Origin: Prevotella sp. | GTDB lineage: Bacteria > Bacteroidota > Bacteroidia > Bacteroidales > Bacteroidaceae | Direction of reading: 5' to 3' | DNA length: 64,000 bases | NCBI GenBank assembly: GCA_017561825.1 | Contig: JAFZBK010000036.1 | Span: 1-64,000 of the forward strand | In this document: positions 1 through 64,000 of the stretch, piece after piece | Layout of the letters: the number at the start of each line of letters is the position of its first letter | Position numbering within the stretch: the stretch's first letter is position 1 | The notes under the pieces: generated by a model | Databases searched by the model: none | Seen by the model: only the letters and a program-made list of their open reading frames with translations | Told to the model about the DNA's origin: nothing | Program-made: the position numbers and the translations under genes

Positions 1-3000
1 AATCATGCCGAGGTCTTTCTTGCGGATGCGCTTGCCCTGGGCAGCGAACTGAGCGATAGCACCAAGAGGAGTGGCCTTCGAGTCCTGACCACCTGTGTTG
101 GAGTAAACCTCAGTATCGAGCACGAGGATGTTCACGTCCTCACCAGAAGCAATCACGTGGTCGAGACCGCCGTAACCAATGTCATAAGAAGCACCGTCAC
201 CACCGATGATCCACTGTGAACGCTTCACGAGGTAGTGGTCGAGTGTCTGGAGTTCCTTGCAAACAGGACAGCCCTTGGCAGCGCTCTCAGCGATGCACTT
301 GCGGAGCTTCGGAGCAATCTCCTTGGTCTTGTCTGCATCCTCCTTGTTGTCAATCCACTCCTGAGCAAGAGCCTTATACTCATCGCTGGCATTGCCGTCG
401 ATCATCTCCTGCAGCAGCTTAGCTACGCGCTCCTTCATCTTCTTGTTACCGAGAGCCATACCGAGACCGAACTCGCAGAAGTCCTCGAACAGAGAGTTGT
501 TGAAGCAAGGACCCTGACCCTTCTCGTTCTTGGTGTAAGGAGTAGAAGGAATAGAAGCAGAGTAGATAGAAGAACAACCTGTTGCGTTGGCAATCATCTG
601 ACGATCACCGAAGAGCTGAGAGATCAGCTTCACATACGGAGTCTCACCGCAACCTGCACAAGCACCAGAGAACTCGAAGAGTGGCTGTGCGAACTGAGAG
701 TTCTTCACGTTGCTCTTGATGTCAACGAGATCCTGCTTGCTCTTCACCTCGTTCACGCAGTACTCCCACTTCTTAGCCTCGAGCTTCATGTTCTCAGCAT
801 CGGGGTTGAACGGAGCCATGGTGAGTGCCTTGCCGAGCTTCGGATTACCCGGACAGATGTCAGCACAGTTACCGCATCCCAGACAGTCGAGCACGCTTAC
901 CTGGATAGCAAAGTGCATACCTGCCATAGCCTTCGGAGCCTTCATGTCGATGGTCTTACCCTCATAGCCCTTCACTTCCTCGTCATCCATCACGAACGGA
1001 CGGATAGCTGCGTGAGGACAGATATAAGCACACTGGTTACACTGGATACAGTTGTCGATATTCCATACAGGAACGAAGGCCTCCACACCACGCTTCTCGT
1101 AGGCGGCAGTACCAACCTCCCAAGAACCGTCGGCTGTGCCGAACTTGGTGAATGCACTAACGGGCAGCAGATCACCAGCCTGAGCATTGATAGGACGAAC
1201 CACTTCCTTCACGAAGGCGGGAGCATTGTCCTGCTTCTCTGCATCATCAGGCAGGTTAGCCCATGCGGGATCAACAACGAACTGCTTGTACTCACCACCA
1301 CGGTCAACAGCAGCGTAGTTCTTATCCACCACGTCCTGACCCTTAGAGCCATAAGACTTCACGATGGCAGCCTTCATCTTCTCCACAGCGAGATCTACGG
1401 GGATCACGCCAGTAATACGGAAGAAAGCACTCTGCAGGATGGTGTTGGTACGATTACCCAGACCAATCTCCTGTGCAATCTTCGTAGCGTTGATGGTATA
1501 GACAGTGATGTTGTTCTGTGCGAAATAACGCTTTACCTTGTTAGGCATGAAGTTTGCCAACTCCTCGCCCTCGAAGATGGTGTTCAGCAGGAACGTACCG
1601 TTCTTCTGCAGACCACGGGTTACATCATACATGTGGAGGTAAGCCTGAACATGGCAAGCCACGAAGTTAGGTGTGGTTACCAGATAGGTAGAGCGGATAG
1701 GTGTATCACCGAAACGCAGGTGAGAGCAGGTGAAACCTCCCGACTTCTTTGAGTCGTAAGAGAAGTAAGCCTGACAGTACTTGTCGGTGTTGTCACCAAT
1801 AATCTTCACTGAGTTCTTGTTAGCACCTACGGTACCATCAGCACCCAGACCGAAGAACTTAGCCTGGAACATGCCAGCGCCACCCAGTGCAATCTCCTCA
1901 ACGGCAGGCAGAGAAGTGAAGGTCACGTCATCTACGATACCGATGGTGAAGTGATTCTTGGGCTCGGGCATAGCGAGGTTGTTGAACACGCTGATGATCT
2001 GAGCGGGAGTGGTGTCGTGAGAACCAAGACCGTAACGACCACCAACGATCAACGGACGATCATCTACCTCATAGTATGCATCCTTCACGTCGAGGTACAG
2101 CGGCTCACCGTTAGCACCGGGCTCCTTTGTACGATCCAGCACAGCAATGCGCTTCACGCTCTTGGGAACAGAAGCGAGCAGGTGCTTCACTGAGAACGGA
2201 CGATAGAGGTGAACAGAGATCATACCCACCTTCTGACCATTAGCGTTCAGGTAGTCGATAGCCTCGCGGGCAGCATCAGTAGCAGAACCCATGAGGATGA
2301 TCATGCGGTCAGCATCCTCAGCTCCGTAGTAAGAGAAGAGGTGATACTCACGACCAGTGATCTTGCTGATCTCACCCAGGTACTTCTCTACTACTTCAGG
2401 TACTGAATCGTAGTAGGGGTTACAAGCCTCACGGTGTGTGAAGAATGTCTCGGGGTTCTCGGCGGTACCACGAGTGATAGGACGCTCAGGTGACATAGCA
2501 CGGTCGCGGAAGCGCTTGATATACTCTTCCTTTACCAAAGGACGGATATCCTCCTGGTCCATCAACTCAATCTTGTGATACTCATGAGAGGTGCGGAAGC
2601 CGTCGAAGAAGTTCACGAACGGTACGCAAGTCTCGAGGGTTGCCAGGTGAGCCACAGCGGTGAGGTCCATCACCTCCTGTACACCACCTTCGCAAAGCAT
2701 GGCGAAACCAGTCTGACGGCAAGCCATCACATCCTGGTGGTCACCGAAGATACACAGAGAATGAGAAGCCAGGGTACGGGCAGATACATCGAATACGGTG
2801 GGGATGAGCTCACCGGCGATCTTGTACATGTTGGGGATCATCAGGAGCAGACCCTGAGAAGCCGTGAATGTAGTCGTCAGGGCACCAGCCTGCAGTGATC
2901 CGTGAACGGCACCAGCGGCACCGGCCTCTGACTGCATCTCCTGAACCGTGACGTTCTGCCCCCAGAGGTTCTTGCGTCCCTTGGCAGCCCACTCATCAAC

Positions 3001-3123
3001 GTGCTCCGCCATGGGTGATGACGGGGTGATGGGGTAGATAGCAGCTACTTCTGAGAACATATAGCTCACATGAGCAGCAGCCTCGTTACCATCACAAGTA
3101 ATAAATTTCTTTTCTTTAGCCAT
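1..3123 (-). CDS. nifJ: Pyruvate:ferredoxin (flavodoxin) oxidoreductase, C-terminus beyond window
   Basis: Oxidative decarboxylation of pyruvate to acetyl-CoA and CO2 with reduction of ferredoxin; a cytosolic TPP and iron-sulfur enzyme of anaerobes. 1041 codons are present from the ATG at 3123 and the frame is still open at base 1; family members are about 1170-1200 residues, so roughly 130-160 are missing. Visible in order: N-terminal pyrimidine-binding domain with ITPSSPMAEHVDEWA; two ferredoxin-type clusters near residues 690-750 (CIQCNQCAYICP and CLGCGNCADICPGNP); CAGCGETPY near residue 825; and the TPP signature GDGASYDIGYGG near 970, followed by NTGGQDSKATP. The start is set by the typical MAKEKKFITCDGNEAAAH beginning. 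No promoter of the local type is seen in the 62 bp upstream, so it may be co-transcribed with the ATPase gene before it. Confidence 0.96.
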   Translation of the reverse strand, partial: MAKEKKFITCDGNEAAAHVSYMFSEVAAIYPITPSSPMAEHVDEWAAKGRKNLWGQNVTVQEMQSEAGAAGAVHGSLQAGALTTTFTASQGLLLMIPNMYKIAGELIPTVFDVSARTLASHSLCIFGDHQDVMACRQTGFAMLCEGGVQEVMDLTAVAHLATLETCVPFVNFFDGFRTSHEYHKIELMDQEDIRPLVKEEYIKRFRDRAMSPERPITRGTAENPETFFTHREACNPYYDSVPEVVEKYLGEISKITGREYHLFSYYGAEDADRMIILMGSATDAAREAIDYLNANGQKVGMISVHLYRPFSVKHLLASVPKSVKRIAVLDRTKEPGANGEPLYLDVKDAYYEVDDRPLIVGGRYGLGSHDTTPAQIISVFNNLAMPEPKNHFTIGIVDDVTFTSLPAVEEIALGGAGMFQAKFFGLGADGTVGANKNSVKIIGDNTDKYCQAYFSYDSKKSGGFTCSHLRFGDTPIRSTYLVTTPNFVACHVQAYLHMYDVTRGLQKNGTFLLNTIFEGEELANFMPNKVKRYFAQNNITVYTINATKIAQEIGLGNRTNTILQSAFFRITGVIPVDLAVEKMKAAIVKSYGSKGQDVVDKNYAAVDRGGEYKQFVVDPAWANLPDDAEKQDNAPAFVKEVVRPINAQAGDLLPVSAFTKFGTADGSWEVGTAAYEKRGVEAFVPVWNIDNCIQCNQCAYICPHAAIRPFVMDDEEVKGYEGKTIDMKAPKAMAGMHFAIQVSVLDCLGCGNCADICPGNPKLGKALTMAPFNPDAENMKLEAKKWEYCVNEVKSKQDLVDIKSNVKNSQFAQPLFEFSGACAGCGETPYVKLISQLFGDRQMIANATGCSSIYSASIPSTPYTKNEKGQGPCFNNSLFEDFCEFGLGMALGNKKMKERVAKLLQEMIDGNASDEYKALAQEWIDNKEDADKTKEIAPKLRKCIAESAAKGCPVCKELQTLDHYLVKRSQWIIGGDGASYDIGYGGLDHVIASGEDVNILVLDTEVYSNTGGQDSKATPLGAIAQFAAQGKRIRKKDLGMI

Positions 3124-3185
3124 AATAATTAATAATGTTAAAAACTTATTATTTCAATTCTTAATGTTCAATGTTCAATGTTCAA

Positions 3186-4373
3186 TTAGTAAAGGAATCC
3201 CAACAGCCACAACGGGATCTGGTTCTTCATGCCCACCTCAGTATTGTACCGGGCATAGATCGTATCAGGGTTGATGCGGATCTTGTTACTGCCCTCGGCA
3301 TTGCAGATCCTGAACCGTTTGTTCCCGTCAACGATGTAGTAACCGTCCTTACCTCCTAAGTTCACCGTGTGGTCCTTCCACATGGAGTTCACGAAGAAGG
3401 TCTCCATGATATCCTGTCGTTTGATCTCGATGGGGTAGATGGCATGCATCAGGTTCGTATTGTGCAACATCACCTTCACCGGCTTCTTCGGGAAATCCTG
3501 TCCTGGGGGATAGATGATGTTGATGAGACGGGCGTCGGCCAAATATTTGATGTAGTTCATCACGGTGGCACGACTGGTCTCGATGTCAATGGCCAGCTGA
3601 GAGATGTTAGGCGCCTTAGGACCCTCCACTGCCAACTGGTAGAACAGTTTCTTAATCTTTGTCAGATACTTCAGCTCAATCTGTTTGATGAGCAGGATGT
3701 CCACCTCGGTCATCATGTTCATGGTCTTGAGCAGGTTCTCCGAGTAGTTCCTGTGCTCGAGGTAGAAAGGATAGAATCCATGGTGGAGATAATCCTGGAA
3801 GAACTTCAGGGGTGACACATGGGGAAGAATCTGACGGGTGAGATGCTCATGGTCGTTGAGGATCTCGTCCAATGTGTATGGCTGGAACTGATGACCTGTC
3901 TGCAGGTTCAGGAACTCCCTGAACGAGAAACCTCTGAGGTTATAGCTCTGTACGATACCATTCAGTTCCGGGTTTTCCTCTTTCAGACGCATCACGCTGG
4001 AACCTGTGAAAACAATCTTCAGACCAGGGTACAGATCATGGCACTTACGCAGCTCATGACTCCAGTTCGGTTCTTTGAACACCTGGTCGATGAGCAGTAC
4101 CTTACCGCCGTTCTCATAAAATGCACCTGCGAAGTCAGCAATGCCTCTTCCTTGGAAATAGAAGTTGTTCATGTTGATATAGAGGCATTTGCGGTCGTGT
4201 GTGTCGAAATGTTCCTTGGCATATTGAAGTAGGAAGGTGGTCTTGCCCACACCGCGCGTACCCTTGATGCCAATCATGCGGTCGTTCCAGTCAATCTCGT
4301 CCATAAGCAGACGACGGACTGGCGCATTCACATGCTCCACCAGGTATGAGTGTGTACGAAAAAAAGCCTCCAT
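3186..4373 (-). CDS. AAA-family ATPase with DUF4143-like C-terminus
   Basis: A 395-residue protein of the large Bacteroidota ATPase group in which an N-terminal P-loop ATPase is followed by a DUF4143-type domain. Walker A is GTRGVGKTTF near residues 38-47, and a Walker B-like VLLIDQV follows about 55 residues later. GSSVMRLKE resembles a sensor-1 segment. A winged-helix-like stretch (NISQLAIDIETSRATVMNYIKYL, paraphrased from residues about 255-280) precedes the C-terminal domain. The ATG at 4373 is preferred over the in-frame TTG at 4379; a near-perfect promoter lies at 4411-4441. The cellular role of these proteins is not known. It is followed 62 bp later by nifJ, with no terminator seen between them. 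Confidence 0.85.
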   Translation of the reverse strand: MEAFFRTHSYLVEHVNAPVRRLLMDEIDWNDRMIGIKGTRGVGKTTFLLQYAKEHFDTHDRKCLYINMNNFYFQGRGIADFAGAFYENGGKVLLIDQVFKEPNWSHELRKCHDLYPGLKIVFTGSSVMRLKEENPELNGIVQSYNLRGFSFREFLNLQTGHQFQPYTLDEILNDHEHLTRQILPHVSPLKFFQDYLHHGFYPFYLEHRNYSENLLKTMNMMTEVDILLIKQIELKYLTKIKKLFYQLAVEGPKAPNISQLAIDIETSRATVMNYIKYLADARLINIIYPPGQDFPKKPVKVMLHNTNLMHAIYPIEIKRQDIMETFFVNSMWKDHTVNLGGKDGYYIVDGNKRFRICNAEGSNKIRINPDTIYARYNTEVGMKNQIPLWLLGFLY

Positions 4374-4410
4374 TTCCAATAATCCTTGAATGTTATCGCA
4401 AAATCACGTG

Positions 4411-4441
4411 CAAAGGTAACACTATTTTCGCATATTGCAAA
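4411..4441 (-). promoter_or_regulatory. Bacteroidota-type promoter for the AAA ATPase gene
   Basis: On the minus strand: TTTG (4441-4438), 19-bp spacer, TACCTTTG (4418-4411). This matches the -33 TTTG / -7 TAnnTTTG consensus. It leaves a leader of about 35 nt before the ATG at 4373. Confidence 0.75.
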
Positions 4442-4538
4442 GTCAAGATAGCAAAAACTCTATTTTTTTTGTTAATTTTATCTTGTATGTAATGATATAG
4501 AAGAAATATACTTATTTTTGCATCAGATAAGTGACAAG

Positions 4539-5594
4539 ATGGATTTACATGTTTTCAACCCCGAGCACGACATAGCGTTTGCTTTCAACCGTCGTCATCT
4601 CACCATGCCGCATGCCGCCCAGGAACTGAGGATGAACCTGGGCTGGATACCTGCTTTATGGGCTTCTGATGGGGATGCCGTCCTTGTTGATGATATTCCC
4701 TATGCCGTCAAGGCTGCTTTGCGGTGTCAGCGTAAGGCGGATGTACTGTTCGTGTCGTGGGATGATTTGTCGAAATTGCCTATTGACCACGTCAATCCTT
4801 GGGGATGGGATCTTACGTTACGTACGTCGTTGGTTGAACATGGGGTTGCAGAACAGCTGTTACCAACAGAAGACAACCTACAGGAAATACGCCAACGTTC
4901 CAGTCGGGTATCCACCATCCCCGCCATCTCCTTCCTTCGTGACGGGTTGCAGGAGCAGACCTGCGGTCATGCGCGTTACCACGAATCCTTGGATACATTG
5001 CTTGACACCCTTGCTGCGTGGCAGCGTGTGGTGCTCAAGGCTCCTTGGAGCAGCAGTGGGAGAGGGGTTCGCTATGTGGATGGTGAGATGAATCCTTCCG
5101 TCAAGGGATGGGCACAGCGGGTGATCCAGCAGCAAGGCGGTGTGATGGTCGAGCCCTATTATAACAAGGTGAAGGATTTCGGGATGGAGTTCTTCATACA
5201 TGAGAACGGGGAAGTGGAATATGCGGGCTTGTCGTTGTTCCATACCGTGAACAATGTCTATACAGGCAATCTCCTTGCGTCAGAAGAAGAAAAGAGGAAA
5301 TTTTTGGACAAATGGATTCCCGCCTCGCTGACAGATATGGTGATAGACCGTATCCGTACTTTTATTCCTACGTTGTTGCATCCCCATTATGCAGGACCCT
5401 TTGGCATTGACATGATGGTAGTAGCCCGTCACGACCAGCAAGGATACCTGTTGCATCCTTGTGTGGAGATCAACCTCAGGCGAACGATGGGACACGTTGC
5501 CTTGGCGCTGACCCCTCCGGAGGGTCATGCGCAACAGTTAATGAGTATTGAGCACAAGGTAAACTATTTCCTGAAAATCACTACTGCGGATTGA
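4539..5594 (+). CDS. ATP-grasp-like protein of unknown function
   Basis: A 351-residue cytosolic protein with no signal peptide or membrane segment. The middle shows an ATP-grasp-like nucleotide-binding stretch (VVLKAPWSSSGRGVRYV near residues 165-182). It is followed by MVEPYYNKVKDFGMEFF and a C-terminal CVEINLRRTMGHVA, where the ExN pair would coordinate Mg-ATP. These are features of carboxylate-amine/thiol ligases. The opening MDLHVFNPEHDIAFAF is characteristic of a conserved Bacteroidota protein of unknown role; the substrate cannot be told. The ATG at 4539 is chosen because the upstream in-frame TTG at 4518 lies inside a -7-like box, TATTTTTG (4513-4520). The 3' end overlaps the convergent His-rich gene by 14 bp. 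Confidence 0.7.
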   Translation: MDLHVFNPEHDIAFAFNRRHLTMPHAAQELRMNLGWIPALWASDGDAVLVDDIPYAVKAALRCQRKADVLFVSWDDLSKLPIDHVNPWGWDLTLRTSLVEHGVAEQLLPTEDNLQEIRQRSSRVSTIPAISFLRDGLQEQTCGHARYHESLDTLLDTLAAWQRVVLKAPWSSSGRGVRYVDGEMNPSVKGWAQRVIQQQGGVMVEPYYNKVKDFGMEFFIHENGEVEYAGLSLFHTVNNVYTGNLLASEEEKRKFLDKWIPASLTDMVIDRIRTFIPTLLHPHYAGPFGIDMMVVARHDQQGYLLHPCVEINLRRTMGHVALALTPPEGHAQQLMSIEHKVNYFLKITTAD

Positions 5595-5868
5595 AGAAAT
5601 ACACATAGAGACATGTCAGAACCACGATTAAAGCTACCAGACATGTAACGCGGAACAAGTATTTCTCTATTAATTTGCGTCGTTTAGCAGTCATGAGCGT
5701 GCGTTTCTTGAAACGCTCTGCACTGTCTTCGTGATGGTGATGATGGTGGTGATGATGATGCGTATGTGTAGTTTTTTGCTCCGAGACTTCTTGTCCCTGA
5801 GCATCCTGTTTAGTCTTTAGGTATTGATCATGTTCTGTAGCCATGTGTTGCTGAATCTTGAGTTTCAC
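5581..5868 (-). CDS. Small His-rich single-pass membrane protein
   Basis: 95 residues if translation starts at the GTG at 5868, or 87 from the ATG at 5844. Residues 36-47 are THTHHHHHHHHHH, a natural run of ten histidines. A basic segment follows (KKRTLMTAKRRKLIEKY), then one membrane helix at the C-terminus (about residues 71-91, rich in V, L, I). This predicts a tail-anchored inner-membrane protein with a cytosolic metal-binding-like tail; Ni, Zn or Fe handling is only a guess. I do not recognise the family. The promoter at 5873-5904 would place the transcript start at or next to the GTG. Confidence 0.65.
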   Translation of the reverse strand: MKLKIQQHMATEHDQYLKTKQDAQGQEVSEQKTTHTHHHHHHHHHHEDSAERFKKRTLMTAKRRKLIEKYLFRVTCLVALIVVLTCLYVYFFNPQ

Positions 5869-5872
5869 GCTG

Positions 5873-5904
5873 CAAATATAATCAATAGTAAGTAATTACA
5901 CAAA
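5873..5904 (-). promoter_or_regulatory. Promoter for the His-rich protein; possible leaderless GTG start
   Basis: Minus strand TTTG (5904-5901), 20-bp spacer, TATATTTG (5880-5873), an exact consensus match. Only four bases separate the box from the GTG at 5868. Confidence 0.75.
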
Positions 5905-5949
5905 TATTGCCCACAAAAAATGCAGAAATCAAGACTTTTTCGCTGAAAA

Positions 5950-6001
5950 ACAAAGAAAAGAGGTCGTGTAAAACGACTCATTATACGTTTTTACACGACC
6001 T
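5950..6001 (-). terminator. Intrinsic terminator of hppA
   Basis: Reading leftwards from hppA, a 15-bp stem is formed by 6001-5986 and 5975-5961 with one bulged base. It is followed on the minus strand by a T-rich tract (5960-5946). Confidence 0.75.
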
Positions 6002-6028
6002 CAGAATAGGGTTCTTCCTTGTGAAGAA

Positions 6029-8224
6029 TTAGATGAAGGCTACCGTCAGACCAGCCATCACGATGCTCACCATTGACATGAGCTTGATGAGGATGTTCAG
6101 TGACGGACCAGAGGTATCCTTGAAGGGATCACCCACGGTGTCACCAACGATACAAGCCTTGTGGGCAAAGCTACCCTTGCCACCGAAGGCACCTTCCTCG
6201 ATATTCTTCTTGGCATTGTCCCAAGCACCACCGGCATTGGCCATGAATACGGCAAGCGTGAATCCGCCAGCCAGACCACCTACCAAGAGGCCCAGTACAC
6301 CAGCTACACCCAGCACACAACCCACGATGATGGGGATGATGATAGCCAGGATAGACGGGAGGATCATCTCATGCTGCGCAGCACGGGTGGAGATCTCCAC
6401 GCAACGACCGTAGTCGGGAGTACCTGTTCCTTCGAGGATACCGGCAATCTCCTTGAACTGACGACGTACCTCCTGTACCATCTTCTCAGCTGCACGTCCT
6501 ACAGCCTCCATGGTCATACCACAGAACAGGAAGGCAGCCATAGCACCGATGAACGCACCCACGATCACCCTTGGATTCATCAGGTTGATCTGGAAGAAGT
6601 TCATGAAGTCGGGAATGGTAGCGCTGGAAGCGGCGATGGCATCACCTGCCACATTCGTCAGTTCCTGACCAGCACGTACCATGGCGATCTTGATCTCCTC
6701 GATGTAGGAGGCGAGCAGTGCGAGGGCGGTGAGGGCAGCAGAACCAATGGCAAAGCCCTTACCAGTAGCAGCAGTGGTGTTGCCCAGTGCGTCGAGCGCA
6801 TCAGTACGATGACGAACCTCTTCTCCCAGTGCGCACATCTCAGCGTTACCGCCGGCATTGTCGGCAATAGGACCATAAGCGTCGGTAGCCAGGGTGATGC
6901 CCAGTGTAGAGAGCATACCTACGGCAGCAATACCGATACCATAGAGACCATGAGCCAATGACTGTGATGACAACGAGAGGTCGAAGCCGTTGGCACACAT
7001 ATAGCTGAGCATGATGGCCACACCAATGGTGATAACGGGGATGCAAGTAGAGATCATACCCGTACCGATACCCTTGATAATCACCGTAGCAGCACCTGTC
7101 TGTCCTGCCTCAGAGATCTTCTTCGTCGGCTTGTAGCTGTGTGAGGTATAGTACTCTGTTGCCTGACCGATGATGACACCGGCTGCCAGACCAGAGATCA
7201 CAGAGAAGGAGAGACCCAGCCAGTTCTCGATACCTAAGAGGTAGAGAATGAAGAAGGTGGCGATAGCGATGAGAACAGCACTCACGTTCGTTCCAAGAGC
7301 GAGTGAACGGAGCAGATCTCTCATCGTAGCACCTTCCTTCGTACGTACCAGGAAGATTCCTAACAGTGAGAGGAATACGCCTACAGCGGCAATCAGCATC
7401 GGGGCGATGACAGCCTTGAGCTGTACTTCAATACCTGCGATACCAAAGGCTGCAGCACCCAGGGCAGCTGTTGAGAGGATAGAACCGCAATAACTCTCGT
7501 AGAGGTCGGCACCCATACCAGCCACGTCACCCACATTATCGCCTACGTTATCAGCAATGGTGGCGGGGTTACGTGGATCATCCTCTGGAATGTCGGCTTC
7601 TACCTTACCTACGATGTCGGCACCTACGTCGGCCGCCTTCGTGTAGATACCTCCACCAACACGGGCAAACAGCGCCTGTGTAGAAGCACCCATACCGAAG
7701 GTCAGCATGGTAGTGGTAATGGTGATGAGGGCCATCTCATCTCCTGAATAGAAGTGATTGAGTACAAGGAACCAGATGGCAATGTCGAGCAGACCGAGTC
7801 CTACCACGGTAAGACCCATCACAGCGCCGCTACGGAAGGCGATCTTCAGACCAGCGTCCATGCTCTGACGAGCAGCGTTGGCGGTACGAGCAGAAGCATA
7901 AGTGGCGGTCTTCATTCCGAAGAATCCAGCCAAACCCGAGAAGAAACCTCCCGTCAGGAAGGCGAACGGAACCCAGGGGTTCTGCACGTTCAGCCCATAA
8001 GCCATGAAGGCAAAGAGGGCACACAGTACCACGAAAACGATACATACTACTTTGTACTGCTGCTTCAAATAAGCCATAGCACCTTTACGCACATAAAGTG
8101 CAATCTCTCTCATACGAGGTGTTCCCTCGTCGGCCTTCATCATACTCTTGAAGAAGAACCACGCCATGCCGAGGGCTACAAGAGATGCGATCGGCACGAG
8201 CCAAAATACTGTAGGTATATTCAT
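6029..8224 (-). CDS. hppA: K+-dependent membrane-bound pyrophosphatase (ion pump)
   Basis: A 731-residue, roughly 16-helix inner-membrane enzyme. It hydrolyses PPi and pumps Na+ and/or H+. The signature KAADVGADIVGKVEAD sits near residue 195, followed by the acidic stretch DDPRNPATIADNVGDNVGDVAG that binds Mg-PPi. GNTTAATGKGFAIGSAALT near residue 475 carries Ala where K+-independent enzymes have Lys (GNTTK), so this should be the K+-dependent class; Bacteroides members of that class have been shown to pump both Na+ and H+. The C-terminus has the usual GDTVGDPFKDTSGPSLNIL. It lies 18 bp downstream of a phosphate-porin-like gene and probably shares its promoter. PPi made by PPDK-type reactions and biosynthesis would be its substrate. 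Confidence 0.96.
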   Translation of the reverse strand: MNIPTVFWLVPIASLVALGMAWFFFKSMMKADEGTPRMREIALYVRKGAMAYLKQQYKVVCIVFVVLCALFAFMAYGLNVQNPWVPFAFLTGGFFSGLAGFFGMKTATYASARTANAARQSMDAGLKIAFRSGAVMGLTVVGLGLLDIAIWFLVLNHFYSGDEMALITITTTMLTFGMGASTQALFARVGGGIYTKAADVGADIVGKVEADIPEDDPRNPATIADNVGDNVGDVAGMGADLYESYCGSILSTAALGAAAFGIAGIEVQLKAVIAPMLIAAVGVFLSLLGIFLVRTKEGATMRDLLRSLALGTNVSAVLIAIATFFILYLLGIENWLGLSFSVISGLAAGVIIGQATEYYTSHSYKPTKKISEAGQTGAATVIIKGIGTGMISTCIPVITIGVAIMLSYMCANGFDLSLSSQSLAHGLYGIGIAAVGMLSTLGITLATDAYGPIADNAGGNAEMCALGEEVRHRTDALDALGNTTAATGKGFAIGSAALTALALLASYIEEIKIAMVRAGQELTNVAGDAIAASSATIPDFMNFFQINLMNPRVIVGAFIGAMAAFLFCGMTMEAVGRAAEKMVQEVRRQFKEIAGILEGTGTPDYGRCVEISTRAAQHEMILPSILAIIIPIIVGCVLGVAGVLGLLVGGLAGGFTLAVFMANAGGAWDNAKKNIEEGAFGGKGSFAHKACIVGDTVGDPFKDTSGPSLNILIKLMSMVSIVMAGLTVAFI

Positions 8225-8242
8225 AGATTTTTGTAAAAAGAA

Positions 8243-9406
8243 TTAGAATCTGAAATCAAGTTCTACATCTAACAAGTTGTAGTTGTGATTGTCGGGTGCC
8301 AGATTACGGTCGTTGACATGCGAATACTCAAGGTGCATCTCGAGGTTCTTGGTGAAGAAATAGTTCAAACCGCACTCTATCTGGTTTACCGAACTGCTCC
8401 ATTCCTTTGATATACGATAGGTCTGGTAGCGAGCCTTGGCGTGGAGTTTCGATTTGATCAGCGGTACGATACCGAATGCGTACCACCCGTCGGCCTTGTC
8501 GCCTAACTCGTAGTTGATCACGTTACTGCCAATCACACCTGTTCCCCAGCCCTGCGAGTGCAAGTACTCAGCGCGGAAGGTGTATTCATTCTTGTCGTAC
8601 TCGGCAGAGAGACAGTAGCGGTTCAGGCGAACGTTGCCAGTAATAGTCCTTGCACTGTAAAAATCATAGCCCTCATATACTTGTCCGATGACCATATCTC
8701 CATGACTACCAGTCCATCCGAAGGCACCGATGCGAACGCCCTGGATAGGCATCACCCACATACCGCCGATGATATCCTTCTGGTTGTTCTTGTCGCTGCG
8801 GTTGATACCTTCGCCGTTATATACGCCCACCTGATAGTGGAGCAGCTTACGACCGTTGGCATTTGGCAGGATGTCACCCGAGAGCTGGACACCGATATCA
8901 CGTCCACCGCTGGATTTCTCTCCGGCACGGTCACCGAAGCCTGACAAACGGTTAATCACATCAGCGTAACCTCTCCATCCCTGTGTGATGGGGTGGGTGG
9001 GGTTCTCGAAGGTGAAGGCACGTTTGAACTGTCCTGCACGAATCTTAAACTCGGGGTATTTGCGCCATTCTGTGTAGAGGTCAACAAGTTGAACGGTAGG
9101 TTCGCCAGGACCCTTGGCGTTGGTGCCCTGAATCTGGGCGCGCCAGTCGAAGTCACCGATCTTACCATCGAGGATAAAACGGGCCAGACGGAGGTTGAAG
9201 GTGTTGGTCTTGGCGCCTTCCTTGTCCTGCCCTTGGTACTGCAGCATGGCGTAGCCACTGAACTTGATGTTCTTCACCCATGCTGGCACATCGTTAGTAG
9301 ATGTCTGTGAGGTATTCTGAACCTCCTCTGTTTCAGTAGTTGTTTCTGCGCTGACGGTTATGGCGAGAAAAGCCATAAGTAGCATTAGCGTGATCTTTTT
9401 AGTCAT
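8243..9406 (-). CDS. Phosphate-selective-porin-like outer membrane protein (OprO/OprP family)
   Basis: 387 residues with a signal peptide (MTKKITLMLLMAFLAITVSA, cleavage near residue 21) and many short alternating strands typical of a 16-stranded porin. It ends in the aromatic residue F (LLDVELDFRF), as outer-membrane barrels do. Features of the porin O/P family are FSGYAMLQYQ early, the FKRAFTFENPTHPITQ region and YNGEGINRSDKNNQKD. It probably admits phosphate or other anions, but selectivity cannot be judged from sequence. It is the first gene of a two-gene unit with hppA, with a strong promoter upstream (9449-9480) and a leader of about 40 nt. Confidence 0.85.
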   Translation of the reverse strand: MTKKITLMLLMAFLAITVSAETTTETEEVQNTSQTSTNDVPAWVKNIKFSGYAMLQYQGQDKEGAKTNTFNLRLARFILDGKIGDFDWRAQIQGTNAKGPGEPTVQLVDLYTEWRKYPEFKIRAGQFKRAFTFENPTHPITQGWRGYADVINRLSGFGDRAGEKSSGGRDIGVQLSGDILPNANGRKLLHYQVGVYNGEGINRSDKNNQKDIIGGMWVMPIQGVRIGAFGWTGSHGDMVIGQVYEGYDFYSARTITGNVRLNRYCLSAEYDKNEYTFRAEYLHSQGWGTGVIGSNVINYELGDKADGWYAFGIVPLIKSKLHAKARYQTYRISKEWSSSVNQIECGLNYFFTKNLEMHLEYSHVNDRNLAPDNHNYNLLDVELDFRF

Positions 9407-9448
9407 GGTGTATTCAGTTAAAGTTTATAGATGATTCGTAATTGTTTG

Positions 9449-9480
9449 CAAATATAAACAATTTTTCTGATACTACCAAA
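9449..9480 (-). promoter_or_regulatory. Promoter of the porin-hppA unit
   Basis: Minus strand TTTG (9480-9477), 20-bp spacer, TATATTTG (9456-9449): an exact Bacteroidota consensus. Confidence 0.8.
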
Positions 9481-9488
9481 TTACTTCA

Positions 9489-11051
9489 TCACTTTTGTAT
9501 GCATTTCTTCTCCAAAAGTACAACATTTTCCACATGGGGCGTATGCGGGAACATATCCACGGGCTGCACAGCCACCACACGATAGTCGCAGTCGAGCATC
9601 TGGAGGTCACGGGCTTGCGTAGCAGGGTTACAGCTCACATAGACGATACGTTGGGGCGAGGTGCGCAGGATGGTTTGCACCACATCGGGGTGCATGCCGG
9701 CACGAGGAGGATCGGTGATGATGATGTCGGGTCTGCCATGTTCGCTGATGAAATCATCGTTAAGCACATCCTTCATGTCACCGGCAAAGAACAAGGTGTT
9801 GTCGATGTGGTTGATCTGTGCGTTCACCTTTGCATCCTCGATGGCCTCAGGCACATATTCAATACCAATCACCTTGCGGGCCCTGCGTGCCACGAAGTTG
9901 GCGATGGTGCCAGTGCCGGTGTATAAATCATAGACAAGCGGAGCCACCCCCTTCCCCTCCAAAGGGAGGGGTGAACCGAATGCGAACTCCCTTACCACCG
10001 AGTACAGATGGTAAGCCTGATCCGTGTTTGTCTGATAGAACGATTTCGGTCCCACCTTGAATTTCAGGTCCTCCATGGTCTCGAAGATATGGTCTTCGCC
10101 TTTGAATACAAGGATGTCCTGATCGCCAATCGTGTCGTTACACTTTTGATTATCCAAATAAAGTAACGAACTGATTTGCGGGAATTTATCAGCGACAAAT
10201 TGAAGCAACGCTAAAGCTTTCTTCCCGTCTTCATTGTCCCAACGGTTCTCCCCTCTTTTGGAGGGGTTGGGGGAGGCTTCCAGATGGAACTGAATAATCA
10301 CCATCCATTCGCCCGTGTTCGAGTTACGGATGATCACATCACGGAGCAAGCCCACCTGTTCCCGCAGGTCGAAGAAACTGATGTCGTTCTGAAATGCGAA
10401 CTCATAGATTTCGTTACGTATCTGGTTATGCAGATCATCCATCAGCCAGCATTTCTCTATGGGCAGGATCTTGTCGAAGGCACCCGTGATGTGGAAGCCG
10501 ATAGAAGGGATTTTCTTAGCCCCCTCCATCCTCCCCCATAATGGGGAGGCTTCTGCTTCATCATTGCTCCCCCTCATTATGGAGGGGGCAGGGGGGAGGC
10601 TCCTTATTTCTTCTTTCGTTAGGTACCTCTTATTGGCGCAGCCGAAGTCGAGTTTGTTGCGGTATTCCCATTGCTTCACGGAGCCGAGGATGGGGAGGAA
10701 CTCAGGGAGTTCGATCTTGCCGATGCGTGTCAGCTGGTCCTTTACCTGCTGTTCCTTCATCTTCAGCTGCTCCGCATAGGGCAGGTTCTGCCATTTGCAA
10801 CCACCGCATACACCGAAGTGCTTACAGCGCGGTTCTTCGCGTACCTTACTATATTTTATAAACCTCACTACTTCGCCCTCGGCAAAGCTGTGCTTCTTCC
10901 TGCGGATCTGTACGTCAACGATGTCGCCTGGCACACAGAAGGGTACGAATACAACCAGGTCGTCCCAGTGGAACAACGATTTCCCTTCAGCGGCACATGC
11001 TTCTATCTCCACCTGTTCCAGTATCGGTAATGGCTTCTTTTTCCTGCTCAT
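9489..11051 (-). CDS. rlmD: 23S rRNA (uracil-5-)-methyltransferase, with in-frame repeat insertions
   Basis: SAM-dependent m5U methyltransferase of the RumA/RlmD/TrmA family. 520 residues in order: TRAM domain (1-70); [4Fe-4S] ligands C76, C82, C85 (CKHFGVCGGC) and a later Cys in IEKCWLM; SAM-binding VYDLYTGTGTIANF; TDPPRAG; and the catalytic Cys in VYVSCNPATQ near the C-terminus. Three places hold low-complexity insertions encoded by C/G-rich palindromes: residues about 150-177 (two facing copies), 257-268 and 357-370. Their peptides (PPAPSIMRGS, ASPLWGRMEGA, EASPNPSKRGE, SPLPLEGKGVAP) look unrelated to the fold and account for the extra length. All core motifs remain intact, so the enzyme is probably active. 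RlmD versus another m5U paralogue is not decided by sequence alone. Confidence 0.9.
   Translation of the reverse strand: MSRKKKPLPILEQVEIEACAAEGKSLFHWDDLVVFVPFCVPGDIVDVQIRRKKHSFAEGEVVRFIKYSKVREEPRCKHFGVCGGCKWQNLPYAEQLKMKEQQVKDQLTRIGKIELPEFLPILGSVKQWEYRNKLDFGCANKRYLTKEEIRSLPPAPSIMRGSNDEAEASPLWGRMEGAKKIPSIGFHITGAFDKILPIEKCWLMDDLHNQIRNEIYEFAFQNDISFFDLREQVGLLRDVIIRNSNTGEWMVIIQFHLEASPNPSKRGENRWDNEDGKKALALLQFVADKFPQISSLLYLDNQKCNDTIGDQDILVFKGEDHIFETMEDLKFKVGPKSFYQTNTDQAYHLYSVVREFAFGSPLPLEGKGVAPLVYDLYTGTGTIANFVARRARKVIGIEYVPEAIEDAKVNAQINHIDNTLFFAGDMKDVLNDDFISEHGRPDIIITDPPRAGMHPDVVQTILRTSPQRIVYVSCNPATQARDLQMLDCDYRVVAVQPVDMFPHTPHVENVVLLEKKCIQK
9941..9980. repeat. C/G-rich palindromic element inside rlmD (copy A)
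   Basis: Contains CCCCTCC (9954-9960), a short AAAG spacer and GGAGGGG (9965-9971). It is in frame and adds about 13 residues (SPLPLEGKGVAP) to RlmD. Confidence 0.7.
10247..10280. repeat. C/G-rich palindromic element inside rlmD (copy B)
   Basis: CCCCTC (10250-10255), TTTTG, GAGGGG (10261-10266), then TTGGGGGAGGC. In frame; encodes EASPNPSKRGE. Confidence 0.7.
10519..10600. repeat. Two inverted copies of the C/G-rich palindromic element inside rlmD (copies C and D)
   Basis: Copy C (10519-10550) carries CCTCCCC-ATAAT-GGGGAGG. Copy D (10566-10600) carries CTCCCCC/GGAGGGGG and is oriented opposite to C. Together they encode about 28 in-frame residues between the KEEIRS and KKIPSIGF segments. 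Confidence 0.7.
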
Positions 11052-11076
11052 TGCAATATGCTTCTTTTTTATGGTG

Positions 11077-11107
11077 CAAAGTTACTAAATATCGAATACA
11101 AAACAAA
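11077..11107 (-). promoter_or_regulatory. Promoter of rlmD
   Basis: Minus strand TTTG (11107-11104), 19-bp spacer, TAACTTTG (11084-11077). The leader to the ATG at 11051 is about 22 nt. Confidence 0.75.
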
Positions 11108-11274
11108 GAAATGCTTGCATTTCATTTGTTGCTTTGAGAATATAATCCTATATTCTTACCGCTGTTTTAAATACCGGGGTGATTAAAAGCGAATTTTCTC
11201 ATTTTCCTCAAGACCTAACATTGGAAAATCTTAATTGCTTAATAAAGAAGAACTTAGGGGCAAAATGGGTACTA

Positions 11275-11486
11275 AAAGACCTAACGTAAGAGGTAACAAA
11301 CACCTAACGTAACACCTAACGTAAGACCTAACGTTTTAGAAGCAAGAAGCAAGAGGCAAGAAGCAAGAATGAGATTCGCCAGAACAAGGTTGTCTGTTTT
11401 TCGTCTTACGACTGTTCCAAGTTGACATGTTAGGTCTCGTGTTAGGTGTTATGTTACCTCTTTGTTAGGTCTTATGTTAGGTGTTT
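11275..11486. repeat. Long imperfect inverted repeat built of CCTAAC units
   Basis: Left arm 11275-11334 and right arm 11427-11486 are each 60 bp. The reverse complement of the right arm aligns with the left arm without gaps and with about ten mismatches. Each arm consists of five units of 11-12 bp, four of the type AcACCTAACgtA and one of the type AgAGGTAAC, so the units recur about once per helical turn. The 92-bp loop carries a 7-bp tandem repeat. Function is unknown: it could be a protein-binding array, a transcribed hairpin or a remnant of a mobile palindrome. Confidence 0.8.
11338..11369 (+). repeat. 7-bp tandem repeat (AGAAGCA x4)
   Basis: Four consecutive heptamers at 11338, 11345, 11352 (AGAGGCA variant) and 11359, in the loop between the arms of the large inverted repeat. 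Confidence 0.85.
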
Positions 11487-11640
11487 AGAGCATTATAAAC
11501 GCGTGAAACACCTATATACAGGCACTTTCTTCCGTGAAACAGTTAGGTCTTGGACAAAAACACAAAATTCTTTTATTTTGTTCAGTCGAATTGCAATTTG
11601 GTTGTATGGAAAATAAGAGTTTCTTTGCATATAACTAGTT

Positions 11641-11706
11641 GTTCCCAACATGGGAATAAAGTGTTCCCAACATGGGAATAAAGTGTTCCCAACATGGGAA
11701 TAAAAC
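11641..11706. repeat. Three tandem 22-bp units, each with a 15-bp palindrome
   Basis: Copies at 11641-11662, 11663-11684 and 11685-11706; the first two are identical and the third differs in its last two bases. Each contains TTCCCAACATGGGAA (6-bp arms, 3-bp centre). The 22-bp period puts the palindromes on the same face of the helix, 60-130 bp upstream of the ppdK promoter. An operator cluster is possible; no regulator can be named. Confidence 0.85.
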
Positions 11707-11768
11707 AATGTCTCGCGGCAAGCGACTCCAATGATTGTAACTATACAATCCCAAAAAAAGTTTAAATA

Positions 11769-11800
11769 TTTGGAAGAATCAGAATTCTTTTGTATATTTG
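11769..11800 (+). promoter_or_regulatory. Promoter of ppdK
   Basis: TTTG (11769-11772), 20-bp spacer, TATATTTG (11793-11800): an exact consensus with a leader of about 45 nt. Confidence 0.8.
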
Positions 11801-11849
11801 CAGAATAAAACAAGAACACAGATTTACATATTTATAATAACAATAAAGT

Positions 11850-14570
11850 ATGAGCGAAAAAAGAGTTTATCTCTTCGGTAATGGGAAAGCCGAAGGTAAT
11901 GCACAAATGCGCGAGGCACTGGGTGGCAAGGGTGCAAACCTTGCTGAAATGAACCTCATTGGTGTACCGGTTCCTCCAGGTTTCACAATCACAACCGATT
12001 GCTGTAATGAGTACTATCAGGTGGGTCAGGCCAAGATCATGGAGATCTTGAACGATGACGTGATGAACGCTGTAAAGCACATCGAGGTACTGATGAACAG
12101 CAAGTTCGGCGATAAGGAGAACCCGCTGTTGGTATCTGTTCGTTCTGGTGCCCGTGCTTCCATGCCGGGTATGATGGACACCATCCTGAACCTCGGTCTG
12201 AACGACGAGGTGGCAGAGGGTATGGTGAAGAAGACCAACAATCCTCACTTCGTTTACGACAGCTACCGTCGTTTCGTACAGATGTACGGTGACGTGGTGC
12301 TCGAGATGAAACCCGTGAACAAGACCGATATCGATCCGTTCGAGGAGATCATCGAAGGCGTGAAGAAGGAGAGCGGTGTGGTGCTCGACAAGGACCTCTC
12401 CGTAGATGACCTGAAGAAACTGGTGAAGCTGTTCAAGGCAGCCATCAAGGAGCGTACAGGCAAGGAATTCCCAGATGATCCTATTGAGCAGCTCTGGGGC
12501 GCTATCTGCGCTGTGTTCCGTTCTTGGATGAACGAGCGCGCTATCCTCTATCGTAAGATGGAAGGTATTCCTGATGAGTGGGGTACAGCCGTATCTGTGA
12601 TGGCTATGGTATTCGGTAACATGGGCGACACCTCTGCAACGGGTGTATGCTTCAGCCGTGATGCCGCCAACGGTGAGAACCTCTTCAACGGTGAGTACTT
12701 AGTGAACGCTCAGGGTGAGGACGTGGTTGCAGGTATTCGTACCCCGCAGCAGATCACAAAGATCGGTTCTCAGCGCTGGGCAGAGCGTGCCGGTATCTCT
12801 GAGGAGGAGCGCGTAGCCAAGTATCCTTCCATGGAAGAGGCTATGCCTGAGATTTACAATGAACTGAACGGCATCCAGGACAAGCTGGAGCACCACTATC
12901 ACGACATGCAGGATATGGAGTTCACCGTTCAGGAAGGTAAGCTGTGGTTCCTCCAGACACGTAACGGTAAGCGTACAGGTGCTGCCATGGTGAAGATCGC
13001 CATCGACCTGCTCCACGAGGGCATGATTGATGAGAAGACCGCCATCCAGCGCTGCGAGCCTCAGAAGCTCGACGAGCTGTTGCACCCTGTCTTCGACAAG
13101 AAGGCACTCTCTGCTGCAAAAGTGATTGCTCAAGGTCTTCCCGCTTCTCCAGGTGCAGCCTGTGGACAGATCGTGTTCCATGCTGACGATGCCAAGGAAT
13201 GGCACGAGAATGGTCATAAGGTAGTACTCGTACGTATCGAGACCTCTCCTGAGGATCTCGCAGGTATGGCTGCTGCCGAGGGTATCCTCACCGCTCGCGG
13301 TGGTATGACCTCTCACGCTGCTGTGGTGGCACGTGGTATGGGTAAGTGCTGCGTATCTGGCGTAGGTGCACTGAACGTAAGTTACAAGGACAAGACCGTA
13401 GAGATCGACGGTATCGTTTATAAGGAGGGTGATTACATCTCCCTGAACGGTACAACCGGCCAGGTTTATGCCGGTGAGGTTCCCACAAAGGCTGCTGAGC
13501 TGAGTGGTGACTTCAAAGAACTGATGGACCTCTGCGACAAGTACACTAAGCTGCAGGTTCGTACCAATGCTGACACCCCGCATGATGCACAGGTGGCTCG
13601 CGCCTTCGGTGCTAAGGGTATCGGTCTGACACGTACCGAGCACATGTTCTTCGAGGATCAGAAGATCGTAGCGATGCGTGAGATGATCCTGGCTGACAGT
13701 GTTGCCGGACGTGAGAAGGCATTGGCTAAGCTGCTGCCTTATCAGAAGGCTGACTTCAAGGGTATCCTTGAGGCTATGGACGGTCTGCCCGTGAACATCC
13801 GTCTGCTCGATCCTCCTCTCCACGAGTTCGTACCACACGATCAGGCTGGTCAGGAGATCATGGCAAAGGAGATGGGCGTAAGTCTGGATGAGATCAAGCG
13901 TCGTGTTGACTCACTCGCTGAGAACAACCCCATGCTGGGTCACCGTGGTTGTCGTCTGGGTATCACATTCCCGGAGATTACCGCTATGCAGACAAAGGCT
14001 ATCCTTTCTGCAGCTTGCGAGCTGAAGCAGGAAGGTAAGAACCCAATGCCAGAGATCATGGTTCCGCTGATTGGTACTGTACACGAGTTGAAGCAGCAGA
14101 AGGAGATTATCCAGTATGCCGCTAAGGAAGTATTTATGGAGTATGGCATCGAAGTAGAGTTCGAGATCGGTACAATGATCGAGATCCCGCGTGCTGCTCT
14201 GACAGCTGATCTGATTGCTTCAGAGGCTCAGTACTTCTCATTCGGTACGAATGACTTGACACAGATGACCTTCGGTTACAGCCGTGATGACATCGCTTCA
14301 TTCCTGCCTGTTTACCTCGACAAGAAGATCCTGAAGGTGGATCCGTTCCAGGTACTCGACCAGGTAGGTGTTGGTAAACTGATCAAGTATGCCGTGAAGC
14401 AGGGTCGCGAGGTTCGTCCTGAGCTCCGTTGCGGTATCTGTGGTGAGCATGGTGGTGAGCCCAGCTCTGTGAAGTTCTGTGCTAAGATTGGCATGAACTA
14501 CGCAAGCTGCTCTCCGTTCCGCGTGCCAATTGCACGTCTTGCCGCCGCACAGGCTGCCGTAGAGGAGTAA
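11850..14570 (+). CDS. ppdK: Pyruvate, phosphate dikinase
   Basis: Interconverts PEP + AMP + PPi and pyruvate + ATP + Pi; cytosolic, and in anaerobes often used as a PPi-linked glycolytic or gluconeogenic step. 906 residues. N-terminal ATP-grasp domain opens with GNGKAEGNAQMREALGGKGANLAEM. The swivelling phosphohistidine domain has GGMTSHAAVVARGMGKCC with the catalytic His at residue 489. The C-terminal TIM-barrel PEP domain has GIGLTRTEHMF, LGHRGCRLGI and SFGTNDLTQMTFGYSRDD, then the catalytic Cys region LRCGICGEHGGEP. It is complete and slightly longer than the classical 874 residues. It is a single-gene unit between a strong promoter and a strong terminator; its PPi metabolism complements the nearby hppA. 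Confidence 0.97.
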   Translation: MSEKRVYLFGNGKAEGNAQMREALGGKGANLAEMNLIGVPVPPGFTITTDCCNEYYQVGQAKIMEILNDDVMNAVKHIEVLMNSKFGDKENPLLVSVRSGARASMPGMMDTILNLGLNDEVAEGMVKKTNNPHFVYDSYRRFVQMYGDVVLEMKPVNKTDIDPFEEIIEGVKKESGVVLDKDLSVDDLKKLVKLFKAAIKERTGKEFPDDPIEQLWGAICAVFRSWMNERAILYRKMEGIPDEWGTAVSVMAMVFGNMGDTSATGVCFSRDAANGENLFNGEYLVNAQGEDVVAGIRTPQQITKIGSQRWAERAGISEEERVAKYPSMEEAMPEIYNELNGIQDKLEHHYHDMQDMEFTVQEGKLWFLQTRNGKRTGAAMVKIAIDLLHEGMIDEKTAIQRCEPQKLDELLHPVFDKKALSAAKVIAQGLPASPGAACGQIVFHADDAKEWHENGHKVVLVRIETSPEDLAGMAAAEGILTARGGMTSHAAVVARGMGKCCVSGVGALNVSYKDKTVEIDGIVYKEGDYISLNGTTGQVYAGEVPTKAAELSGDFKELMDLCDKYTKLQVRTNADTPHDAQVARAFGAKGIGLTRTEHMFFEDQKIVAMREMILADSVAGREKALAKLLPYQKADFKGILEAMDGLPVNIRLLDPPLHEFVPHDQAGQEIMAKEMGVSLDEIKRRVDSLAENNPMLGHRGCRLGITFPEITAMQTKAILSAACELKQEGKNPMPEIMVPLIGTVHELKQQKEIIQYAAKEVFMEYGIEVEFEIGTMIEIPRAALTADLIASEAQYFSFGTNDLTQMTFGYSRDDIASFLPVYLDKKILKVDPFQVLDQVGVGKLIKYAVKQGREVRPELRCGICGEHGGEPSSVKFCAKIGMNYASCSPFRVPIARLAAAQAAVEE

Positions 14571-14578
14571 AAAACAAG

Positions 14579-14613
14579 GTGGCTTCCCAAATCGGGAAGC
14601 CACTCGTTTTTTT
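14579..14613 (+). terminator. Intrinsic terminator of ppdK
   Basis: A 10-bp perfect stem GTGGCTTCCC/GGGAAGCCAC (14579-14588 with 14594-14603), a 5-nt loop, then a T tract at 14607-14613. Confidence 0.92.
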
Positions 14614-14647
14614 GTGGAATGTGTAATGTGGAGTGTGGAATGATTCC

Positions 14648-15172
14648 TCACTCCTCATTCGTTCTCAGTATAATGCTTGTGGCACCAATCGTGAAAAGGG
14701 TGCCATTTTCTATTCTACGACGTTCGTTAGGTTTTATCTCTACATTGTCAACGAACGTACCCGTATTACTGTTATTGTCTGAAAGCGTATAACACAGTTT
14801 ACCATGCTTGTCGTACTTGACGTTGATGGTGCAATGGTTCAGATCCACGCTGGGATCAACGGTCTCTATGGGTGTGTTGACGGGATTCCCTTTCTGGTAA
14901 CGACCAATCACGTTGTTGCCTAACTGCAGAGGGATGACCTGCTTGTAGTGGAACACATTCTCGATGACGACGATGGAGCCGAAGCCGTTCTCGTTGGCGT
15001 TCTCATCCGGATTCTCGTCCTTCTGACGCTCACGCAGCTTGGTAACACCCATGCGAATGCCGAACTGTTTACCACAGTCAGGACACTGGAAGATCAGTCG
15101 TTGACCTTCCTGGTACTGGGTTTCATCAAAAGTAATGTATTGGTCACATTTAGGACATCTTACTCGCTTCAT
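14648..15172 (-). CDS. Zinc-ribbon plus FHA domain protein
   Basis: 174 residues. An N-terminal zinc ribbon is formed by C6-x2-C9 and C30-x2-C33 (MJ0042-type CPKC/CPDC). A forkhead-associated domain covers about residues 85-170, with NNVIGRYQKG, a DLNHCTI segment and LSDNNSNTGTFVDN, the usual GR...S/H...N-G-T residues that bind phosphothreonine peptides. No membrane segment. It reads phosphoproteins in principle, but no Ser/Thr kinase is in this window. It lies 32 bp after the HU-CCDC81/SPOR gene on the same strand and is probably co-transcribed with it. Confidence 0.85.
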   Translation of the reverse strand: MKRVRCPKCDQYITFDETQYQEGQRLIFQCPDCGKQFGIRMGVTKLRERQKDENPDENANENGFGSIVVIENVFHYKQVIPLQLGNNVIGRYQKGNPVNTPIETVDPSVDLNHCTINVKYDKHGKLCYTLSDNNSNTGTFVDNVEIKPNERRRIENGTLFTIGATSIILRTNEE

Positions 15173-15204
15173 GTTTCAAATACGTTATGATGTGGCAGTA
15201 AGGT

Positions 15205-16269
15205 TTATCTCTTTACCTCATAAACCCATGCCTCAAGGAAATGCTTCTGGTTACGTAACTGACCTAAAGCAGCATAGGCTTCTTTCTCTGTGTTGTATTT
15301 GCCGTAGATTACGCGGTTGCCGCTTTTCTGTACGAGAACCTCGGCGTTAAAGCCATCGTTTGACAGCTGTTCTACGAAAGCCTTGGCATTCTTCATGCTC
15401 ACCTTGCTGGCCAGCACAATCGACCAGTAGTGCTGTGGTAATGCAGGGGTCTGCACCTCCTGGGGTGCAACTGGTGCCTGTACAGAGGCTGTAGATGGTG
15501 CCTCAGTGGTTGCCTCCTTGGCGGTCTGCTCAGGCTGGAGCTTTGCATCAGTTGTAGTGGTTGTCTTCTCCTTGGGCATGATACGATAGAGCCAGCTCTT
15601 CTCGAAATCGTTGAAGCTGAATCCTGCTTTTGAATCCCTTCCCAATGGTGTGGTGATGAGGAAGAGGGCAAGGATGGCTGCAGCAATGCCGGCTACTGCA
15701 TTGCGCAGTGTACTGACGCGGATCGTGATGGTGCGCGGCTGTTTCTCCTCTGCTTCTTCCTGCTTGACGGCGGCAGGAATCATGGGCTTCTCCTCAGCTG
15801 TAACATTCGGCTCCATGCTGACAATCTCTGCCGTCTCTTCAGTACTACTTTCTACGCATTCCATGTCGAAGGAACTCAGTCCGTAGAGGGCAGGGGTAAG
15901 GATACCAGCTTCGCAGGGCATGAACTCATAGTGGCCGTCCTCATTCAGTGAGAGCGTACCAATATCGTTCAACTCGTAGGAGCCTTCGTTTTCGAGTGTC
16001 TGCTTCAGCTCATTCACTTCTTCTTCAATCCTGTTCATGGCATCAGGATAGCTGATGTCGTAAGCCTCGATATACGATTGGGCAAGAAGAGAATCATTGA
16101 GGTGGAGTTTAGGATTGAACCCAAGCGTACGCAATGGTGGCAGGAATAACTGGTCGCTGTCGTCATAGCGGGCCTCCCTGTGATGCGCAACGAATCCTCC
16201 CAGATTTGGGACGATCACGCAGTCGTTGTTCAGAAGAAGGATCTCTATATGTCTTTCGAGTTCAATCAT
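15205..16269 (-). CDS. HU-CCDC81/SPOR domain envelope protein
   Basis: 354 residues. The N-terminal half has the two HU-like CCDC81-type domains (opening MIELERHIEILLLNNDCVIV, then NLGGFVAHH, and GTLSLNEDGHYEFMP). A transmembrane helix lies near residues 187-212, preceded by Arg residues. A Thr/Pro/Ala/Gln-rich linker follows, and a C-terminal SPOR domain (about 275-354; HYWSIVLASKV ... LEAWVYEVKR) binds denuded peptidoglycan glycans. The layout implies a cytosolic N-terminus and a periplasmic SPOR domain, as in cell-division-associated proteins of Bacteroidota. The promoter at 16274-16305 lies four bases from the ATG, suggesting a leaderless mRNA. Confidence 0.9.
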   Translation of the reverse strand: MIELERHIEILLLNNDCVIVPNLGGFVAHHREARYDDSDQLFLPPLRTLGFNPKLHLNDSLLAQSYIEAYDISYPDAMNRIEEEVNELKQTLENEGSYELNDIGTLSLNEDGHYEFMPCEAGILTPALYGLSSFDMECVESSTEETAEIVSMEPNVTAEEKPMIPAAVKQEEAEEKQPRTITIRVSTLRNAVAGIAAAILALFLITTPLGRDSKAGFSFNDFEKSWLYRIMPKEKTTTTTDAKLQPEQTAKEATTEAPSTASVQAPVAPQEVQTPALPQHYWSIVLASKVSMKNAKAFVEQLSNDGFNAEVLVQKSGNRVIYGKYNTEKEAYAALGQLRNQKHFLEAWVYEVKR

Positions 16270-16273
16270 GTTG

Positions 16274-16305
16274 CAAAATTACTCGTTTTCTATTAAATAT
16301 CCAAA
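16274..16305 (-). promoter_or_regulatory. Promoter of the HU-CCDC81/SPOR gene, apparently leaderless
   Basis: Minus strand TTTG (16305-16302), 20-bp spacer, TAATTTTG (16281-16274), then four bases and the ATG at 16269. Confidence 0.78.
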
Positions 16306-16366
16306 TAAATTGGGTGTTAAAAAGAAAAAAAATTCCTATTGTCTTCCATAATCAAAATATTATGAT

Positions 16367-16374
16367 TACTTTTG
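16367..16374 (+). promoter_or_regulatory. -7 box of rfbC, apparently leaderless
   Basis: TACTTTTG matches TAnnTTTG and is followed by five bases and the ATG of rfbC at 16380. A good -33 TTTG is not seen at the usual distance, so the promoter is less certain than others here. Confidence 0.55.
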
Positions 16375-16379
16375 CACGT

Positions 16380-16928
16380 ATGGAATACAAAGCTACGGAA
16401 ATCGAAGGTGTCTATATCATCGAACCGCGGGTGTTCAACGATGCTCGTGGGTATTTCTTTGAGGCATTCAAGCAGTCTGAGTTTGAGGAACATATCGGGA
16501 AGGTGAACTTCATACAGGACAATGAGTCGAAGTCGGGCTACGGTGTTCTCAGAGGACTGCATTACCAGAAGGGCGACCTCTCGCAAGCTAAGCTGGTAAG
16601 GGTGATCAAGGGTCGTGTACTGGATGTGGCCGTGGATATCCGCAAGAGCTCACCCACCTTCGGCAAGCATGTCATGGTGGAGCTCAGTGATGAGAATAAA
16701 CGACAGTTCTTCATTCCGCGTGGTTTCGCCCACGGTTTCCTGGTACTGAGCGATGAAGCTATCTTTACCTACAAGGTGGATAATGTTTATGCACCACAGG
16801 CTGAGGCAGCGATTCGTTTCGATGATCCAGACTTAGGAATCGAGTGGCCCATCAACCAACAGGATGTACTAACAAGCGAAAAGGATCTAAAAGCCAAAGC
16901 ATTCCGCGATGCGGAGTATTTCGAGTAG
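16380..16928 (+). CDS. rfbC: dTDP-4-dehydrorhamnose 3,5-epimerase
   Basis: Third enzyme of dTDP-L-rhamnose synthesis: epimerises C3 and C5 of dTDP-4-keto-6-deoxyglucose; cytosolic cupin-fold dimer. 182 residues, the normal length. Recognised by the opening IEGVYIIEPRVFNDARGYFFE, the active-site base in GVLRGLHYQ, KLVRVIKGRVLDVAVDIR, and RGFAHGFLVLSDEAIFTYK. The open frame extends 82 codons upstream, but homology begins at the ATG at 16380. The rfbA, rfbB and rfbD partners are not in this window, so the gene stands alone apart from the lipoprotein gene 17 bp downstream. Confidence 0.95.
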   Translation: MEYKATEIEGVYIIEPRVFNDARGYFFEAFKQSEFEEHIGKVNFIQDNESKSGYGVLRGLHYQKGDLSQAKLVRVIKGRVLDVAVDIRKSSPTFGKHVMVELSDENKRQFFIPRGFAHGFLVLSDEAIFTYKVDNVYAPQAEAAIRFDDPDLGIEWPINQQDVLTSEKDLKAKAFRDAEYFE

Positions 16929-16945
16929 AAACTAATTAGCAGTTT

Positions 16946-17752
16946 ATGCGACGGATCTTATATATCATCATGATTGTGGTTCTTTTTTCCGCTTGCGGAG
17001 GGAAGAAACAGGACAACACGTCGATTGTCGTGGAAGAGGACCGTCAGGCTAAGCAGCTCTTACAGGGTATCTGGGTGAACACGGTTGACGAGGAGCCTGC
17101 CTTCCGTGTGGAGGGTGACAGTATCTATTATCCAGACTCCACCAGTATGCCGGCTCATTTCATGATCATTGCTGATACGCTTATCGTTGAGGGTGGCACC
17201 GTGGTGAAATATCCGATTATCCGTCAAAGCGAACATGTGCTCGATTTCAAGAATCCCAATGGGGAGACCGTGGAGCTGGTGAAGAGTGATAATACGGAAG
17301 ATGATATTACCTATTTCGAGACCAAGCATCCGGTTGTTCTGAACCAGAACAGAACTATTAAGCGTGATACCGTAATCTCTTATAACGGTGACCGTTATCA
17401 CTGTTACGTTCAAGTAAATCCTACTACATATAAGGTAATTAAATCTGCGAACACGGATGAGGGTATGGAGGTAGGAAATGTGTATTACGACAATACCATT
17501 CACGTGGCCGTGTTCAAGGGTGCCGTGAAGAAATATTCGCATGATTTCAAGAAGCATGAGTTCGTTCAGTTCGTTCCCAAGGATCGCATCAATCAGGTAA
17601 TCCTTAGTGATATGATTCTGATGAAGACTGACGCTGAAGGCTTCCATCACCAGGCTCAGCTTTGTGTGCCTGATTCCCCCAGTAGCTACGTGATAGATGT
17701 GGTTGTATCTGCTGATGGGAAGATGGTGATGAAGGAGGTTCCTAACGAATAA
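16946..17752 (+). CDS. Lipoprotein of unknown function (DUF4738-like)
   Basis: 268 residues with a lipoprotein signal: MRRILYIIMIVVLFSACGGKK, the lipobox Cys being at residue 17. The first part (about 35-110) resembles a small beta-rich lipocalin-like fold; the second half (DTVISYNGDRYHCYVQVN ... DFKKHEFVQFVPK) resembles the DUF4738 group. That assignment is from memory and not firm. No catalytic motif is seen. It follows rfbC by 17 bp and may be co-transcribed. Its last 11 bp overlap the convergent M6 protease gene. Confidence 0.75.
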   Translation: MRRILYIIMIVVLFSACGGKKQDNTSIVVEEDRQAKQLLQGIWVNTVDEEPAFRVEGDSIYYPDSTSMPAHFMIIADTLIVEGGTVVKYPIIRQSEHVLDFKNPNGETVELVKSDNTEDDITYFETKHPVVLNQNRTIKRDTVISYNGDRYHCYVQVNPTTYKVIKSANTDEGMEVGNVYYDNTIHVAVFKGAVKKYSHDFKKHEFVQFVPKDRINQVILSDMILMKTDAEGFHHQAQLCVPDSPSSYVIDVVVSADGKMVMKEVPNE

Positions 17753-19496
17753 CCGTTTTCTTTCTGTTGACGATATAGATGCCTTTGGGCAGTGTGGTGA
17801 TGTTGTAACCCATACTCCGTCCGTCAAGGGTGAATATCTCGTGTTTTCCTTTTTCTTCCGGTGAGATGATGGTCTGGTTGATGCCAGTAGTTCCGTCATC
17901 GAAGTAGAACGATACGATACCATCATTCTCCATGATATTGTACACCTTTTCTTTCATCTCTCCTTTGTAGATGGGCCACTCAAGAATAGCTGTAACATCC
18001 AAGGTACCAGGGTAGGGATCACTGGCATGGTGCGCGCAGTACTGCTTGCGGGTGAATGTCTGCTCATCTATCTGGAACGAGCTCACATACTCTCCATCAG
18101 CAGGAATGTAGGTCATGCGTGAATGACCGATGGTGTTATTCACGATGTTATTCCTAAATGCAGAGGCGTTGAAATCCACATGGGTAACAATGATACCATG
18201 ACCTTCGAGTTTGCTGTTCCATCCCGTCTGTTGGATGTTCTGCAGGACGAAGTACTCGTTGGGGGATTCTGGGTTCAGTATCCTGTAGGCTTTTCCATCA
18301 AGCTCATTGATGTTGCGAAGCTCGTAGGTACCTGATTCTTTCAGCGTGTCGATAGAGAACCAGTTCATGGCCTCCCGTTCCCAAGCTGTATATTCTGTAG
18401 GCGTATAGCCATCATCCACATACTCACCGTCGTCCATCAGACTCCAACGCTCCATACTGGGATTCAACGCGTTCTGCGCAGCAGAGGAGGTAGGGTAGAA
18501 GTCGGGCATTCCCAAGCAGTGTGACAGCTCATGACAGAACAGTCCTATACCATTGATACGTTTATAGGGCGGGTTCTTCCAAGCATTGGGATAGCCGTTG
18601 AGTTCAGCATTGACACCATAGCGGTACACATACTTTCCATCAATCTTATATGCAGAGACGATTCCTGATTTCGGCCAGATGCATGTGGTGGGGTTCTGTG
18701 TAAAGCACTCTGGATAGCCGGCATAGATCACATAGACCAGATCCACGTATCCGTCGTCATTGCTGTCGTAGTCGGAGAACTGCAGACCTTGTTCCGCTGC
18801 CAACTCGCACACCTCAGGGATGAACAGGTTCATGTTGTCTCTTCCTGCCCCGTAATGGGCTGTGGGATTGGAGACGGTTACAGGTCCGTAGATGTCGAAC
18901 TGGGGATCAAACAACCCAAAGCTCATGTCCTTGAAGTACCTTCTTACACTTCCGTAGTTCCTGCCCACCGTTTGGTTTCCTACCTCGTTGTCAATCTCGT
19001 CAGCATTCAGATACTGCTCGAACACGCTCTTGGGGTCTTCGTCAATAAAGGTATCATCTGTGAACTGGGCAAGGATCACAGGGATGCGTATCTGACCCAT
19101 ATGTGGCAAATAGGTATGATCCACTTTCAGCGGTTCGCGGTGCATACCTCTTGTTTGTACATGATCAGTCATGTGCTGATAAAACGCCTGTCTGTTCTGC
19201 GCCTTAGCCAACCGTTCTTCTTCCGCCTTCCTGTTTCCTTTCTCATGTGCCAGAATAGTAGTGGAAGTCAGTGAACCGTCGTTGTTCACCTGAGCAACGA
19301 AGAAATCATTCCCTTCCCGAAAGAGCAACACACTGTCGGTGGTCATATAATAATGAAACGACTCATCGCCGCGAGCTACGACGATGAGTGTTGTTCCATC
19401 TGATTGTATTATTTTGACGGGTACAGGATAAGCCTTTGCAGCCTGTCCATTGAGTGTTGCAAGACAGAACAGAAGTATGCTTAGGAACAGTCTCAT
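17742..19496 (-). CDS. M6-family metalloprotease with C-terminal sorting tail (paralogue 1)
   Basis: A 584-residue exported zinc protease. Signal peptide MRLFLSILLFCLATLNGQAA; a propeptide-like region (AYPVPVKIIQSDGTT) to about residue 110; M6 catalytic domain with HELSHCLGMPD near residue 321 (HExxHxxGxxD zinc motif). The C-terminal 40 residues (FTLDGRSMGYNITTLPKG, then YIVNRKKTVIR) resemble the type IX secretion tail of Porphyromonas and Prevotella, so export across the outer membrane is likely. Its start overlaps the stop of the upstream paralogue by four bases (ATGA), implying translational coupling. Substrates are unknown; family members degrade host or environmental proteins. Confidence 0.9.
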   Translation of the reverse strand: MRLFLSILLFCLATLNGQAAKAYPVPVKIIQSDGTTLIVVARGDESFHYYMTTDSVLLFREGNDFFVAQVNNDGSLTSTTILAHEKGNRKAEEERLAKAQNRQAFYQHMTDHVQTRGMHREPLKVDHTYLPHMGQIRIPVILAQFTDDTFIDEDPKSVFEQYLNADEIDNEVGNQTVGRNYGSVRRYFKDMSFGLFDPQFDIYGPVTVSNPTAHYGAGRDNMNLFIPEVCELAAEQGLQFSDYDSNDDGYVDLVYVIYAGYPECFTQNPTTCIWPKSGIVSAYKIDGKYVYRYGVNAELNGYPNAWKNPPYKRINGIGLFCHELSHCLGMPDFYPTSSAAQNALNPSMERWSLMDDGEYVDDGYTPTEYTAWEREAMNWFSIDTLKESGTYELRNINELDGKAYRILNPESPNEYFVLQNIQQTGWNSKLEGHGIIVTHVDFNASAFRNNIVNNTIGHSRMTYIPADGEYVSSFQIDEQTFTRKQYCAHHASDPYPGTLDVTAILEWPIYKGEMKEKVYNIMENDGIVSFYFDDGTTGINQTIISPEEKGKHEIFTLDGRSMGYNITTLPKGIYIVNRKKTVIR

Positions 19497-21877
19497 CGGA
19501 TCACTGTCTTTTTCCCGTTGATGATATACACGCCCTTGGCAAGTCCACTCATGCTGTTACCCACGTAACGACCGTCGAGTGTGTACACCTTCTTGTCCTT
19601 GGCTGTTGTTTCGGTTTGATTGATGAATGTGGCAATACCACGTTGTGTACTTTGACTGAAATAGACGTCCTCAATGAAAAGGATGTTATCTTTCTGATTA
19701 TCAGGCTCGCTACCGAGACTTAGTATAACACTATTGATTTCGGACAAGTCGACACCTTGAGCAGCAACGCCACCCAATTGAATAGTAAGGGTTCGCCACT
19801 CACCAGCTTCAAGTTCATATGACTTGGTAAATGTAGAAACACCATTATCTGTCGTCCTTGAATTCATCCCTAATGCTACCTTACTATTACTATTGTTTGT
19901 CTCAGGCGTGCCTGATGTAAGTGTCACATTCAACGTGATAGTCTGTGATGGCTTTACACAAAGACTCAGGATGTTACAGTCAGAAGCATTAACAATAGCT
20001 GATTCTATGCCGAGAGCTACTTCCTGGAAGTTCTTTACTTGATATCCTGTAGCTATCGTGTTATCTTCAGCATCTTTCCATTCATGTTCTTTGATGATCT
20101 GGTTCTCATCAGATTCTGTTATCATGCTCAATTCATGAACATTCACTTCGCTGATATCCTCTTTCTTTTCCGCGGGTTCAAACATGTAATAGAAAGATAC
20201 GACATGATTCTCCTCTTGAATATTCAAGAGTGGTTTATCCATAGACTTTTCTGCCCAGATCAAAGGGATGCTATATAAGTTATGCACTCCTTTCGGACCA
20301 GGGAAGAGATCTTCTTTGTGAGAATTCATATAGTCGCTACTCCCAGCATAATAACTAAGACATATCCCGTCGGCAGCTACGAGTGTCATTCTTGATTTTT
20401 TTTCTCTAGAATCATTAACACGGTAATACTCGTTATACATATATGTTCCCCCCAAGGAATAATATACAGGATCATAATAAACGTATGTAACCATTAAGCC
20501 AGTTCCAAAATAATCTGCCAACCATTCGTTCCAGTTGGACCTTTGGGCATTCTGGGAGTTTTGGATATTCTGAAGACACACATATTCATTGCCTGTCACA
20601 ACGTCATCAGGGAAGATTTTATAGGCTTTTCCACCATCATCTATATTAATGAGCTCAATTTGTTGACCACTCATGTCATCTTTAAGCACATCCATCTCCA
20701 TCCAGCCCATATACTCTCGTTCCCAAGCAGTATAGGCGGTTGGTCTATAACCATTATACGAATACTCCCCACTATCCATCAAATCCCAGTATTCCATTGC
20801 GGGAATTGCTGCATTTTGTCCATATTTCGTTGTAGGGTATATGTCTGGTATACCCATGCAATGGGAGAACTCATGACAGAACAAACCAATACCATTTATA
20901 AAATTGGGTTTAGAAGGGGTGAAGTTCAGTTCTGGGTTGACACCGTATCGACAGATCTCTTTCTCATCATATGATCCCACATTTTCTGTTCCACTCTTAG
21001 GCCATATAGTTTCAATAGGTGCTCCTGTCATGCTCTCTCCATATCCTGCATAGATAACATATACCAAATCTACATAATTATCGTTGTTCATATCGTATTC
21101 AGAGAAATCAACGGTCGCATCTGCCAAGTTGCATACATCCTTAAGAAACTTATTTATATTGTCTTTCCCCTTCTTATCAACATTACCATATACTTTCATG
21201 CTATCTTGGAGATGAACAACAGTCTTTACATCGAATTGTGGAGTGAACTTACCACCACTCATATCTCTGAAGTATTTGGCCACACTGCCAAAGTTGTTCT
21301 TTAGCGTGTTGTCTTTGGCATGAGTGGGTATTCCTTCTGCATTCAGATATTGGTCGAAGATTTGTTTGGTGATTAGATCGTTTTCCTCGTCTGATTCAAC
21401 ATAGCGTTTGAATCTCTGGTCAACGAAGTCAGCCAGGATTACCAATGCTTTGGGTGATTGTCCATCAATATTAAGGTGGGGAAATAGAGTCGTGGATCCA
21501 GATGGCATGGTTGTCCTTTTCATGCTTCTACTTCTAGCGACTGGAACTTTTGATGCTGCAAAGAACTTCTCTTTATCCTGCTTGCCAATAAGCGTAATTT
21601 CTTCTGCAGTGCGCTGTCCTGCATTGTGTGCCAAGATATTACTCGATGTCAGTTTCCCGTTCTCGTCTACGATGGCGATATAGTAATCATTACCATCACG
21701 ATATAACAGGACATCATCAGTGGTGGCGATATAGTTGAAATGCTCATCGCCATGCAAACGGTAAGTAAGCGTCTTACCATCCTTTTGGGTAATGGTAATA
21801 GGTTCTGGATATGCTTTCGCTCCCCAGATATTGAGTGTGATAACCGTAGTGATCAGTATGATAAACAGTCTCTTCAT
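19493..21877 (-). CDS. M6-family metalloprotease with extra beta-domain and sorting tail (paralogue 2)
   Basis: A 794-residue paralogue of the next gene. Signal peptide MKRLFIILITTVITLNIWGAKA; the same AYPEPITITQKDGKT propeptide start; catalytic HEFSHCMGIPD near residue 335. It differs by an additional region of about 170 residues (roughly 578-745) predicted to be a beta-sandwich, perhaps carbohydrate- or surface-binding, before the C-terminal sorting tail (KVYTLDGRYVGNSMSGLAKG, then YIINGKKTVIR). The two paralogues share the terminal KKTVIR. It lies 20 bp after the EFR1-type ferredoxin gene, so the three probably form one transcript driven from 22703-22734. The base composition of its middle section (20.3-21.3 kb) is noticeably AT-richer than its neighbours. 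Confidence 0.9.
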   Translation of the reverse strand: MKRLFIILITTVITLNIWGAKAYPEPITITQKDGKTLTYRLHGDEHFNYIATTDDVLLYRDGNDYYIAIVDENGKLTSSNILAHNAGQRTAEEITLIGKQDKEKFFAASKVPVARSRSMKRTTMPSGSTTLFPHLNIDGQSPKALVILADFVDQRFKRYVESDEENDLITKQIFDQYLNAEGIPTHAKDNTLKNNFGSVAKYFRDMSGGKFTPQFDVKTVVHLQDSMKVYGNVDKKGKDNINKFLKDVCNLADATVDFSEYDMNNDNYVDLVYVIYAGYGESMTGAPIETIWPKSGTENVGSYDEKEICRYGVNPELNFTPSKPNFINGIGLFCHEFSHCMGIPDIYPTTKYGQNAAIPAMEYWDLMDSGEYSYNGYRPTAYTAWEREYMGWMEMDVLKDDMSGQQIELINIDDGGKAYKIFPDDVVTGNEYVCLQNIQNSQNAQRSNWNEWLADYFGTGLMVTYVYYDPVYYSLGGTYMYNEYYRVNDSREKKSRMTLVAADGICLSYYAGSSDYMNSHKEDLFPGPKGVHNLYSIPLIWAEKSMDKPLLNIQEENHVVSFYYMFEPAEKKEDISEVNVHELSMITESDENQIIKEHEWKDAEDNTIATGYQVKNFQEVALGIESAIVNASDCNILSLCVKPSQTITLNVTLTSGTPETNNSNSKVALGMNSRTTDNGVSTFTKSYELEAGEWRTLTIQLGGVAAQGVDLSEINSVILSLGSEPDNQKDNILFIEDVYFSQSTQRGIATFINQTETTAKDKKVYTLDGRYVGNSMSGLAKGVYIINGKKTVIR

Positions 21878-21897
21878 TTCGTGCTATTATTAGTTGT

Positions 21898-22674
21898 TTA
21901 TTTCTTGAAAAAGTATTGTCCCTTATGCTTGGTACGGTGGCCATACTCGATGGCATGCACCGGACAGTGGTGATAGCAGGCAAAGCACGTTGTGCAGAGC
22001 GGATCATGTTGCCATACAGGTTCCTCTCCCTGCTTCCATTCAATATTCTCAATCGGACAAACCTCCGCACAGGTTCCACATCTCAAACATTTGTCGAGAT
22101 TCACCCGGAAAGGTCTGTCGTTGACGAGCCATTTAACAAAAGCGGCACCGAGTACATGACTGTTGATACGTGGCCAATGACCTTTGTAAGTCATGGTTAC
22201 ACCCCGTTCCCTGTTGATGATGATCTTTTTCACCGTTTCTAACTGTTCACGGGCAGCATCCTTCTTGGCGCGTTCCTTCTCAGGTTTATCCACATCCATG
22301 AAGGGCTGTCCTATGTAACTCTCGGGCATGATAAGCGAGAACACGCTCTCAGCTTTTAATGATTGCTGTTTCAGATCGCGGTTCAGGTACTCCATGGTGA
22401 GTCCAATGTCATCACCTGCTGTGCACAGTGCCCAGCAATACGGGTTGTTGTCCGTCATTTCGATGTGCATCTTTTCAATGAAAGCTCTCACAATCTTCGG
22501 CGGTCGCCACCCATGTACGGGGAAACAAAAGCCAATGCTTTCGTTTTCCTTCAACTGGTACGTACAATTACCGTAAATCTCTTTCCCGATGTCAATCAGT
22601 TCTTCTCCAGTAGCCTTGCTCAGTTCTTCAGCAGCCCACCGGGTGTTGCCCGTTCCAGAGAAACAGAAAACCAT
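21898..22674 (-). CDS. EFR1-family ferredoxin with flavodoxin-like domain
   Basis: 258 residues. The N-terminal flavodoxin-like domain begins MVFCFSGTGNTRWAAEELS, where SGTGNT is the FMN phosphate loop; CFPVHGWRPP follows. The C-terminal two-cluster ferredoxin domain has CLRCGTCAEVCP and CTTCFACYHHCP. Such proteins couple FMN and two [4Fe-4S] centres in anaerobes; the partner and physiological role are unknown. It is the first gene of the unit leading into the two M6 proteases, which is an odd partnership for a cytosolic redox protein. Confidence 0.88.
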   Translation of the reverse strand: MVFCFSGTGNTRWAAEELSKATGEELIDIGKEIYGNCTYQLKENESIGFCFPVHGWRPPKIVRAFIEKMHIEMTDNNPYCWALCTAGDDIGLTMEYLNRDLKQQSLKAESVFSLIMPESYIGQPFMDVDKPEKERAKKDAAREQLETVKKIIINRERGVTMTYKGHWPRINSHVLGAAFVKWLVNDRPFRVNLDKCLRCGTCAEVCPIENIEWKQGEEPVWQHDPLCTTCFACYHHCPVHAIEYGHRTKHKGQYFFKK

Positions 22675-22702
22675 GTGTCAGTGCCTTTGAAATATTTCGG
22701 TG

Positions 22703-22734
22703 CAAAAGTACACATTATTTATATAGCATCCAAA
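22703..22734 (-). promoter_or_regulatory. Promoter of the EFR1-M6-M6 unit
   Basis: Minus strand TTTG (22734-22731), 20-bp spacer, TACTTTTG (22710-22703). Leader of about 26 nt. Confidence 0.75.
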
Positions 22735-22775
22735 ATTTTTCAATGGACAATATGTTTTTTTTAAGAAAAACTAAC

Positions 22776-22801
22776 AAAAAGGGCGTGCCTAAACACGCCC
22801 C
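22776..22801 (-). terminator. Intrinsic terminator of the dcu gene
   Basis: Reading leftwards, GGGCGTG/CACGCCC (22800-22794 with 22787-22781) is followed by five T on the minus strand (22780-22776). Confidence 0.9.
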
Positions 22802-22832
22802 AATCTTTCATCATTAATGTTTAATCTTCCAT

Positions 22833-24308
22833 TTAGAACATTCCTGCACTATGGCACAGGTAAGAAATGAGATAAGCCACGATGGTACTGGTGATTACAC
22901 AGATCAAACCAGGCATCATGAATGAGTGGTTCAACAGGTATTTACCGATGACAGTAGTTCCTGAACGGTCGAAGTTCACCGTAGCAATATCTGACGGATA
23001 GTTCGGGATGAAGAAGTATCCATATACTGATGGGAGTACGCCCAACAGTATCCAGCCTTCGATACCTAAGGTGTAGCCCAGTGGTAACATAGCCACCACC
23101 ACAGCACCCTGTGAGTTGATCAGCACAGATACGAGGAAGAAAGCAATGGCAATCGTCCACGGATAAGCAGAAACCAAATCAGTAAGCATCAACTGCATCT
23201 CCTTCATGTAGTTGCCGAAATAGGTATCAGCAAGCCATGCGATACCATAGATAGCAACCACAGCCACCATACCTGACTGCCATACAGCGCCACCCACAGC
23301 TTTCTTGGGCTTAGCCTTGCAGAAGATAATCATCAGGGCAGCAGCAGAGATCATGATAATCTGGATGACGAGGTTCATAGCCAATGGCTTCTTCACACTC
23401 TCTGTAACGCCTTCCATCACAATGCCTGCACTGGCCAGCTGCTTGGCTGTTTCAGTAACTCCGCCTTCAAGGGTAATGGTTGCAGGACCGCCCTTCACAG
23501 CCTGAATGGTATCGTAAGTGGGCAGGATGTTTCCGCCGAACATCTGTACGATAGAGAACAATACGATGATACCTAAAGCAACGAGGAAGATGTACACGGC
23601 ATTCTTGGAGTCCTGACCGATCTTCTTGTCGAGAGTTGTTGCCGTGCTACCATAGATGTACTGATACTGAGCGGGATCCTTCAAACGCTCCTGGAATTTC
23701 GGATCTTTGTCAAGATCTTTGCCACGACGATAGGAGGCAGTAGCTGCAGCCATCAAACCGCACAAACAGGCAGGGATAGTAATCATGATGATCTGCAGGT
23801 TGTTCACATGGAAACCGTTGGTTGCTGAGATAGAAGCAAAGGCCACAACAGCAGCAGCAATCGGTGAACAGGTGATACCAACCTGAGAGGCGATACTGGC
23901 CACACCACAAGGACGCTCAGGGCGGATTCCCTTCTTTAGGGCAATGTCGCAGATAATGGGCATCAACGTATAAACCACATGACCCGTTCCCACCAATACT
24001 GTCAGGAAAAATGTAGTAAGGGGGGCAAGGAAAGTGATGCGGTCAGGATGCTTTCGTAGCATCTTCTCTGCAATCTGAATCATCCAGTCCATACCGCCAG
24101 ATGCCTGAAGAACACCGGCACATGTCACGGCTGCGATGATGATGTAAATCACGTCGGTAGGGGGCGTTCCAGGTTTCAAGCCGAAGCCGAAGACGAGGAT
24201 AGCCAAACCAATACCGGAGATTGCACCCAAGGCAAGACTCCCGTATCGGGATCCCACCCAAAGAGCCAGCAATACGATGAGTAGCTGGATTACCATTGTA
24301 AACGTCAT
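22833..24308 (-). CDS. dcuB: Anaerobic C4-dicarboxylate transporter (DcuA/DcuB family)
   Basis: 491 residues with about 12 hydrophobic segments; inner membrane. The pattern MVIQLLIVLLALWVGSRYGSL, FGLKPGTPPTDVIYIIIAA, LQASGGMDW, ITFLAPLTTFFLTVLVGTGH and SQVGITCSPIAAAVVAFAS matches DcuA/DcuB along the first 250 residues. These exchange fumarate, malate or aspartate for succinate during fumarate respiration. The family has about 440 residues; the extra length is in a central loop after SIVQMFGG. DcuA and DcuB are not separable from sequence here. It is a single-gene unit with its own terminator and a -7 box at 24364-24371. Confidence 0.9.
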   Translation of the reverse strand: MTFTMVIQLLIVLLALWVGSRYGSLALGAISGIGLAILVFGFGLKPGTPPTDVIYIIIAAVTCAGVLQASGGMDWMIQIAEKMLRKHPDRITFLAPLTTFFLTVLVGTGHVVYTLMPIICDIALKKGIRPERPCGVASIASQVGITCSPIAAAVVAFASISATNGFHVNNLQIIMITIPACLCGLMAAATASYRRGKDLDKDPKFQERLKDPAQYQYIYGSTATTLDKKIGQDSKNAVYIFLVALGIIVLFSIVQMFGGNILPTYDTIQAVKGGPATITLEGGVTETAKQLASAGIVMEGVTESVKKPLAMNLVIQIIMISAAALMIIFCKAKPKKAVGGAVWQSGMVAVVAIYGIAWLADTYFGNYMKEMQLMLTDLVSAYPWTIAIAFFLVSVLINSQGAVVVAMLPLGYTLGIEGWILLGVLPSVYGYFFIPNYPSDIATVNFDRSGTTVIGKYLLNHSFMMPGLICVITSTIVAYLISYLCHSAGMF

Positions 24309-24460
24309 AATGTAATAGTTTAATAGATATTAATAGTTTGTATTAATTCGTCGGAATTATCTGCAAATATAATGTTTTTTTTTGATGTTTTCCGTTTTTC
24401 TTCCATTTTTTTCTTCTTAACAATACGAATTCATGCGTTCTGATACGTTAGGCGAAAAAC

Positions 24461-24480
24461 GTGTGCGGACACACTTTTTT
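24461..24480 (+). terminator. Terminator-like hairpin without an upstream gene
   Basis: GTGTG (24461-24465), loop CGGA-like, CACAC (24470-24474), then six T. No plus-strand gene precedes it; it lies in the region upstream of dcuB. Confidence 0.45.
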
Positions 24481-24565
24481 GATGTACGTCAATTATTCCG
24501 CCGTTTTTGATGATTTCCCTTTCTTTTGTGATGGTTGGATGTATGAATTGCCTTACCTTTGCATC

Positions 24566-24729
24566 GTGATTTGAATCACATCGTCAAATAACAAGAAGTA
24601 CAACATCCAGATAGGCTTGGCTTTTACAGGTAAAAGATTATTCAGGATAGTTTATACGACTCAAGTGAAAGTTTTGAGAGAATTGCATAGAAGAGGAAGT
24701 AGCGGCGCAGCGAATGCAGCCGCTTTTTT
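24566..24729 (+). ncRNA. Candidate small RNA, about 160 nt
   Basis: A -7 box TACCTTTG (24554-24561) precedes a non-coding stretch that ends in a strong intrinsic terminator. Predicted local hairpins by eye: GTGATT/AATCAC at the 5' end, CTTTTA-CAGG-TAAAAG near 24630, CTCAA/TTGAG near 24665, then the terminator stem. No reading frame fits. The -33 TTTG (24525-24528) is 25 bp away, too far for a good promoter. It could be a trans-acting sRNA or an upstream leader for ileS. The family is not recognised. Confidence 0.45.
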
Positions 24730-24733
24730 GTTT
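24701..24733 (+). terminator. Intrinsic terminator of the candidate small RNA
   Basis: AGCGGC-GCA ... TGC-A-GCCGCT (24701-24709 with 24716-24724) followed by TTTTTTGTTTG. Confidence 0.85.
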
Positions 24734-24773
24734 GTCATAACTTGCGAAAGTTGAATTAAAAGATGATAATTTC

Positions 24774-24804
24774 TTTGTGGATAGGAATTTTTTATATACC
24801 TTTG
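24774..24804 (+). promoter_or_regulatory. Promoter of ileS
   Basis: TTTG (24774-24777), 19-bp spacer, TACCTTTG (24797-24804); leader of about 35 nt to the ATG at 24844. It lies downstream of the candidate sRNA terminator. Confidence 0.78.
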
Positions 24805-24843
24805 TGCCCTAAAAAATAAAACTATTATAAATAAGGTAAGATT

Positions 24844-27800
24844 ATGGCAAAGAAATTCGCCGAACATCATGGCTTGAATCTGACAGAGACCAACAAGAGC
24901 GTACTCGATATATGGAATGAGAAAGACATCTTCCACCGCTCCATCACAGAGCGTGAAGGATGCCCGCAGTTCGTATTCTTCGAAGGACCTCCTTCTGCCA
25001 ATGGTCATCCTGGCATTCATCATGTGCTGGCACGCACCATCAAGGATACTTTCAACCGTTATAAGACAATGAAGGGCTATCAGGTACACCGTAAGGCAGG
25101 ATGGGACACGCATGGTCTTCCTGTTGAACTGGGCGTGGAGAAGGCACTGGGTATCACCAAAGCAGATATCGACAACAAGGAGTCAGATAAATATATCAGC
25201 GTAGAGGATTATAACCGCAAATGCCGCGAGAATGTGATGATGTTCACGCAGGAATGGCGCGACCTGACGGAGAAGATGGGTTATTTTGTTGACCTCGATC
25301 ATCCGTATATTACTTACGATAATAAGTACATCGAGACTTTGTGGTGGCTGCTGAAGCAGTTCTACAACAAAGGATTGCTGTACAAGGGCTATACCATCCA
25401 GCCGTATTCACCTGCTGCAGGTACAGGACTGTCGAGTCATGAGCTCAATCAGCCTGGCTGCTACCGTGATGTGAAGGATACAACAGCTACTGTGCAGTTC
25501 AAGATTGTTGATCCAAGACCAGAGATGAAGGAGTGGGGTACACCGGTGTTCCTGGCATGGACGACCACACCGTGGACACTGCCTTCAAATACAGCTCTCT
25601 GTGTAGGACCAAAGATAGATTATGTCTGTGTGCAGACTTTCAATCCCTATAGTGGTGAGAAGATCAGTGCCGTGATGGCTGCCGCCTTGGTGGATTCGTA
25701 CCTGAAGCCTGAGGGTGAGTTTGCCTCGATGGAGGAATACAAGCAGGGTGATAAGATTGTTCCTTACCGTATCGTGGGTAACTACAAGGGTTCCGACCTT
25801 GTTGGAATGCGCTTTGAACAGCTGATGCCATGGGTGAAGCCGTGCGAGAAGGTTGAGAATACCAGTGCCGACTTCGTGAAGGAGTATGCGAAGGAACATG
25901 CTGATAAGTGCTTCACAGTGGGTAACGACCACTTCGTGGAGATGAGTGATCTGGCTTTCCGTGTGATTCCTGGTGATTATGTAACCATCGACGATGGTAC
26001 GGGTATCGTACATATCGCTCCTACCTTCGGTGCTGATGACGCGAAGGTGGCCAAGGATGCGGGCATCCCTTCGTTGTTTATGATCAATAAGGGAGGTGAG
26101 ACTCGTCCGATGGTTGACCTCCAGGGTAAGTACTACTTGGTACAGGAACTGGCTGAGTCGTTCATCGATAAGTGCGTGAACCTCGATTTGTATAGTCGTC
26201 ATGCTGGTGACTATGTGAAGAATGCATACGCTCCTGAGTTCAATATCGATGGTAAATACGATGAGAAGGCTGCTGCCAAGGCAGAGGACCTGAATATCGT
26301 GCTCTCGCTGGAACTGAAACAGGAGGGTAGCGCCTACAAGATCGAGAAGCATGTGCATAACTATCCGCACTGCTGGCGTACTGACAAACCGGTGCTATAC
26401 TATCCGCTCGACTCTTGGTTCATCCGCTCTACAGCTTGTAAGGAACGGATGGTGGAACTGAACAAAACCATCAACTGGAAGCCTGAGAGTACAGGAACAG
26501 GTCGTTTCGGTAACTGGCTGGAGAACTTGAACGATTGGAACTTGTCGCGTTCTCGCTTCTGGGGTACTCCGTTGCCAATCTGGCGCAACAAGGATACTCG
26601 TGAAGAGATCTGTATTGGTTCTTTGGAAGAGTTGTATAACGAGATAGAGAAAGCAGTTAAGGCTGGCGTGATGAAGAAGAATCCGCTGAAGGAGAAGGGC
26701 TTCGTGCCAGGCGACTACTCACAGGAGAATTATGATAAGATTGATGTGCACCGTCCGTATGTGGATGAGATTGTGCTGGTAGGTGAGAGTGGACAGCCGC
26801 TGAACCGCGAGACTGACCTCATCGACGTGTGGTTCGATTCCGGTTCCATGCCTTATGCTCAGGTTCACTATCCGTTCGAGAATAAAGATGCTATTGATAA
26901 GGCACTGGCTTATCCTGCCGACTTCATCAACGAGGGTGTGGATCAGACACGTGGTTGGTTCTTTACACTTCACGCTATTGCCACAATGATTTTCGACAGC
27001 GTAGCCTTCAAGAACGTGATCTCTACTGGTCTGGTACTTGATGCCAAGGGTATCAAGATGTCAAAGCACCTGGGTAACGTGGTGAACCCCTTCGCTGAAA
27101 TCGAACGTAATGGTGCTGACGCAGTGCGTTTCTACATGCTTACCAATACGCAGCCGTGGGATAACCTAAAATATGATCCTGCAGGTGCTGATGAGATACG
27201 ACGCAAATTCTTCGGTACCTTATATAATACCTATAGCTTCTTCGCCCTCTATGCCAATGTTGACGGGTTCAATCCTAAGGCAGCTCAGGTAGAGATGAAA
27301 GACAGACCTGAGATCGACAGATGGATCCTCTCGAAGGTGAACTCGCTGATCAAGGGTGTGGATGAGGCATTGGCCGATTTCGAGCCGACCAAGGCTGGAC
27401 GTTTGATTGATACGTTCGTGAACGACGACCTCAGTAACTGGTATGTGCGACTGAACCGTAAACGTTTCTGGGGTAAGGAGATGAGTACGGATAAGCTGAG
27501 TGCTTACCAGACACTCTATTTCTGTTTGAAGACTGTTTCCAAACTGCTTGCTCCATTTGCACCGTTCTATGCAGATCAGTTGTACAAGGACTTAGGTGGC
27601 GTGCACGACAGTGTGCATCTCGTATCGTTCCCTTCATGCAAGGAATCATTCATTGACCTCGACCTCGAGGCTCGCATGGATATGGCTCAGAAGATTACAT
27701 CCATGGTACTGGCTCTCCGTCGTAAGGTGAACATCAAGGTGCGTCAGCCGCTGCAGAGCATCATGGTTCCTGCTGTGGATGATACGCAGAAAGCGCACAT

Positions 27801-28392
27801 TGAGGCTGTGAAAGCCCTGATTATGAACGAGGTGAACGTGAAGGAACTGAAGTTCGTGGAGGGTAGCGGTATCCTGGTGAAGAAGGTGAAGTGTAACTTC
27901 CGTACCATGGGTAAGAAGTTCGGCAAGCTGATGAAGGGCATTGCCGCACAGATGGCTTCGCTCTCTCAGGAGGAAATCAATGCGCTGGAGAAGAATGGTA
28001 CTATCACACTCAATGTTGAAGGACAGGAGGCTATGGTGGAGGCTGCCGACGTGGAGATCATCAGCGAGGATATCCCCGGATGGCTTGTGGCCAATGAAGG
28101 TAACCTGACCGTGGCTCTGGAAATCGAGCTGACAGATGAACTGCGGAAGGAAGGTATGGCTCGCGAACTGATCAATCGTATCCAAAACATGCGTAAGGAC
28201 AGTGGTCTGGAGATTACTGACCGTATCCAAATCGTCATCTCTCCCAATGAGCAGACAGATGAGGCTATCCACAGCTATGAGGATTATATCAAGACTCAGG
28301 TACTGGCCGATTCCATTACCATCCAACCGAACGATGGTGCTACAGTGGATTTCGACGACTTCGACCTGAATATTACCGTAAACAAGATCTAA
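24844..28392 (+). CDS. ileS: Isoleucine--tRNA ligase, long (type 2-like) form
   Basis: Charges tRNA-Ile. 1182 residues, longer than the roughly 940 of the E. coli enzyme and close to eukaryote-like type 2 enzymes. HIGH motif appears as HPGIHH near residue 55 (SANGHPGIHHVLARTIKD); KMSKS as KMSKH at residue 738; the editing domain CP1 lies between, with WTTTPWTLPSNTALCVG. The C-terminal region has LRRKVNIKVRQPLQS and a tail ending in FDDFDLNITVNKI. Type 2 IleRS is known for low mupirocin sensitivity, so intrinsic tolerance is plausible but not shown. It heads a probable operon with the DksA-like gene, lspA and the DUF4296 gene. Confidence 0.96.
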   Translation: MAKKFAEHHGLNLTETNKSVLDIWNEKDIFHRSITEREGCPQFVFFEGPPSANGHPGIHHVLARTIKDTFNRYKTMKGYQVHRKAGWDTHGLPVELGVEKALGITKADIDNKESDKYISVEDYNRKCRENVMMFTQEWRDLTEKMGYFVDLDHPYITYDNKYIETLWWLLKQFYNKGLLYKGYTIQPYSPAAGTGLSSHELNQPGCYRDVKDTTATVQFKIVDPRPEMKEWGTPVFLAWTTTPWTLPSNTALCVGPKIDYVCVQTFNPYSGEKISAVMAAALVDSYLKPEGEFASMEEYKQGDKIVPYRIVGNYKGSDLVGMRFEQLMPWVKPCEKVENTSADFVKEYAKEHADKCFTVGNDHFVEMSDLAFRVIPGDYVTIDDGTGIVHIAPTFGADDAKVAKDAGIPSLFMINKGGETRPMVDLQGKYYLVQELAESFIDKCVNLDLYSRHAGDYVKNAYAPEFNIDGKYDEKAAAKAEDLNIVLSLELKQEGSAYKIEKHVHNYPHCWRTDKPVLYYPLDSWFIRSTACKERMVELNKTINWKPESTGTGRFGNWLENLNDWNLSRSRFWGTPLPIWRNKDTREEICIGSLEELYNEIEKAVKAGVMKKNPLKEKGFVPGDYSQENYDKIDVHRPYVDEIVLVGESGQPLNRETDLIDVWFDSGSMPYAQVHYPFENKDAIDKALAYPADFINEGVDQTRGWFFTLHAIATMIFDSVAFKNVISTGLVLDAKGIKMSKHLGNVVNPFAEIERNGADAVRFYMLTNTQPWDNLKYDPAGADEIRRKFFGTLYNTYSFFALYANVDGFNPKAAQVEMKDRPEIDRWILSKVNSLIKGVDEALADFEPTKAGRLIDTFVNDDLSNWYVRLNRKRFWGKEMSTDKLSAYQTLYFCLKTVSKLLAPFAPFYADQLYKDLGGVHDSVHLVSFPSCKESFIDLDLEARMDMAQKITSMVLALRRKVNIKVRQPLQSIMVPAVDDTQKAHIEAVKALIMNEVNVKELKFVEGSGILVKKVKCNFRTMGKKFGKLMKGIAAQMASLSQEEINALEKNGTITLNVEGQEAMVEAADVEIISEDIPGWLVANEGNLTVALEIELTDELRKEGMARELINRIQNMRKDSGLEITDRIQIVISPNEQTDEAIHSYEDYIKTQVLADSITIQPNDGATVDFDDFDLNITVNKI

Positions 28393-28423
28393 CCTGTTTC
28401 GAAGAAACGAATAATAACATATT

Positions 28424-28807
28424 ATGGCAGAAAATAAGACACGCTACAGTGACGAGGAACTCGAGGAGTTCAAAGTCATTATCAATGAGAAATTAGCTAC
28501 AGCGCGTCATGACTACAACCAGATGATGCGCCAGTTGATGAACGCCGACGGCAATGACGTGGATGATACATCTCCTACCTACAAAGTATTGGAAGAGGGT
28601 AGCGCCACTCAAACCAAGGAGGAACTTATCATGCAGGCTTCACGACTGCAGAAGTTCATCCAAGGACTGGAGGCTGCGCTGGTAAGGGTGCAGAACAAGA
28701 CCTATGGTATCGACCGTATGACGGGTGAGCTGATTCCGAAGGAACGACTGCGCGCAGTTCCGCATGCTACGCTCAGTGTACAGAGTAAGATGGGGAAGAA
28801 GCACTAA
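28424..28807 (+). CDS. TraR/DksA-family protein lacking zinc-finger cysteines
   Basis: 127 residues. A long N-terminal coiled-coil-type helix pair (about 8-95) with acidic tips is followed by the remnant of the DksA zinc finger: YGIDRMTGELIPKERLRAVPHATL. In the usual form the segment reads YGICxxTGxxI; here the Cys is Asp and no other Cys exists in the protein, so no C4 zinc site can form. DksA-type proteins enter the RNA polymerase secondary channel; loss of zinc need not abolish this. It sits between ileS (31 bp) and lspA (1-bp overlap), a position typical in Bacteroidota. Confidence 0.85.
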   Translation: MAENKTRYSDEELEEFKVIINEKLATARHDYNQMMRQLMNADGNDVDDTSPTYKVLEEGSATQTKEELIMQASRLQKFIQGLEAALVRVQNKTYGIDRMTGELIPKERLRAVPHATLSVQSKMGKKH

Positions 28808-29490
28808 TGAACAGTCGCGGGAACAAAGGCCTGATGGCCGTTTGTATTGTCATTGCCATATTGGTGATTGATCAGGTTATCAAGATCCTGGTCAAAACGA
28901 ATATGTGTCTGCACGACAGTATCGAGATCACACCGTGGTTCTATATTAGCTTCGTCGAGAACAGTGGAATGGCTTATGGCATAACGTTCATCAACAAGAT
29001 CGTGCTGAGCCTCTTCCGTATCGTGGCCGTGGCCGTTATTGGTTACTATATCTGGCTGCAGGTCAAGGAGAATGCACGACGGGGTTATCTTATCTGTCTG
29101 GCCATGATTATGGCTGGAGCGGCAGGGAATATCTTCGACTCGATGTTCTACGGACTGTTCTTTACGAAGTCAACCATCTATGAACCGTCCTACCTTGTGT
29201 CTCTTGGTGAAGGATACGCTCCGTTCCTGCAAGGCAAGGTGGTGGATATGTTCTATTTCCCGCTGATTGAGACAACTTTGCCCGATTGGCTCCCTATATG
29301 GGGCGGACAGCCGTACGTATTCTTCAGTCCTGTATTCAACTTTGCAGATGCTAGCATCTGCGTAGGTGTGGCGCTACTATTGTTGTTCTACCGCAAGGAA
29401 CTCAGTACGCTTACCCTGAAGGCGAGTCCGGCGAAAATGGATGAAGAGAAAACGGATGATATATCAATCGATGGGGAGAAAACTGAATAG
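28807..29490 (+). CDS. lspA: Lipoprotein signal peptidase II
   Basis: Inner-membrane aspartic protease that removes signal peptides from prolipoproteins. 227 residues with four hydrophobic helices. Motifs: IDQVIKILV early, FVENSGMAYG, and the two catalytic aspartates in GAAGNIFDSMFYG (D111) and FNFADASICVG (D181). It is longer than the roughly 165 of E. coli because of a periplasmic insertion between the two Asp motifs and a polar tail, as is common in Bacteroidota. Its start overlaps the stop of the preceding gene (TAATG). Confidence 0.95.
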   Translation: MNSRGNKGLMAVCIVIAILVIDQVIKILVKTNMCLHDSIEITPWFYISFVENSGMAYGITFINKIVLSLFRIVAVAVIGYYIWLQVKENARRGYLICLAMIMAGAAGNIFDSMFYGLFFTKSTIYEPSYLVSLGEGYAPFLQGKVVDMFYFPLIETTLPDWLPIWGGQPYVFFSPVFNFADASICVGVALLLLFYRKELSTLTLKASPAKMDEEKTDDISIDGEKTE

Positions 29491-30397
29491 ACTGCTCCTG
29501 ATGGGTGGATTTACGGTTCTCTTTGCATGTAAGCCGTCAATTCCACGTGATGTCATTCAACCGGATGACATGGAGGACATTCTATATGACTACCATCTGG
29601 CTGATGCTACAGCCAACCTGCATAGCGATAGTTCGCGCTACTACAATGCCCGTCTGTACCAGTTGGCCGTGCTGAAAAAGCATGGTGTGACGGAGGCACA
29701 GTTCGATTCTTCCATGGTTTATTACACCCGTCATACGGAAAAACTGTATGCCATCTATGAGAAACTGGTGAAACGTATGGGTGGTGTAACGGAATCACAG
29801 ACCGCTGATGATGGTCTTAACAGATACAGCATGGAAACGGGTGAGGCCGCAAATGTGTGGAATGGCGAACGCTGTTATGCTTTTATCCCGAAGGCTCCGT
29901 ATAATAAGCATACGTTCGTTATTCCTGTTGACTCATCCTATCATAAGGGTGACAGAATGATTCTCGAGTTCGATGCACAGTTCCTGTATCAGGATGGTGT
30001 ACGTGATGGAATAGCGGTTATTTCGACAAAGCTTTCGAACGACAGCGTGATTACCCGCACCATGCATATGTCATCTGACATGCATTATTCACTTGAAGCG
30101 TTTGATGAGAAGATGTTGGGAATCAAAGATATACGCGGGCTCTTCTATCTTAACCGAGATCGCAATGCTACTGTAACCACCACAAAGGTGATGGTTCTGA
30201 AAAACATCCGTCTTATGCGCTTGCACGAGGAGGAAAAAATCAAGCAGCAGAAAGAAAAGGAAGATGAGACCAAGAAGGATACTATCCGTCAGGTGGAGAA
30301 TCATACTGACCTTCGACAAGTGGAAGAGAAGAAGATCAGAGGCGAGGATGAGGAGATAACGATTAGGGAGGACCTAAGGAAAGTCGATAGAGAATGA
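29471..30397 (+). CDS. DUF4296 lipoprotein
   Basis: 308 residues from the ATG at 29471, which overlaps the end of lspA by 20 bp. Lipoprotein signal MGRKLNRLLLMGGFTVLFAC. The DUF4296 segment covers about residues 25-105 (IQPDDMEDILYDYHLADA). A beta-rich middle follows, and then a highly charged Lys/Glu-rich C-terminal tail (about 255-308) that looks like a coiled coil. The role is unknown. The family is commonly beside lspA, as here, suggesting a lipoprotein-processing or envelope context. It is the last gene of the ileS unit, closed by the terminator at 30414-30449. Confidence 0.85.
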   Translation: MGRKLNRLLLMGGFTVLFACKPSIPRDVIQPDDMEDILYDYHLADATANLHSDSSRYYNARLYQLAVLKKHGVTEAQFDSSMVYYTRHTEKLYAIYEKLVKRMGGVTESQTADDGLNRYSMETGEAANVWNGERCYAFIPKAPYNKHTFVIPVDSSYHKGDRMILEFDAQFLYQDGVRDGIAVISTKLSNDSVITRTMHMSSDMHYSLEAFDEKMLGIKDIRGLFYLNRDRNATVTTTKVMVLKNIRLMRLHEEEKIKQQKEKEDETKKDTIRQVENHTDLRQVEEKKIRGEDEEITIREDLRKVDRE

Positions 30398-30413
30398 TAA
30401 ATCAAATAACAAT

Positions 30414-30449
30414 AATAAGGGTTAAGAATCCAAGTTCTTAACCCTTATT
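30414..30449 (+). terminator. Intrinsic terminator of the ileS-lspA unit
   Basis: A 15-bp perfect stem, AATAAGGGTTAAGAA (30414-30428) with TTCTTAACCCTTATT (30435-30449), followed by a short T/A tract. Confidence 0.88.
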
Positions 30450-30461
30450 TTATAATACCTT

Positions 30462-30575
30462 TATTTCGTCGAGTTTACACAAATCGTAGTCTCATTGTGT
30501 AAACCTTGACTTCGTCGAGCATACACGATTCGTAACCTCATTGTGTGAACCTTGACTTCGTCGAGCTTACACGAT
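30462..30575. repeat. 46-bp tandem repeat running into the 3' end of gdhA
   Basis: Units start at 30462, 30508 and 30554 (each with TTCGTCGAG), an exact 46-bp period. The third is partial and contains the gdhA stop codon and last codons (TTACACGAT). The first unit holds a perfect 10-bp inverted repeat GTTTACACAA/TTGTGTAAAC (30473-30482 with 30495-30504), which could end gdhA transcription. The repeats look like duplications of the gdhA tail plus downstream sequence. Confidence 0.85.
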
Positions 30576-31904
30576 GCCCTGTGCCATCATGGCCTTGGCA
30601 ACCTTCATGAAGCCTGCTACGTTAGCACCCTTCACATAGTTGATGTAGCCGTCCTTCTCTGTACCGTACTTCACGCAGTTCTCGTGAATGTCGTTCATGA
30701 TACGCTTCAGGTAGTTGTCAACTTCCTCAGCTGTCCAGCTCAGACGCTCAGAGTTCTGTGACATCTCCAAACCAGATACAGATACACCACCTGCGTTAGA
30801 AGCCTTACCCGGAGAGTAGAGGATCTTAGCATCCTGGAAGATCTTGATAGCCTCAGGCAGTGAAGGCATGTTTGCACCCTCAGCCACAGCAATCACACCA
30901 TTCTTCACGAGGGCAGCAGCCTCGTCACCGTTGATCTCATTCTGAGTTGCGCAGGGAAGAGCAATGTCAGCATTCTCATACCAAGGACGCTTGCCCTCAT
31001 AGTACTTAGCTGTAGGATACTCCTCAACATACTCCTTGATACGTCCGCGCTCCACGTTCTTCAGCTCCATGATATAGTCGAGCTTAGCACGATCGATTCC
31101 GTCTGGATCAAAGATGTAACCGTCAGAGTCTGACATGGTCATGGGGATAGCACCCAGCTGCAGACACTTCTCAGCAGCATACTGAGCTACATTACCAGCA
31201 CCAGAGATCAGCACTTTCTTGCCCTTCAGCTCGATGCCACGAGTAGCGAGCATAGATGTGAGGAAGTAAACGGTACCATAACCAGTTGCCTCAGGACGGA
31301 TCAGTGAACCACCGAAGGGGATTCCCTTACCGGTCAGCACACCCTGGAACTGATGTGTGAGCTTCTTGTACTGTCCGAACAGATAGCCAACCTCGCGGCC
31401 ACCTACTCCGATATCACCAGCGGGAACGTCCTCATCCGGACCAATCACGCGGTAGAGTTCATTCATGAATGCCTGGCAGAAACGCATTACCTCAGCGTCG
31501 CTCTTGCCACGGGGAGAGAAGTCAGAACCACCCTTTGCACCACCCATAGGAAGGGTTGTCAGAGAGTTCTTGAAAGTCTGCTCGAAAGCAAGGAACTTCA
31601 GGATACCGAGGTTCACGCTCTTGTGATAACGAAGACCGCCTTTGTACGGACCAATGGCGTTGTTATGCTGGATGCGATAACCCATGTTGGTCTGAACGTT
31701 ACCCTTGTCGTCAACCCAAGTGATGCGGAACTCACATACACGATCGGGGATGCACAGACGCTCGATCAGGTTAGCCTTCTCGAACTCAGGGTGCTTGTTA
31801 TACTCTTCCTCGATGGTAGGAAGTACCTGAGAAACTGCCTGGATGTACTCCGGCTCATTGGGGAATCTCTGTTTGAGATCTTCTACAACTTTTGCTGCAT
31901 TCAT
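30567..31904 (-). CDS. gdhA: NADP-type glutamate dehydrogenase
   Basis: Reversible amination of 2-oxoglutarate to glutamate; the main ammonium-assimilation route in many gut Bacteroidota. 445 residues from the ATG at 31904 (an in-frame TTG at 31910 is not favoured). Signatures: NMGYRIQHNNAIGPYKGGLRYH, the catalytic Lys124 in PMGGAKGGSDF, DVPAGDIGVGGREVGYLFG, and the Rossmann motif SGAGNVAQYAAEK. The length and PMGGAKGGSDF form match the NADP-dependent hexameric class. A single-gene unit with a strong promoter and a repeat-bearing 3' end. Confidence 0.96.
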   Translation of the reverse strand: MNAAKVVEDLKQRFPNEPEYIQAVSQVLPTIEEEYNKHPEFEKANLIERLCIPDRVCEFRITWVDDKGNVQTNMGYRIQHNNAIGPYKGGLRYHKSVNLGILKFLAFEQTFKNSLTTLPMGGAKGGSDFSPRGKSDAEVMRFCQAFMNELYRVIGPDEDVPAGDIGVGGREVGYLFGQYKKLTHQFQGVLTGKGIPFGGSLIRPEATGYGTVYFLTSMLATRGIELKGKKVLISGAGNVAQYAAEKCLQLGAIPMTMSDSDGYIFDPDGIDRAKLDYIMELKNVERGRIKEYVEEYPTAKYYEGKRPWYENADIALPCATQNEINGDEAAALVKNGVIAVAEGANMPSLPEAIKIFQDAKILYSPGKASNAGGVSVSGLEMSQNSERLSWTAEEVDNYLKRIMNDIHENCVKYGTEKDGYINYVKGANVAGFMKVAKAMMAQGIV

Positions 31905-31975
31905 AATCAATTCTTTTAATTGGTTGTTATTGTTTGAAATTTTACCTTTTTACCTTGATTTTCAAAATTTGATTG

Positions 31976-32006
31976 CAAAATTACATTATTTTTGCGAATT
32001 ACCAAA
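31976..32006 (-). promoter_or_regulatory. Promoter of gdhA
   Basis: Minus strand TTTG (32006-32003), 19-bp spacer, TAATTTTG (31983-31976). Leader of about 68 nt to the ATG at 31904. Confidence 0.78.
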
Positions 32007-32207
32007 CATTTTGAAAGAAATTTTTGAAAAAACAAAGAAAAAAGTCATTTTTGTGTTCTTTTGAGGCGTTTTTTGTTGCTTTTATTGCATAATAATACGC
32101 TATTAGCTTCAAAACACACATTGTTTGCGCACCCAACAGTATAAATAGTTGTTGCGTGGCAAGCGGTAGTTGTTGCGAAGCTAACGATGAGTAAAAAGGG
32201 AAACTGC
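32007..32207. other. Gene-free interval between mltG and gdhA
   Basis: Together with the gdhA leader this makes about 300 bp without a gene. It is AT-rich near gdhA; closer to mltG there are two GTTGTTGCG-containing repeats (around 32141 and 32170). No coding frame or clear RNA structure is seen. Confidence 0.5.
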
Positions 32208-33233
32208 TTATTTAATGCCTCGATGATTCAGGGCTGCAGCATACTTGGCGGCATTAATCATGTGCTCCTCGTAGGTGCGGGCAAAGTTATGCGTACCACT
32301 GAAATCTTCTTTAGCACACATATATAAATAGTTATGGTGAACATGATCGAGCACTGCATCAATGCCTGCTACGGTTGGAATGCGGATGGGGCCTGGTGGT
32401 AGTCCAGTGTTCTTATAGGTGTTATACGGACTGTTCACTGATAGCATACTGTTATAGATGCGTTTTAAGGAGAAGTCTTTCAAGGCGAACTTGATGGTCG
32501 GATCTGCCTGAAGTGGCATATTGGCATTCAGACGGTTGACATACATTCCTGCCACCATGGGTTTTTCTTCATCATTGGCTGTTTCCTCGTCGATGATGCT
32601 GGCGAGGGTGATTACCTGCACAGGCGTGAAATGCATCTCATCTGCCTTGTCGAGTCGTTCATCATTCCAGAACTTTTCACTCTCTTTCTTCATCCTCTCA
32701 AGGAACTTATCCTGTGAGATGTTCCAGTACATGTCATAGGTGTTAGGAATGAACATACTGATGACGGTCAGTGAATCGTAGCCCAACTGTCTGCATGTCT
32801 CTTCTTCTGTCAGGGCACGATAAAGCTCCGTACTGTCTAGCATCAGTTTACTACCAAGATAGCTTGCCAAGCGGTCGAGCGTACGCACGGATGGGATGGT
32901 TAGGTTGAGGGGAGTCTGTAATCCGTTCTTGATACGGCGAAACACAGTGAAGGCCCCATCACCTGGCGCAATCTCATAACGTCCTGTACGGATATGCTCA
33001 TCATACGAGCTATGGCGCACCAGGGTGGAGAAGCCGGTCATCCCTGCGTCATTGGCAATGGGCTTGACCTTAGCAAAGACGCTATCAACCGTATCATCGG
33101 TGTCAATATAGAGATAGCAGGTTTCTTCTTTTGCCGACAGACTGGAGAAGAAGAAATAATATAGGATTCCTATGATTACCAGCAGGCAGATTCCTGCTGC
33201 GATGGAGTATTTACGAGATGCGAATGATTTCAT
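32208..33233 (-). CDS. mltG: Endolytic murein transglycosylase
   Basis: Inner-membrane lytic transglycosylase that cleaves nascent glycan strands and sets their length. 341 residues. One N-terminal membrane helix (about 10-30), a LysM-like subdomain, then the YceG domain. The catalytic Glu lies in SIIDEETANDEEKP near residue 213; MYVNRLNANMPLQADPTI and NTYKNTGLPPGPI are family signatures. A -7 box TACCTTTG (33265-33258, minus strand) precedes it without a well-spaced -33 element. Confidence 0.94.
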   Translation of the reverse strand: MKSFASRKYSIAAGICLLVIIGILYYFFFSSLSAKEETCYLYIDTDDTVDSVFAKVKPIANDAGMTGFSTLVRHSSYDEHIRTGRYEIAPGDGAFTVFRRIKNGLQTPLNLTIPSVRTLDRLASYLGSKLMLDSTELYRALTEEETCRQLGYDSLTVISMFIPNTYDMYWNISQDKFLERMKKESEKFWNDERLDKADEMHFTPVQVITLASIIDEETANDEEKPMVAGMYVNRLNANMPLQADPTIKFALKDFSLKRIYNSMLSVNSPYNTYKNTGLPPGPIRIPTVAGIDAVLDHVHHNYLYMCAKEDFSGTHNFARTYEEHMINAAKYAAALNHRGIK

Positions 33234-33306
33234 TTCCTTTAGTTATATTTTTCGCTACAAAGGTAACAAAAATTACGAATCCAAGGAAACAAAGGGGCGA
33301 ATTTCT

Positions 33307-33337
33307 TTTGTGTTATGTATGAATTGAATTATCTTTG
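33307..33337 (+). promoter_or_regulatory. Promoter of the GH77-like gene, apparently leaderless
   Basis: TTTG (33307-33310), 19-bp spacer, TATCTTTG (33330-33337), then four bases and the ATG at 33342. Confidence 0.78.
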
Positions 33338-33341
33338 TAGC

Positions 33342-35198
33342 ATGAAACTGAAGTTCAGCATACATTATAATACGGAGTGGGGACAGAGTATCCATGTCTT
33401 CATTCGTTACCGCACGAATGATGGCAGGGAGCATGTCAATAACTGGCTCATGCAGACACAGGATGGTGTATGGTGGTATCTGGAGACTGCTCTGATGGAG
33501 TCGCGGCAGCGTATGGTGACATCCTTCACTTATGAGTATTTGCTGAAAAATCAGGAGGGTAGGGTGTTACGACGCGAATGGAACCGTCTGCCCAGAACCT
33601 ATCATGCTGATGCAACCAAGAGTTTCGTTTTCCCCGATCAGTGGCGAGATGTTCCGTTGCATGCATATTTGTATAGCAAGGCGAGGAATGTTGGTCGTGA
33701 GGAACCTGCTGACACCACCCAGAACGCGCTTTCGTTACCATTGTTCCGCAAAACGATTATCTTCAGTGTGGCAGCACCACAGCTTCGTCAAGGAGAGTAC
33801 GTGGCATTGGTGGGGAGTCATCCTGCCATTGGTAGTTGGAATCCCACGCGTTACCTCCGCATGACTTATCAAGGTGGGTTTATATGGCGACTCAGTGTCA
33901 ATATGGTTGGGATTCAGTTACCGCTGGAATATAAATATGTGGTAATTGATGGTAAGACCAACCAGTTGCGTGATTGGGAGGGTGGTGAAAATAGAACCAT
34001 TCAGTACGAAGAGGTGAACGATGGGGAGGTGCTTGTGCTTGATGGCGGTTCCTTGCATCTGAAGGAGGATAATTGGCAGATAGCTGGCGTAGCTGTTCCC
34101 ATATTCTCCCTTCGTTCAAAACACTCCTATGGCGTGGGTGACTTCGGTGACCTGCAGCGGATGGTTGACTGGGTAGCAATGACAGGAATGAAGATGATCC
34201 AACTGTTACCACTTAACGATACGACAAATATTCAATCGTGGGACGATCCATATACTATCGTCTCCTGTTTTGCCTTACATCCCCATTACCTTGACCTTGA
34301 TCAGTTGGGAGAGTTGAAAGATCGGAAGAAGATGAAGATGTATCTTCGGCAACGTCGCGAACTGAACTCGCTCACGAACAGTGATTACACGACTGTTGAC
34401 AGGGTGAAGAATGCCTATATCAATGATATCTTCGAGGAGAAAGGAGAGGAAACGCTCCAATCGGATGACTACCAATCATTCTGGGAATCCAACAAGTCGT
34501 GGCTGCTGCCGTATGCCGTGTTCTGTTGTCTGCGTGATGAATACCACACGTCGCACTACAGTGATTGGAAAGCATATGCAACGTATCAGTTATCCAACAT
34601 CGAAATGCTCCGTCAGGAGCCATCACCTTATTATAATATTATACAAAGGATCTGCTTTGTTCAATACCATCTCTACCTTCAGTTGAAACGAGTTGTTAAT
34701 TATGCCCATAGCAAAGGGGTGTCGTTGAAAGGTGACCTGCCCTTGGGAATCTGTCGTGACAGCGTGGAGACCTGGATGAATCCGCAACTCTCGCAGTTGG
34801 GAGCACGTTGGGATGAGAAGAGTGGAATATATGATTGGTGGCGACAGTACTTACAATGGATGGAGCAATTCTTTGATGCTGTACGTATCAACCATCTCGT
34901 TAACTTCTTCCGTACATGGGTCATCCCTGAGGACGTGGCAGTCACCCGTAAGTTGAAAACTATGATGAATGATACGACCATGTTAATATGTGATGAGGAC
35001 CCGGATATTCAATCCGTCAGAGGTCGTAAGGTGGTTGACGAATTACAAGCCCCTTCCAGACTCTGCATACTGGATATCCACGACTGGCTCTCGATGAATC
35101 GTTCGTTGCAGTCAGAGCAGTTCACAATAGAGGATCTGTTGAAGGCGAAGCGTTTCAATACAAAGATCAGAAACATGATAATTCGAAGTAAGCGATGA
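33342..35198 (+). CDS. Degenerate 4-alpha-glucanotransferase-like protein (CBM20-CBM20-GH77, probable pseudoenzyme)
   Basis: 618 residues, against roughly 890 for full Bacteroidota MalQ. Two starch-binding CBM20-like domains come first (about 1-105 and 130-245; the second with YVALVGSHPAIGSWNP). A GH77 barrel begins at WQIAGVAVPIFSLRSKHSYG. In GH77 the nucleophile Asp lies in RIDH; here it is RINH, with Asn517 (34890-34892). The usual stretch between DTWxxP and the nucleophile is shortened. The acid/base region reads CDEDPD (E552) instead of CGEDLG, and the protein ends soon after LDIHDWLSMN. Binding but not transfer of alpha-glucan is inferred. The frame is open and codon use normal, so it is a maintained gene rather than recent decay. 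It overlaps the HAD gene by 4 bp. Confidence 0.8.
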   Translation: MKLKFSIHYNTEWGQSIHVFIRYRTNDGREHVNNWLMQTQDGVWWYLETALMESRQRMVTSFTYEYLLKNQEGRVLRREWNRLPRTYHADATKSFVFPDQWRDVPLHAYLYSKARNVGREEPADTTQNALSLPLFRKTIIFSVAAPQLRQGEYVALVGSHPAIGSWNPTRYLRMTYQGGFIWRLSVNMVGIQLPLEYKYVVIDGKTNQLRDWEGGENRTIQYEEVNDGEVLVLDGGSLHLKEDNWQIAGVAVPIFSLRSKHSYGVGDFGDLQRMVDWVAMTGMKMIQLLPLNDTTNIQSWDDPYTIVSCFALHPHYLDLDQLGELKDRKKMKMYLRQRRELNSLTNSDYTTVDRVKNAYINDIFEEKGEETLQSDDYQSFWESNKSWLLPYAVFCCLRDEYHTSHYSDWKAYATYQLSNIEMLRQEPSPYYNIIQRICFVQYHLYLQLKRVVNYAHSKGVSLKGDLPLGICRDSVETWMNPQLSQLGARWDEKSGIYDWWRQYLQWMEQFFDAVRINHLVNFFRTWVIPEDVAVTRKLKTMMNDTTMLICDEDPDIQSVRGRKVVDELQAPSRLCILDIHDWLSMNRSLQSEQFTIEDLLKAKRFNTKIRNMIIRSKR

Positions 35199-35836
35199 GT
35201 TACGACGTATATGTATTTGACCTGGATGGCACCCTGTTAGACACCTTGAGGGATTTGACGGCAAGTGTGAACCATGCGCTCCGCTGGGCTGGGATGCCAG
35301 AACGAAGCATTGAGGAGATAAGGTGGTTTGTTGGAAACGGTGTAAAGAAACTGATGGAACGAGCCATACCTGACGGATTGAATAACCCACGCTTTGATGA
35401 GGTGTATCAGGAATTCCGTGATTATTATCTCCATCACGGTCAGGATACGACAGTACCTTATCCGGGTATTATGGAATTGCTACAGGCACTGAAATATGAA
35501 GGGAAACAGATAGCGGTGGTCAGTAATAAGTTCTATAAGGCCACGGAAGAGCTTTGTCAGCATTTCTTCGGTGGATTGGTTGACGTAGCCATTGGGGAGC
35601 GGGAAGGGATTCGGAAGAAACCAGCACCTGATACGGTGGAAGAGGCGTTACGGCAGCTGAATGCAGATTGTACACATGCAGTGTATGTAGGTGATAGTGA
35701 TGTGGATATCCAAACAGCCCGCAATAGCGGTCTGCCTTGCATCAGTGTACTGTGGGGATTCCGTGATCAGGATTTTCTGCTGGCTCATGGGGCAACAACA
35801 CTTGTTGTTAATCCCAGTGACATCCTTTCTCTGTGA
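35195..35836 (+). CDS. gph: HAD-family phosphatase (phosphoglycolate phosphatase-like)
   Basis: 213 residues, HAD subfamily IA. Motif I DLDGTLLDT with D9 and D11, motif II VVSNK, Lys in RKKPAPDTV, and motif III YVGDSDVDIQTA. The fold and motifs support a small-molecule phosphatase; phosphoglycolate is the usual guess, but substrates in this class vary. The start overlaps the end of the GH77-like gene (ATGA), so it is translationally coupled to it. The stop codon abuts that of the convergent ribE with no gap. Confidence 0.85.
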   Translation: MSYDVYVFDLDGTLLDTLRDLTASVNHALRWAGMPERSIEEIRWFVGNGVKKLMERAIPDGLNNPRFDEVYQEFRDYYLHHGQDTTVPYPGIMELLQALKYEGKQIAVVSNKFYKATEELCQHFFGGLVDVAIGEREGIRKKPAPDTVEEALRQLNADCTHAVYVGDSDVDIQTARNSGLPCISVLWGFRDQDFLLAHGATTLVVNPSDILSL

Positions 35837-36439
35837 TTATTCCAAAGCCTGCAGTCGGGCGATATACTTCCCAAGAATATCAAATTCGAGGTTTACAATG
35901 GTACCTACACGTATATCACAGAAATTCGTGTGCTCAAATGTGTAGGGAATAATAGCCACCTGGAATGAGTCTTCAGTGGGATTGCAGACCGTTAGGGAAA
36001 CGCCATTGACCGTCACGCTACCTTTGTCAACCGTGAAATAACCACGTTTAGCCATATCTTTGTCGTAAGGATAACGGAACGTGAAATAGGTACTGCCGTT
36101 GGCATCTTCCATTGCTACGCATTCTGCTGTCATATCTACATGTCCTTGGACGATATGACCGTCAAGACGACCGTTCATCAGCATTGACCGTTCCACGTTG
36201 ACTTTGTCACCAACCTGTAGGAGTCCGAGGTTCGAACGCTCCAGCGTCTCTTTCATTGCCGTAACCGTATAGGTGTTATCCACGATCTTCACAACAGTCA
36301 GACAGACGCCGTTATGCGCCACGCTCTGATCAATCCCCAACTCGTTGGTGAATGAACAAGTTAATGTGAAATCAATATTATCTTGGTCATGCTTGATAGC
36401 AACGACCGTAGCAAACTCTTCAATGATACCGGAGAACAT
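35837..36439 (-). CDS. ribE: Riboflavin synthase (alpha subunit)
   Basis: Dismutates two 6,7-dimethyl-8-ribityllumazine molecules to riboflavin. 200 residues with two lumazine-binding repeats: MFSGIIEEFATV to about residue 95, and GHIVQGHVDMTAECV onwards. Signatures are VAHNGVCLTV in the first repeat and GSVTVNGVSLTVC in the second. The gene stands alone with a 230-nt leader that folds into a closed structure (36473-36671). Confidence 0.95.
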   Translation of the reverse strand: MFSGIIEEFATVVAIKHDQDNIDFTLTCSFTNELGIDQSVAHNGVCLTVVKIVDNTYTVTAMKETLERSNLGLLQVGDKVNVERSMLMNGRLDGHIVQGHVDMTAECVAMEDANGSTYFTFRYPYDKDMAKRGYFTVDKGSVTVNGVSLTVCNPTEDSFQVAIIPYTFEHTNFCDIRVGTIVNLEFDILGKYIARLQALE

Positions 36440-36472
36440 AATGATGATGATTTAACATGTATGATATGAAAT

Positions 36473-36671
36473 AAAAAAAGGAAGCCGTATCGATGATGTG
36501 ATGAAACTCCGAGTAGAAATGATTTGAGTGTTCTCCGCCTTTGTAATCCACCGGCTTTACAGCTTAGTCGCTTTCGCGCTTTATATGGCCCGCCATTAGC
36601 AAGAGAAACCTTCTCGGTTTTCGATGTTATTTGATGAGTATCCCGATCGAACCGATACGGCCCTTTTTCTA
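36473..36671 (-). ncRNA. Structured leader RNA upstream of ribE (candidate riboswitch or attenuator)
   Basis: The transcript expected from the promoter at 36675-36706 begins next to a stem GCCGTATCG (36661-36653), whose partner CGATACGGC lies 160 nt later (36492-36484). A 7-T tract follows at once (36479-36473). Internal hairpins seen by eye: GAGAA/TTCTC, CGC-GAAA-GCG and TGTAA/TTACA. This is the layout of a closed aptamer whose closing helix doubles as a terminator. I looked for the FMN riboswitch core (AGGGTGAAATTCCC-like and ACCGGCGGT segments) and did not find it. It may be a different RNA class, a diverged FMN element, or a stand-alone RNA of about 200 nt. Confidence 0.6.
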
Positions 36672-36674
36672 CTG

Positions 36675-36706
36675 CAAAGATAAGAATAATAACCATAAGT
36701 TCCAAA
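36675..36706 (-). promoter_or_regulatory. Promoter of the ribE leader
   Basis: Minus strand TTTG (36706-36703), 20-bp spacer, TATCTTTG (36682-36675). Confidence 0.78.
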
Positions 36707-36752
36707 CTTTTTTGGTGTTATTCTCATATTTTTCTTGATATTTGCCAATAAA

Positions 36753-36784
36753 TTTGCAAGGTTTTAATCTTTTTATTACTTTTG
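36753..36784 (+). promoter_or_regulatory. Promoter of the DUF1232 gene
   Basis: TTTG (36753-36756), 20-bp spacer, TACTTTTG (36777-36784). Leader of about 34 nt to the ATG at 36822. Confidence 0.75.
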
Positions 36785-36821
36785 TCGTCTCAAATGTAAT
36801 GACCATCAAAACTGTGATATA

Positions 36822-37214
36822 ATGGAATTACCTGATTTTATGCAATATGCGAACAAATTCTCTAAAACAGAGTTTGTTGAGAAGATATCCAGGATAGCAA
36901 AAAGAGCCGGAGCAAAATTGGTGTATGCTGCGCTGATTCTGTATTATACCCTGCAGAGCGATAAGATTTCAGTCAAAGATAAAGCCATTATCATCGGAGC
37001 ATTGGGCTATTTGATCAGTCCATTGGATGTCGTACCCGATGCCATTCCCATTGTCGGCTTGGGTGATGACCTGGGCGTTCTGATTTATGTCCTTCAGAAG
37101 GTCTGGGGAAATGTCAGCGAGGATGTGAAGGTTAAGTCCCGTGAACGTCTGAGCAAATGGTTCGATGAAGATGAGATCGAAGAGATCAACGGATTGTTCG
37201 AACAGGAGAACTAA
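36822..37214 (+). CDS. DUF1232 (YkvA-type) membrane protein
   Basis: 130 residues. The DUF1232 core is DKAIIIGALGYLISPLDVVP, followed by DAIPIVGLGDDLGVLIYVLQ, covering residues about 55-100. It contains one or two short hydrophobic segments and is expected to be membrane-associated. The C-terminus is acidic (FDEDEIEEINGLFEQEN). The family is widespread; its function is unknown. Its stop lies 4 bp from that of the convergent feoB. Confidence 0.88.
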   Translation: MELPDFMQYANKFSKTEFVEKISRIAKRAGAKLVYAALILYYTLQSDKISVKDKAIIIGALGYLISPLDVVPDAIPIVGLGDDLGVLIYVLQKVWGNVSEDVKVKSRERLSKWFDEDEIEEINGLFEQEN

Positions 37215-37218
37215 AGCA

Positions 37219-39621
37219 TCAACAAATCAATCTTCCTACTTGATAGACGACAGCCGATACCACCCATGCCAATGCGGTGGTGTAGCAGGCTGCGAACAGT
37301 GCCCATCTCCATGAGCCTGTCTCTCCCTTGATGGCCGCAATAGTGGCTATACAGGGGAAATAGATCAGGACGAAAAGCAGGTAAGCAAAAGCAATCAACG
37401 GGGTAATGCCATCAGCCTCCATCTTCTGTCTGAGGTTCGTATAACGCTCACTCTTGTTATCTGCATGCTCATCAGCCACCTCCTCATCATCAGCATAGAG
37501 CACACCCATCGTTGAGGCAACAATCTCCTTAGCACCCACACCGGCAATCAGACTCACGTCGAGTTTCCAGTCAAAACCTTGTGGACGGAACGCGGGTTCG
37601 ATGGTCTTGCCAATCCTTCCTATGAAACTCTGCTCCTGCTGTTGCTGACGGGGCAGTTCCTCATGATGGGGGAAGTAACCTAACGCCCATACAATGATGC
37701 TGGCCACCAGGATGATACCGCCCATCTTCTTCAAGTACTGCTTTCCCTTCTCCCATGTATGACGGGTAATGGCCTTCATCGTGGGGAAGCGATAGGGGGG
37801 AAGTTCCATCACAAACGGAGTGTCTTCACCTTTCACCACCCAACGACTGAATACACGACTCATGACAACAGCCAATAGGATACCAATGACATAGAGGGCA
37901 ATCATGATGGTGCTCTGATACTTCACAGCAAAGAAAGTACCCACGATCATGATATAGATAGGTAGTCGGGCAGAGCAGCTCATCAATGGTAGTACCAGCA
38001 TGGTGATCAATCGACTACGACGGCTCTCAATGGTTCGTGTGGCCATTACAGCAGGAACATTACAACCGAAGCCCATGATCAATGGGATGAACGACTTTCC
38101 ATGAATGCCCATCTTGTGCATGATCTTATCCATGATAAAGGCGGCACGTGCCATATAACCGGAGTCCTCCATGAAGGAAATGAACGTATAGAGAATCAGG
38201 ATCTGCGGCAGGAAGATGATTACCGCACCGACACCTGCTATGGCACCATCAACAATCATGGCTTTTACAGGACCGTCGGGTAAGATGTTGTTCAGCCAGT
38301 CAGATAGGTAACCAACACCCGCATCGATCCAGTCCATGGGATACTGACCGATGGTGAATGTCACCTCGAACATCAGATAGAGGAAAATGAAGAATAACGG
38401 GAAACCCAACCATTTGTGGGTGATAATCGCATCGAGGGCGTGAGTCATCTCGTACGTATCCTTTTTGTTCCCTTCCTGATAACCTACTTCCTCCAAAGCA
38501 CCATGAATGAAACCGTACTTCGCATTCATGATGGCCGTCTCACTATCTTCCTTCGTCTCTTCCTTGATGATAGCAGCGGCTTTGTCGCGTGTCTTCAGGA
38601 TTTGCTCCTTCTGGGGCATATCAGCAATGATGCGCTCAATATCCTTGTCCATCTCCAATAACTTGATGGCAAGATAACGGGTGGAGAAGCGCAGACGGAT
38701 ATCGTGATCGCTCTTCAGGTATTTCTGGATGGCCTCGATACCTTGTTCTATATAGGTGCCGTGGTTGATATGCAAGTGCCGTATCTGGTGCTGACGGAAT
38801 TTCCCTTCATATACCTGGATGATGGTCTGGAACAACTGATCTACACCACGACCGCTCTTGAATACGGTAGGTACCATGGGGAATCCCAACAACTCTCCCA
38901 ACTGGTTGGGATCAAGCTGATCACCTCGATCTTCCATCTCATCGAACATATTCAGTGCCCCCACAATGCGTAGGTTCATGTCGATGAGTTGCGTGGTGAG
39001 ATACAGGTTTCGTTCCAGATTACTGGAGTCGATCACGTTGATGATGATATCGGGCGTCTTCTCAACAATCTGTTTGCGCACATATAGTTCCTCAGGACTG
39101 TATGCACTTAGGGAATAAGTGCCAGGGAGATCAACGATATTGAAACGATAACCTTTGTACTCTGCCACACCTTCCTTCGCATCCACCGTTACACCACTGT
39201 AGTTGCCCACTCGTTCGTGAGCACCAGAAGCGAAGTTAAACAGGGAGGTCTTCCCGCAGTTGGGATTACCCACCAAGGCGATATTGATGGTACGACGACG
39301 CTTTAAGGCTGCCGAATGGAGTTGCTTCTCCATCTGCTTGTCCTCATATTCCACCTTCAAACTCTCTTCTTGTCCTTCCTGCTCCTTCAGGAACTCCTTC
39401 TCAGAGACGACCTCTATCTGACGAGCTTCACTATGACGTAGTGACAACTCGTAGCCCATGATCTTGTATTTGACGGGGTCTTGCAATGGTGCGTTCTGTA
39501 AGACTTCCACCATCTTACCCTTGATAAATCCCATCTCGATGATACGCTTACGGAATCCACCATGGCCGGAAACTTTTACAATGACACCCTTTTCACCAGT
39601 GTTCAGTTCGGATAACTTCAT
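37219..39621 (-). CDS. feoB: Fused FeoA-FeoB ferrous iron transporter
   Basis: 800 residues from the ATG at 39621; the open frame runs 65 codons further upstream, but homology starts at MKLSELNTGEKGVIVKV. Residues 1-75 form a FeoA SH3-like domain and a charged linker (75-110) follows. The cytosolic G domain has G1 GNPNCGKTSLF (118-128), G3 DLPGTYSLS and NMFDE. The membrane part has two Gate motifs (around GFGCNVPAVMATRTI and GVGAKEIVASTMGVLY). It imports Fe2+ across the inner membrane under anaerobic conditions. A -7 box TACCTTTG (39648-39641, minus strand) lies about 16 nt upstream of the transcript start region. No Fur-like site was identified. Confidence 0.95.
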   Translation of the reverse strand: MKLSELNTGEKGVIVKVSGHGGFRKRIIEMGFIKGKMVEVLQNAPLQDPVKYKIMGYELSLRHSEARQIEVVSEKEFLKEQEGQEESLKVEYEDKQMEKQLHSAALKRRRTINIALVGNPNCGKTSLFNFASGAHERVGNYSGVTVDAKEGVAEYKGYRFNIVDLPGTYSLSAYSPEELYVRKQIVEKTPDIIINVIDSSNLERNLYLTTQLIDMNLRIVGALNMFDEMEDRGDQLDPNQLGELLGFPMVPTVFKSGRGVDQLFQTIIQVYEGKFRQHQIRHLHINHGTYIEQGIEAIQKYLKSDHDIRLRFSTRYLAIKLLEMDKDIERIIADMPQKEQILKTRDKAAAIIKEETKEDSETAIMNAKYGFIHGALEEVGYQEGNKKDTYEMTHALDAIITHKWLGFPLFFIFLYLMFEVTFTIGQYPMDWIDAGVGYLSDWLNNILPDGPVKAMIVDGAIAGVGAVIIFLPQILILYTFISFMEDSGYMARAAFIMDKIMHKMGIHGKSFIPLIMGFGCNVPAVMATRTIESRRSRLITMLVLPLMSCSARLPIYIMIVGTFFAVKYQSTIMIALYVIGILLAVVMSRVFSRWVVKGEDTPFVMELPPYRFPTMKAITRHTWEKGKQYLKKMGGIILVASIIVWALGYFPHHEELPRQQQQEQSFIGRIGKTIEPAFRPQGFDWKLDVSLIAGVGAKEIVASTMGVLYADDEEVADEHADNKSERYTNLRQKMEADGITPLIAFAYLLFVLIYFPCIATIAAIKGETGSWRWALFAACYTTALAWVVSAVVYQVGRLIC

Positions 39622-39786
39622 CGCCTGTCTGAATTTTCTGCAAAGGTACACATTTTTTCGATGCAACCGAGTTGCAGAGAGATAAAAGAACAAGAAAATA
39701 CCTAGAAATAATGATGGGAAGCAATGATATATCTGAATATCATCATGAATGGGTATGAAAAAAGGCAACCTTGATGGTTGCCTTCG
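39622..39786. other. Interval between feoB and the tRNA
   Basis: 165 bp containing the feoB -7 box; otherwise AT-rich with nothing else recognised. The 146 bp on the other side of the tRNA (39860-40005) also show nothing recognisable. Confidence 0.5.
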
Positions 39787-39859
39787 TACGCCTGCAGGGG
39801 GTCGAACCCTGGACACCCTGATTAAGAGTCAGGTGCTCTACCAACTGAGCTACAAGCGC
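39787..39859 (-). tRNA. tRNA-Lys (CTT)
   Basis: 73 nt on the minus strand. Acceptor GCGCTTG pairs with CAGGCGT, with two G-U type pairs. The D arm is AGCTCAGTTGGTAGAGC. The anticodon arm CCTGA-CTCTTAA-TCAGG has anticodon CTT (reads AAG, Lys). The T arm contains GGTTCGAACCC. CCA is not encoded. Confidence 0.95.
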
Positions 39860-40005
39860 ATTTTTGTTGGTGCAATTGGGATGCTTCCTGAATTGCGTGT
39901 GCAAAGGTACTGCCTTTTTCTGAAACCACCAAATATTTTCAGAACTTTTTTCAAAAAAGGTCGATTTCACCCCAGACAGTACTTTTATCTGTCTTCATGA
40001 CCATT

Positions 40006-41505
40006 CTATCTGGTGGCTCTGAAACTTTCCATATTCTCATATCGCCTCAACATGAAACGCTGATAGATATTGCGCAGCCAAATGTTGTGTGTGGCAATGA
40101 AGAGCAGACCGATAATTAACATGGTGGTATAGGTGGCCGTCTCTGACATGAAGAGCTGCAGGATGAAGATGATGGCTACAGGAGCAAACATTGCTGCCAT
40201 CTCTACACCAAAGGCAAACCAGTTGGTCTCCACACTTCCTCTGCTCACCAGTTTACTGTTCAATGGTACAGTTTGTTTGTTCCATACAGCCATCTGCATA
40301 AGCATGAAGTATACTGGACCGGCTGCAAATGCCATCATGGCTATCAGCATTAGTAAGGTATATTTCCCCATGAATATGGTAGGTGTCATGATAAGAAGCG
40401 GAAGGAATAACAATGCACAGTAGAAGTAGTACTTCGCATGCAGCAACTGAAGGATGTTCTCCTTGTGAATCATCAGTCCGTCGATATAGTTACCTTCAGC
40501 TCCCATGATCCTTACTAGTAGCATAGCCCCATTGACGATGAACACATAGACCATGAAGAACTTCGAGTTGAAACTGCCATCGTAGAGATCGGTGTAGGAA
40601 ATAATAATGCTGAGTATGATAGTGAAGATCATACCGTATAGGAAGGAATTACGCATGTTCTTATTGCGCATAATACTCTTTACCTCCAGCTTCAGGTATT
40701 CGCCCATCTCACCAAATCGCTCAAACAGACGGAACTCCGTAACGGTCTTCATCTGCGTATTCTTGTTCTCTGTCGTTTCAGTATATGTAATACGGTATTG
40801 CACCTCACGGTTAATGAAGAAGAACAGCGCAAGGATGACAAGGATACCCAGGAAGTATAGGATGTTCCATGAGGCTACCCCTTCACCGATGGCTGCGAAG
40901 CTGTCGAACATCGCATCAAAGTCCTTGATGATCCAAATCAGGTGCATGGCTCCATAGATGATGATCGGGGCTATCCACCAGAAGATCTTTTTGGTGATGA
41001 GCGTACGCCAGAGCATGTAGTTCTGACTATTGATGATAATGATTAGCTGGAAGCCGATAATGAAACCCAGTGCCGCCCAGAAACCGTTACTGAAGAGAAT
41101 CGACATGATGGCATATGGCACCGTGATAACCAGCCATATCAGGTTGTTGGGTGTTACCATGCTCGATATAATGAAACTCTCCACGCAGGCATGCTTGGGG
41201 ATAGGCAGCAGGATATACGGCTTGATCAACTGGGCAGGTGTCTGCTGACCCAAGAACCTCAGCAGAAAATCTGCCGGGAGCAGGAACGGTAACAGTCCGA
41301 AGAGAAACTCACAGGAAGTGAAAGTACGTGAACTGTTGGCAATCATGGCAAACATGACGGAGAGGAAGAGCAAATACACAATCATGAAGCCTCCCATCAG
41401 GTAGATGATGGCCTTGGCAGTCTTGTTCTGTTCATACACAGGACTGCGTTTCTCACTCAGCTTGACATGATGACGCAGTTCCTTGAATAGTTGATAACGA
41501 TTCAT
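40006..41505 (-). CDS. DUF5687 polytopic membrane protein (ABC-2-type permease-like)
   Basis: 499 residues with about 12 hydrophobic segments, an N-terminal cytosolic start (MNRYQLFKELRHHVKLSEKR) and several polar loops. The pattern PFLLPADFLLRFLGQQTPAQ, followed by YILLPIPKHA, matches DUF5687, a Bacteroidota family usually paired with an ABC ATPase. No ATPase gene adjoins it here; instead it follows lolA by 21 bp. Export of an unknown substrate is inferred only from the family's usual company. Confidence 0.8.
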   Translation of the reverse strand: MNRYQLFKELRHHVKLSEKRSPVYEQNKTAKAIIYLMGGFMIVYLLFLSVMFAMIANSSRTFTSCEFLFGLLPFLLPADFLLRFLGQQTPAQLIKPYILLPIPKHACVESFIISSMVTPNNLIWLVITVPYAIMSILFSNGFWAALGFIIGFQLIIIINSQNYMLWRTLITKKIFWWIAPIIIYGAMHLIWIIKDFDAMFDSFAAIGEGVASWNILYFLGILVILALFFFINREVQYRITYTETTENKNTQMKTVTEFRLFERFGEMGEYLKLEVKSIMRNKNMRNSFLYGMIFTIILSIIISYTDLYDGSFNSKFFMVYVFIVNGAMLLVRIMGAEGNYIDGLMIHKENILQLLHAKYYFYCALLFLPLLIMTPTIFMGKYTLLMLIAMMAFAAGPVYFMLMQMAVWNKQTVPLNSKLVSRGSVETNWFAFGVEMAAMFAPVAIIFILQLFMSETATYTTMLIIGLLFIATHNIWLRNIYQRFMLRRYENMESFRATR

Positions 41506-41526
41506 ACTATATATAAAATAGGTGTA

Positions 41527-42129
41527 TTAACGGAGATCGATCACCTCCGCATTAGGATAATCTTTTGAATGGAAGGCGAAGTAAGAATCACTGAGTGCCT
41601 TCGTCTGGAAATTAGAAATATTGATGACGGTCCAGCCTTTATCCGTACGCATCTTCACCTGGGTGGGCTTATAGCTCTTGTCGATAGTCAGGTACATCTC
41701 CTTGATGGTACGCTGCTTGTTCTGTGCAGTGAGGTGAACCTGGTATTTCCCGCTGACAGTTTTACTGCTCATCGTAAAGCCGTTCTTATAGATATTAATA
41801 AAAGTGTAGGGGTTCATAGACTGCTGCTGTGCTTCTGATGGAGTGCTCACACTGACTTCCTCAGCCTGCTTGTTCAGGGTCCATTGTGTTTTACCGTCAT
41901 ACCATACTGTAGCCTTTTCGGTTTTTGCACAGAATTTATTACCCTTGACGAAGATGGTACCTGAGGCATTACCGTATTTCCCACTCATGGAGAACTTAGC
42001 CTGAGCGCCGCTCTTGTTACCGACAACGGCTGCTGTCTTGTCGAGAATCTGTCGTGCCTGTGTTGCCGTTTGTGCCTGAGCACTAAGGGCGATGACAAGC
42101 ATCATAAATATATAAACAATCTTTTTCAT
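41527..42129 (-). CDS. lolA: LolA-like outer membrane lipoprotein carrier
   Basis: 200 residues with signal peptide MKKIVYIFMMLVIALSAQAQ. The half-barrel LolA fold is suggested by alternating strands (AKFSMSGKYGNASGTIFVKG, KFCAKTEKATVWYDGKTQW) and a C-terminal YFAFHSKDYPNAEVIDLR. It carries lipoproteins across the periplasm from the LolCDE complex. Identity to E. coli LolA is low, as usual in Bacteroidota. It sits 64 bp downstream of ftsK, an arrangement that recurs in the phylum. Confidence 0.85.
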   Translation of the reverse strand: MKKIVYIFMMLVIALSAQAQTATQARQILDKTAAVVGNKSGAQAKFSMSGKYGNASGTIFVKGNKFCAKTEKATVWYDGKTQWTLNKQAEEVSVSTPSEAQQQSMNPYTFINIYKNGFTMSSKTVSGKYQVHLTAQNKQRTIKEMYLTIDKSYKPTQVKMRTDKGWTVINISNFQTKALSDSYFAFHSKDYPNAEVIDLR

Positions 42130-42193
42130 TTTCTAATCTTAATTGGTTTGCCCTGATTTGACGGATGACTTCGTCTAAGGGTTTATTCCTTTT

Positions 42194-44647
42194 TTATCTT
42201 CTTAACGCAGCAAAGAGGTTATCAAGCTGGTTCGTATCAGTAATTAACACTTCACGTGGCTTGCTTCCCATGGCTTCACCCACGATGCCAGCCTCCTGTA
42301 ACTGGTCCATCAGACGACCGGCGCGGTTGTAACCGATAGAGAACCGGCGTTGGATCATACTGGTGGAACCCTGCTGGGTGAGCACAATATGACGGGCGGC
42401 CTCCTCGAACAACGGGTCAAGACTATGTACATCCACCTTACCGTCAGGACCTACCGCACCACCTTCATCGGTTGTTGGCTCGGGCAGTTCCAGTGGCTCC
42501 AGCGGACCAGGTTGGTCGGCCACGTATCTATTGATACGCTCTACTTCCGGCGTATCCACAAAGGCACACTGCACACGGATGGGTTCACCACCGTTCTTGT
42601 AGAGCATGTCACCTCGTCCGATCAACTGGTTGGAACCGGTCTGGTCGAGAATCGTCATGGAGTCGATGCGCTGGGCGGTACGGAAGGCGATACGACCTGG
42701 GAAGTTGGTCTTGATGGTACCCGTGATGATCTTTGTGGTAGGACGCTGGGTGGCAATCACCATGTGGATACCCACGGCGCGGGCCAACTGGGCAATACGG
42801 GCAATAGGCAACTCAATCTCCTTGCCGGCTGTCATGATCAGATCACCATACTCATCGATAATCACCACAATATAGGGCATGTAACTATGACCGTCGGTCA
42901 TGCGCAGCTTATGCTCGATGAACTTCTTGTTATACTCCTTGATGTTTCGTGTTCCTGCCATCTTCAGGAGATCATAGCGGTGATCCATCAGCTTACACAG
43001 GGAGTTCAGAGTCTTGATCACCTTGGTAACATCCGTGATGATGGCTTCCTCTTCCTCATTATCCGTTGGAATCTGTGCCATGAAGTGGTTTACAATAGGC
43101 GTATAGATACTGAACTCAACCTTCTTCGGGTCGATAAGCACGAACTTCAGTTCGTTGGGATGCTTCTTATAGAGCAGGGAAGTGATGATGGCATTCAAGC
43201 CAACCGACTTACCTTGTCCTGTAGCACCGGCAACAAGCAGATGGGGAATCTTCGCCAGATCCACCATGAACACATCATTGGTAATGGTCTTACCCAATGC
43301 GATAGGCAGATCCATGGTGGTTTCGAGGAATCGCTTTGAATTCAGGATACTCTCCATGGAGACAATCTGCGGCTTGGCGTTAGGTACCTCAATACCAATC
43401 GTTCCCTTTCCAGGGATAGGTGCGATGATACGGATGCCCAAGGCCGAAAGACTCAAGGCAATATCATCCTCGAGGTTACGGATCTTTGAGATGCGCACAC
43501 CCTCAGCAGGAGTGATCTCATATAGGGTGATGGTAGGACCGACAGTTGCATGGATGGAGCGAATCTGTACGCCGAAGCTGTTCAGCACCTCCACGATACG
43601 GTTCATGTTCCGTTGCTGCTCATCCTTATCGATGGTCGGCTTATCACTATCTTCATATTTCTTCAGTAAGTCGAGGGTAGGGAACTTGTATTTCAGCCAC
43701 GGCTCACGGGGATTGATGGGCGTGCTTAAATCCACTTCGGAAGTCACTACCTTGCTGTCAGCCTTCTCCTCAGCGCCAGCCACCTCCACGTCAATGTCGA
43801 TGCCATCGGTAAGTTGACCTTCCACCGGATTCTTTACGTGCTGGGCAGTAGCAGGAACCTCCATGATGATATCGGGTTCTTTCTCTGTAACAAGTGGCTC
43901 TTCCGGTTCATCGTAGGTCATCACCGGCTCGTATGCACCTTCTGCCTTACCGTCTTTCACTGCAGAACCATCTTCACGTTTCTGGTCGTTGGTGATAACA
44001 AACTGTACCTTACTGCGGATATATCCAATGGGATTCAGCATCTTGCGGATCACCGTGATGGTTTCCGTGGTGAGATATGTCAGGAACAGAATAGCAATCA
44101 ATCCGAGCACTGCCGTAAGACCAGGTGAGCCGATGATGTTCTCTAAAAACTGACAGCAGAACATACCATGGTCGCCACCGGGATTGAATACCTGATCACC
44201 CATGATCGGTGTCAGGAACTTTGCGAAGGTCACGGAGCACCATATCATCAGAATAACCAGACAAAGGAACCATTTCAGAAGGTTGATGTTGTTATAGGCG
44301 TGCATCAGTCGGAGACCTATCAACGCCATCAGCACAGGGATGATAAAGGCCGAAAGACCAAAGCAGCGGGAGATAAAGAAGTAGGAGATAAGTGCTCCTA
44401 TCGATCCACAACTGTTCTGATACTCCTGATGGGTGTTCAGCAGTTCACCGGGACGCCTATCAAGCAACAGACTCTGGTCGGCCTGTCCTGTAGAGAAATA
44501 CGAGATGAAGGCGATGATGACATACACCGCCAACAACAACAGGATGAACCCGAAGATGAAATTGAATATATCATTCTGGAATATATTGCCAAAGCCGATA
44601 GCCTCTGAAAAGTTCTTGGCAGTTTTTGTTCGTTTTTTCTTTGCCAT
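42194..44647 (-). CDS. ftsK: DNA translocase FtsK/SpoIIIE
   Basis: 817 residues from the ATG at 44647. Four or five N-terminal membrane helices (about 20-205), then a short acidic linker (about 225-320). The motor domain has ITLYEITPAEGVRISKI, Walker A GATGQGKSVGLNA near residue 473, Walker B IVVIIDEYGDLIM, and ATQRPTTKIITGTIKTNFPGR. The C-terminal gamma winged helix (TSMIQRRFSIGYNRAGRLMDQL) reads KOPS-like DNA. It pumps the terminus region through the closing septum. Promoter -7 box TACTTTTG lies at 44680-44673; the TTTG at 44706-44703 has a slightly long 22-bp spacer. Confidence 0.96.
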   Translation of the reverse strand: MAKKKRTKTAKNFSEAIGFGNIFQNDIFNFIFGFILLLLAVYVIIAFISYFSTGQADQSLLLDRRPGELLNTHQEYQNSCGSIGALISYFFISRCFGLSAFIIPVLMALIGLRLMHAYNNINLLKWFLCLVILMIWCSVTFAKFLTPIMGDQVFNPGGDHGMFCCQFLENIIGSPGLTAVLGLIAILFLTYLTTETITVIRKMLNPIGYIRSKVQFVITNDQKREDGSAVKDGKAEGAYEPVMTYDEPEEPLVTEKEPDIIMEVPATAQHVKNPVEGQLTDGIDIDVEVAGAEEKADSKVVTSEVDLSTPINPREPWLKYKFPTLDLLKKYEDSDKPTIDKDEQQRNMNRIVEVLNSFGVQIRSIHATVGPTITLYEITPAEGVRISKIRNLEDDIALSLSALGIRIIAPIPGKGTIGIEVPNAKPQIVSMESILNSKRFLETTMDLPIALGKTITNDVFMVDLAKIPHLLVAGATGQGKSVGLNAIITSLLYKKHPNELKFVLIDPKKVEFSIYTPIVNHFMAQIPTDNEEEEAIITDVTKVIKTLNSLCKLMDHRYDLLKMAGTRNIKEYNKKFIEHKLRMTDGHSYMPYIVVIIDEYGDLIMTAGKEIELPIARIAQLARAVGIHMVIATQRPTTKIITGTIKTNFPGRIAFRTAQRIDSMTILDQTGSNQLIGRGDMLYKNGGEPIRVQCAFVDTPEVERINRYVADQPGPLEPLELPEPTTDEGGAVGPDGKVDVHSLDPLFEEAARHIVLTQQGSTSMIQRRFSIGYNRAGRLMDQLQEAGIVGEAMGSKPREVLITDTNQLDNLFAALRR

Positions 44648-44751
44648 TCTCTCAGTAATTGTTATTATTGTGCAAAAGTAATTGAATTTTGCCACATTTC
44701 GCCAAAAAATCGCATTTTTTTTCTAATTTTGCACCTTGTTATCAGTTTAGG

Positions 44752-45417
44752 ATGAAAAAAATACTTGTCAACAAGTTCGATAAGAGCGAAATCAATCGAT
44801 TGCCGGTCGTTCAGTTCGAGGGAAGAATCGTTGTCGTTCTCTCTCCAGGAGAGACAGAAAGGGCCGTGGATTACCTGCTTTCACAGAAGATTCTCGGCGT
44901 GGATACCGAGACCCGTCCGTGCTTTAAGAAAGGTGCACAGTATCCTGTTTCATTGTTACAAGTGGCAACCCATGACTGCTGTTTCCTATTCCGCTTGAAC
45001 TATACAGGACTAACACCTGCACTGATCCGTTTCTTGGAGGATACAACAGTTCCGAAGATCGGTCTTTCGTGGCATGATGATATCCTTTCCCTGAAGAAAA
45101 GAGGGGAGTTCACACCTGGTAAGTTCATCGACCTGCAGGAACTGGTTGGACAGATTGGGGTAGAGGATAGGAGTCTGCAGAAGCTCTATGCGAACTTCTT
45201 TCATCAGAAGATCCTGAAGCGACAGCAGTTGAGCAACTGGGACCGCGATATCCTCGACGATAAACAGAAGGTGTATGCCGCTACGGATGCCTGGGCTTGC
45301 ATCATGCTCTATGAGGAACTGATGCGATTGGAGATGACTCATGATTATGAATTAGAGATAATAGATAATGGAATACAAGAGAATATACCTCAAACGGGGC
45401 AAGGAGGAGAGTCTTAA
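44752..45417 (+). CDS. DEDDy 3'-5' exonuclease (RNase D-like)
   Basis: 221 residues from the ATG at 44752. DEDD residues: LGVDTETRP (D and E), IGLSWHDDILSL, and Y..TDAWACIML for the last Tyr/Asp pair (YAATDAW). No HRDC domain follows, so it is shorter than E. coli RNase D; it could act on RNA or DNA ends. It begins a tight three-gene unit with the rlmI-like gene (50-bp overlap) and tilS, all tRNA or rRNA processing enzymes, which favours an RNA substrate. -7 box TAATTTTG at 44724-44731. Confidence 0.87.
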   Translation: MKKILVNKFDKSEINRLPVVQFEGRIVVVLSPGETERAVDYLLSQKILGVDTETRPCFKKGAQYPVSLLQVATHDCCFLFRLNYTGLTPALIRFLEDTTVPKIGLSWHDDILSLKKRGEFTPGKFIDLQELVGQIGVEDRSLQKLYANFFHQKILKRQQLSNWDRDILDDKQKVYAATDAWACIMLYEELMRLEMTHDYELEIIDNGIQENIPQTGQGGES

Positions 45418-46552
45418 GCGCTTCCATCCCTGGGTGTTTTCGGGTGCCATCCATCATGCTGACAGTGGCATTACCGAAGGAGAAACGGTTAGGGTGATAG
45501 GTGCTGATGATGCCTTCCTCGCCGTTGGTCATTACCAGGTAGGGACGATTGCCGTCAGAGTATTGTCATTCCGCGATGTGGAGATTGATGATGAATTCTG
45601 GTACAGTCGACTCAAGGCGGCTTATGATATGCGACTCCTTGTCGGTATTGCCGGAAATCCATCCAATAATACCTATCGACTGGTGCATGGCGAAGGCGAT
45701 AACCTGCCAGGATTGGTGATTGATTGCTACGGAGATACTGCTGTGATGCAGGCGCATTCTGTGGGTATCCATCAGAACAGGAAGGTGATTGCTGAGGCGT
45801 TGGTCAAGGTGATGGAGGGCACAATCAAGAATGTGTTCTATAAGAGTGAGACCACCTTGCCTTATAAGGCGGAACTCGGTCAGGAGAATGGTTTCATCAT
45901 CGGTGGCTCGAACGATAATACAGCGATGGAGAACGGCTTGCTGTTCCATGTGGATTGGCTGCGTGGACAGAAGACGGGCTTCTTTGTTGATCAGCGCGAG
46001 AACCGTTCGTTACTGGAACGATATGCCAAGGATCGCCGTGTACTGAATATGTTCTGCTACACTGGGGGATTCTCTTTCTATGCCATGCGCGGTGGGGCTC
46101 AACTGGTTCATTCCGTGGATAGCAGTGCCAAAGCTATTGAACTGACAAACGCCAATGTGGAGCTGAACTTCCCCGGTGATGCGCGTCATCAGGCTTTCTG
46201 CGACGATGCGTTCAAGTTCCTTGATGCTGCTGGAGATACATATGACCTGATCATTCTCGACCCGCCTGCTTTTGCCAAGCACCGCGGTGCCCTGCATAAT
46301 GCGTTGAAGGGTTATACTCGATTGAACGTGAAGGCTTTCCAACGCATCCGTCATGGCGGTATCCTCTTTACGTTCAGTTGCTCACAGGTGGTGACAAAGG
46401 ATCAGTTCCGTCAGGCGGTATTCACGGCAGCAGCCATGAGCGGTCGTAAGGTGCGGATCCTGCATCAGCTGCATCAACCTGCTGATCATCCCATCAATAT
46501 CTATCATCCGGAAGGGGAGTATCTGAAAGGACTTGTTTTGTATGTAGAGTAG
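45368..46552 (+). CDS. rlmI: Class I rRNA methyltransferase (RlmI-like, PUA domain)
   Basis: 394 residues. An N-terminal PUA-type RNA-binding domain (HPWVFSGAIHHADSGITEGE) is followed by a Rossmann methyltransferase with DQRENRSLLERY, VLNMFCYTGGFSFYAM (SAM site) and LDPPAFAKHR, then FTFSCSQVV with the catalytic Cys. RlmI makes m5C1962 in E. coli 23S rRNA. The exact site in this organism is inferred. The start overlaps the exonuclease gene by 50 bp in another frame. Confidence 0.9.
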   Translation: MEYKRIYLKRGKEESLKRFHPWVFSGAIHHADSGITEGETVRVIGADDAFLAVGHYQVGTIAVRVLSFRDVEIDDEFWYSRLKAAYDMRLLVGIAGNPSNNTYRLVHGEGDNLPGLVIDCYGDTAVMQAHSVGIHQNRKVIAEALVKVMEGTIKNVFYKSETTLPYKAELGQENGFIIGGSNDNTAMENGLLFHVDWLRGQKTGFFVDQRENRSLLERYAKDRRVLNMFCYTGGFSFYAMRGGAQLVHSVDSSAKAIELTNANVELNFPGDARHQAFCDDAFKFLDAAGDTYDLIILDPPAFAKHRGALHNALKGYTRLNVKAFQRIRHGGILFTFSCSQVVTKDQFRQAVFTAAAMSGRKVRILHQLHQPADHPINIYHPEGEYLKGLVLYVE

Positions 46553-47914
46553 ATGGTTGAAAGGGTATCAAAATATATTCTGCAACACCATCTGATGGAG
46601 ATGGATAAGAAGTACCTTGTGGCTTTGTCAGGAGGTGCTGACAGTGTTTGTCTTCTCTTGATACTCAAACAATTAGGATATTCCATTGAAGCAGTTCATT
46701 GCAACTTCCATCTTCGTGGCGAAGAGTCAGATCGTGATGAACAGTTTTGTGTTTCCTTCTGCGAAAAACAACAGGTTCCTCTTCACCTTATCCATTTCGA
46801 TACGCGTGAATACGCAGCCTTGCATCATCTGAGTATCGAGATGGCAGCCCGTGAACTTCGTTATCATTATTTTGCTTCTTTATGTCGGGATCTTCAGACC
46901 GATGGTGTATGTGTGGCTCATCATCAGGATGATTCTGTTGAGACAGTGCTCATGAACCTGATTCGGGGTACTGGAGTTCACGGATTGACGGGTATTGCAC
47001 CACTGTCCATTCTGGCATCGGATCTGAAGGTTATCCGTCCTCTGCTTTGCATGACGCGTGATGAGATTGAGCAGTTCCTGCAAGATATCGGTCAGGATTA
47101 TGTGACAGACAGTACCAACCTGCAGGCTGATATGGCCGTGCGGAACAAAATCCGGATGGAGGTGATTCCGCTTCTTGAGCAGATCAACCCGTCGGTGAAG
47201 GAGTGCATCTCCCTCTCTGCTCATCATATCCAGGAGGCAGCGAAAGTGTTTGATGCTGCCATGAAAACGCATGTTGCCAAAGTGATGACCGACAACCGTA
47301 TCTCAATCAAGATGTTGAAGACATTGCCGTCACCGGAGTACACCTTATATACTATCTTAAAAGACTACGGTTTCTCCTCTTTGCAGATAGAGCAGATCAG
47401 TCAAAGACTCGATGCTGAAGCGGGAACCGTATTCAGCTCTGCCACCCATGAACTGCTTGTCGATCGTGAAGAACTGATCATCGAACCGTTGTTTGTACCG
47501 GCAAAGCCCATGCGGATTCCTGAACCAGGAACCTATCTTTATCCATGTGCATCCAACGGAACACATCATGATGAGGATTCCTCAATCCGTTTCCGATTCT
47601 CATTGACAAAGATGAACATGGGTGATATCCCTCACGACAAGCATACGGCATGCTTGGATGCTGCTACGGTTTCTTTCCCGCTGACCATCCGTCCTGTACA
47701 GCAAGGCGATCGTTTTCAGCCGTTTGGCATGAAGGGAAGTAAGCTTGTTTCCGATTATCTCACCGATAGAAAGTGTTCCTTATTTGACAAACGTCGTCAA
47801 TTGGTAGTCACTGATTCTACCAACTGTATTGTCTGGTTGGTGAACCAAAGACCCAATGATTGTTGTCGTGTTACGGAGTTAACAAAAGAGGTATTGCTAA
47901 TAACCATTTCCTAG
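46553..47914 (+). CDS. tilS: tRNA(Ile)-lysidine synthase
   Basis: Converts C34 of tRNA-Ile(CAU) to lysidine so that it reads AUA; essential. 453 residues. PP-loop SGGADSVCLL (26-35), HCNFHLRGEESDRDEQF, VAHHQDDSVETVLMNLIRGTG; the C-terminal TilS_C region has RPVQQGDRFQPFGMKGSKLV. The start codon directly follows the rlmI stop. The 3' end runs into an inverted repeat shared with the convergent thrC. Confidence 0.95.
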   Translation: MVERVSKYILQHHLMEMDKKYLVALSGGADSVCLLLILKQLGYSIEAVHCNFHLRGEESDRDEQFCVSFCEKQQVPLHLIHFDTREYAALHHLSIEMAARELRYHYFASLCRDLQTDGVCVAHHQDDSVETVLMNLIRGTGVHGLTGIAPLSILASDLKVIRPLLCMTRDEIEQFLQDIGQDYVTDSTNLQADMAVRNKIRMEVIPLLEQINPSVKECISLSAHHIQEAAKVFDAAMKTHVAKVMTDNRISIKMLKTLPSPEYTLYTILKDYGFSSLQIEQISQRLDAEAGTVFSSATHELLVDREELIIEPLFVPAKPMRIPEPGTYLYPCASNGTHHDEDSSIRFRFSLTKMNMGDIPHDKHTACLDAATVSFPLTIRPVQQGDRFQPFGMKGSKLVSDYLTDRKCSLFDKRRQLVVTDSTNCIVWLVNQRPNDCCRVTELTKEVLLITIS

Positions 47915-47945
47915 AAGGCTGATAACGGGTCGTAATCAGCCTTCT
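47913..47945. terminator. Bidirectional hairpin between tilS and thrC
   Basis: A perfect 11-bp stem AGAAGGCTGAT (47913-47923) with ATCAGCCTTCT (47935-47945). No strong T tract follows on either strand. It overlaps the tilS stop codon. Confidence 0.55.
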
Positions 47946-47989
47946 AAGAGGTCGTAATCAGCCTTCTAACGGGTAGTTATCAGCCTTCC
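47924..47989. repeat. Three tandem 22-bp units at the 3' end of thrC
   Basis: Units 47924-47945, 47946-47967 and 47968-47989 share the core TAATCAGCCTTCT (TTATCAGCCTTCC in the third). The third unit contains the thrC stop codon and last codons. The downstream end of tilS carries the same motif inverted. Confidence 0.85.
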
Positions 47990-49338
47990 AGCAAATCGCT
48001 AGTAGTCTGCTGAAGGAGGAATGACTTAAAATCATCAAATTCCTTCGTCATTGGTATGCTTTTCTTCTCACCTTGCATGAACGCAGCAAGACGATCAGGG
48101 ATCTCCACATCAATGCCGAGGATGTCATCCACCTTCTCCTTGAACTTGGCAGGATGGGCAGTCTCACAGAATACACCCATCTCACCTTCCTGCAGTCCAT
48201 CAACAAGAGCCTGATAGCCACAAGCACCATGAGGATCGAGGATATAGCCTGTCTCCTTGTAGCACTGGCGCATAGTCTCCTTGATCTGTTCATCATTGTA
48301 GGTAGCTCCGCTGATGAGCGAGGTGATGGCAGCATGAGTTTCCTCGGGTGACAGCTCTCCATTCTTTGAATAGAGGTTGAGGATGCGGGCGAAGTTGGAA
48401 GGATCACCTACATCCATTGCATTGGCGAGAGTCTGGATGGAAGCCATTGGCGTGTACTGACCGGTCTGCAGATAGTTATAGAACACGTCATTGGCATTGT
48501 TGGCGGCAATGAATCGTTTGACGGGCAGTCCCATCTGATGACCGAAGAGGGCAGAGCAGATGTTTCCGAAGTTACCGCTGGGAACACACATCACGAGGTT
48601 ATCCTTCTTTCCAAGTGCCTTCATTCTGGCATAAGCATTGAAATAATAGAAGGCCTGGGGGAGGAAACGGGCCACGTTGATACTGTTCGCGGAGGTCAGC
48701 ATCATATGGTTGTTCAGTTCCTCATCCATAAAGGCACTCTTGACCAATGCCTGACAGTCGTCGAAGACACCATCCACCTCAATGGCGGTGATGTTCTTAC
48801 CCAAGGTAGTGAACTGACATTCCTGAATAGGACTCACCTTTCCCTTGGGATAGAGCACATATACATGAATACCTTCTACGCCGAGGAAGCCATTGGCTAC
48901 GGCAGAACCCGTATCACCACTGGTGGCTACGAGGACGTTGATTTCTCTAGAACTAGTAGCACTAGTGTTACTAGTAAAATATCTCAGCAGTCGTGCCATA
49001 AACCGCGCACCCACATCCTTGAAGGCGAGGGTAGGACCATGGAACAACTCCAATGAATAGATAGTATCTGTCACCTTCACTACAGGACAGTCGAACGGCA
49101 GTGTATCATAAACCAGTTCCTGCAGGGCATCATAGTCAACATCCTCTCCGAAGAAGGCACTTGCCACATTGTAGGCGATATCGCGGAACGACATCTCCTG
49201 AATATGGTCGAAGAACTCCTTCGGCAACTGATGGATCTTTTCCGGCATATACAGACCGCGGTCCTCTGCCAGACCTTTCACTACTGCCTTCTGTAAATCG
49301 GCGATGGGGGCTTTCCCGTTGGTACTATAGTATTGCAT
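47980..49338 (-). CDS. thrC: Threonine synthase
   Basis: PLP enzyme converting O-phosphohomoserine to threonine. 452 residues. N-terminal MQYYSTNGKAPIADLQKAVV, PLP-binding Lys107 in GPTLAFKDVG, LVATSGDTGSAVANGF and VPSGNFGNICSALFG. Residues 122-130 are TSNTSATSS, encoded by three in-frame 9-bp units each containing ACTAGT (48952-48978), in a loop just before the conserved NVLVATSGDTG. Last gene of the thrA-apgM-thrC unit, 33 bp after the ApgM-like gene. Confidence 0.96.
   Translation of the reverse strand: MQYYSTNGKAPIADLQKAVVKGLAEDRGLYMPEKIHQLPKEFFDHIQEMSFRDIAYNVASAFFGEDVDYDALQELVYDTLPFDCPVVKVTDTIYSLELFHGPTLAFKDVGARFMARLLRYFTSNTSATSSREINVLVATSGDTGSAVANGFLGVEGIHVYVLYPKGKVSPIQECQFTTLGKNITAIEVDGVFDDCQALVKSAFMDEELNNHMMLTSANSINVARFLPQAFYYFNAYARMKALGKKDNLVMCVPSGNFGNICSALFGHQMGLPVKRFIAANNANDVFYNYLQTGQYTPMASIQTLANAMDVGDPSNFARILNLYSKNGELSPEETHAAITSLISGATYNDEQIKETMRQCYKETGYILDPHGACGYQALVDGLQEGEMGVFCETAHPAKFKEKVDDILGIDVEIPDRLAAFMQGEKKSIPMTKEFDDFKSFLLQQTTSDLLEG
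48952..48978. repeat. In-frame 9-bp micro-repeat in thrC
   Basis: ACTAGT occurs at 48952, 48961 and 48970, an exact 9-bp period that adds Thr-Ser-Asn/Ala triplets to ThrC. Confidence 0.8.
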
Positions 49339-49371
49339 CTTAATTGATAATTGACAATTGAAAATTGATAA

Positions 49372-50637
49372 TTATGATATGCTCATGAGGGTTTGCATGA
49401 ACTCGTTGAGCTTGAGAAGACCGTATGAGCCAGAGACACAGGATACTTCATCGTATTGCTGTACGCTATCAGGCTCAATACCTTTGTGCCAAATCAAGAA
49501 GGGAACAGGCTGTCCTACATGGATACGCATCTCCACTGGTGTGAGATGATCAGGCAAAACGGCAATACATACAGGCTCGTTCCATGTGTTCACCTCTTTA
49601 TATATGGGGGCGATGAGTCGCTGGTCGAGATACTCAATGGTCTTGAGCTTCAGTTCCAGGTCACCATCATGTCCAGCCTCATCGCTGGCTTCTACATGAA
49701 CGAATACGAAGTCATCGTTTTTAAGAGCCTCGATGGCAGCCTGAGCCTTTCCCTCATAGTTCGTGTCAGCCAGTCCTGTAGCCCCTTCCACCTCAACAAT
49801 CTTCAGTCCTGCATAATGACCGATACCTCTTATCAAATCAACAGCAGAGATTACTGTTCCTGATTTTACCTGCGGATACTGTTGCATCAGCGTTTCCATG
49901 GAAGGACGATAGCCACCGCTCCAAGGCCAGATGCTGTTCGCCTGGCGCTCTCCACGCTTGGCTCTTTCCACATTGAAGGGATGTTGCGCAAGCAATTCTT
50001 GTGATTTGAGGATGAGTTCGTTGATGAGATCAGCCGTTTGTTGAGGGGATAGTCTATCCGGATTATCCGGAGTTTCTGGAGTTTCCGGTTTTACTAGCAG
50101 CGGCTTCCACTCCTCATTGGGATGATCATGGGGTGGGGCACAGTTGATGTGCTTGTTGCCTCCTTTGATCACTAACAGATGACGGTATTGGATACCCGTA
50201 ATAAATTTCACCCGCTCACCCCCTTCTCGCTCATTGATGGGCTTAGCCAGTTGTTCATTCAGGTACTTGATGAGTACGTCACCATCCTTCGTTTCCAGAT
50301 TACCACCGTTATGCGTGATAATCTTCCCGTCCTCCAAGGTGATGATGTTACAGCGGATGGCAAAGTCATCATCGGCCATCTCGTAACCGATAGATGCTGT
50401 TTCCAACGGACCGCGTCCTTCATACACCTTATTCAGGTCATAGCCTAAGATGGCCGTGTTGGCTACTTCACTTCCCGGAGGAAAACCTTCGGGTACAGTC
50501 ACCAACCGTCCGCAGCGACCTTCCTTAGCCAGCAGGTCCATCATGGGTTTCTTAGCAAATTGCAAGAGCGTCTTTCCTCCAAGTCTTTCAACAGGGAGGT
50601 CAGCCATTCCGTCACCCAATATGATGATTGTCTTCAT
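49372..50637 (-). CDS. apgM: ApgM-like phosphoglycerate mutase-family protein, probable homoserine kinase of the thr operon
   Basis: 421 residues of the alkaline-phosphatase-superfamily, cofactor-independent phosphoglycerate mutase (archaeal type). MKTIIILGDGMADLPV carries the metal-binding Asp; the catalytic Ser region is GFPPGSEVANTAILGYD; ASDEAGHDGDLELK and VLPDHLTPVEMRIH supply further metal ligands. It lies between thrA (6 bp) and thrC (33 bp), exactly where homoserine kinase is missing. From memory, genetic work in Bacteroides has proposed that this gene type supplies homoserine kinase activity; glycolytic mutase activity is the alternative. A Pro-rich loop (PETPETPDNPD, residues about 183-193) is encoded by 9-bp repeats and is probably surface-exposed. 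Confidence 0.88.
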   Translation of the reverse strand: MKTIIILGDGMADLPVERLGGKTLLQFAKKPMMDLLAKEGRCGRLVTVPEGFPPGSEVANTAILGYDLNKVYEGRGPLETASIGYEMADDDFAIRCNIITLEDGKIITHNGGNLETKDGDVLIKYLNEQLAKPINEREGGERVKFITGIQYRHLLVIKGGNKHINCAPPHDHPNEEWKPLLVKPETPETPDNPDRLSPQQTADLINELILKSQELLAQHPFNVERAKRGERQANSIWPWSGGYRPSMETLMQQYPQVKSGTVISAVDLIRGIGHYAGLKIVEVEGATGLADTNYEGKAQAAIEALKNDDFVFVHVEASDEAGHDGDLELKLKTIEYLDQRLIAPIYKEVNTWNEPVCIAVLPDHLTPVEMRIHVGQPVPFLIWHKGIEPDSVQQYDEVSCVSGSYGLLKLNEFMQTLMSIS

Positions 50638-50643
50638 AAGACA

Positions 50644-53091
50644 TTAAATATTTGCGATGGACATGATGTTGGCAAACACACCTGCTGCGGTAACGGCAGC
50701 ACCTGCACCATAACCCTGAATCAGCATCGGGTACTCCTTATAGCGTTCTGTGGTGAGCAGGACGATATTGTTGGAGCCTTCCAACGGATAGAACGGATGG
50801 TCAGACGGCACTTCCTTCAAAGCGACATTGGTCTTACCATTCTCCATGGTAGCCACGAAACGCCAGCGCTTACCCTCTGCCTCGAGCACCTTACGACGGG
50901 CTTCGAAGTCGGCATCCAGTTCAGGAAGTTTCTTCCAGAAATCATCCAGACTACCCTCAAAGTAACTGTCGGGAACAAACAAGTGCTTCTCCACATCCTC
51001 CTGTTCCACCTGATATCCAGCCTCACGGGTCAGGATCACCAGTTTACGGATTACATCCGTACCGCTGAGGTCGATACGTGGGTCGGGCTCTGAGTAACGC
51101 TGCTCCTTGGCACGCTTCACTGTTTCTGAGAAGGGCACGTCAGCAGCAATCTCATTGAAGATGAAGTTCAGCGTTCCAGAGAGGATGGCCTCGATCTTCA
51201 GGATCTTATCACCCGAGTTACACAGGTCGTTGATGGTACCGATAATCGGCAGACCGGCACCTACGTTGGTTTCGTAACGGAACCACACGCCCTTGTCGCG
51301 GGCAGTCTGCTTCAGTTTCAGGTAACTGTTATAATCGCTGGAAGCCGCAATCTTATTAGCAGCCACCACGGAAATGTTATGCTCTAAGAATGTCTGATAA
51401 AGCGATGCGATCTGTCTGCTGGCGGTACAATCCACAAATACCGAGTTGAAGATGTTCATCTTGATGATCTCGTCACGCATGTGCTCTGTATTGGCAGCAA
51501 ATCCAGCACGCAGGATCTTCTCGTAGTTGTCAAGGTCGATACCATCGCGATCCAACACAAAGTTATCCACATCCGAGATTCCCACCACATTCAGTTTCAG
51601 TCGTCTTGACTGCATCAGGAACTGCTGCTGGGTACGGATTTGTTCGAGCAGCATACCGCCCACGGTACCAATACCGCAGATAAAGAGGTTGAGCACCTTG
51701 TATTCCGACAGGAAGAACGAGTCGTGCAAAACGTTAAGCGACTTCCTCAGGAATCGTCCATCCACCACGAATGAGATGTTTGTCTCTGAAGCACCCTGGG
51801 CACAGGCAATCACGCTGATACCTGAACGACCTAACGTACCAAACAGTTTACCGGCGATACCTGGTGTCTGCTTCATGTTCTCACCCACGATAGCGATGGT
51901 GGCCAGGCCACTCTCCACCTGCATGGGGAACATGGCACCCGTTTCAATCTCCTTGGCAAACTCAGCGTTGAGAACCTCTGCGGCAGCCGCAGCATCCTCG
52001 TCGCGCACACCGATAGAGGTGGAGTTCTCAGAAGAAGCCTGCGATACCATGAATACAGAGATGCCCTTGTTGGCCAGGGTGGTGAAGATACGACGGTTCA
52101 CACCGATCACACCCACCATCGAAAGACCGGTCACGGTAATCAGTGAGGTTCCCTTGATGCTGGAGATACCCTTGATGGGCTTGTTGTCATCATCGATCTT
52201 CTCCTTGATCAGAGTTCCAGGATGATTGGGGTTGAAAGTATTCTTTACCTTGATGGGGATATTCTTGATGCAGACGGGATAGATGGTCGGCGGATAGATC
52301 ACCTTTGCACCGAAGTTACAAAGCTCCATGGCCTCCACGTAAGAGAGTTCGTTGATGGTATAAGCCGACTTAATCACCTTCGGATCAGCAGTCATGAATC
52401 CATCCACGTCTGTCCAAATCTCCAAGATCTCCGCATCCAATGATGCCGCGATGATGGCAGCGGTATAATCGGAACCACCTCGTCCGAGGTTGGTGGTTTC
52501 GTGGGTGTCCCTATCTCTTGCGATGAAGCCAGGTACTACACATACGGTCTTGGGAGTTAATACAGAAGGAGAGAATGCTTCCTTCACTAACTTCACCGTT
52601 AGCTCAGCATCCAGCGTATGCTTACCGTTCTTCTTCTCCGTGCGGATGAAGTCGCGTGCATTCATGCGCACCCCGTTCTTGACGAGCGAGGCCACAATGT
52701 TCGAGCTCAGTCGTTCACCATAGCTCACGATCGCATCCAGTGTCTTTCCGCTCAGGTCGTGAATCAGGAACACACCATAATAGATACTCCTCAACTGCTC
52801 GAAGAGGGCATCCACCTTATTAAATAAATCTACGCGTTTCTTGTTGTCGGTGATGATGGTATCGATCATCTGATGATGGCGTGTGACCATCGCATCAAAT
52901 TCATCTTTCCATCGTTCGTCACCTTTGAGGGCAATCTTTGAGGTCGCTATCAACTCGTCTGTGATGCCGTCTAATGCGCTTACTACTACTACGACAGGTT
53001 GCGTCCGAGCCTCTGCCTCTACAATTCTCTTTAAGCTCAAAATGCTTTTCACGGAACCTACGGACGTTCCGCCAAATTTCAAAACTTTCAT
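50644..53091 (-). CDS. thrA: Bifunctional aspartokinase / homoserine dehydrogenase
   Basis: Catalyses the first and third steps of the threonine/methionine branch. 815 residues. The kinase domain starts MKVLKFGGTSVGSVKSI and has GGSDYTAAIIAASLDAE. Paired ACT domains follow (about 310-455; LITVTGLSMVGVIGVNRRI and TIAIVGENMKQTPGIAGKLF) for allosteric feedback. The homoserine dehydrogenase has LFICGIGTVGGMLLEQI, NVGAGLPIIGT and SEPDPRIDLSGTDVIRKL. First gene of the thr unit. On the minus strand a -7 box TACTTTTG (53164-53157) precedes a leader of about 60 nt with a short CCCTC/GAGGG hairpin; no Thr-rich leader peptide is seen. Confidence 0.97.
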   Translation of the reverse strand: MKVLKFGGTSVGSVKSILSLKRIVEAEARTQPVVVVVSALDGITDELIATSKIALKGDERWKDEFDAMVTRHHQMIDTIITDNKKRVDLFNKVDALFEQLRSIYYGVFLIHDLSGKTLDAIVSYGERLSSNIVASLVKNGVRMNARDFIRTEKKNGKHTLDAELTVKLVKEAFSPSVLTPKTVCVVPGFIARDRDTHETTNLGRGGSDYTAAIIAASLDAEILEIWTDVDGFMTADPKVIKSAYTINELSYVEAMELCNFGAKVIYPPTIYPVCIKNIPIKVKNTFNPNHPGTLIKEKIDDDNKPIKGISSIKGTSLITVTGLSMVGVIGVNRRIFTTLANKGISVFMVSQASSENSTSIGVRDEDAAAAAEVLNAEFAKEIETGAMFPMQVESGLATIAIVGENMKQTPGIAGKLFGTLGRSGISVIACAQGASETNISFVVDGRFLRKSLNVLHDSFFLSEYKVLNLFICGIGTVGGMLLEQIRTQQQFLMQSRRLKLNVVGISDVDNFVLDRDGIDLDNYEKILRAGFAANTEHMRDEIIKMNIFNSVFVDCTASRQIASLYQTFLEHNISVVAANKIAASSDYNSYLKLKQTARDKGVWFRYETNVGAGLPIIGTINDLCNSGDKILKIEAILSGTLNFIFNEIAADVPFSETVKRAKEQRYSEPDPRIDLSGTDVIRKLVILTREAGYQVEQEDVEKHLFVPDSYFEGSLDDFWKKLPELDADFEARRKVLEAEGKRWRFVATMENGKTNVALKEVPSDHPFYPLEGSNNIVLLTTERYKEYPMLIQGYGAGAAVTAAGVFANIMSIANI

Positions 53092-53311
53092 TTCTGATTT
53101 AATAAGTTTGAGCGCCCTCTAACGGATGAGGGTTGTTGCTCGGTTTAATTCGGATGCAAAAGTAGTAAGAATAATTCGAATAGACAACAAATTTGGTAAA
53201 AAAATAACGAGTTGTCATCTAAAACCACTTTCCAATACATTTTTATATAGAAAGTGTAAATCTTTGAAGATTATTTTGTACCTTTGTACTCGAATTCAGA
53301 CAATACTATAC

Positions 53312-55117
53312 ATGCAACATATAAGGAATTTCTGTATCATCGCACATATCGACCATGGGAAGTCAACCCTTGCCGACCGTCTGCTGGAGTTTACGAAAAC
53401 CATCCAGATCACAGAAGGACAGATGCTCGATGATATGGATTTGGAGAAGGAACGCGGAATCACCATCAAGAGTCATGCCATTCAGATGGAGTATGATTAC
53501 CCGGGGAGCCCCGACCACGATGTGGAGAAGGGGAAATATATCTTGAACCTGATTGACACCCCGGGACATGTTGATTTCTCGTACGAGGTTTCCCGAAGCA
53601 TTGCTGCCTGTGAAGGGGCGCTGCTTGTGGTGGATGCGACGCAAGGTGTGCAGGCACAGACGATCTCGAATCTGTATATGGCCATCGACCACGATCTGGA
53701 GATCATCCCCGTCATCAATAAGATTGACATGCCCAGTGCCATGCCTGACGAGGTAGAGGATGAGATCGTGGAATTGATCGGTTGTGACCGTAAGGATATC
53801 ATCCGTGCCAGTGGTAAGACCGGTGAGGGCGTGGAGGAGGTGCTGAATGCAGTCGTGGAGCGCATCCCTTGTCCTAAGGGCGATCCCGAGGCACCGCTGC
53901 AAGCACTGATCTTCGACTCTGTGTTCAACTCCTTCCGAGGTATCATTGCCTATTTCAAGATCGAGAACGGTAGCATCCGCAAGGGTGATAAGGTGAAGTT
54001 CTTCAATACGGGTATGGAGTATGATGCCGATGAGGTAGGTGTACTAAAAATGGACATGATTCCTCGTCAGCAGCTCGGGACAGGTGATGTGGGCTATATC
54101 ATCAGTGGTATCAAGGATTCCAAGGAAGTAAAGGTGGGTGATACGATTACTCATATCGCTCGACCTTGTCAGCAGGCCATCGAGGGATTCCAGGAGGTGA
54201 AGCCCATGGTGTTCGCTGGTGTCTATCCCATTGATCCTACCGACTACGAGAATCTGCGTGCGTCGTTGGAGAAACTGCAATTGAATGATGCCTCCCTGAC
54301 CTTCACACCGGAGTCGTCAGTGGCGCTTGGTTTCGGTTTCCGTTGTGGCTTCCTCGGACTGCTCCACATGGAGATTATCCAGGAGCGTCTCGACCGTGAG
54401 TTCGACATGGATGTGATCACTACGGTACCTAACGTGTCATATATGGTGTATGACAAGCAGGGTGGGAGCAAGGAAGTGCATAATCCCTCAGGACTGCCTG
54501 ATCAGACGATGATCGATCATATCGAGGAACCGTATATCCGAGCCAGCATCATCACGGCTAGTACATATATCGGTCCGATCATGAAGCTCTGTCTGGATAA
54601 GCGTGGTGAACTGATCAACCAGGAATATGTTAGTGGTAACCGTATCGAACTGCACTTCATGCTACCGCTGGGTGAGATTGTGATTGATTTCTACGACAAA
54701 CTGAAGAGCATCTCCAAGGGTTATGCGTCGTTTGATTATCATATCGATAGCTATCGTCCTTCGCGACTGATCAAACTGGATATCCTACTCAATGGTGAGC
54801 CCGTCGATGCTTTGTCAACCCTGACACATGCTGATAATGCTGTTGCCTTCGGTAGAAGGATGTGTGAGAAACTGAAGGAGCTGATTCCCAGACAGCAGTT
54901 CGATATCGCCATCCAGGCTGCTATCGGTGCGAAAATCATTGCACGCGAGACCGTGAAGCAGGTACGTAAGGATGTGACTGCCAAGTGTTATGGTGGTGAC
55001 GTAAGTAGAAAGCGTAAACTGCTGGAGAAGCAAAAGAAAGGTAAGAAACGTATGAAGCAGATCGGTAATGTGGAGGTGCCCCAGAAAGCCTTCCTAGCCG
55101 TTCTGAAACTTGACTAA
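53312..55117 (+). CDS. lepA: Elongation factor 4
   Basis: Ribosome-bound GTPase that back-translocates stalled ribosomes. 601 residues from the ATG at 53312 (the frame is open 62 codons further upstream). G1 AHIDHGKST (11-19), G3 [16 protein letters not shown] for G4; EF4-specific C-terminus [22 protein letters not shown] and [22 protein letters not shown] -7 box TACCTTTG (53279-53286) gives a leader of about 22 nt. The Crp-like gene follows 30 bp later. Confidence 0.97.
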
Positions 55118-55147
55118 TGGTTAAACTAAAATCCTAACGGAGGAAAA

Positions 55148-55744
55148 ATGAGAGAAATGGCAAACACAACACGTGATGTAGCGCGTGAGTTGGCGCGTAA
55201 ATACAGTACGATGACGCACGATGAACTTGACATTCTTGAGAGCGTCCTTATCCCTCGGAAATATGCCAAGGGCGACATGGTGCTGTCAGAAGGGGAGATA
55301 TGTACCAGTATTATCTATATTGATAAAGGACTGCTGCGACAGTTCTACCTGAAAAACGGTAAGGAGGTAACGGAATACCTTGCCGTGGAGGGTTGCATTA
55401 TGATGTCCATCGAGAGTCTGTTCAAGGAGGTTCCTTCCTTGCAGCAGATAGAGGCCATCGAGCCGACTATTGTCTATGAGCTGCCCAAGAAGAAACTGGA
55501 GGAGGTGGCATTACATAATGTCAACATCCAGATCCTGTATAGAAAGATTTTGGAGGAGTCATTGATTCTCTCACAGGTGCATGCCGACCTGGTTAGATTT
55601 GAGAGTGCGGAGAACCGTTATCGTCGTATGTGCAAGATATCACCGCAGATTGCACTCCGTGCACCATTGCTATTCATTGCCAGCTATCTGCAGATGACAC
55701 CCGAAACACTCAGTCGTGTAAGAAGCACCGTCTTACTCGACTAA
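55148..55744 (+). CDS. Crp/Fnr-family transcriptional regulator
   Basis: 198 residues. The N-terminal cyclic-nucleotide-binding-like barrel (about 25-120) has RKYAKGDMVLSEGEICTSII and YIDKGLLRQFYLKNGKEVTE. A dimer helix is followed by a short winged helix ending YLQMTPETLSRVRSTVL. No Cys cluster of the FNR type is present, so oxygen sensing through iron-sulfur is unlikely. The effector is unknown. Unusually for this window, a canonical Shine-Dalgarno GGAGG (55139-55143) stands 4 nt before the ATG and decides the start over the in-frame ATG at 55157. Confidence 0.88.
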   Translation: MREMANTTRDVARELARKYSTMTHDELDILESVLIPRKYAKGDMVLSEGEICTSIIYIDKGLLRQFYLKNGKEVTEYLAVEGCIMMSIESLFKEVPSLQQIEAIEPTIVYELPKKKLEEVALHNVNIQILYRKILEESLILSQVHADLVRFESAENRYRRMCKISPQIALRAPLLFIASYLQMTPETLSRVRSTVLLD

Positions 55745-55776
55745 TTATTAATTCTTAATTATTAATTCTTAATTAT

Positions 55777-57441
55777 TTACGCTTCCTGATACAGGTAGCG
55801 CTTGATACTCTTCTTCGGGGTCTTGGCAAACTCTTCCTCATGAATACGGATGGCTGACAGCTTGCTGTAGGCAGGTAGAGCGGCATTGAGTTCTTGTCGG
55901 TTCTCCTCCATGATCTTCACTAGATCGTCATTACTCAGTCCGAGGTTCTTGGCTTCATCGAAGTCGGGGAACACCAAGCCGATCAGCTTATCTTCTTTCT
56001 GGATAACGATGCTCTCCACCACCAAGGCCATGGAATTCAGTTTATCCTCCACCTCCTCAGGATAGATGTTCTGTCCGTTAGCGCTGAGCAGCATATTCTT
56101 CGAACGTCCTTTGATAAACACATTTCCTTCACTGTCCATCGTACCGAGGTCACCTGTATGATACCAGCCCTCGCTATCGAGTGTCTGGGCAGTGGCTTCC
56201 TCATTCTTATAATAACCCAGCATCACATTCAGTCCGCGGGCAAGAATCTCTCCGGGAACATTCTCCGGATCATGACTATCAATTTTCACTTCCATGTGGA
56301 CAACAGCTTTTCCGCAAGAGCCTGGAACGAAGTTACGCCAGTCCTCATAACAGATAATCGGTGCACACTCCGTGGCTCCATATCCTACTGTGTATGGGAA
56401 TTCAATTCGGTGCAGGAACTGTTCCACCTCCTGATTGAAAGCAGCGCCACCGATGATCACTTCTTCGAAGTTTCCTCCAAACGCATTCACTACCTGGTCG
56501 CAGATCTTCTCACGAACCTTCTTACTGATCACGGGCATGTTCAGCAACAGACGCATTCTGTTGTTCTGGATCTTCGGGAACACCCTCTTTCTGATGATCT
56601 TCTCGATGATCAGAGGAACGGCAATGATGATAGATGGTTTGATGTCGGCGAATGCCTGTGCGATGATGGCAGGAGAGGGCACACGGGTCAGGTAGAAGAT
56701 ATGACAGCCGTGGAGGAATTCGAAGATGAACTCGAAGGCCATGCCATACATGTGTGCCATCGGCAGAATACTAATGGTGTTGTCACCTTTCTTGATAGCC
56801 TTTCCCAATACATGCTCTGCGAAGTCGTAGTTACTCCACATGGCGCGGTATGGGATCATCACACCTTTTGAGAAACCTGTCGTACCACTGGTATAGTTGA
56901 TGAGAGCCAACTGGTTAGGCTCATCATCCAGACAGTAGTTCACATGCTCCTTGCGGAAATACTTGGGGTATTTCTTGCCGAACATCTCATTCAGGTGCTC
57001 ACGGGCGTAGGTCAGCTTGTCGGTACGCGAAACAACAATACTATAATCGGGTACGTAGATGATTCCTTCCAGATGCGGCATCTTGGTAGCATCAATGGTT
57101 GTGGCCACCACATCACCCACAAAGAGAAGCTTCGCTTCACTGTGGTTAACGATATTATGTATCTGGTCGGCAGTAAACTCATGAAGAATCGGTACTGCTA
57201 CGGCACCGTATGTTACCGTGGCAAGGAAGGCAACGGCCCAGTTAGCACAGTTCCTTCCACATAGGGCAATCTTGTCGCCCTTGACAACACCGCTATTCTC
57301 GAACATGATGTGCAGCTTCTCAATCTTCCGCGCCACATCATGATATTGTAGGGTAGCACCTTTGTAGTCTGTGAGTGCATCACGATCCCAGTTATCGATG
57401 ATGCTTTTCTGGATAATAGCTTTAAAACTTGGTATTTGCAT
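55777..57441 (-). CDS. AMP-dependent acyl-CoA synthetase (paralogue 2)
   Basis: 554 residues, ANL superfamily, probably activating fatty acids as acyl-AMP then acyl-CoA. P-loop NYTSGTTGFSKGVMIPYR, VGYGATECAP, YHTGDLGTMDSEGNVFIKGR, and the C-terminal Lys in TPKKSIKRYLYQ. No signal peptide or membrane segment. It follows a close paralogue by 27 bp. The short AT-rich direct repeat (TTATTAATTCTTAA twice, about 55745-55775) lies just after its stop. Substrate chain length cannot be told. Confidence 0.9.
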   Translation of the reverse strand: MQIPSFKAIIQKSIIDNWDRDALTDYKGATLQYHDVARKIEKLHIMFENSGVVKGDKIALCGRNCANWAVAFLATVTYGAVAVPILHEFTADQIHNIVNHSEAKLLFVGDVVATTIDATKMPHLEGIIYVPDYSIVVSRTDKLTYAREHLNEMFGKKYPKYFRKEHVNYCLDDEPNQLALINYTSGTTGFSKGVMIPYRAMWSNYDFAEHVLGKAIKKGDNTISILPMAHMYGMAFEFIFEFLHGCHIFYLTRVPSPAIIAQAFADIKPSIIIAVPLIIEKIIRKRVFPKIQNNRMRLLLNMPVISKKVREKICDQVVNAFGGNFEEVIIGGAAFNQEVEQFLHRIEFPYTVGYGATECAPIICYEDWRNFVPGSCGKAVVHMEVKIDSHDPENVPGEILARGLNVMLGYYKNEEATAQTLDSEGWYHTGDLGTMDSEGNVFIKGRSKNMLLSANGQNIYPEEVEDKLNSMALVVESIVIQKEDKLIGLVFPDFDEAKNLGLSNDDLVKIMEENRQELNAALPAYSKLSAIRIHEEEFAKTPKKSIKRYLYQEA

Positions 57442-57468
57442 ACGATCCGTTGTTTTTTTGTTCTGGTT

Positions 57469-59127
57469 TTAGCTGTATAGATAGCGCTTGATGCTCTTCT
57501 TCGGAGTCTTCGCGAACTCCTCTTCATGGATCTCGATGGCTGAGATCTTGCAATAGGCAGGCAGGATATTATTCAATTCCTGTCGGTTCTGCTCCATGAT
57601 GGCCTTGACATCATCGTCAGAGAAATCCATGCTCTCCGCCTCGTCATGATCAGGATAGACCAGTGCCACAAGTTTCTCGCCACGTTGAACAATGATACAT
57701 TCAGCGACAAGTGCCATGGAGTTGAGTTTGTCTTCTATCTCCTCCGGATAGACATTCTGACCGTTGGCACCCAACAGCATGTTCTTGATGCGACCCTTGA
57801 TGAACAGATGACCGTCGCTACTCATGATACCCTGGTCGCCTGTATGGTACCAGCCGTCTTCATCAAGCACCTGTCGTGTAGCCTCTTCATTCTTATAATA
57901 GCCCAGCATTACGTTTGTACCGCGGGTGAGGATCTCACCCAGTTCGTTCTGCTGGTCACGACTGTTGATCTTGATCTCCATGTGCTCAACGGCAGTACCG
58001 CAAGAACCCGGGACAAAGTCGTGATAGTCGCTGTATGAGATCAGCGGAGCACATTCCGTAGCACCATATCCCACCGTCAATGGGAAGTCGATATCATACA
58101 AGAATTTCTCCACCTCCTGGTTCAGGGCTGCACCACCCACGATCACCTCGTAAGCATTTCCGCCGAAGGCCTGATACACCTGCTCGCAGATGCGCTGCTT
58201 CACCTTCTTGTTCACCACAGGCATGTTCAGAAGCAGTCGTACGGCATTGCTCTGGATCTTGGGGAATACCCGCTTGCGCATAATTTTCTCAATGACCAAC
58301 GGTACCGAGATCACCACTGCCGGCTTGATGTCGGCAAAGGCCTGCGCGATGATGGCAGGACTCGGCAGACGGGTCAGGTAGAAGAGATGACAGCCATGGA
58401 CGAAGCCGAAGATGAATTCAATGGCCAGTCCGTACATGTGTGCCATTGGCAGGATGCTGAGCAGGTTACTGTTCGGCTTGATGTAGATTCCCAACCGGTT
58501 CAGACAGAAGTCGAGGTTTCCCCAAAGGGCACGATAGGGGAGCATCACTCCCTTCGAATAACCTGTCGTTCCGCTGGTGTAGTTGATGAGCGCCAGTTCC
58601 TCTGCCTCGTCCTTGTGGTAGTGTACATGCTCCTTACGGAAGAACTTCGGATATTTCTGTCCGAACATTGCATTCAGGTGTTCACGGGCATAGGTCAGAC
58701 TCTCCGTCCTAGAAACCACCAATGAGAAGTCGGGTATGTACACGATACCTTCCAGGTTAGGCATCTCTTTCTCATCAATCATGGTGGCCACCACATCGCC
58801 CACGAACAGGAGTTTCGACTCACTATGGTTTACGATGTTATGGATCTGTTCGGCGTTGAACTCATGAAGGATTGGAACAGCTACGGCACCGTATGACAAT
58901 ACAGCGAGGAAAGATACGGCCCAATGCGCGCAGTTACGACCGCAGAGGGCTATCTTATCACCTGGTTTGACACCACAATTCTCGAAAAGAATATGTATCT
59001 TCTCGATCTTTCTGGCCACATCTTTATATTGTAAGGTCGCCCCTTTATAGTCGGTCAGGGCATCCTGATCCCAATTCTTGATTATCGATTGCTCAATGTA
59101 AGAATTAAAGCTGGGTATTGATTCCAT
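57469..59127 (-). CDS. AMP-dependent acyl-CoA synthetase (paralogue 1)
   Basis: 552 residues, very similar to the next gene throughout, including PSFNSYIEQSIIKNWDQDA, the phosphate loop NYTSGTTGYSKGVMLPYR, YHTGDQGIMSSDGHLFIKGR and KTPKKSIKRYLYS. The pair is a tandem duplication that has diverged mainly in the middle (acyl-binding) part, suggesting different substrate ranges. First gene of the unit, with an exact promoter at 59151-59182. Confidence 0.9.
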   Translation of the reverse strand: MESIPSFNSYIEQSIIKNWDQDALTDYKGATLQYKDVARKIEKIHILFENCGVKPGDKIALCGRNCAHWAVSFLAVLSYGAVAVPILHEFNAEQIHNIVNHSESKLLFVGDVVATMIDEKEMPNLEGIVYIPDFSLVVSRTESLTYAREHLNAMFGQKYPKFFRKEHVHYHKDEAEELALINYTSGTTGYSKGVMLPYRALWGNLDFCLNRLGIYIKPNSNLLSILPMAHMYGLAIEFIFGFVHGCHLFYLTRLPSPAIIAQAFADIKPAVVISVPLVIEKIMRKRVFPKIQSNAVRLLLNMPVVNKKVKQRICEQVYQAFGGNAYEVIVGGAALNQEVEKFLYDIDFPLTVGYGATECAPLISYSDYHDFVPGSCGTAVEHMEIKINSRDQQNELGEILTRGTNVMLGYYKNEEATRQVLDEDGWYHTGDQGIMSSDGHLFIKGRIKNMLLGANGQNVYPEEIEDKLNSMALVAECIIVQRGEKLVALVYPDHDEAESMDFSDDDVKAIMEQNRQELNNILPAYCKISAIEIHEEEFAKTPKKSIKRYLYS

Positions 59128-59150
59128 TGCACAATTTTCAAATTATTGTG

Positions 59151-59182
59151 CAAAGGTAATGCTTTATCTGCACATTTCCAAA
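59151..59182 (-). promoter_or_regulatory. Promoter of the acyl-CoA synthetase pair
   Basis: Minus strand TTTG (59182-59179), 20-bp spacer, TACCTTTG (59158-59151). Confidence 0.78.
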
Positions 59183-59246
59183 ATTTTTGTGCAAGAATTT
59201 TAGGATAAATGATGTTTTTTCGAAAAAGAGGGGATTTGTCACCGAA

Positions 59247-60494
59247 TTACTCGTATCTCATCGATTTGGCCGGATGGATATGAGAGATCAGATAACTGGG
59301 TGCGATGAGTACAAAGACACTCACCAGCAAAGTAGCAATATTAATAAGTAGAATAATGGGAATGTTCAGTTCCACGGGAACAGTACTCACATAATAGGTG
59401 GCTGGGTCAAGGTGTATAAGACCCGTGTATTTCTGCAGAAGGATCAGTCCTATACCTATTATATTACCTATCAGCAATCCTTTACCGATAATAAACACGG
59501 CGAACCAAAGGAAGGTATGACGCACCGTCTTGTTCCTCGCACCCAAGGCCTTGAGCACACCGATCATGTTGGTACGTTCAAGGATGATGATCAGCAGACC
59601 GCTGATCATGGTGAAGCCAGCCACGCAGACCATCAGTGTCAGGATGATCCATACGTTCAAGTCGAGCAGGTCCAGCCACGAGAATATCTGCGGATAGTTC
59701 TGTTGGATGGTGGCTGATGAATAAGTCTCTCCGTATTTGTCAGTAGAACGGTTCACACGATGAGCGAGGATATCCTCTACCTCATCTACCTTATTGAAGT
59801 CCTTCACGGTAAGCTCCGCCCCGCTGGCCTGATCACTTTCCCAGCCGTTCAGCTTCACGGCAGAATACAAGTCGGTGAAGCAGATCATCTTGTCGAACAT
59901 CGTAAGGTTGGTCTGATAGATACCTGCGATGGTATATTTGCGCGGACGCACACCGTTGTTACTGAAGAAATAGGCAAAAAGACGGTCGCCTGCATGCAGA
60001 TGGAGCTGGTCGGCAATCATCTTCGAGATCACAATCTGTTGCTTACTGGCCTCGCTACTGAAGGCCGGAATCGTTCCTTCTACCATATTATGATGTAGGA
60101 AGGTGGTGTCGTACTCCTCGGCAATACCCTTGAACATCACTCCTAAGAAATCGGAATCCGTCTTCAGGATACCCTGTTTCATCGCGTAGCGCTGCACCTT
60201 GTCAACCCCCTTGATGCTCTTCAGTACGTTCATCATACTGTCGCCCATCTCGATAGGGTACTGGTCTGTGCCTTGGATAGTGAGGAAGTCGCCTACGGTG
60301 ATATGACTGCCGAAGCCGATGACCTTATCACGAATGGTATGCTTGAACCCCAGCACTACACTGACTGATATCAGCATCACAGCCAATCCGATGGCCACAC
60401 CAAGTGTAGCAATACGGATTACTGGACGACTCACTTTGCGTTTGTCGCCCTGGTCGTTGTAGATCTTACGGGCAATGTATAGGGGGAAATTCAT
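59247..60494 (-). CDS. LolC/LolE-type ABC transporter permease (FtsX family)
   Basis: 415 residues with four membrane helices: one near residues 25-50, and three near the C-terminus with a MacB-like periplasmic domain between (about 50-270). The opening ARKIYNDQGDKRKVSRPVIRIATLGVAIGLAVM and the FtsX segment ILERTNMIGVLKALGARNKT (positions about 305-325) match LolC/LolE. A role in lipoprotein release from the inner membrane is likely, feeding LolA. The cognate ATPase LolD is not adjacent. It is 2 bp downstream of the aminotransferase gene and co-transcribed with it. Confidence 0.85.
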   Translation of the reverse strand: MNFPLYIARKIYNDQGDKRKVSRPVIRIATLGVAIGLAVMLISVSVVLGFKHTIRDKVIGFGSHITVGDFLTIQGTDQYPIEMGDSMMNVLKSIKGVDKVQRYAMKQGILKTDSDFLGVMFKGIAEEYDTTFLHHNMVEGTIPAFSSEASKQQIVISKMIADQLHLHAGDRLFAYFFSNNGVRPRKYTIAGIYQTNLTMFDKMICFTDLYSAVKLNGWESDQASGAELTVKDFNKVDEVEDILAHRVNRSTDKYGETYSSATIQQNYPQIFSWLDLLDLNVWIILTLMVCVAGFTMISGLLIIILERTNMIGVLKALGARNKTVRHTFLWFAVFIIGKGLLIGNIIGIGLILLQKYTGLIHLDPATYYVSTVPVELNIPIILLINIATLLVSVFVLIAPSYLISHIHPAKSMRYE

Positions 60495-60496
60495 GA

Positions 60497-61702
60497 TCAG
60501 ATGTTTTCCTCTCTCCCAGGATATGCCTCAAGGGCTTTGCGGAGGATGAAGAGCGCGCGGGTCAGGTCTTCCTTATTCAGCACATAGGCGATACGTACCT
60601 GGTTGTAACCGGCACCTGGCGTGGTATAGAAACCGCTGGCGGGAGCCATCATCACGGTCTCACCCTCATAGCTGAACGATTCCAGACACCAGCGACAGAA
60701 CTTCTCACTGTCGTCAACTGGTAACTTAGCCACGGTATAGAAAGCACCCATGGGGATGGGAGAATAGACACCAGGAATACGGTTCAGACCGTCAATCAGA
60801 CACTTCCTGCGCTCCACGAACTCATCATACACCTCTCTGAGATATTCCTCAGGTGTATCGAGCGAAGCCTCGGCAATAATCTGTCCGATAAGGGGTGGGG
60901 AAAGACGGGCCTGACAGAACTTCATCACCGCCTGACGGATCTCCTTGTTCTTTGTGATGAGTGCGCCGATACGGATACCGCACTCGCTGTAACGCTTGGA
61001 GACGGAGTCGATGAGCACCACGTTCTGCTCGATGCCTTCCAGATGACAGGCACTGATATACGGTGAGCCGGTATAGATATACTCTCGGTACACCTCGTCA
61101 GAGAATAAATACAGATCGTATTTCTTCACCAGGTCGCGAATCTGGTTCATCTCGCGCCTTGTATAGAGATAACCTGTCGGGTTGTTGGGATTACAGATCA
61201 GGATGGCTCGTGTACGGTCGTTGATCAGTTCCTCGAACTTCTCCACCTTCGGCAGGGAGAATCCCTCCTCGATGGTGGTGGCGATGGTACGGATCTTAGC
61301 GCCAGCTGAGATGGCAAAGGCCATGTAGTTGGCGTAGGCAGGTTCCGGCACGATGATCTCATCGCCTGGGTTCAGACACGACATAAATGCAAAGAGCACT
61401 GCCTCAGAACCGCCGCAGGTAATGATGATATCCTCTGCCGTTACGTGAATATCGTACTTCGCGTAGTAGTCAACCAACTTCTCGCGATAGCTGGCATATC
61501 CCTGCGAAGGAGAGTATTCCAGAACCTTGCGGTCAACATTCTTGATCGCATCCAAGGCTACCTGCGGAGTAGGAAGATCGGGCTGACCGATATTGAGATG
61601 ATACACTTTGGTGCCGCGTTTCTTTGCTGCGACTGCCAGTGGTGCGAGCTTCCTGATCGGACTCTCTGGCATCTCTATTCCGCGTACTGATATTTGAGGC
61701 AT
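60497..61702 (-). CDS. Class I pyridoxal-phosphate aminotransferase
   Basis: 401 residues, fold type I. Opening MPQISVRGIEMPESPIRKL, LNIGQPDLPTP, and CNPNNPTGYLYTRREM. The Schiff-base Lys lies in DSVSKRYSECGIRIG near residue 234; a C-terminal Arg lies in YNQVRIAYVLN. It belongs to the aspartate/aromatic-type group common in Bacteroidota; substrates could be aspartate, prephenate or others. First gene of a two-gene unit with the LolC/E-like permease. Confidence 0.9.
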   Translation of the reverse strand: MPQISVRGIEMPESPIRKLAPLAVAAKKRGTKVYHLNIGQPDLPTPQVALDAIKNVDRKVLEYSPSQGYASYREKLVDYYAKYDIHVTAEDIIITCGGSEAVLFAFMSCLNPGDEIIVPEPAYANYMAFAISAGAKIRTIATTIEEGFSLPKVEKFEELINDRTRAILICNPNNPTGYLYTRREMNQIRDLVKKYDLYLFSDEVYREYIYTGSPYISACHLEGIEQNVVLIDSVSKRYSECGIRIGALITKNKEIRQAVMKFCQARLSPPLIGQIIAEASLDTPEEYLREVYDEFVERRKCLIDGLNRIPGVYSPIPMGAFYTVAKLPVDDSEKFCRWCLESFSYEGETVMMAPASGFYTTPGAGYNQVRIAYVLNKEDLTRALFILRKALEAYPGREENI

Positions 61703-61729
61703 TGTAATCTATATATTTCTAATTCGGTG

Positions 61730-61760
61730 CAAAATTACGATATTTTGTGTTAATCACAAA
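61730..61760 (-). promoter_or_regulatory. Promoter of the aminotransferase-permease unit
   Basis: Minus strand TTTG (61760-61757), 19-bp spacer, TAATTTTG (61737-61730). Leader of about 24 nt. Confidence 0.78.
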
Positions 61761-61772
61761 GGAAAAGGTGGA

Positions 61773-64000
61773 TTAATTGAAGAAATTCCACGAAACACCG
61801 AATCTGAGGATCATTCCGTTCATGGGGTAGTGGGGCACGAAGAAACGGTTACCGCCGTCGCCTGCGTTCACATGACTCATCATCAGGAAGAAGCGGGCAT
61901 GCTTCAGGTGCATGTTGACATAGACGTTCACAATGGGGTAGTTTCCTAACTCCATATTGTTCTCGCCGTTGTCCTGTATGGTGAACTGCGCCAGCAGCGG
62001 ACTGTAGTCGGGTACGTAGTACTTGGTGAAATAGCGCACGTCGGCTCCGAGGTCCACCCTCAGTACCTTTGCGATGCGGAAATTCAGGTACAGGTTACTG
62101 TAGATGTTGAAGTCGGGCACGGGCAGTACCTCGTTGTTACTTGATTTCTGCCAGGTTACCTGACTTTCCCAGTTCAGCGGTCCGAGGGTGAAATCCTGAC
62201 CAACTTGTAAGGTGACCAGACTGATGTTCCCTGAGTGTTGTTTCACGCTGACGGTGCTCCCTGTAACAGTCTCATTGCTAAACTTGTATTGCTGGGCAAA
62301 GTAGATGTGATCTTTCAAGTCGTCTAAGGCCACCCTCACACTGGTACGCGTCTTCTGATAGGTGAACAGTCCTTCGATGCGCGAACGGATCTCCTTCGAC
62401 AGATCCAGTCCATTCTTCCCGTCGTTATCCCACCACAAATGCTTGGAGTGGTAGTTCCGCTGGTAGAAGGTGGGTTGCAACTGGTAGAAGAATCCTCTTG
62501 CAGCTAACTGCACTGTATCGCCGAAGAGTTTGAAGTTCAGGTCGGCTGAGCCGTCGAACTTCAGTTGTCCTGCATCCTCACCGGTCAGCCAGGTCTCCAA
62601 TGTGGCCTGATAGTGCAGCAATGTACCCTCCGTCTTACTGATCTGTCCACCGAAGCTCAGGTTATGCTCACGATAGGAGCGATATCCCGCCAAACAGGTA
62701 TCCGGCATCGAGAAGTTCCGCAGGTCGGAAGTGATGAACGCTTTCAGTCCTGCCTTCGCCCATTTGTTGAATCCTTCGAGCAGCGACAGGGCGAGGGTGT
62801 TCTTGATGTCGTAGTGCTTCATCTTGTCGAAGATGCTGTCACCCTGCAGCTCCTCGTTCCTCAGATACGTGTTGAGATAATAGGCTGTGGGTGTTTCATA
62901 CGCCTGATAGATGCGTCGGTAGTTATCCACCTTCAGGGTATGGATGATACTGGTCACGGGCACGAACTCGTTCTTCAGCCACGAGGTGTCTTCGGCAACC
63001 TTCTTTTGTGCTGCCAGCAGACTATCTGCCATCTCCTTACCAGTCACGGTAATACGGTCGGAGGTGGTTCCAGCATCACCTGCAGGCTCATCCCCTGCAA
63101 TCTTCGCATCATCAGGTCTTCCGGCATAGGTCTTACCTTCCGCATCCTCATCGTATTGCCTGCCTTCCTTCTGTGCCTTCTTCCGTTCTTTCTCTCTGGC
63201 CTCCAGCGCAGCCTTCTCCTTTTCAGCAGCTATGGCGAACTTCTTGGCCTTGATCTCCTCCTCGGTCATAGGCACCTTCCTATTGAAACCGATATTGTAG
63301 CGGTGGGTAAGGAAGATATGCTGGTTGTCGTTACGGTTCCAGTTCTGACTCAGTATGGTGGGAATCTCATCCGTTCTGAATGTCTCCCTGAAGATCTCCG
63401 GGTGCGATACATAGTCATCGTTGGTGATACCACCGTTCTCTGCCACCTTCTGATGGTTGGTTGACATGAGCAGATGTGCCTGATAGCGGTCGCCCAGATA
63501 CGATCCGTACATGGTGTAGTCGAAATGAGCGGTACTCTGGTTCTGGTAGTAACCCCTTCCATAGATGTAGTCGAACTTGAATCCCAAACCGATCTTTTTT
63601 CCTGCATTCACGGCAAAGAGTGCCTTCAGATGATCCTCGCCCACATTCTTGTCACCGCATTCATCATACGACACGTTGGTAATAGGGGAGAGTGTATTGG
63701 TGAAATGAAACTTGTCAACCGGTGTGATGAAGAAATCATACGGCTGCGTGAACATGAACTGCGCAGGCAGGTCACGGTCGATGAAGATTCTGTTGATGCG
63801 TGGTGCGCCAAGGTTACCCGTTGTATTGAACTCGCCGCGACGACCTGTTGTGAACACGGAGTTCATATACATGTGGGGCATCGTATCGGGAATGGCTGCC
63901 GTGCGGTCACCAAACCGTTCATCAACGGTCCACACCTTCAGTCCTAAAGGGATCTCCTTGTCGTGTTTCGTCGAGTCTTTCTTGTGTGACGACTTCCACT
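61773..64000 (-). CDS. Putative outer-membrane porin (Porin_10-like), N-terminus beyond window
   Basis: 742 complete codons are visible and the frame is open to the window edge (reading KHDKEIPLGLKVWTVDERFG at the truncated end). The rest alternates strands of a large beta-barrel and ends in aromatic NFF (GVSWNFFN). The segment PRINRIFIDRDLPAQFMFTQ and the end MNGMILRFGVSW are typical of the Bacteroidota putative porin family. Residues corresponding to about 63000-63280 form a charged, Lys/Glu/Ala-rich loop (EEEIKAKKFAIAAEKEKAAL), probably a long extracellular or periplasmic coiled loop. The signal peptide would lie outside the window. Function beyond being a barrel is unknown. Confidence 0.82.
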   Translation of the reverse strand, partial: WKSSHKKDSTKHDKEIPLGLKVWTVDERFGDRTAAIPDTMPHMYMNSVFTTGRRGEFNTTGNLGAPRINRIFIDRDLPAQFMFTQPYDFFITPVDKFHFTNTLSPITNVSYDECGDKNVGEDHLKALFAVNAGKKIGLGFKFDYIYGRGYYQNQSTAHFDYTMYGSYLGDRYQAHLLMSTNHQKVAENGGITNDDYVSHPEIFRETFRTDEIPTILSQNWNRNDNQHIFLTHRYNIGFNRKVPMTEEEIKAKKFAIAAEKEKAALEAREKERKKAQKEGRQYDEDAEGKTYAGRPDDAKIAGDEPAGDAGTTSDRITVTGKEMADSLLAAQKKVAEDTSWLKNEFVPVTSIIHTLKVDNYRRIYQAYETPTAYYLNTYLRNEELQGDSIFDKMKHYDIKNTLALSLLEGFNKWAKAGLKAFITSDLRNFSMPDTCLAGYRSYREHNLSFGGQISKTEGTLLHYQATLETWLTGEDAGQLKFDGSADLNFKLFGDTVQLAARGFFYQLQPTFYQRNYHSKHLWWDNDGKNGLDLSKEIRSRIEGLFTYQKTRTSVRVALDDLKDHIYFAQQYKFSNETVTGSTVSVKQHSGNISLVTLQVGQDFTLGPLNWESQVTWQKSSNNEVLPVPDFNIYSNLYLNFRIAKVLRVDLGADVRYFTKYYVPDYSPLLAQFTIQDNGENNMELGNYPIVNVYVNMHLKHARFFLMMSHVNAGDGGNRFFVPHYPMNGMILRFGVSWNFFN

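What the first reader, a model, noticed from the sequence alone, without database searches (positions are those of the whole stretch)
11275..11486. 60-bp-arm inverted repeat made of helically spaced CCTAAC units
Each arm has five 11-12-bp units with core CCTAAC or GGTAAC, so the units recur once per turn of DNA. Arms align without gaps at roughly 83 percent. Additional solitary units flank it at 11211 and 11542. The spacing suggests cooperative protein binding along one face, or a very long hairpin RNA. I know of no described element of this form.
Basis: partly seen in the sequence, partly recalled or inferred. Interest (0 to 1): 0.72.

Follow-up and report, generated by a model that had tools for sequence, protein, structure and literature searches.

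The report
Mobile DNA repeat with helicase partner
The repeated DNA here looks like a gene-less copy of a family of small genome-hopping elements in gut Prevotella bacteria, whose full-size relatives carry one replication-helicase-like gene between two inverted stacks of a short "address" sequence that differs from element to element.

Summary
Window 11191-11570 is one of ten dispersed copies in this Prevotella-like genome. In 15 of 16 measurable arms of these copies the spacing from the outer unit inward begins 66-12-11-12; the "solitary" units are the outer parts of the arms. The C8 copy holds a gene: a short (~390 aa) VapE-like helicase (PF05272).

Of that gene's 80 closest named relatives, 76 were testable and 69 have flanking inverted arms; of 19 more distant ones, 6 do. 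The unit differs between elements (25 automatic clusters, at least 35 switches). Array similarity follows the protein's C-terminal domain best (r 0.66; partial r 0.57 given the core). In several genomes gene-less copies share the unit of a resident VapE element; one genome has three such units. The window copy is absent from the same intergenic region in two close relatives.

Best reading: iterons bound by the C-terminus of a Rep/VapE-type helicase, as in SaPI replication modules, here forming the ends of tiny mobile elements without a recognisable transposase or integrase. The window copy is a non-autonomous derivative. That VapE drives dispersal is inferred. A hairpin RNA is not supported.

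The parts
11191..11212 (+). left terminal segment outside the outer unit (GAATTTTCTCATTTTCCTCAAG), arm type B
   Evidence: similar in the B-type ends of other copies, with mostly unrelated sequence beyond it
11213..11219 (+). left outer unit ACCTAAC, 66 bp outside the array
11220..11274 (+). left spacer of arm B between outer unit and array
   Evidence: similar between own copies
11275..11332 (+). left iteron array: units at 11279, 11291 (AGGTAAC type), 11302, 11314, 11326
11333..11428 (.). middle without a recognised gene, including GAAGCAAGAAGCAAG repeats; stands where the VapE gene lies in the gene-bearing copy
11429..11486 (-). right iteron array: GTTAGGT at 11429, 11441, 11464, 11476 and GTTACCT at 11453; arm type A
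11487..11541 (-). right spacer of arm A (contains CCTGTATATAGG, by eye the counterpart of ..GTACAAAGG.. in other arms)
11542..11548 (-). right outer unit GTTAGGT, 66 bp outside the array
11549..11570 (-). right terminal segment (CTTGGACAAAAACACAAAATTC)
   Evidence: similar in the A-type ends of other copies

Best explanation
Window 11191-11570 is a gene-less (MITE-like) copy of a family of very small mobile elements of Prevotella. The gene-bearing form has one recurrent protein, a short VapE-like ATPase of the Rep/D5 helicase type, between two inverted arms. In 39 of the 80 named loci a DUF6078-type gene is adjacent. Each arm has an outer unit, a spacer, and an array of direct repeats (iterons). 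Proposed working: the protein's C-terminal region (DUF3874-like) binds its own iterons at both ends, the ATPase core assembles and unwinds DNA there, and replication from the ends produces copies that enter new intergenic sites. Gene-less copies with the same iterons are moved in trans. Shown: anatomy, dispersal, absence at this site in two close relatives, unit diversity and its covariation with the C-terminus, and shared units within genomes. Inferred: binding, helicase activity, the protein as driver, and the integration step, for which no enzyme is identified.
For: (1) Ten copies in the own genome; four of its five complete gene-less copies were compared and are 90-94% identical. (2) The C8 copy carries PF05272 (E 1e-35), DUF5906 and, just at its cut-off, DUF3874 between the arms. 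(3) 69 of 76 testable loci among the best 80 named relatives score over 50 for flanking inverted arms, shuffle maximum 30; 17 of 19 further copies do, one of which (L233) repeats named locus L131; 6 of 19 at 40-58% identity exceed their shuffles. (4) Array similarity versus protein distance, 94 elements: C-term r 0.66, N-term 0.57, core 0.44; partial C given core 0.57, core given C -0.22. (5) Triple ACCTAAC arrays occur in 9 of the 10 genomes with a VapE of 81% identity or more and in 5 of the other 190, two of these looking like simple tandem repeats. Triple ATCTAAC arrays occur in 3 of 200: G094 (VapE with that unit), G179 (VapE fragment at a contig end beside such an array) and one simple tandem. 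(6) The rlmD-ppdK gap holds no units in G179 and G094; it is 798 bp here and 414 bp in G179. (7) Only significant PDB relative: 7pds, 'Similar to D. nodosus vapE', E 4.8e-12. SaPI Rep helicases recognise iterons with the C-terminal domain (passages of PMC7581432).
Against: No activity was shown. No integrase, transposase or nuclease was recognised in the element, so the joining step is unexplained. No consistent target-site duplication: 5 of 22 gene-less copies have a match of 6 bp or more, against 17.6% of cross pairs. P. communis E15-14 shows only the two arms of the one element queried, no further copies. Relatives without detected arms: L086, L089, L097, L100, L121 and L127 of the named 76 (the seventh low scorer, L064, does show units), L227 (L219 also scores low but has arms), and 13 of 19 distant ones. 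The right array lies next to the C-terminal codons, so part of the covariation could be linkage. In three DUF6078-bearing pairs the conserved block runs past the arm to the DUF6078 stop codon, so arms are not the only block boundary. G105, G109 and G157 hold arrays without a VapE of 81% identity or more. The size match of the gap difference (384 bp) to the element (380 bp) may be partly chance, because the rest of the gap also differs.
Confidence: 0.6

Rival explanations
1. Regulatory sites: the arrays are operators through which a VapE/DUF6078 locus controls itself, and the dispersed arrays are captured promoter parts under host selection, like a regulon.
For: In the C8 locus the right outer unit lies just before the DUF6078 start codon and the left arm lies upstream of the VapE gene; the flanks of most ACCTAAC-clade loci look the same by eye. 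The own copies appear to lie between genes, short overlapping frames not being counted as genes.
Against: Complete gene-less copies are whole two-arm elements with their own middle, not single operators. The window copy is absent at the same site in two close relatives. Neighbouring genes look unrelated.
Confidence: 0.15
2. An unrelated or host-encoded transposase moves the elements; VapE is cargo or a domesticated passenger that happens to bind the ends.
For: No recognised enzyme for joining is encoded. Target-site duplication is unclear.
Against: VapE is the gene by which the gene-bearing forms were found and the only one inside the C8 arms. Unit and VapE C-terminus change together, and gene-less copies follow the VapE present in the genome in most of the cases tested.
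Confidence: 0.2
3. A hairpin RNA or a stationary DNA hairpin is the functional unit.
For: Folding energy z -6.7. Many other family members have a unit-loop-inverse-unit hairpin within each arm. In the gene-bearing copy C8 the AGGT unit stands third in both arms, in register.
Against: In 13 of 13 gene-less copies with an AGGT unit the two arms differ in its position. One Rfam match in 10000-13000, below its gathering score and inside rlmD.
Confidence: 0.05

Closest known systems
SaPI / PICI replication module (Rep helicase plus iteron origin) and SCCmec Cch2
   Same: VapE/D5-type helicase; short iterons; specificity expected in the C-terminal domain (passages of PMC7581432)
   Different: Here iterons are at both ends of a small element (1.6 kb between outer units in C8) or around no gene at all; no integrase, primase or packaging gene inside the C8 element; many dispersed copies.
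RAYT / TnpA_REP with REPINs and BIMEs
   Same: One gene framed by inverted repeats, plus dispersed gene-less copies of the same repeats in one genome (abstract starts of PMC3116915 and PMC8266576 in a search listing; the rest recalled)
   Different: No Y1/HUH domain among the Pfam matches of the protein. Units are 11-12 bp direct iterons in inverted arrays rather than short palindromes.
MITEs, including BrickBuilt of Porphyromonas gingivalis
   Same: Intergenic, dispersed, small inverted-repeat ends, repeat arrays (PMC4596501: abstract, outline and one section seen)
   Different: BrickBuilt is a single head-to-tail array of 23-nt repeats, and the parts I saw name no cognate gene. Here two inverted arrays face each other and a presumed cognate gene-bearing form is found.

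Membership tests
SaPI/PICI satellites | VapE/Rep-type helicase | tested here: met
   PF05272 in 52 of 52 aligned members; 7pds match E 4.8e-12; NCBIfam gave no family
SaPI/PICI satellites | Iterons recognised by the C-terminal domain | tested here: inconclusive
   Covariation only; no binding assay
SaPI/PICI satellites | Integrase, repressor and phage-packaging genes | tested here: not met
   The C8 element has one gene between its arms. Apart from the DUF6078-type cluster (39 of 80 loci), no neighbour cluster covers more than 18 of 80 loci (clusters were not annotated by family). Viral contigs gave 7 distant hits, 27-31%
RAYT/REPIN | Y1/HUH tyrosine transposase | tested here: not met
   No such family among the listed Pfam matches
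RAYT/REPIN | Single gene flanked by inverted repeats, dispersed gene-less copies | tested here: met
MITE | Short, gene-less, dispersed, terminal inverted repeats | tested here: met
MITE | Target-site duplication and a parent DDE transposon | tested here: not met
   No consistent duplication among 22 copies; no transposase recognised in the gene-bearing copy
Invertible promoters | Recombinase and orientation switching | not testable with these tools
   No reads or population data

The most novel reading that the evidence does not exclude
A class of bacterial mobile element that spreads within genomes using only a sequence-specific replicative helicase and its terminal iterons, with no transposase or integrase. 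The helicase's C-terminal domain and its 10-12 bp address sequence have switched together dozens of times, so several separate element-parasite pairs can live in one genome.
Probability: 0.4. Interest if true: 0.92.

Novelty: categorically new. Interest (0 to 1): 0.8.

Why it matters
It would add a mobile-element class built on a Rep-like helicase instead of a transposase, and explain a set of dispersed repeats in gut Prevotella. It also gives a natural library of matched DNA-binding domains and recognition units (25 automatic unit clusters), useful for reading how replication initiators change specificity.

Tried and rejected
Viral origin: only 7 distant matches (27-31%) in viral contigs. Matches in the plasmid and phage collections are all under 60% identity (91 and 441 records); the ten listed for each are 29-37%. 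Rfam: one match, below its gathering score and inside rlmD. Breadth: of 295 genomes of the order, 4 had a match at E 1e-40 or better; one is the own genome, and the matches in the other three are 27-39% identical. Window site in 29 other ppdK loci: no array upstream, four with a lone ACCTAAC; in several the upstream gene was not rlmD, and none was close enough for exact junctions. Exact empty sites for other gene-less copies in G094/G179 were not resolved. A G179 locus with a duplicated left arm and a 4 kb insert (L290) was looked at and judged uninformative. The third unit test (TCCCGT) was weaker: 12 of 200 genomes hit, several by simple tandem repeats, and the reversed control pattern hit 7 genomes. 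In the two other unit tests I did not read the unit of every VapE in the 200 genomes. No structure model could be made, so no fold search was run. The tree is FastTree only, with long branches; its 25 unit clusters come from an arbitrary cut of an automatic score, and some look over-split (L222/L228). L064 and L219 count there as "no array" by threshold although units or arms are visible; L233 was left out as a duplicate of L131. The 94 elements still include that duplicate and near-identical loci. The mismatched-pair control exceeded 50 in 12 of 200 trials (maximum 89), because units recur among loci.

Full report
WHAT IS THERE. The inverted repeat is real and lies between a divergent rlmD-like gene (9489-11051, minus strand) and ppdK (11850-14570, plus strand); both gene names are my reading of the translations. 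Arms are 58 nt and 81% complementary, far above dinucleotide shuffles. Two further units lie exactly 66 bp outside the arrays and belong to the element.

A DISPERSED FAMILY. A search of the own genome with a 14-base unit-plus-spacer pattern (up to 2 mismatches) gave 40 places against 22 for the reversed control; 31 of the 40 fall into ten sites, the other 9 are scattered. All ten sites were read; six are complete and four are cut by contig ends. From the outer unit inward, spacing begins 66-12-11-12 in 15 of the 16 arms that show an outer unit; the exception is the right arm of C28 (66-12-12-11). Over all arrays there are 47 steps of 12 and 16 of 11. Two arm types can be told by their spacers; the five complete gene-less own copies each have one A and one B arm. 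The AGGTAAC unit is third in 6 of 7 A arms (none in C28) and second in 6 of 7 B arms (third in C28) of the gene-less own copies, while the gene-bearing copy C8 has it third in both arms. In copies from other genomes the outer distance is 54-67 bp and the odd unit varies; among 19 gene-less copies examined, the 13 with any AGGT unit never have it at matching places in the two arms. So the gene-less arms are not kept as an exact hairpin stem.

A GENE-BEARING COPY. On contig C8 the same kind of arms enclose one gene, a VapE-like protein (PF05272, DUF5906, and DUF3874 at 28.4 bits against a cut-off of 28.3; no NCBIfam match). A search of 200 genomes of the genus found a related ATPase in 140, among them a clear short form (~400 aa) at 64-91% identity. 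The best 80 of 354 relatives in named genomes were fetched: by their titles mostly ruminant-gut Prevotella or Prevotellaceae metagenome bins, with a few isolates including P. communis E15-14. Four loci were too close to contig ends; of the other 76, 69 have inverted arms with a score over 50, while shuffled flanks (one shuffle per locus) reach 30 at most and mismatched pairs of loci exceed 50 in 12 of 200 trials. Of 19 further copies 17 pass (L233 is the same locus as L131). Of 20 more distant loci (40-58% identity), one lies at a contig edge and 6 of 19 have arms.

ELEMENT-SPECIFIC UNITS. The unit is ACCTAAC in the window's subfamily but ACATCTAACC, ACACCTACCT, ACTCACCC, ACCTCCCGT, ACATATAACAT, ACTCTTCACC, ACTCTACATTC and others elsewhere. 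By eye, both arms and the outer units of one element usually share the unit, and many subfamilies also have an inverse unit facing the first array unit and a ..GTACAAAGGG..-like palindrome in the spacer. Automatic clustering gives 25 unit groups, with at least 35 changes on a FastTree of 118 proteins. Array similarity correlates with protein distance most strongly for the C-terminal 90 residues (r 0.66; N-terminus 0.57; core 0.44; highest of 300 permuted values 0.13 or less), and the C-terminal signal survives correction for the core (0.57) while the reverse does not (-0.22). Among pairs of 64-80% overall identity the C-terminus again leads (0.36, core 0.18, N-terminus 0.11). Linkage of the right array to the C-terminal codons may add to this, but the N-terminus, next to the left array, adds little once the C-terminus is known (0.16).

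MATCH BETWEEN GENE-BEARING AND GENE-LESS COPIES. Genome G094 carries three short VapE elements with units ACCTAAC, ATCTAACC and TTCCCGT and dispersed arrays of each. In 200 genomes, triple ATCTAAC arrays occur in three: G094, G179 (which has a VapE fragment at a contig end beside such an array) and one simple tandem repeat. Triple ACCTAAC arrays occur in 14 of 200: 9 of the 10 genomes with a VapE of 81% identity or more (not G112), and 5 of the other 190, of which G018 and G080 look like simple tandems. The reversed control gave no hit in either search. The third unit was less clean. P. communis shows only the two arms of the element queried.

INSERTION. The rlmD-ppdK gap is 798 bp here, 414 bp in G179 and 1283 bp in G094; the first 151 bases of ppdK are 99% and 97% identical in these two. 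Neither has units in the gap; G094 has other sequence there. The ppdK-proximal TTCCC palindromes are present in all three, so they are not part of the window insertion. The gap sequence is otherwise too diverged to give exact junctions. At the own C13 site G179 shares the gene-less copy. Near-identical gene-bearing elements in different contexts show where homology stops. In the DUF6078-less pair L219/L220 it stops within a few bases of the outer units. In three of four DUF6078-bearing pairs examined on that side it ends at the DUF6078 stop codon (L054/L018, L230/L231, L102/L107; L222/L228 ends earlier), and in three pairs examined on the other side it begins at an array of larger palindromes (L053/L054, L230/L231, L070/L071). 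No consistent target-site duplication was seen.

MECHANISM. The only significant solved relative is 7pds, named 'Similar to D. nodosus vapE'. [quoted passage not shown] The most likely working is therefore Rep-iteron recognition at both ends of a tiny element, with replication-linked copying and trans-mobilisation of gene-less copies. Binding, unwinding and joining are inferred.

NOVELTY. Literature searches for VapE with inverted repeats, transposons and Prevotella, DUF3874, DUF6078, virulence-associated protein E in Bacteroidales, MITEs in Prevotella, iterons with transposable elements, and REP/RAYT in Bacteroidetes listed no description of such an element. These lists are capped (for example 15 of 19,846), only open-licence papers are held, and apart from PMC4596501 (abstract, outline, one section) and PMC7581432 (12 of 20 passages) I saw only listings; PMC5862659, which mentions BT4734, was not read. 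The known families tested each fail on a defining feature, so I rate it categorically new, with the caution that the driver is inferred.

Noticed in passing
window 11640-11705; also near the left end of VapE loci such as L053-L055, L060, L062, L064, L065: Tandem 22-bp repeats with the palindrome TTCCCAACATGGGAA, a dispersed intergenic family in these genomes. The conserved block of L053/L054 begins at such an array, that of L230/L231 at a different palindrome array.
   Followed up: partly
window 9489-11051 (rlmD-like gene), e.g. 9954-9971 and 10521-10604: Short GC-rich palindromic stretches lie in frame inside the coding sequence. The protein segments there differ or are missing in G179 and/or G094, like in-frame palindromic inserts in tolerated loops.
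   Followed up: partly
39 of 80 loci L053-L132; L009:2556-3005: A gene of one BLAST cluster adjoins VapE, downstream in 33 and upstream in 6 loci; its L009 relative is DUF6078 (PF19555, 149 aa). Homology ends at its stop codon in 3 of 4 pairs examined.
   Followed up: partly
L110/L115 versus L118; L105/L123 versus L114: Elements with different units lie beside the same downstream genes, so either units turn over in place or sites are re-used.
   Followed up: no
L086, L089, L097: VapE copies without detected arms beside the same GTPase-like gene, 83-89% identical (gene only) to array-bearing L232/L234; possibly domesticated.
   Followed up: no
G094:C23 between rlmD and ppdK (L211): Other sequence, making a 1283 bp gap, occupies the orthologous intergenic region, as if the site is prone to insertions.
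   Followed up: no
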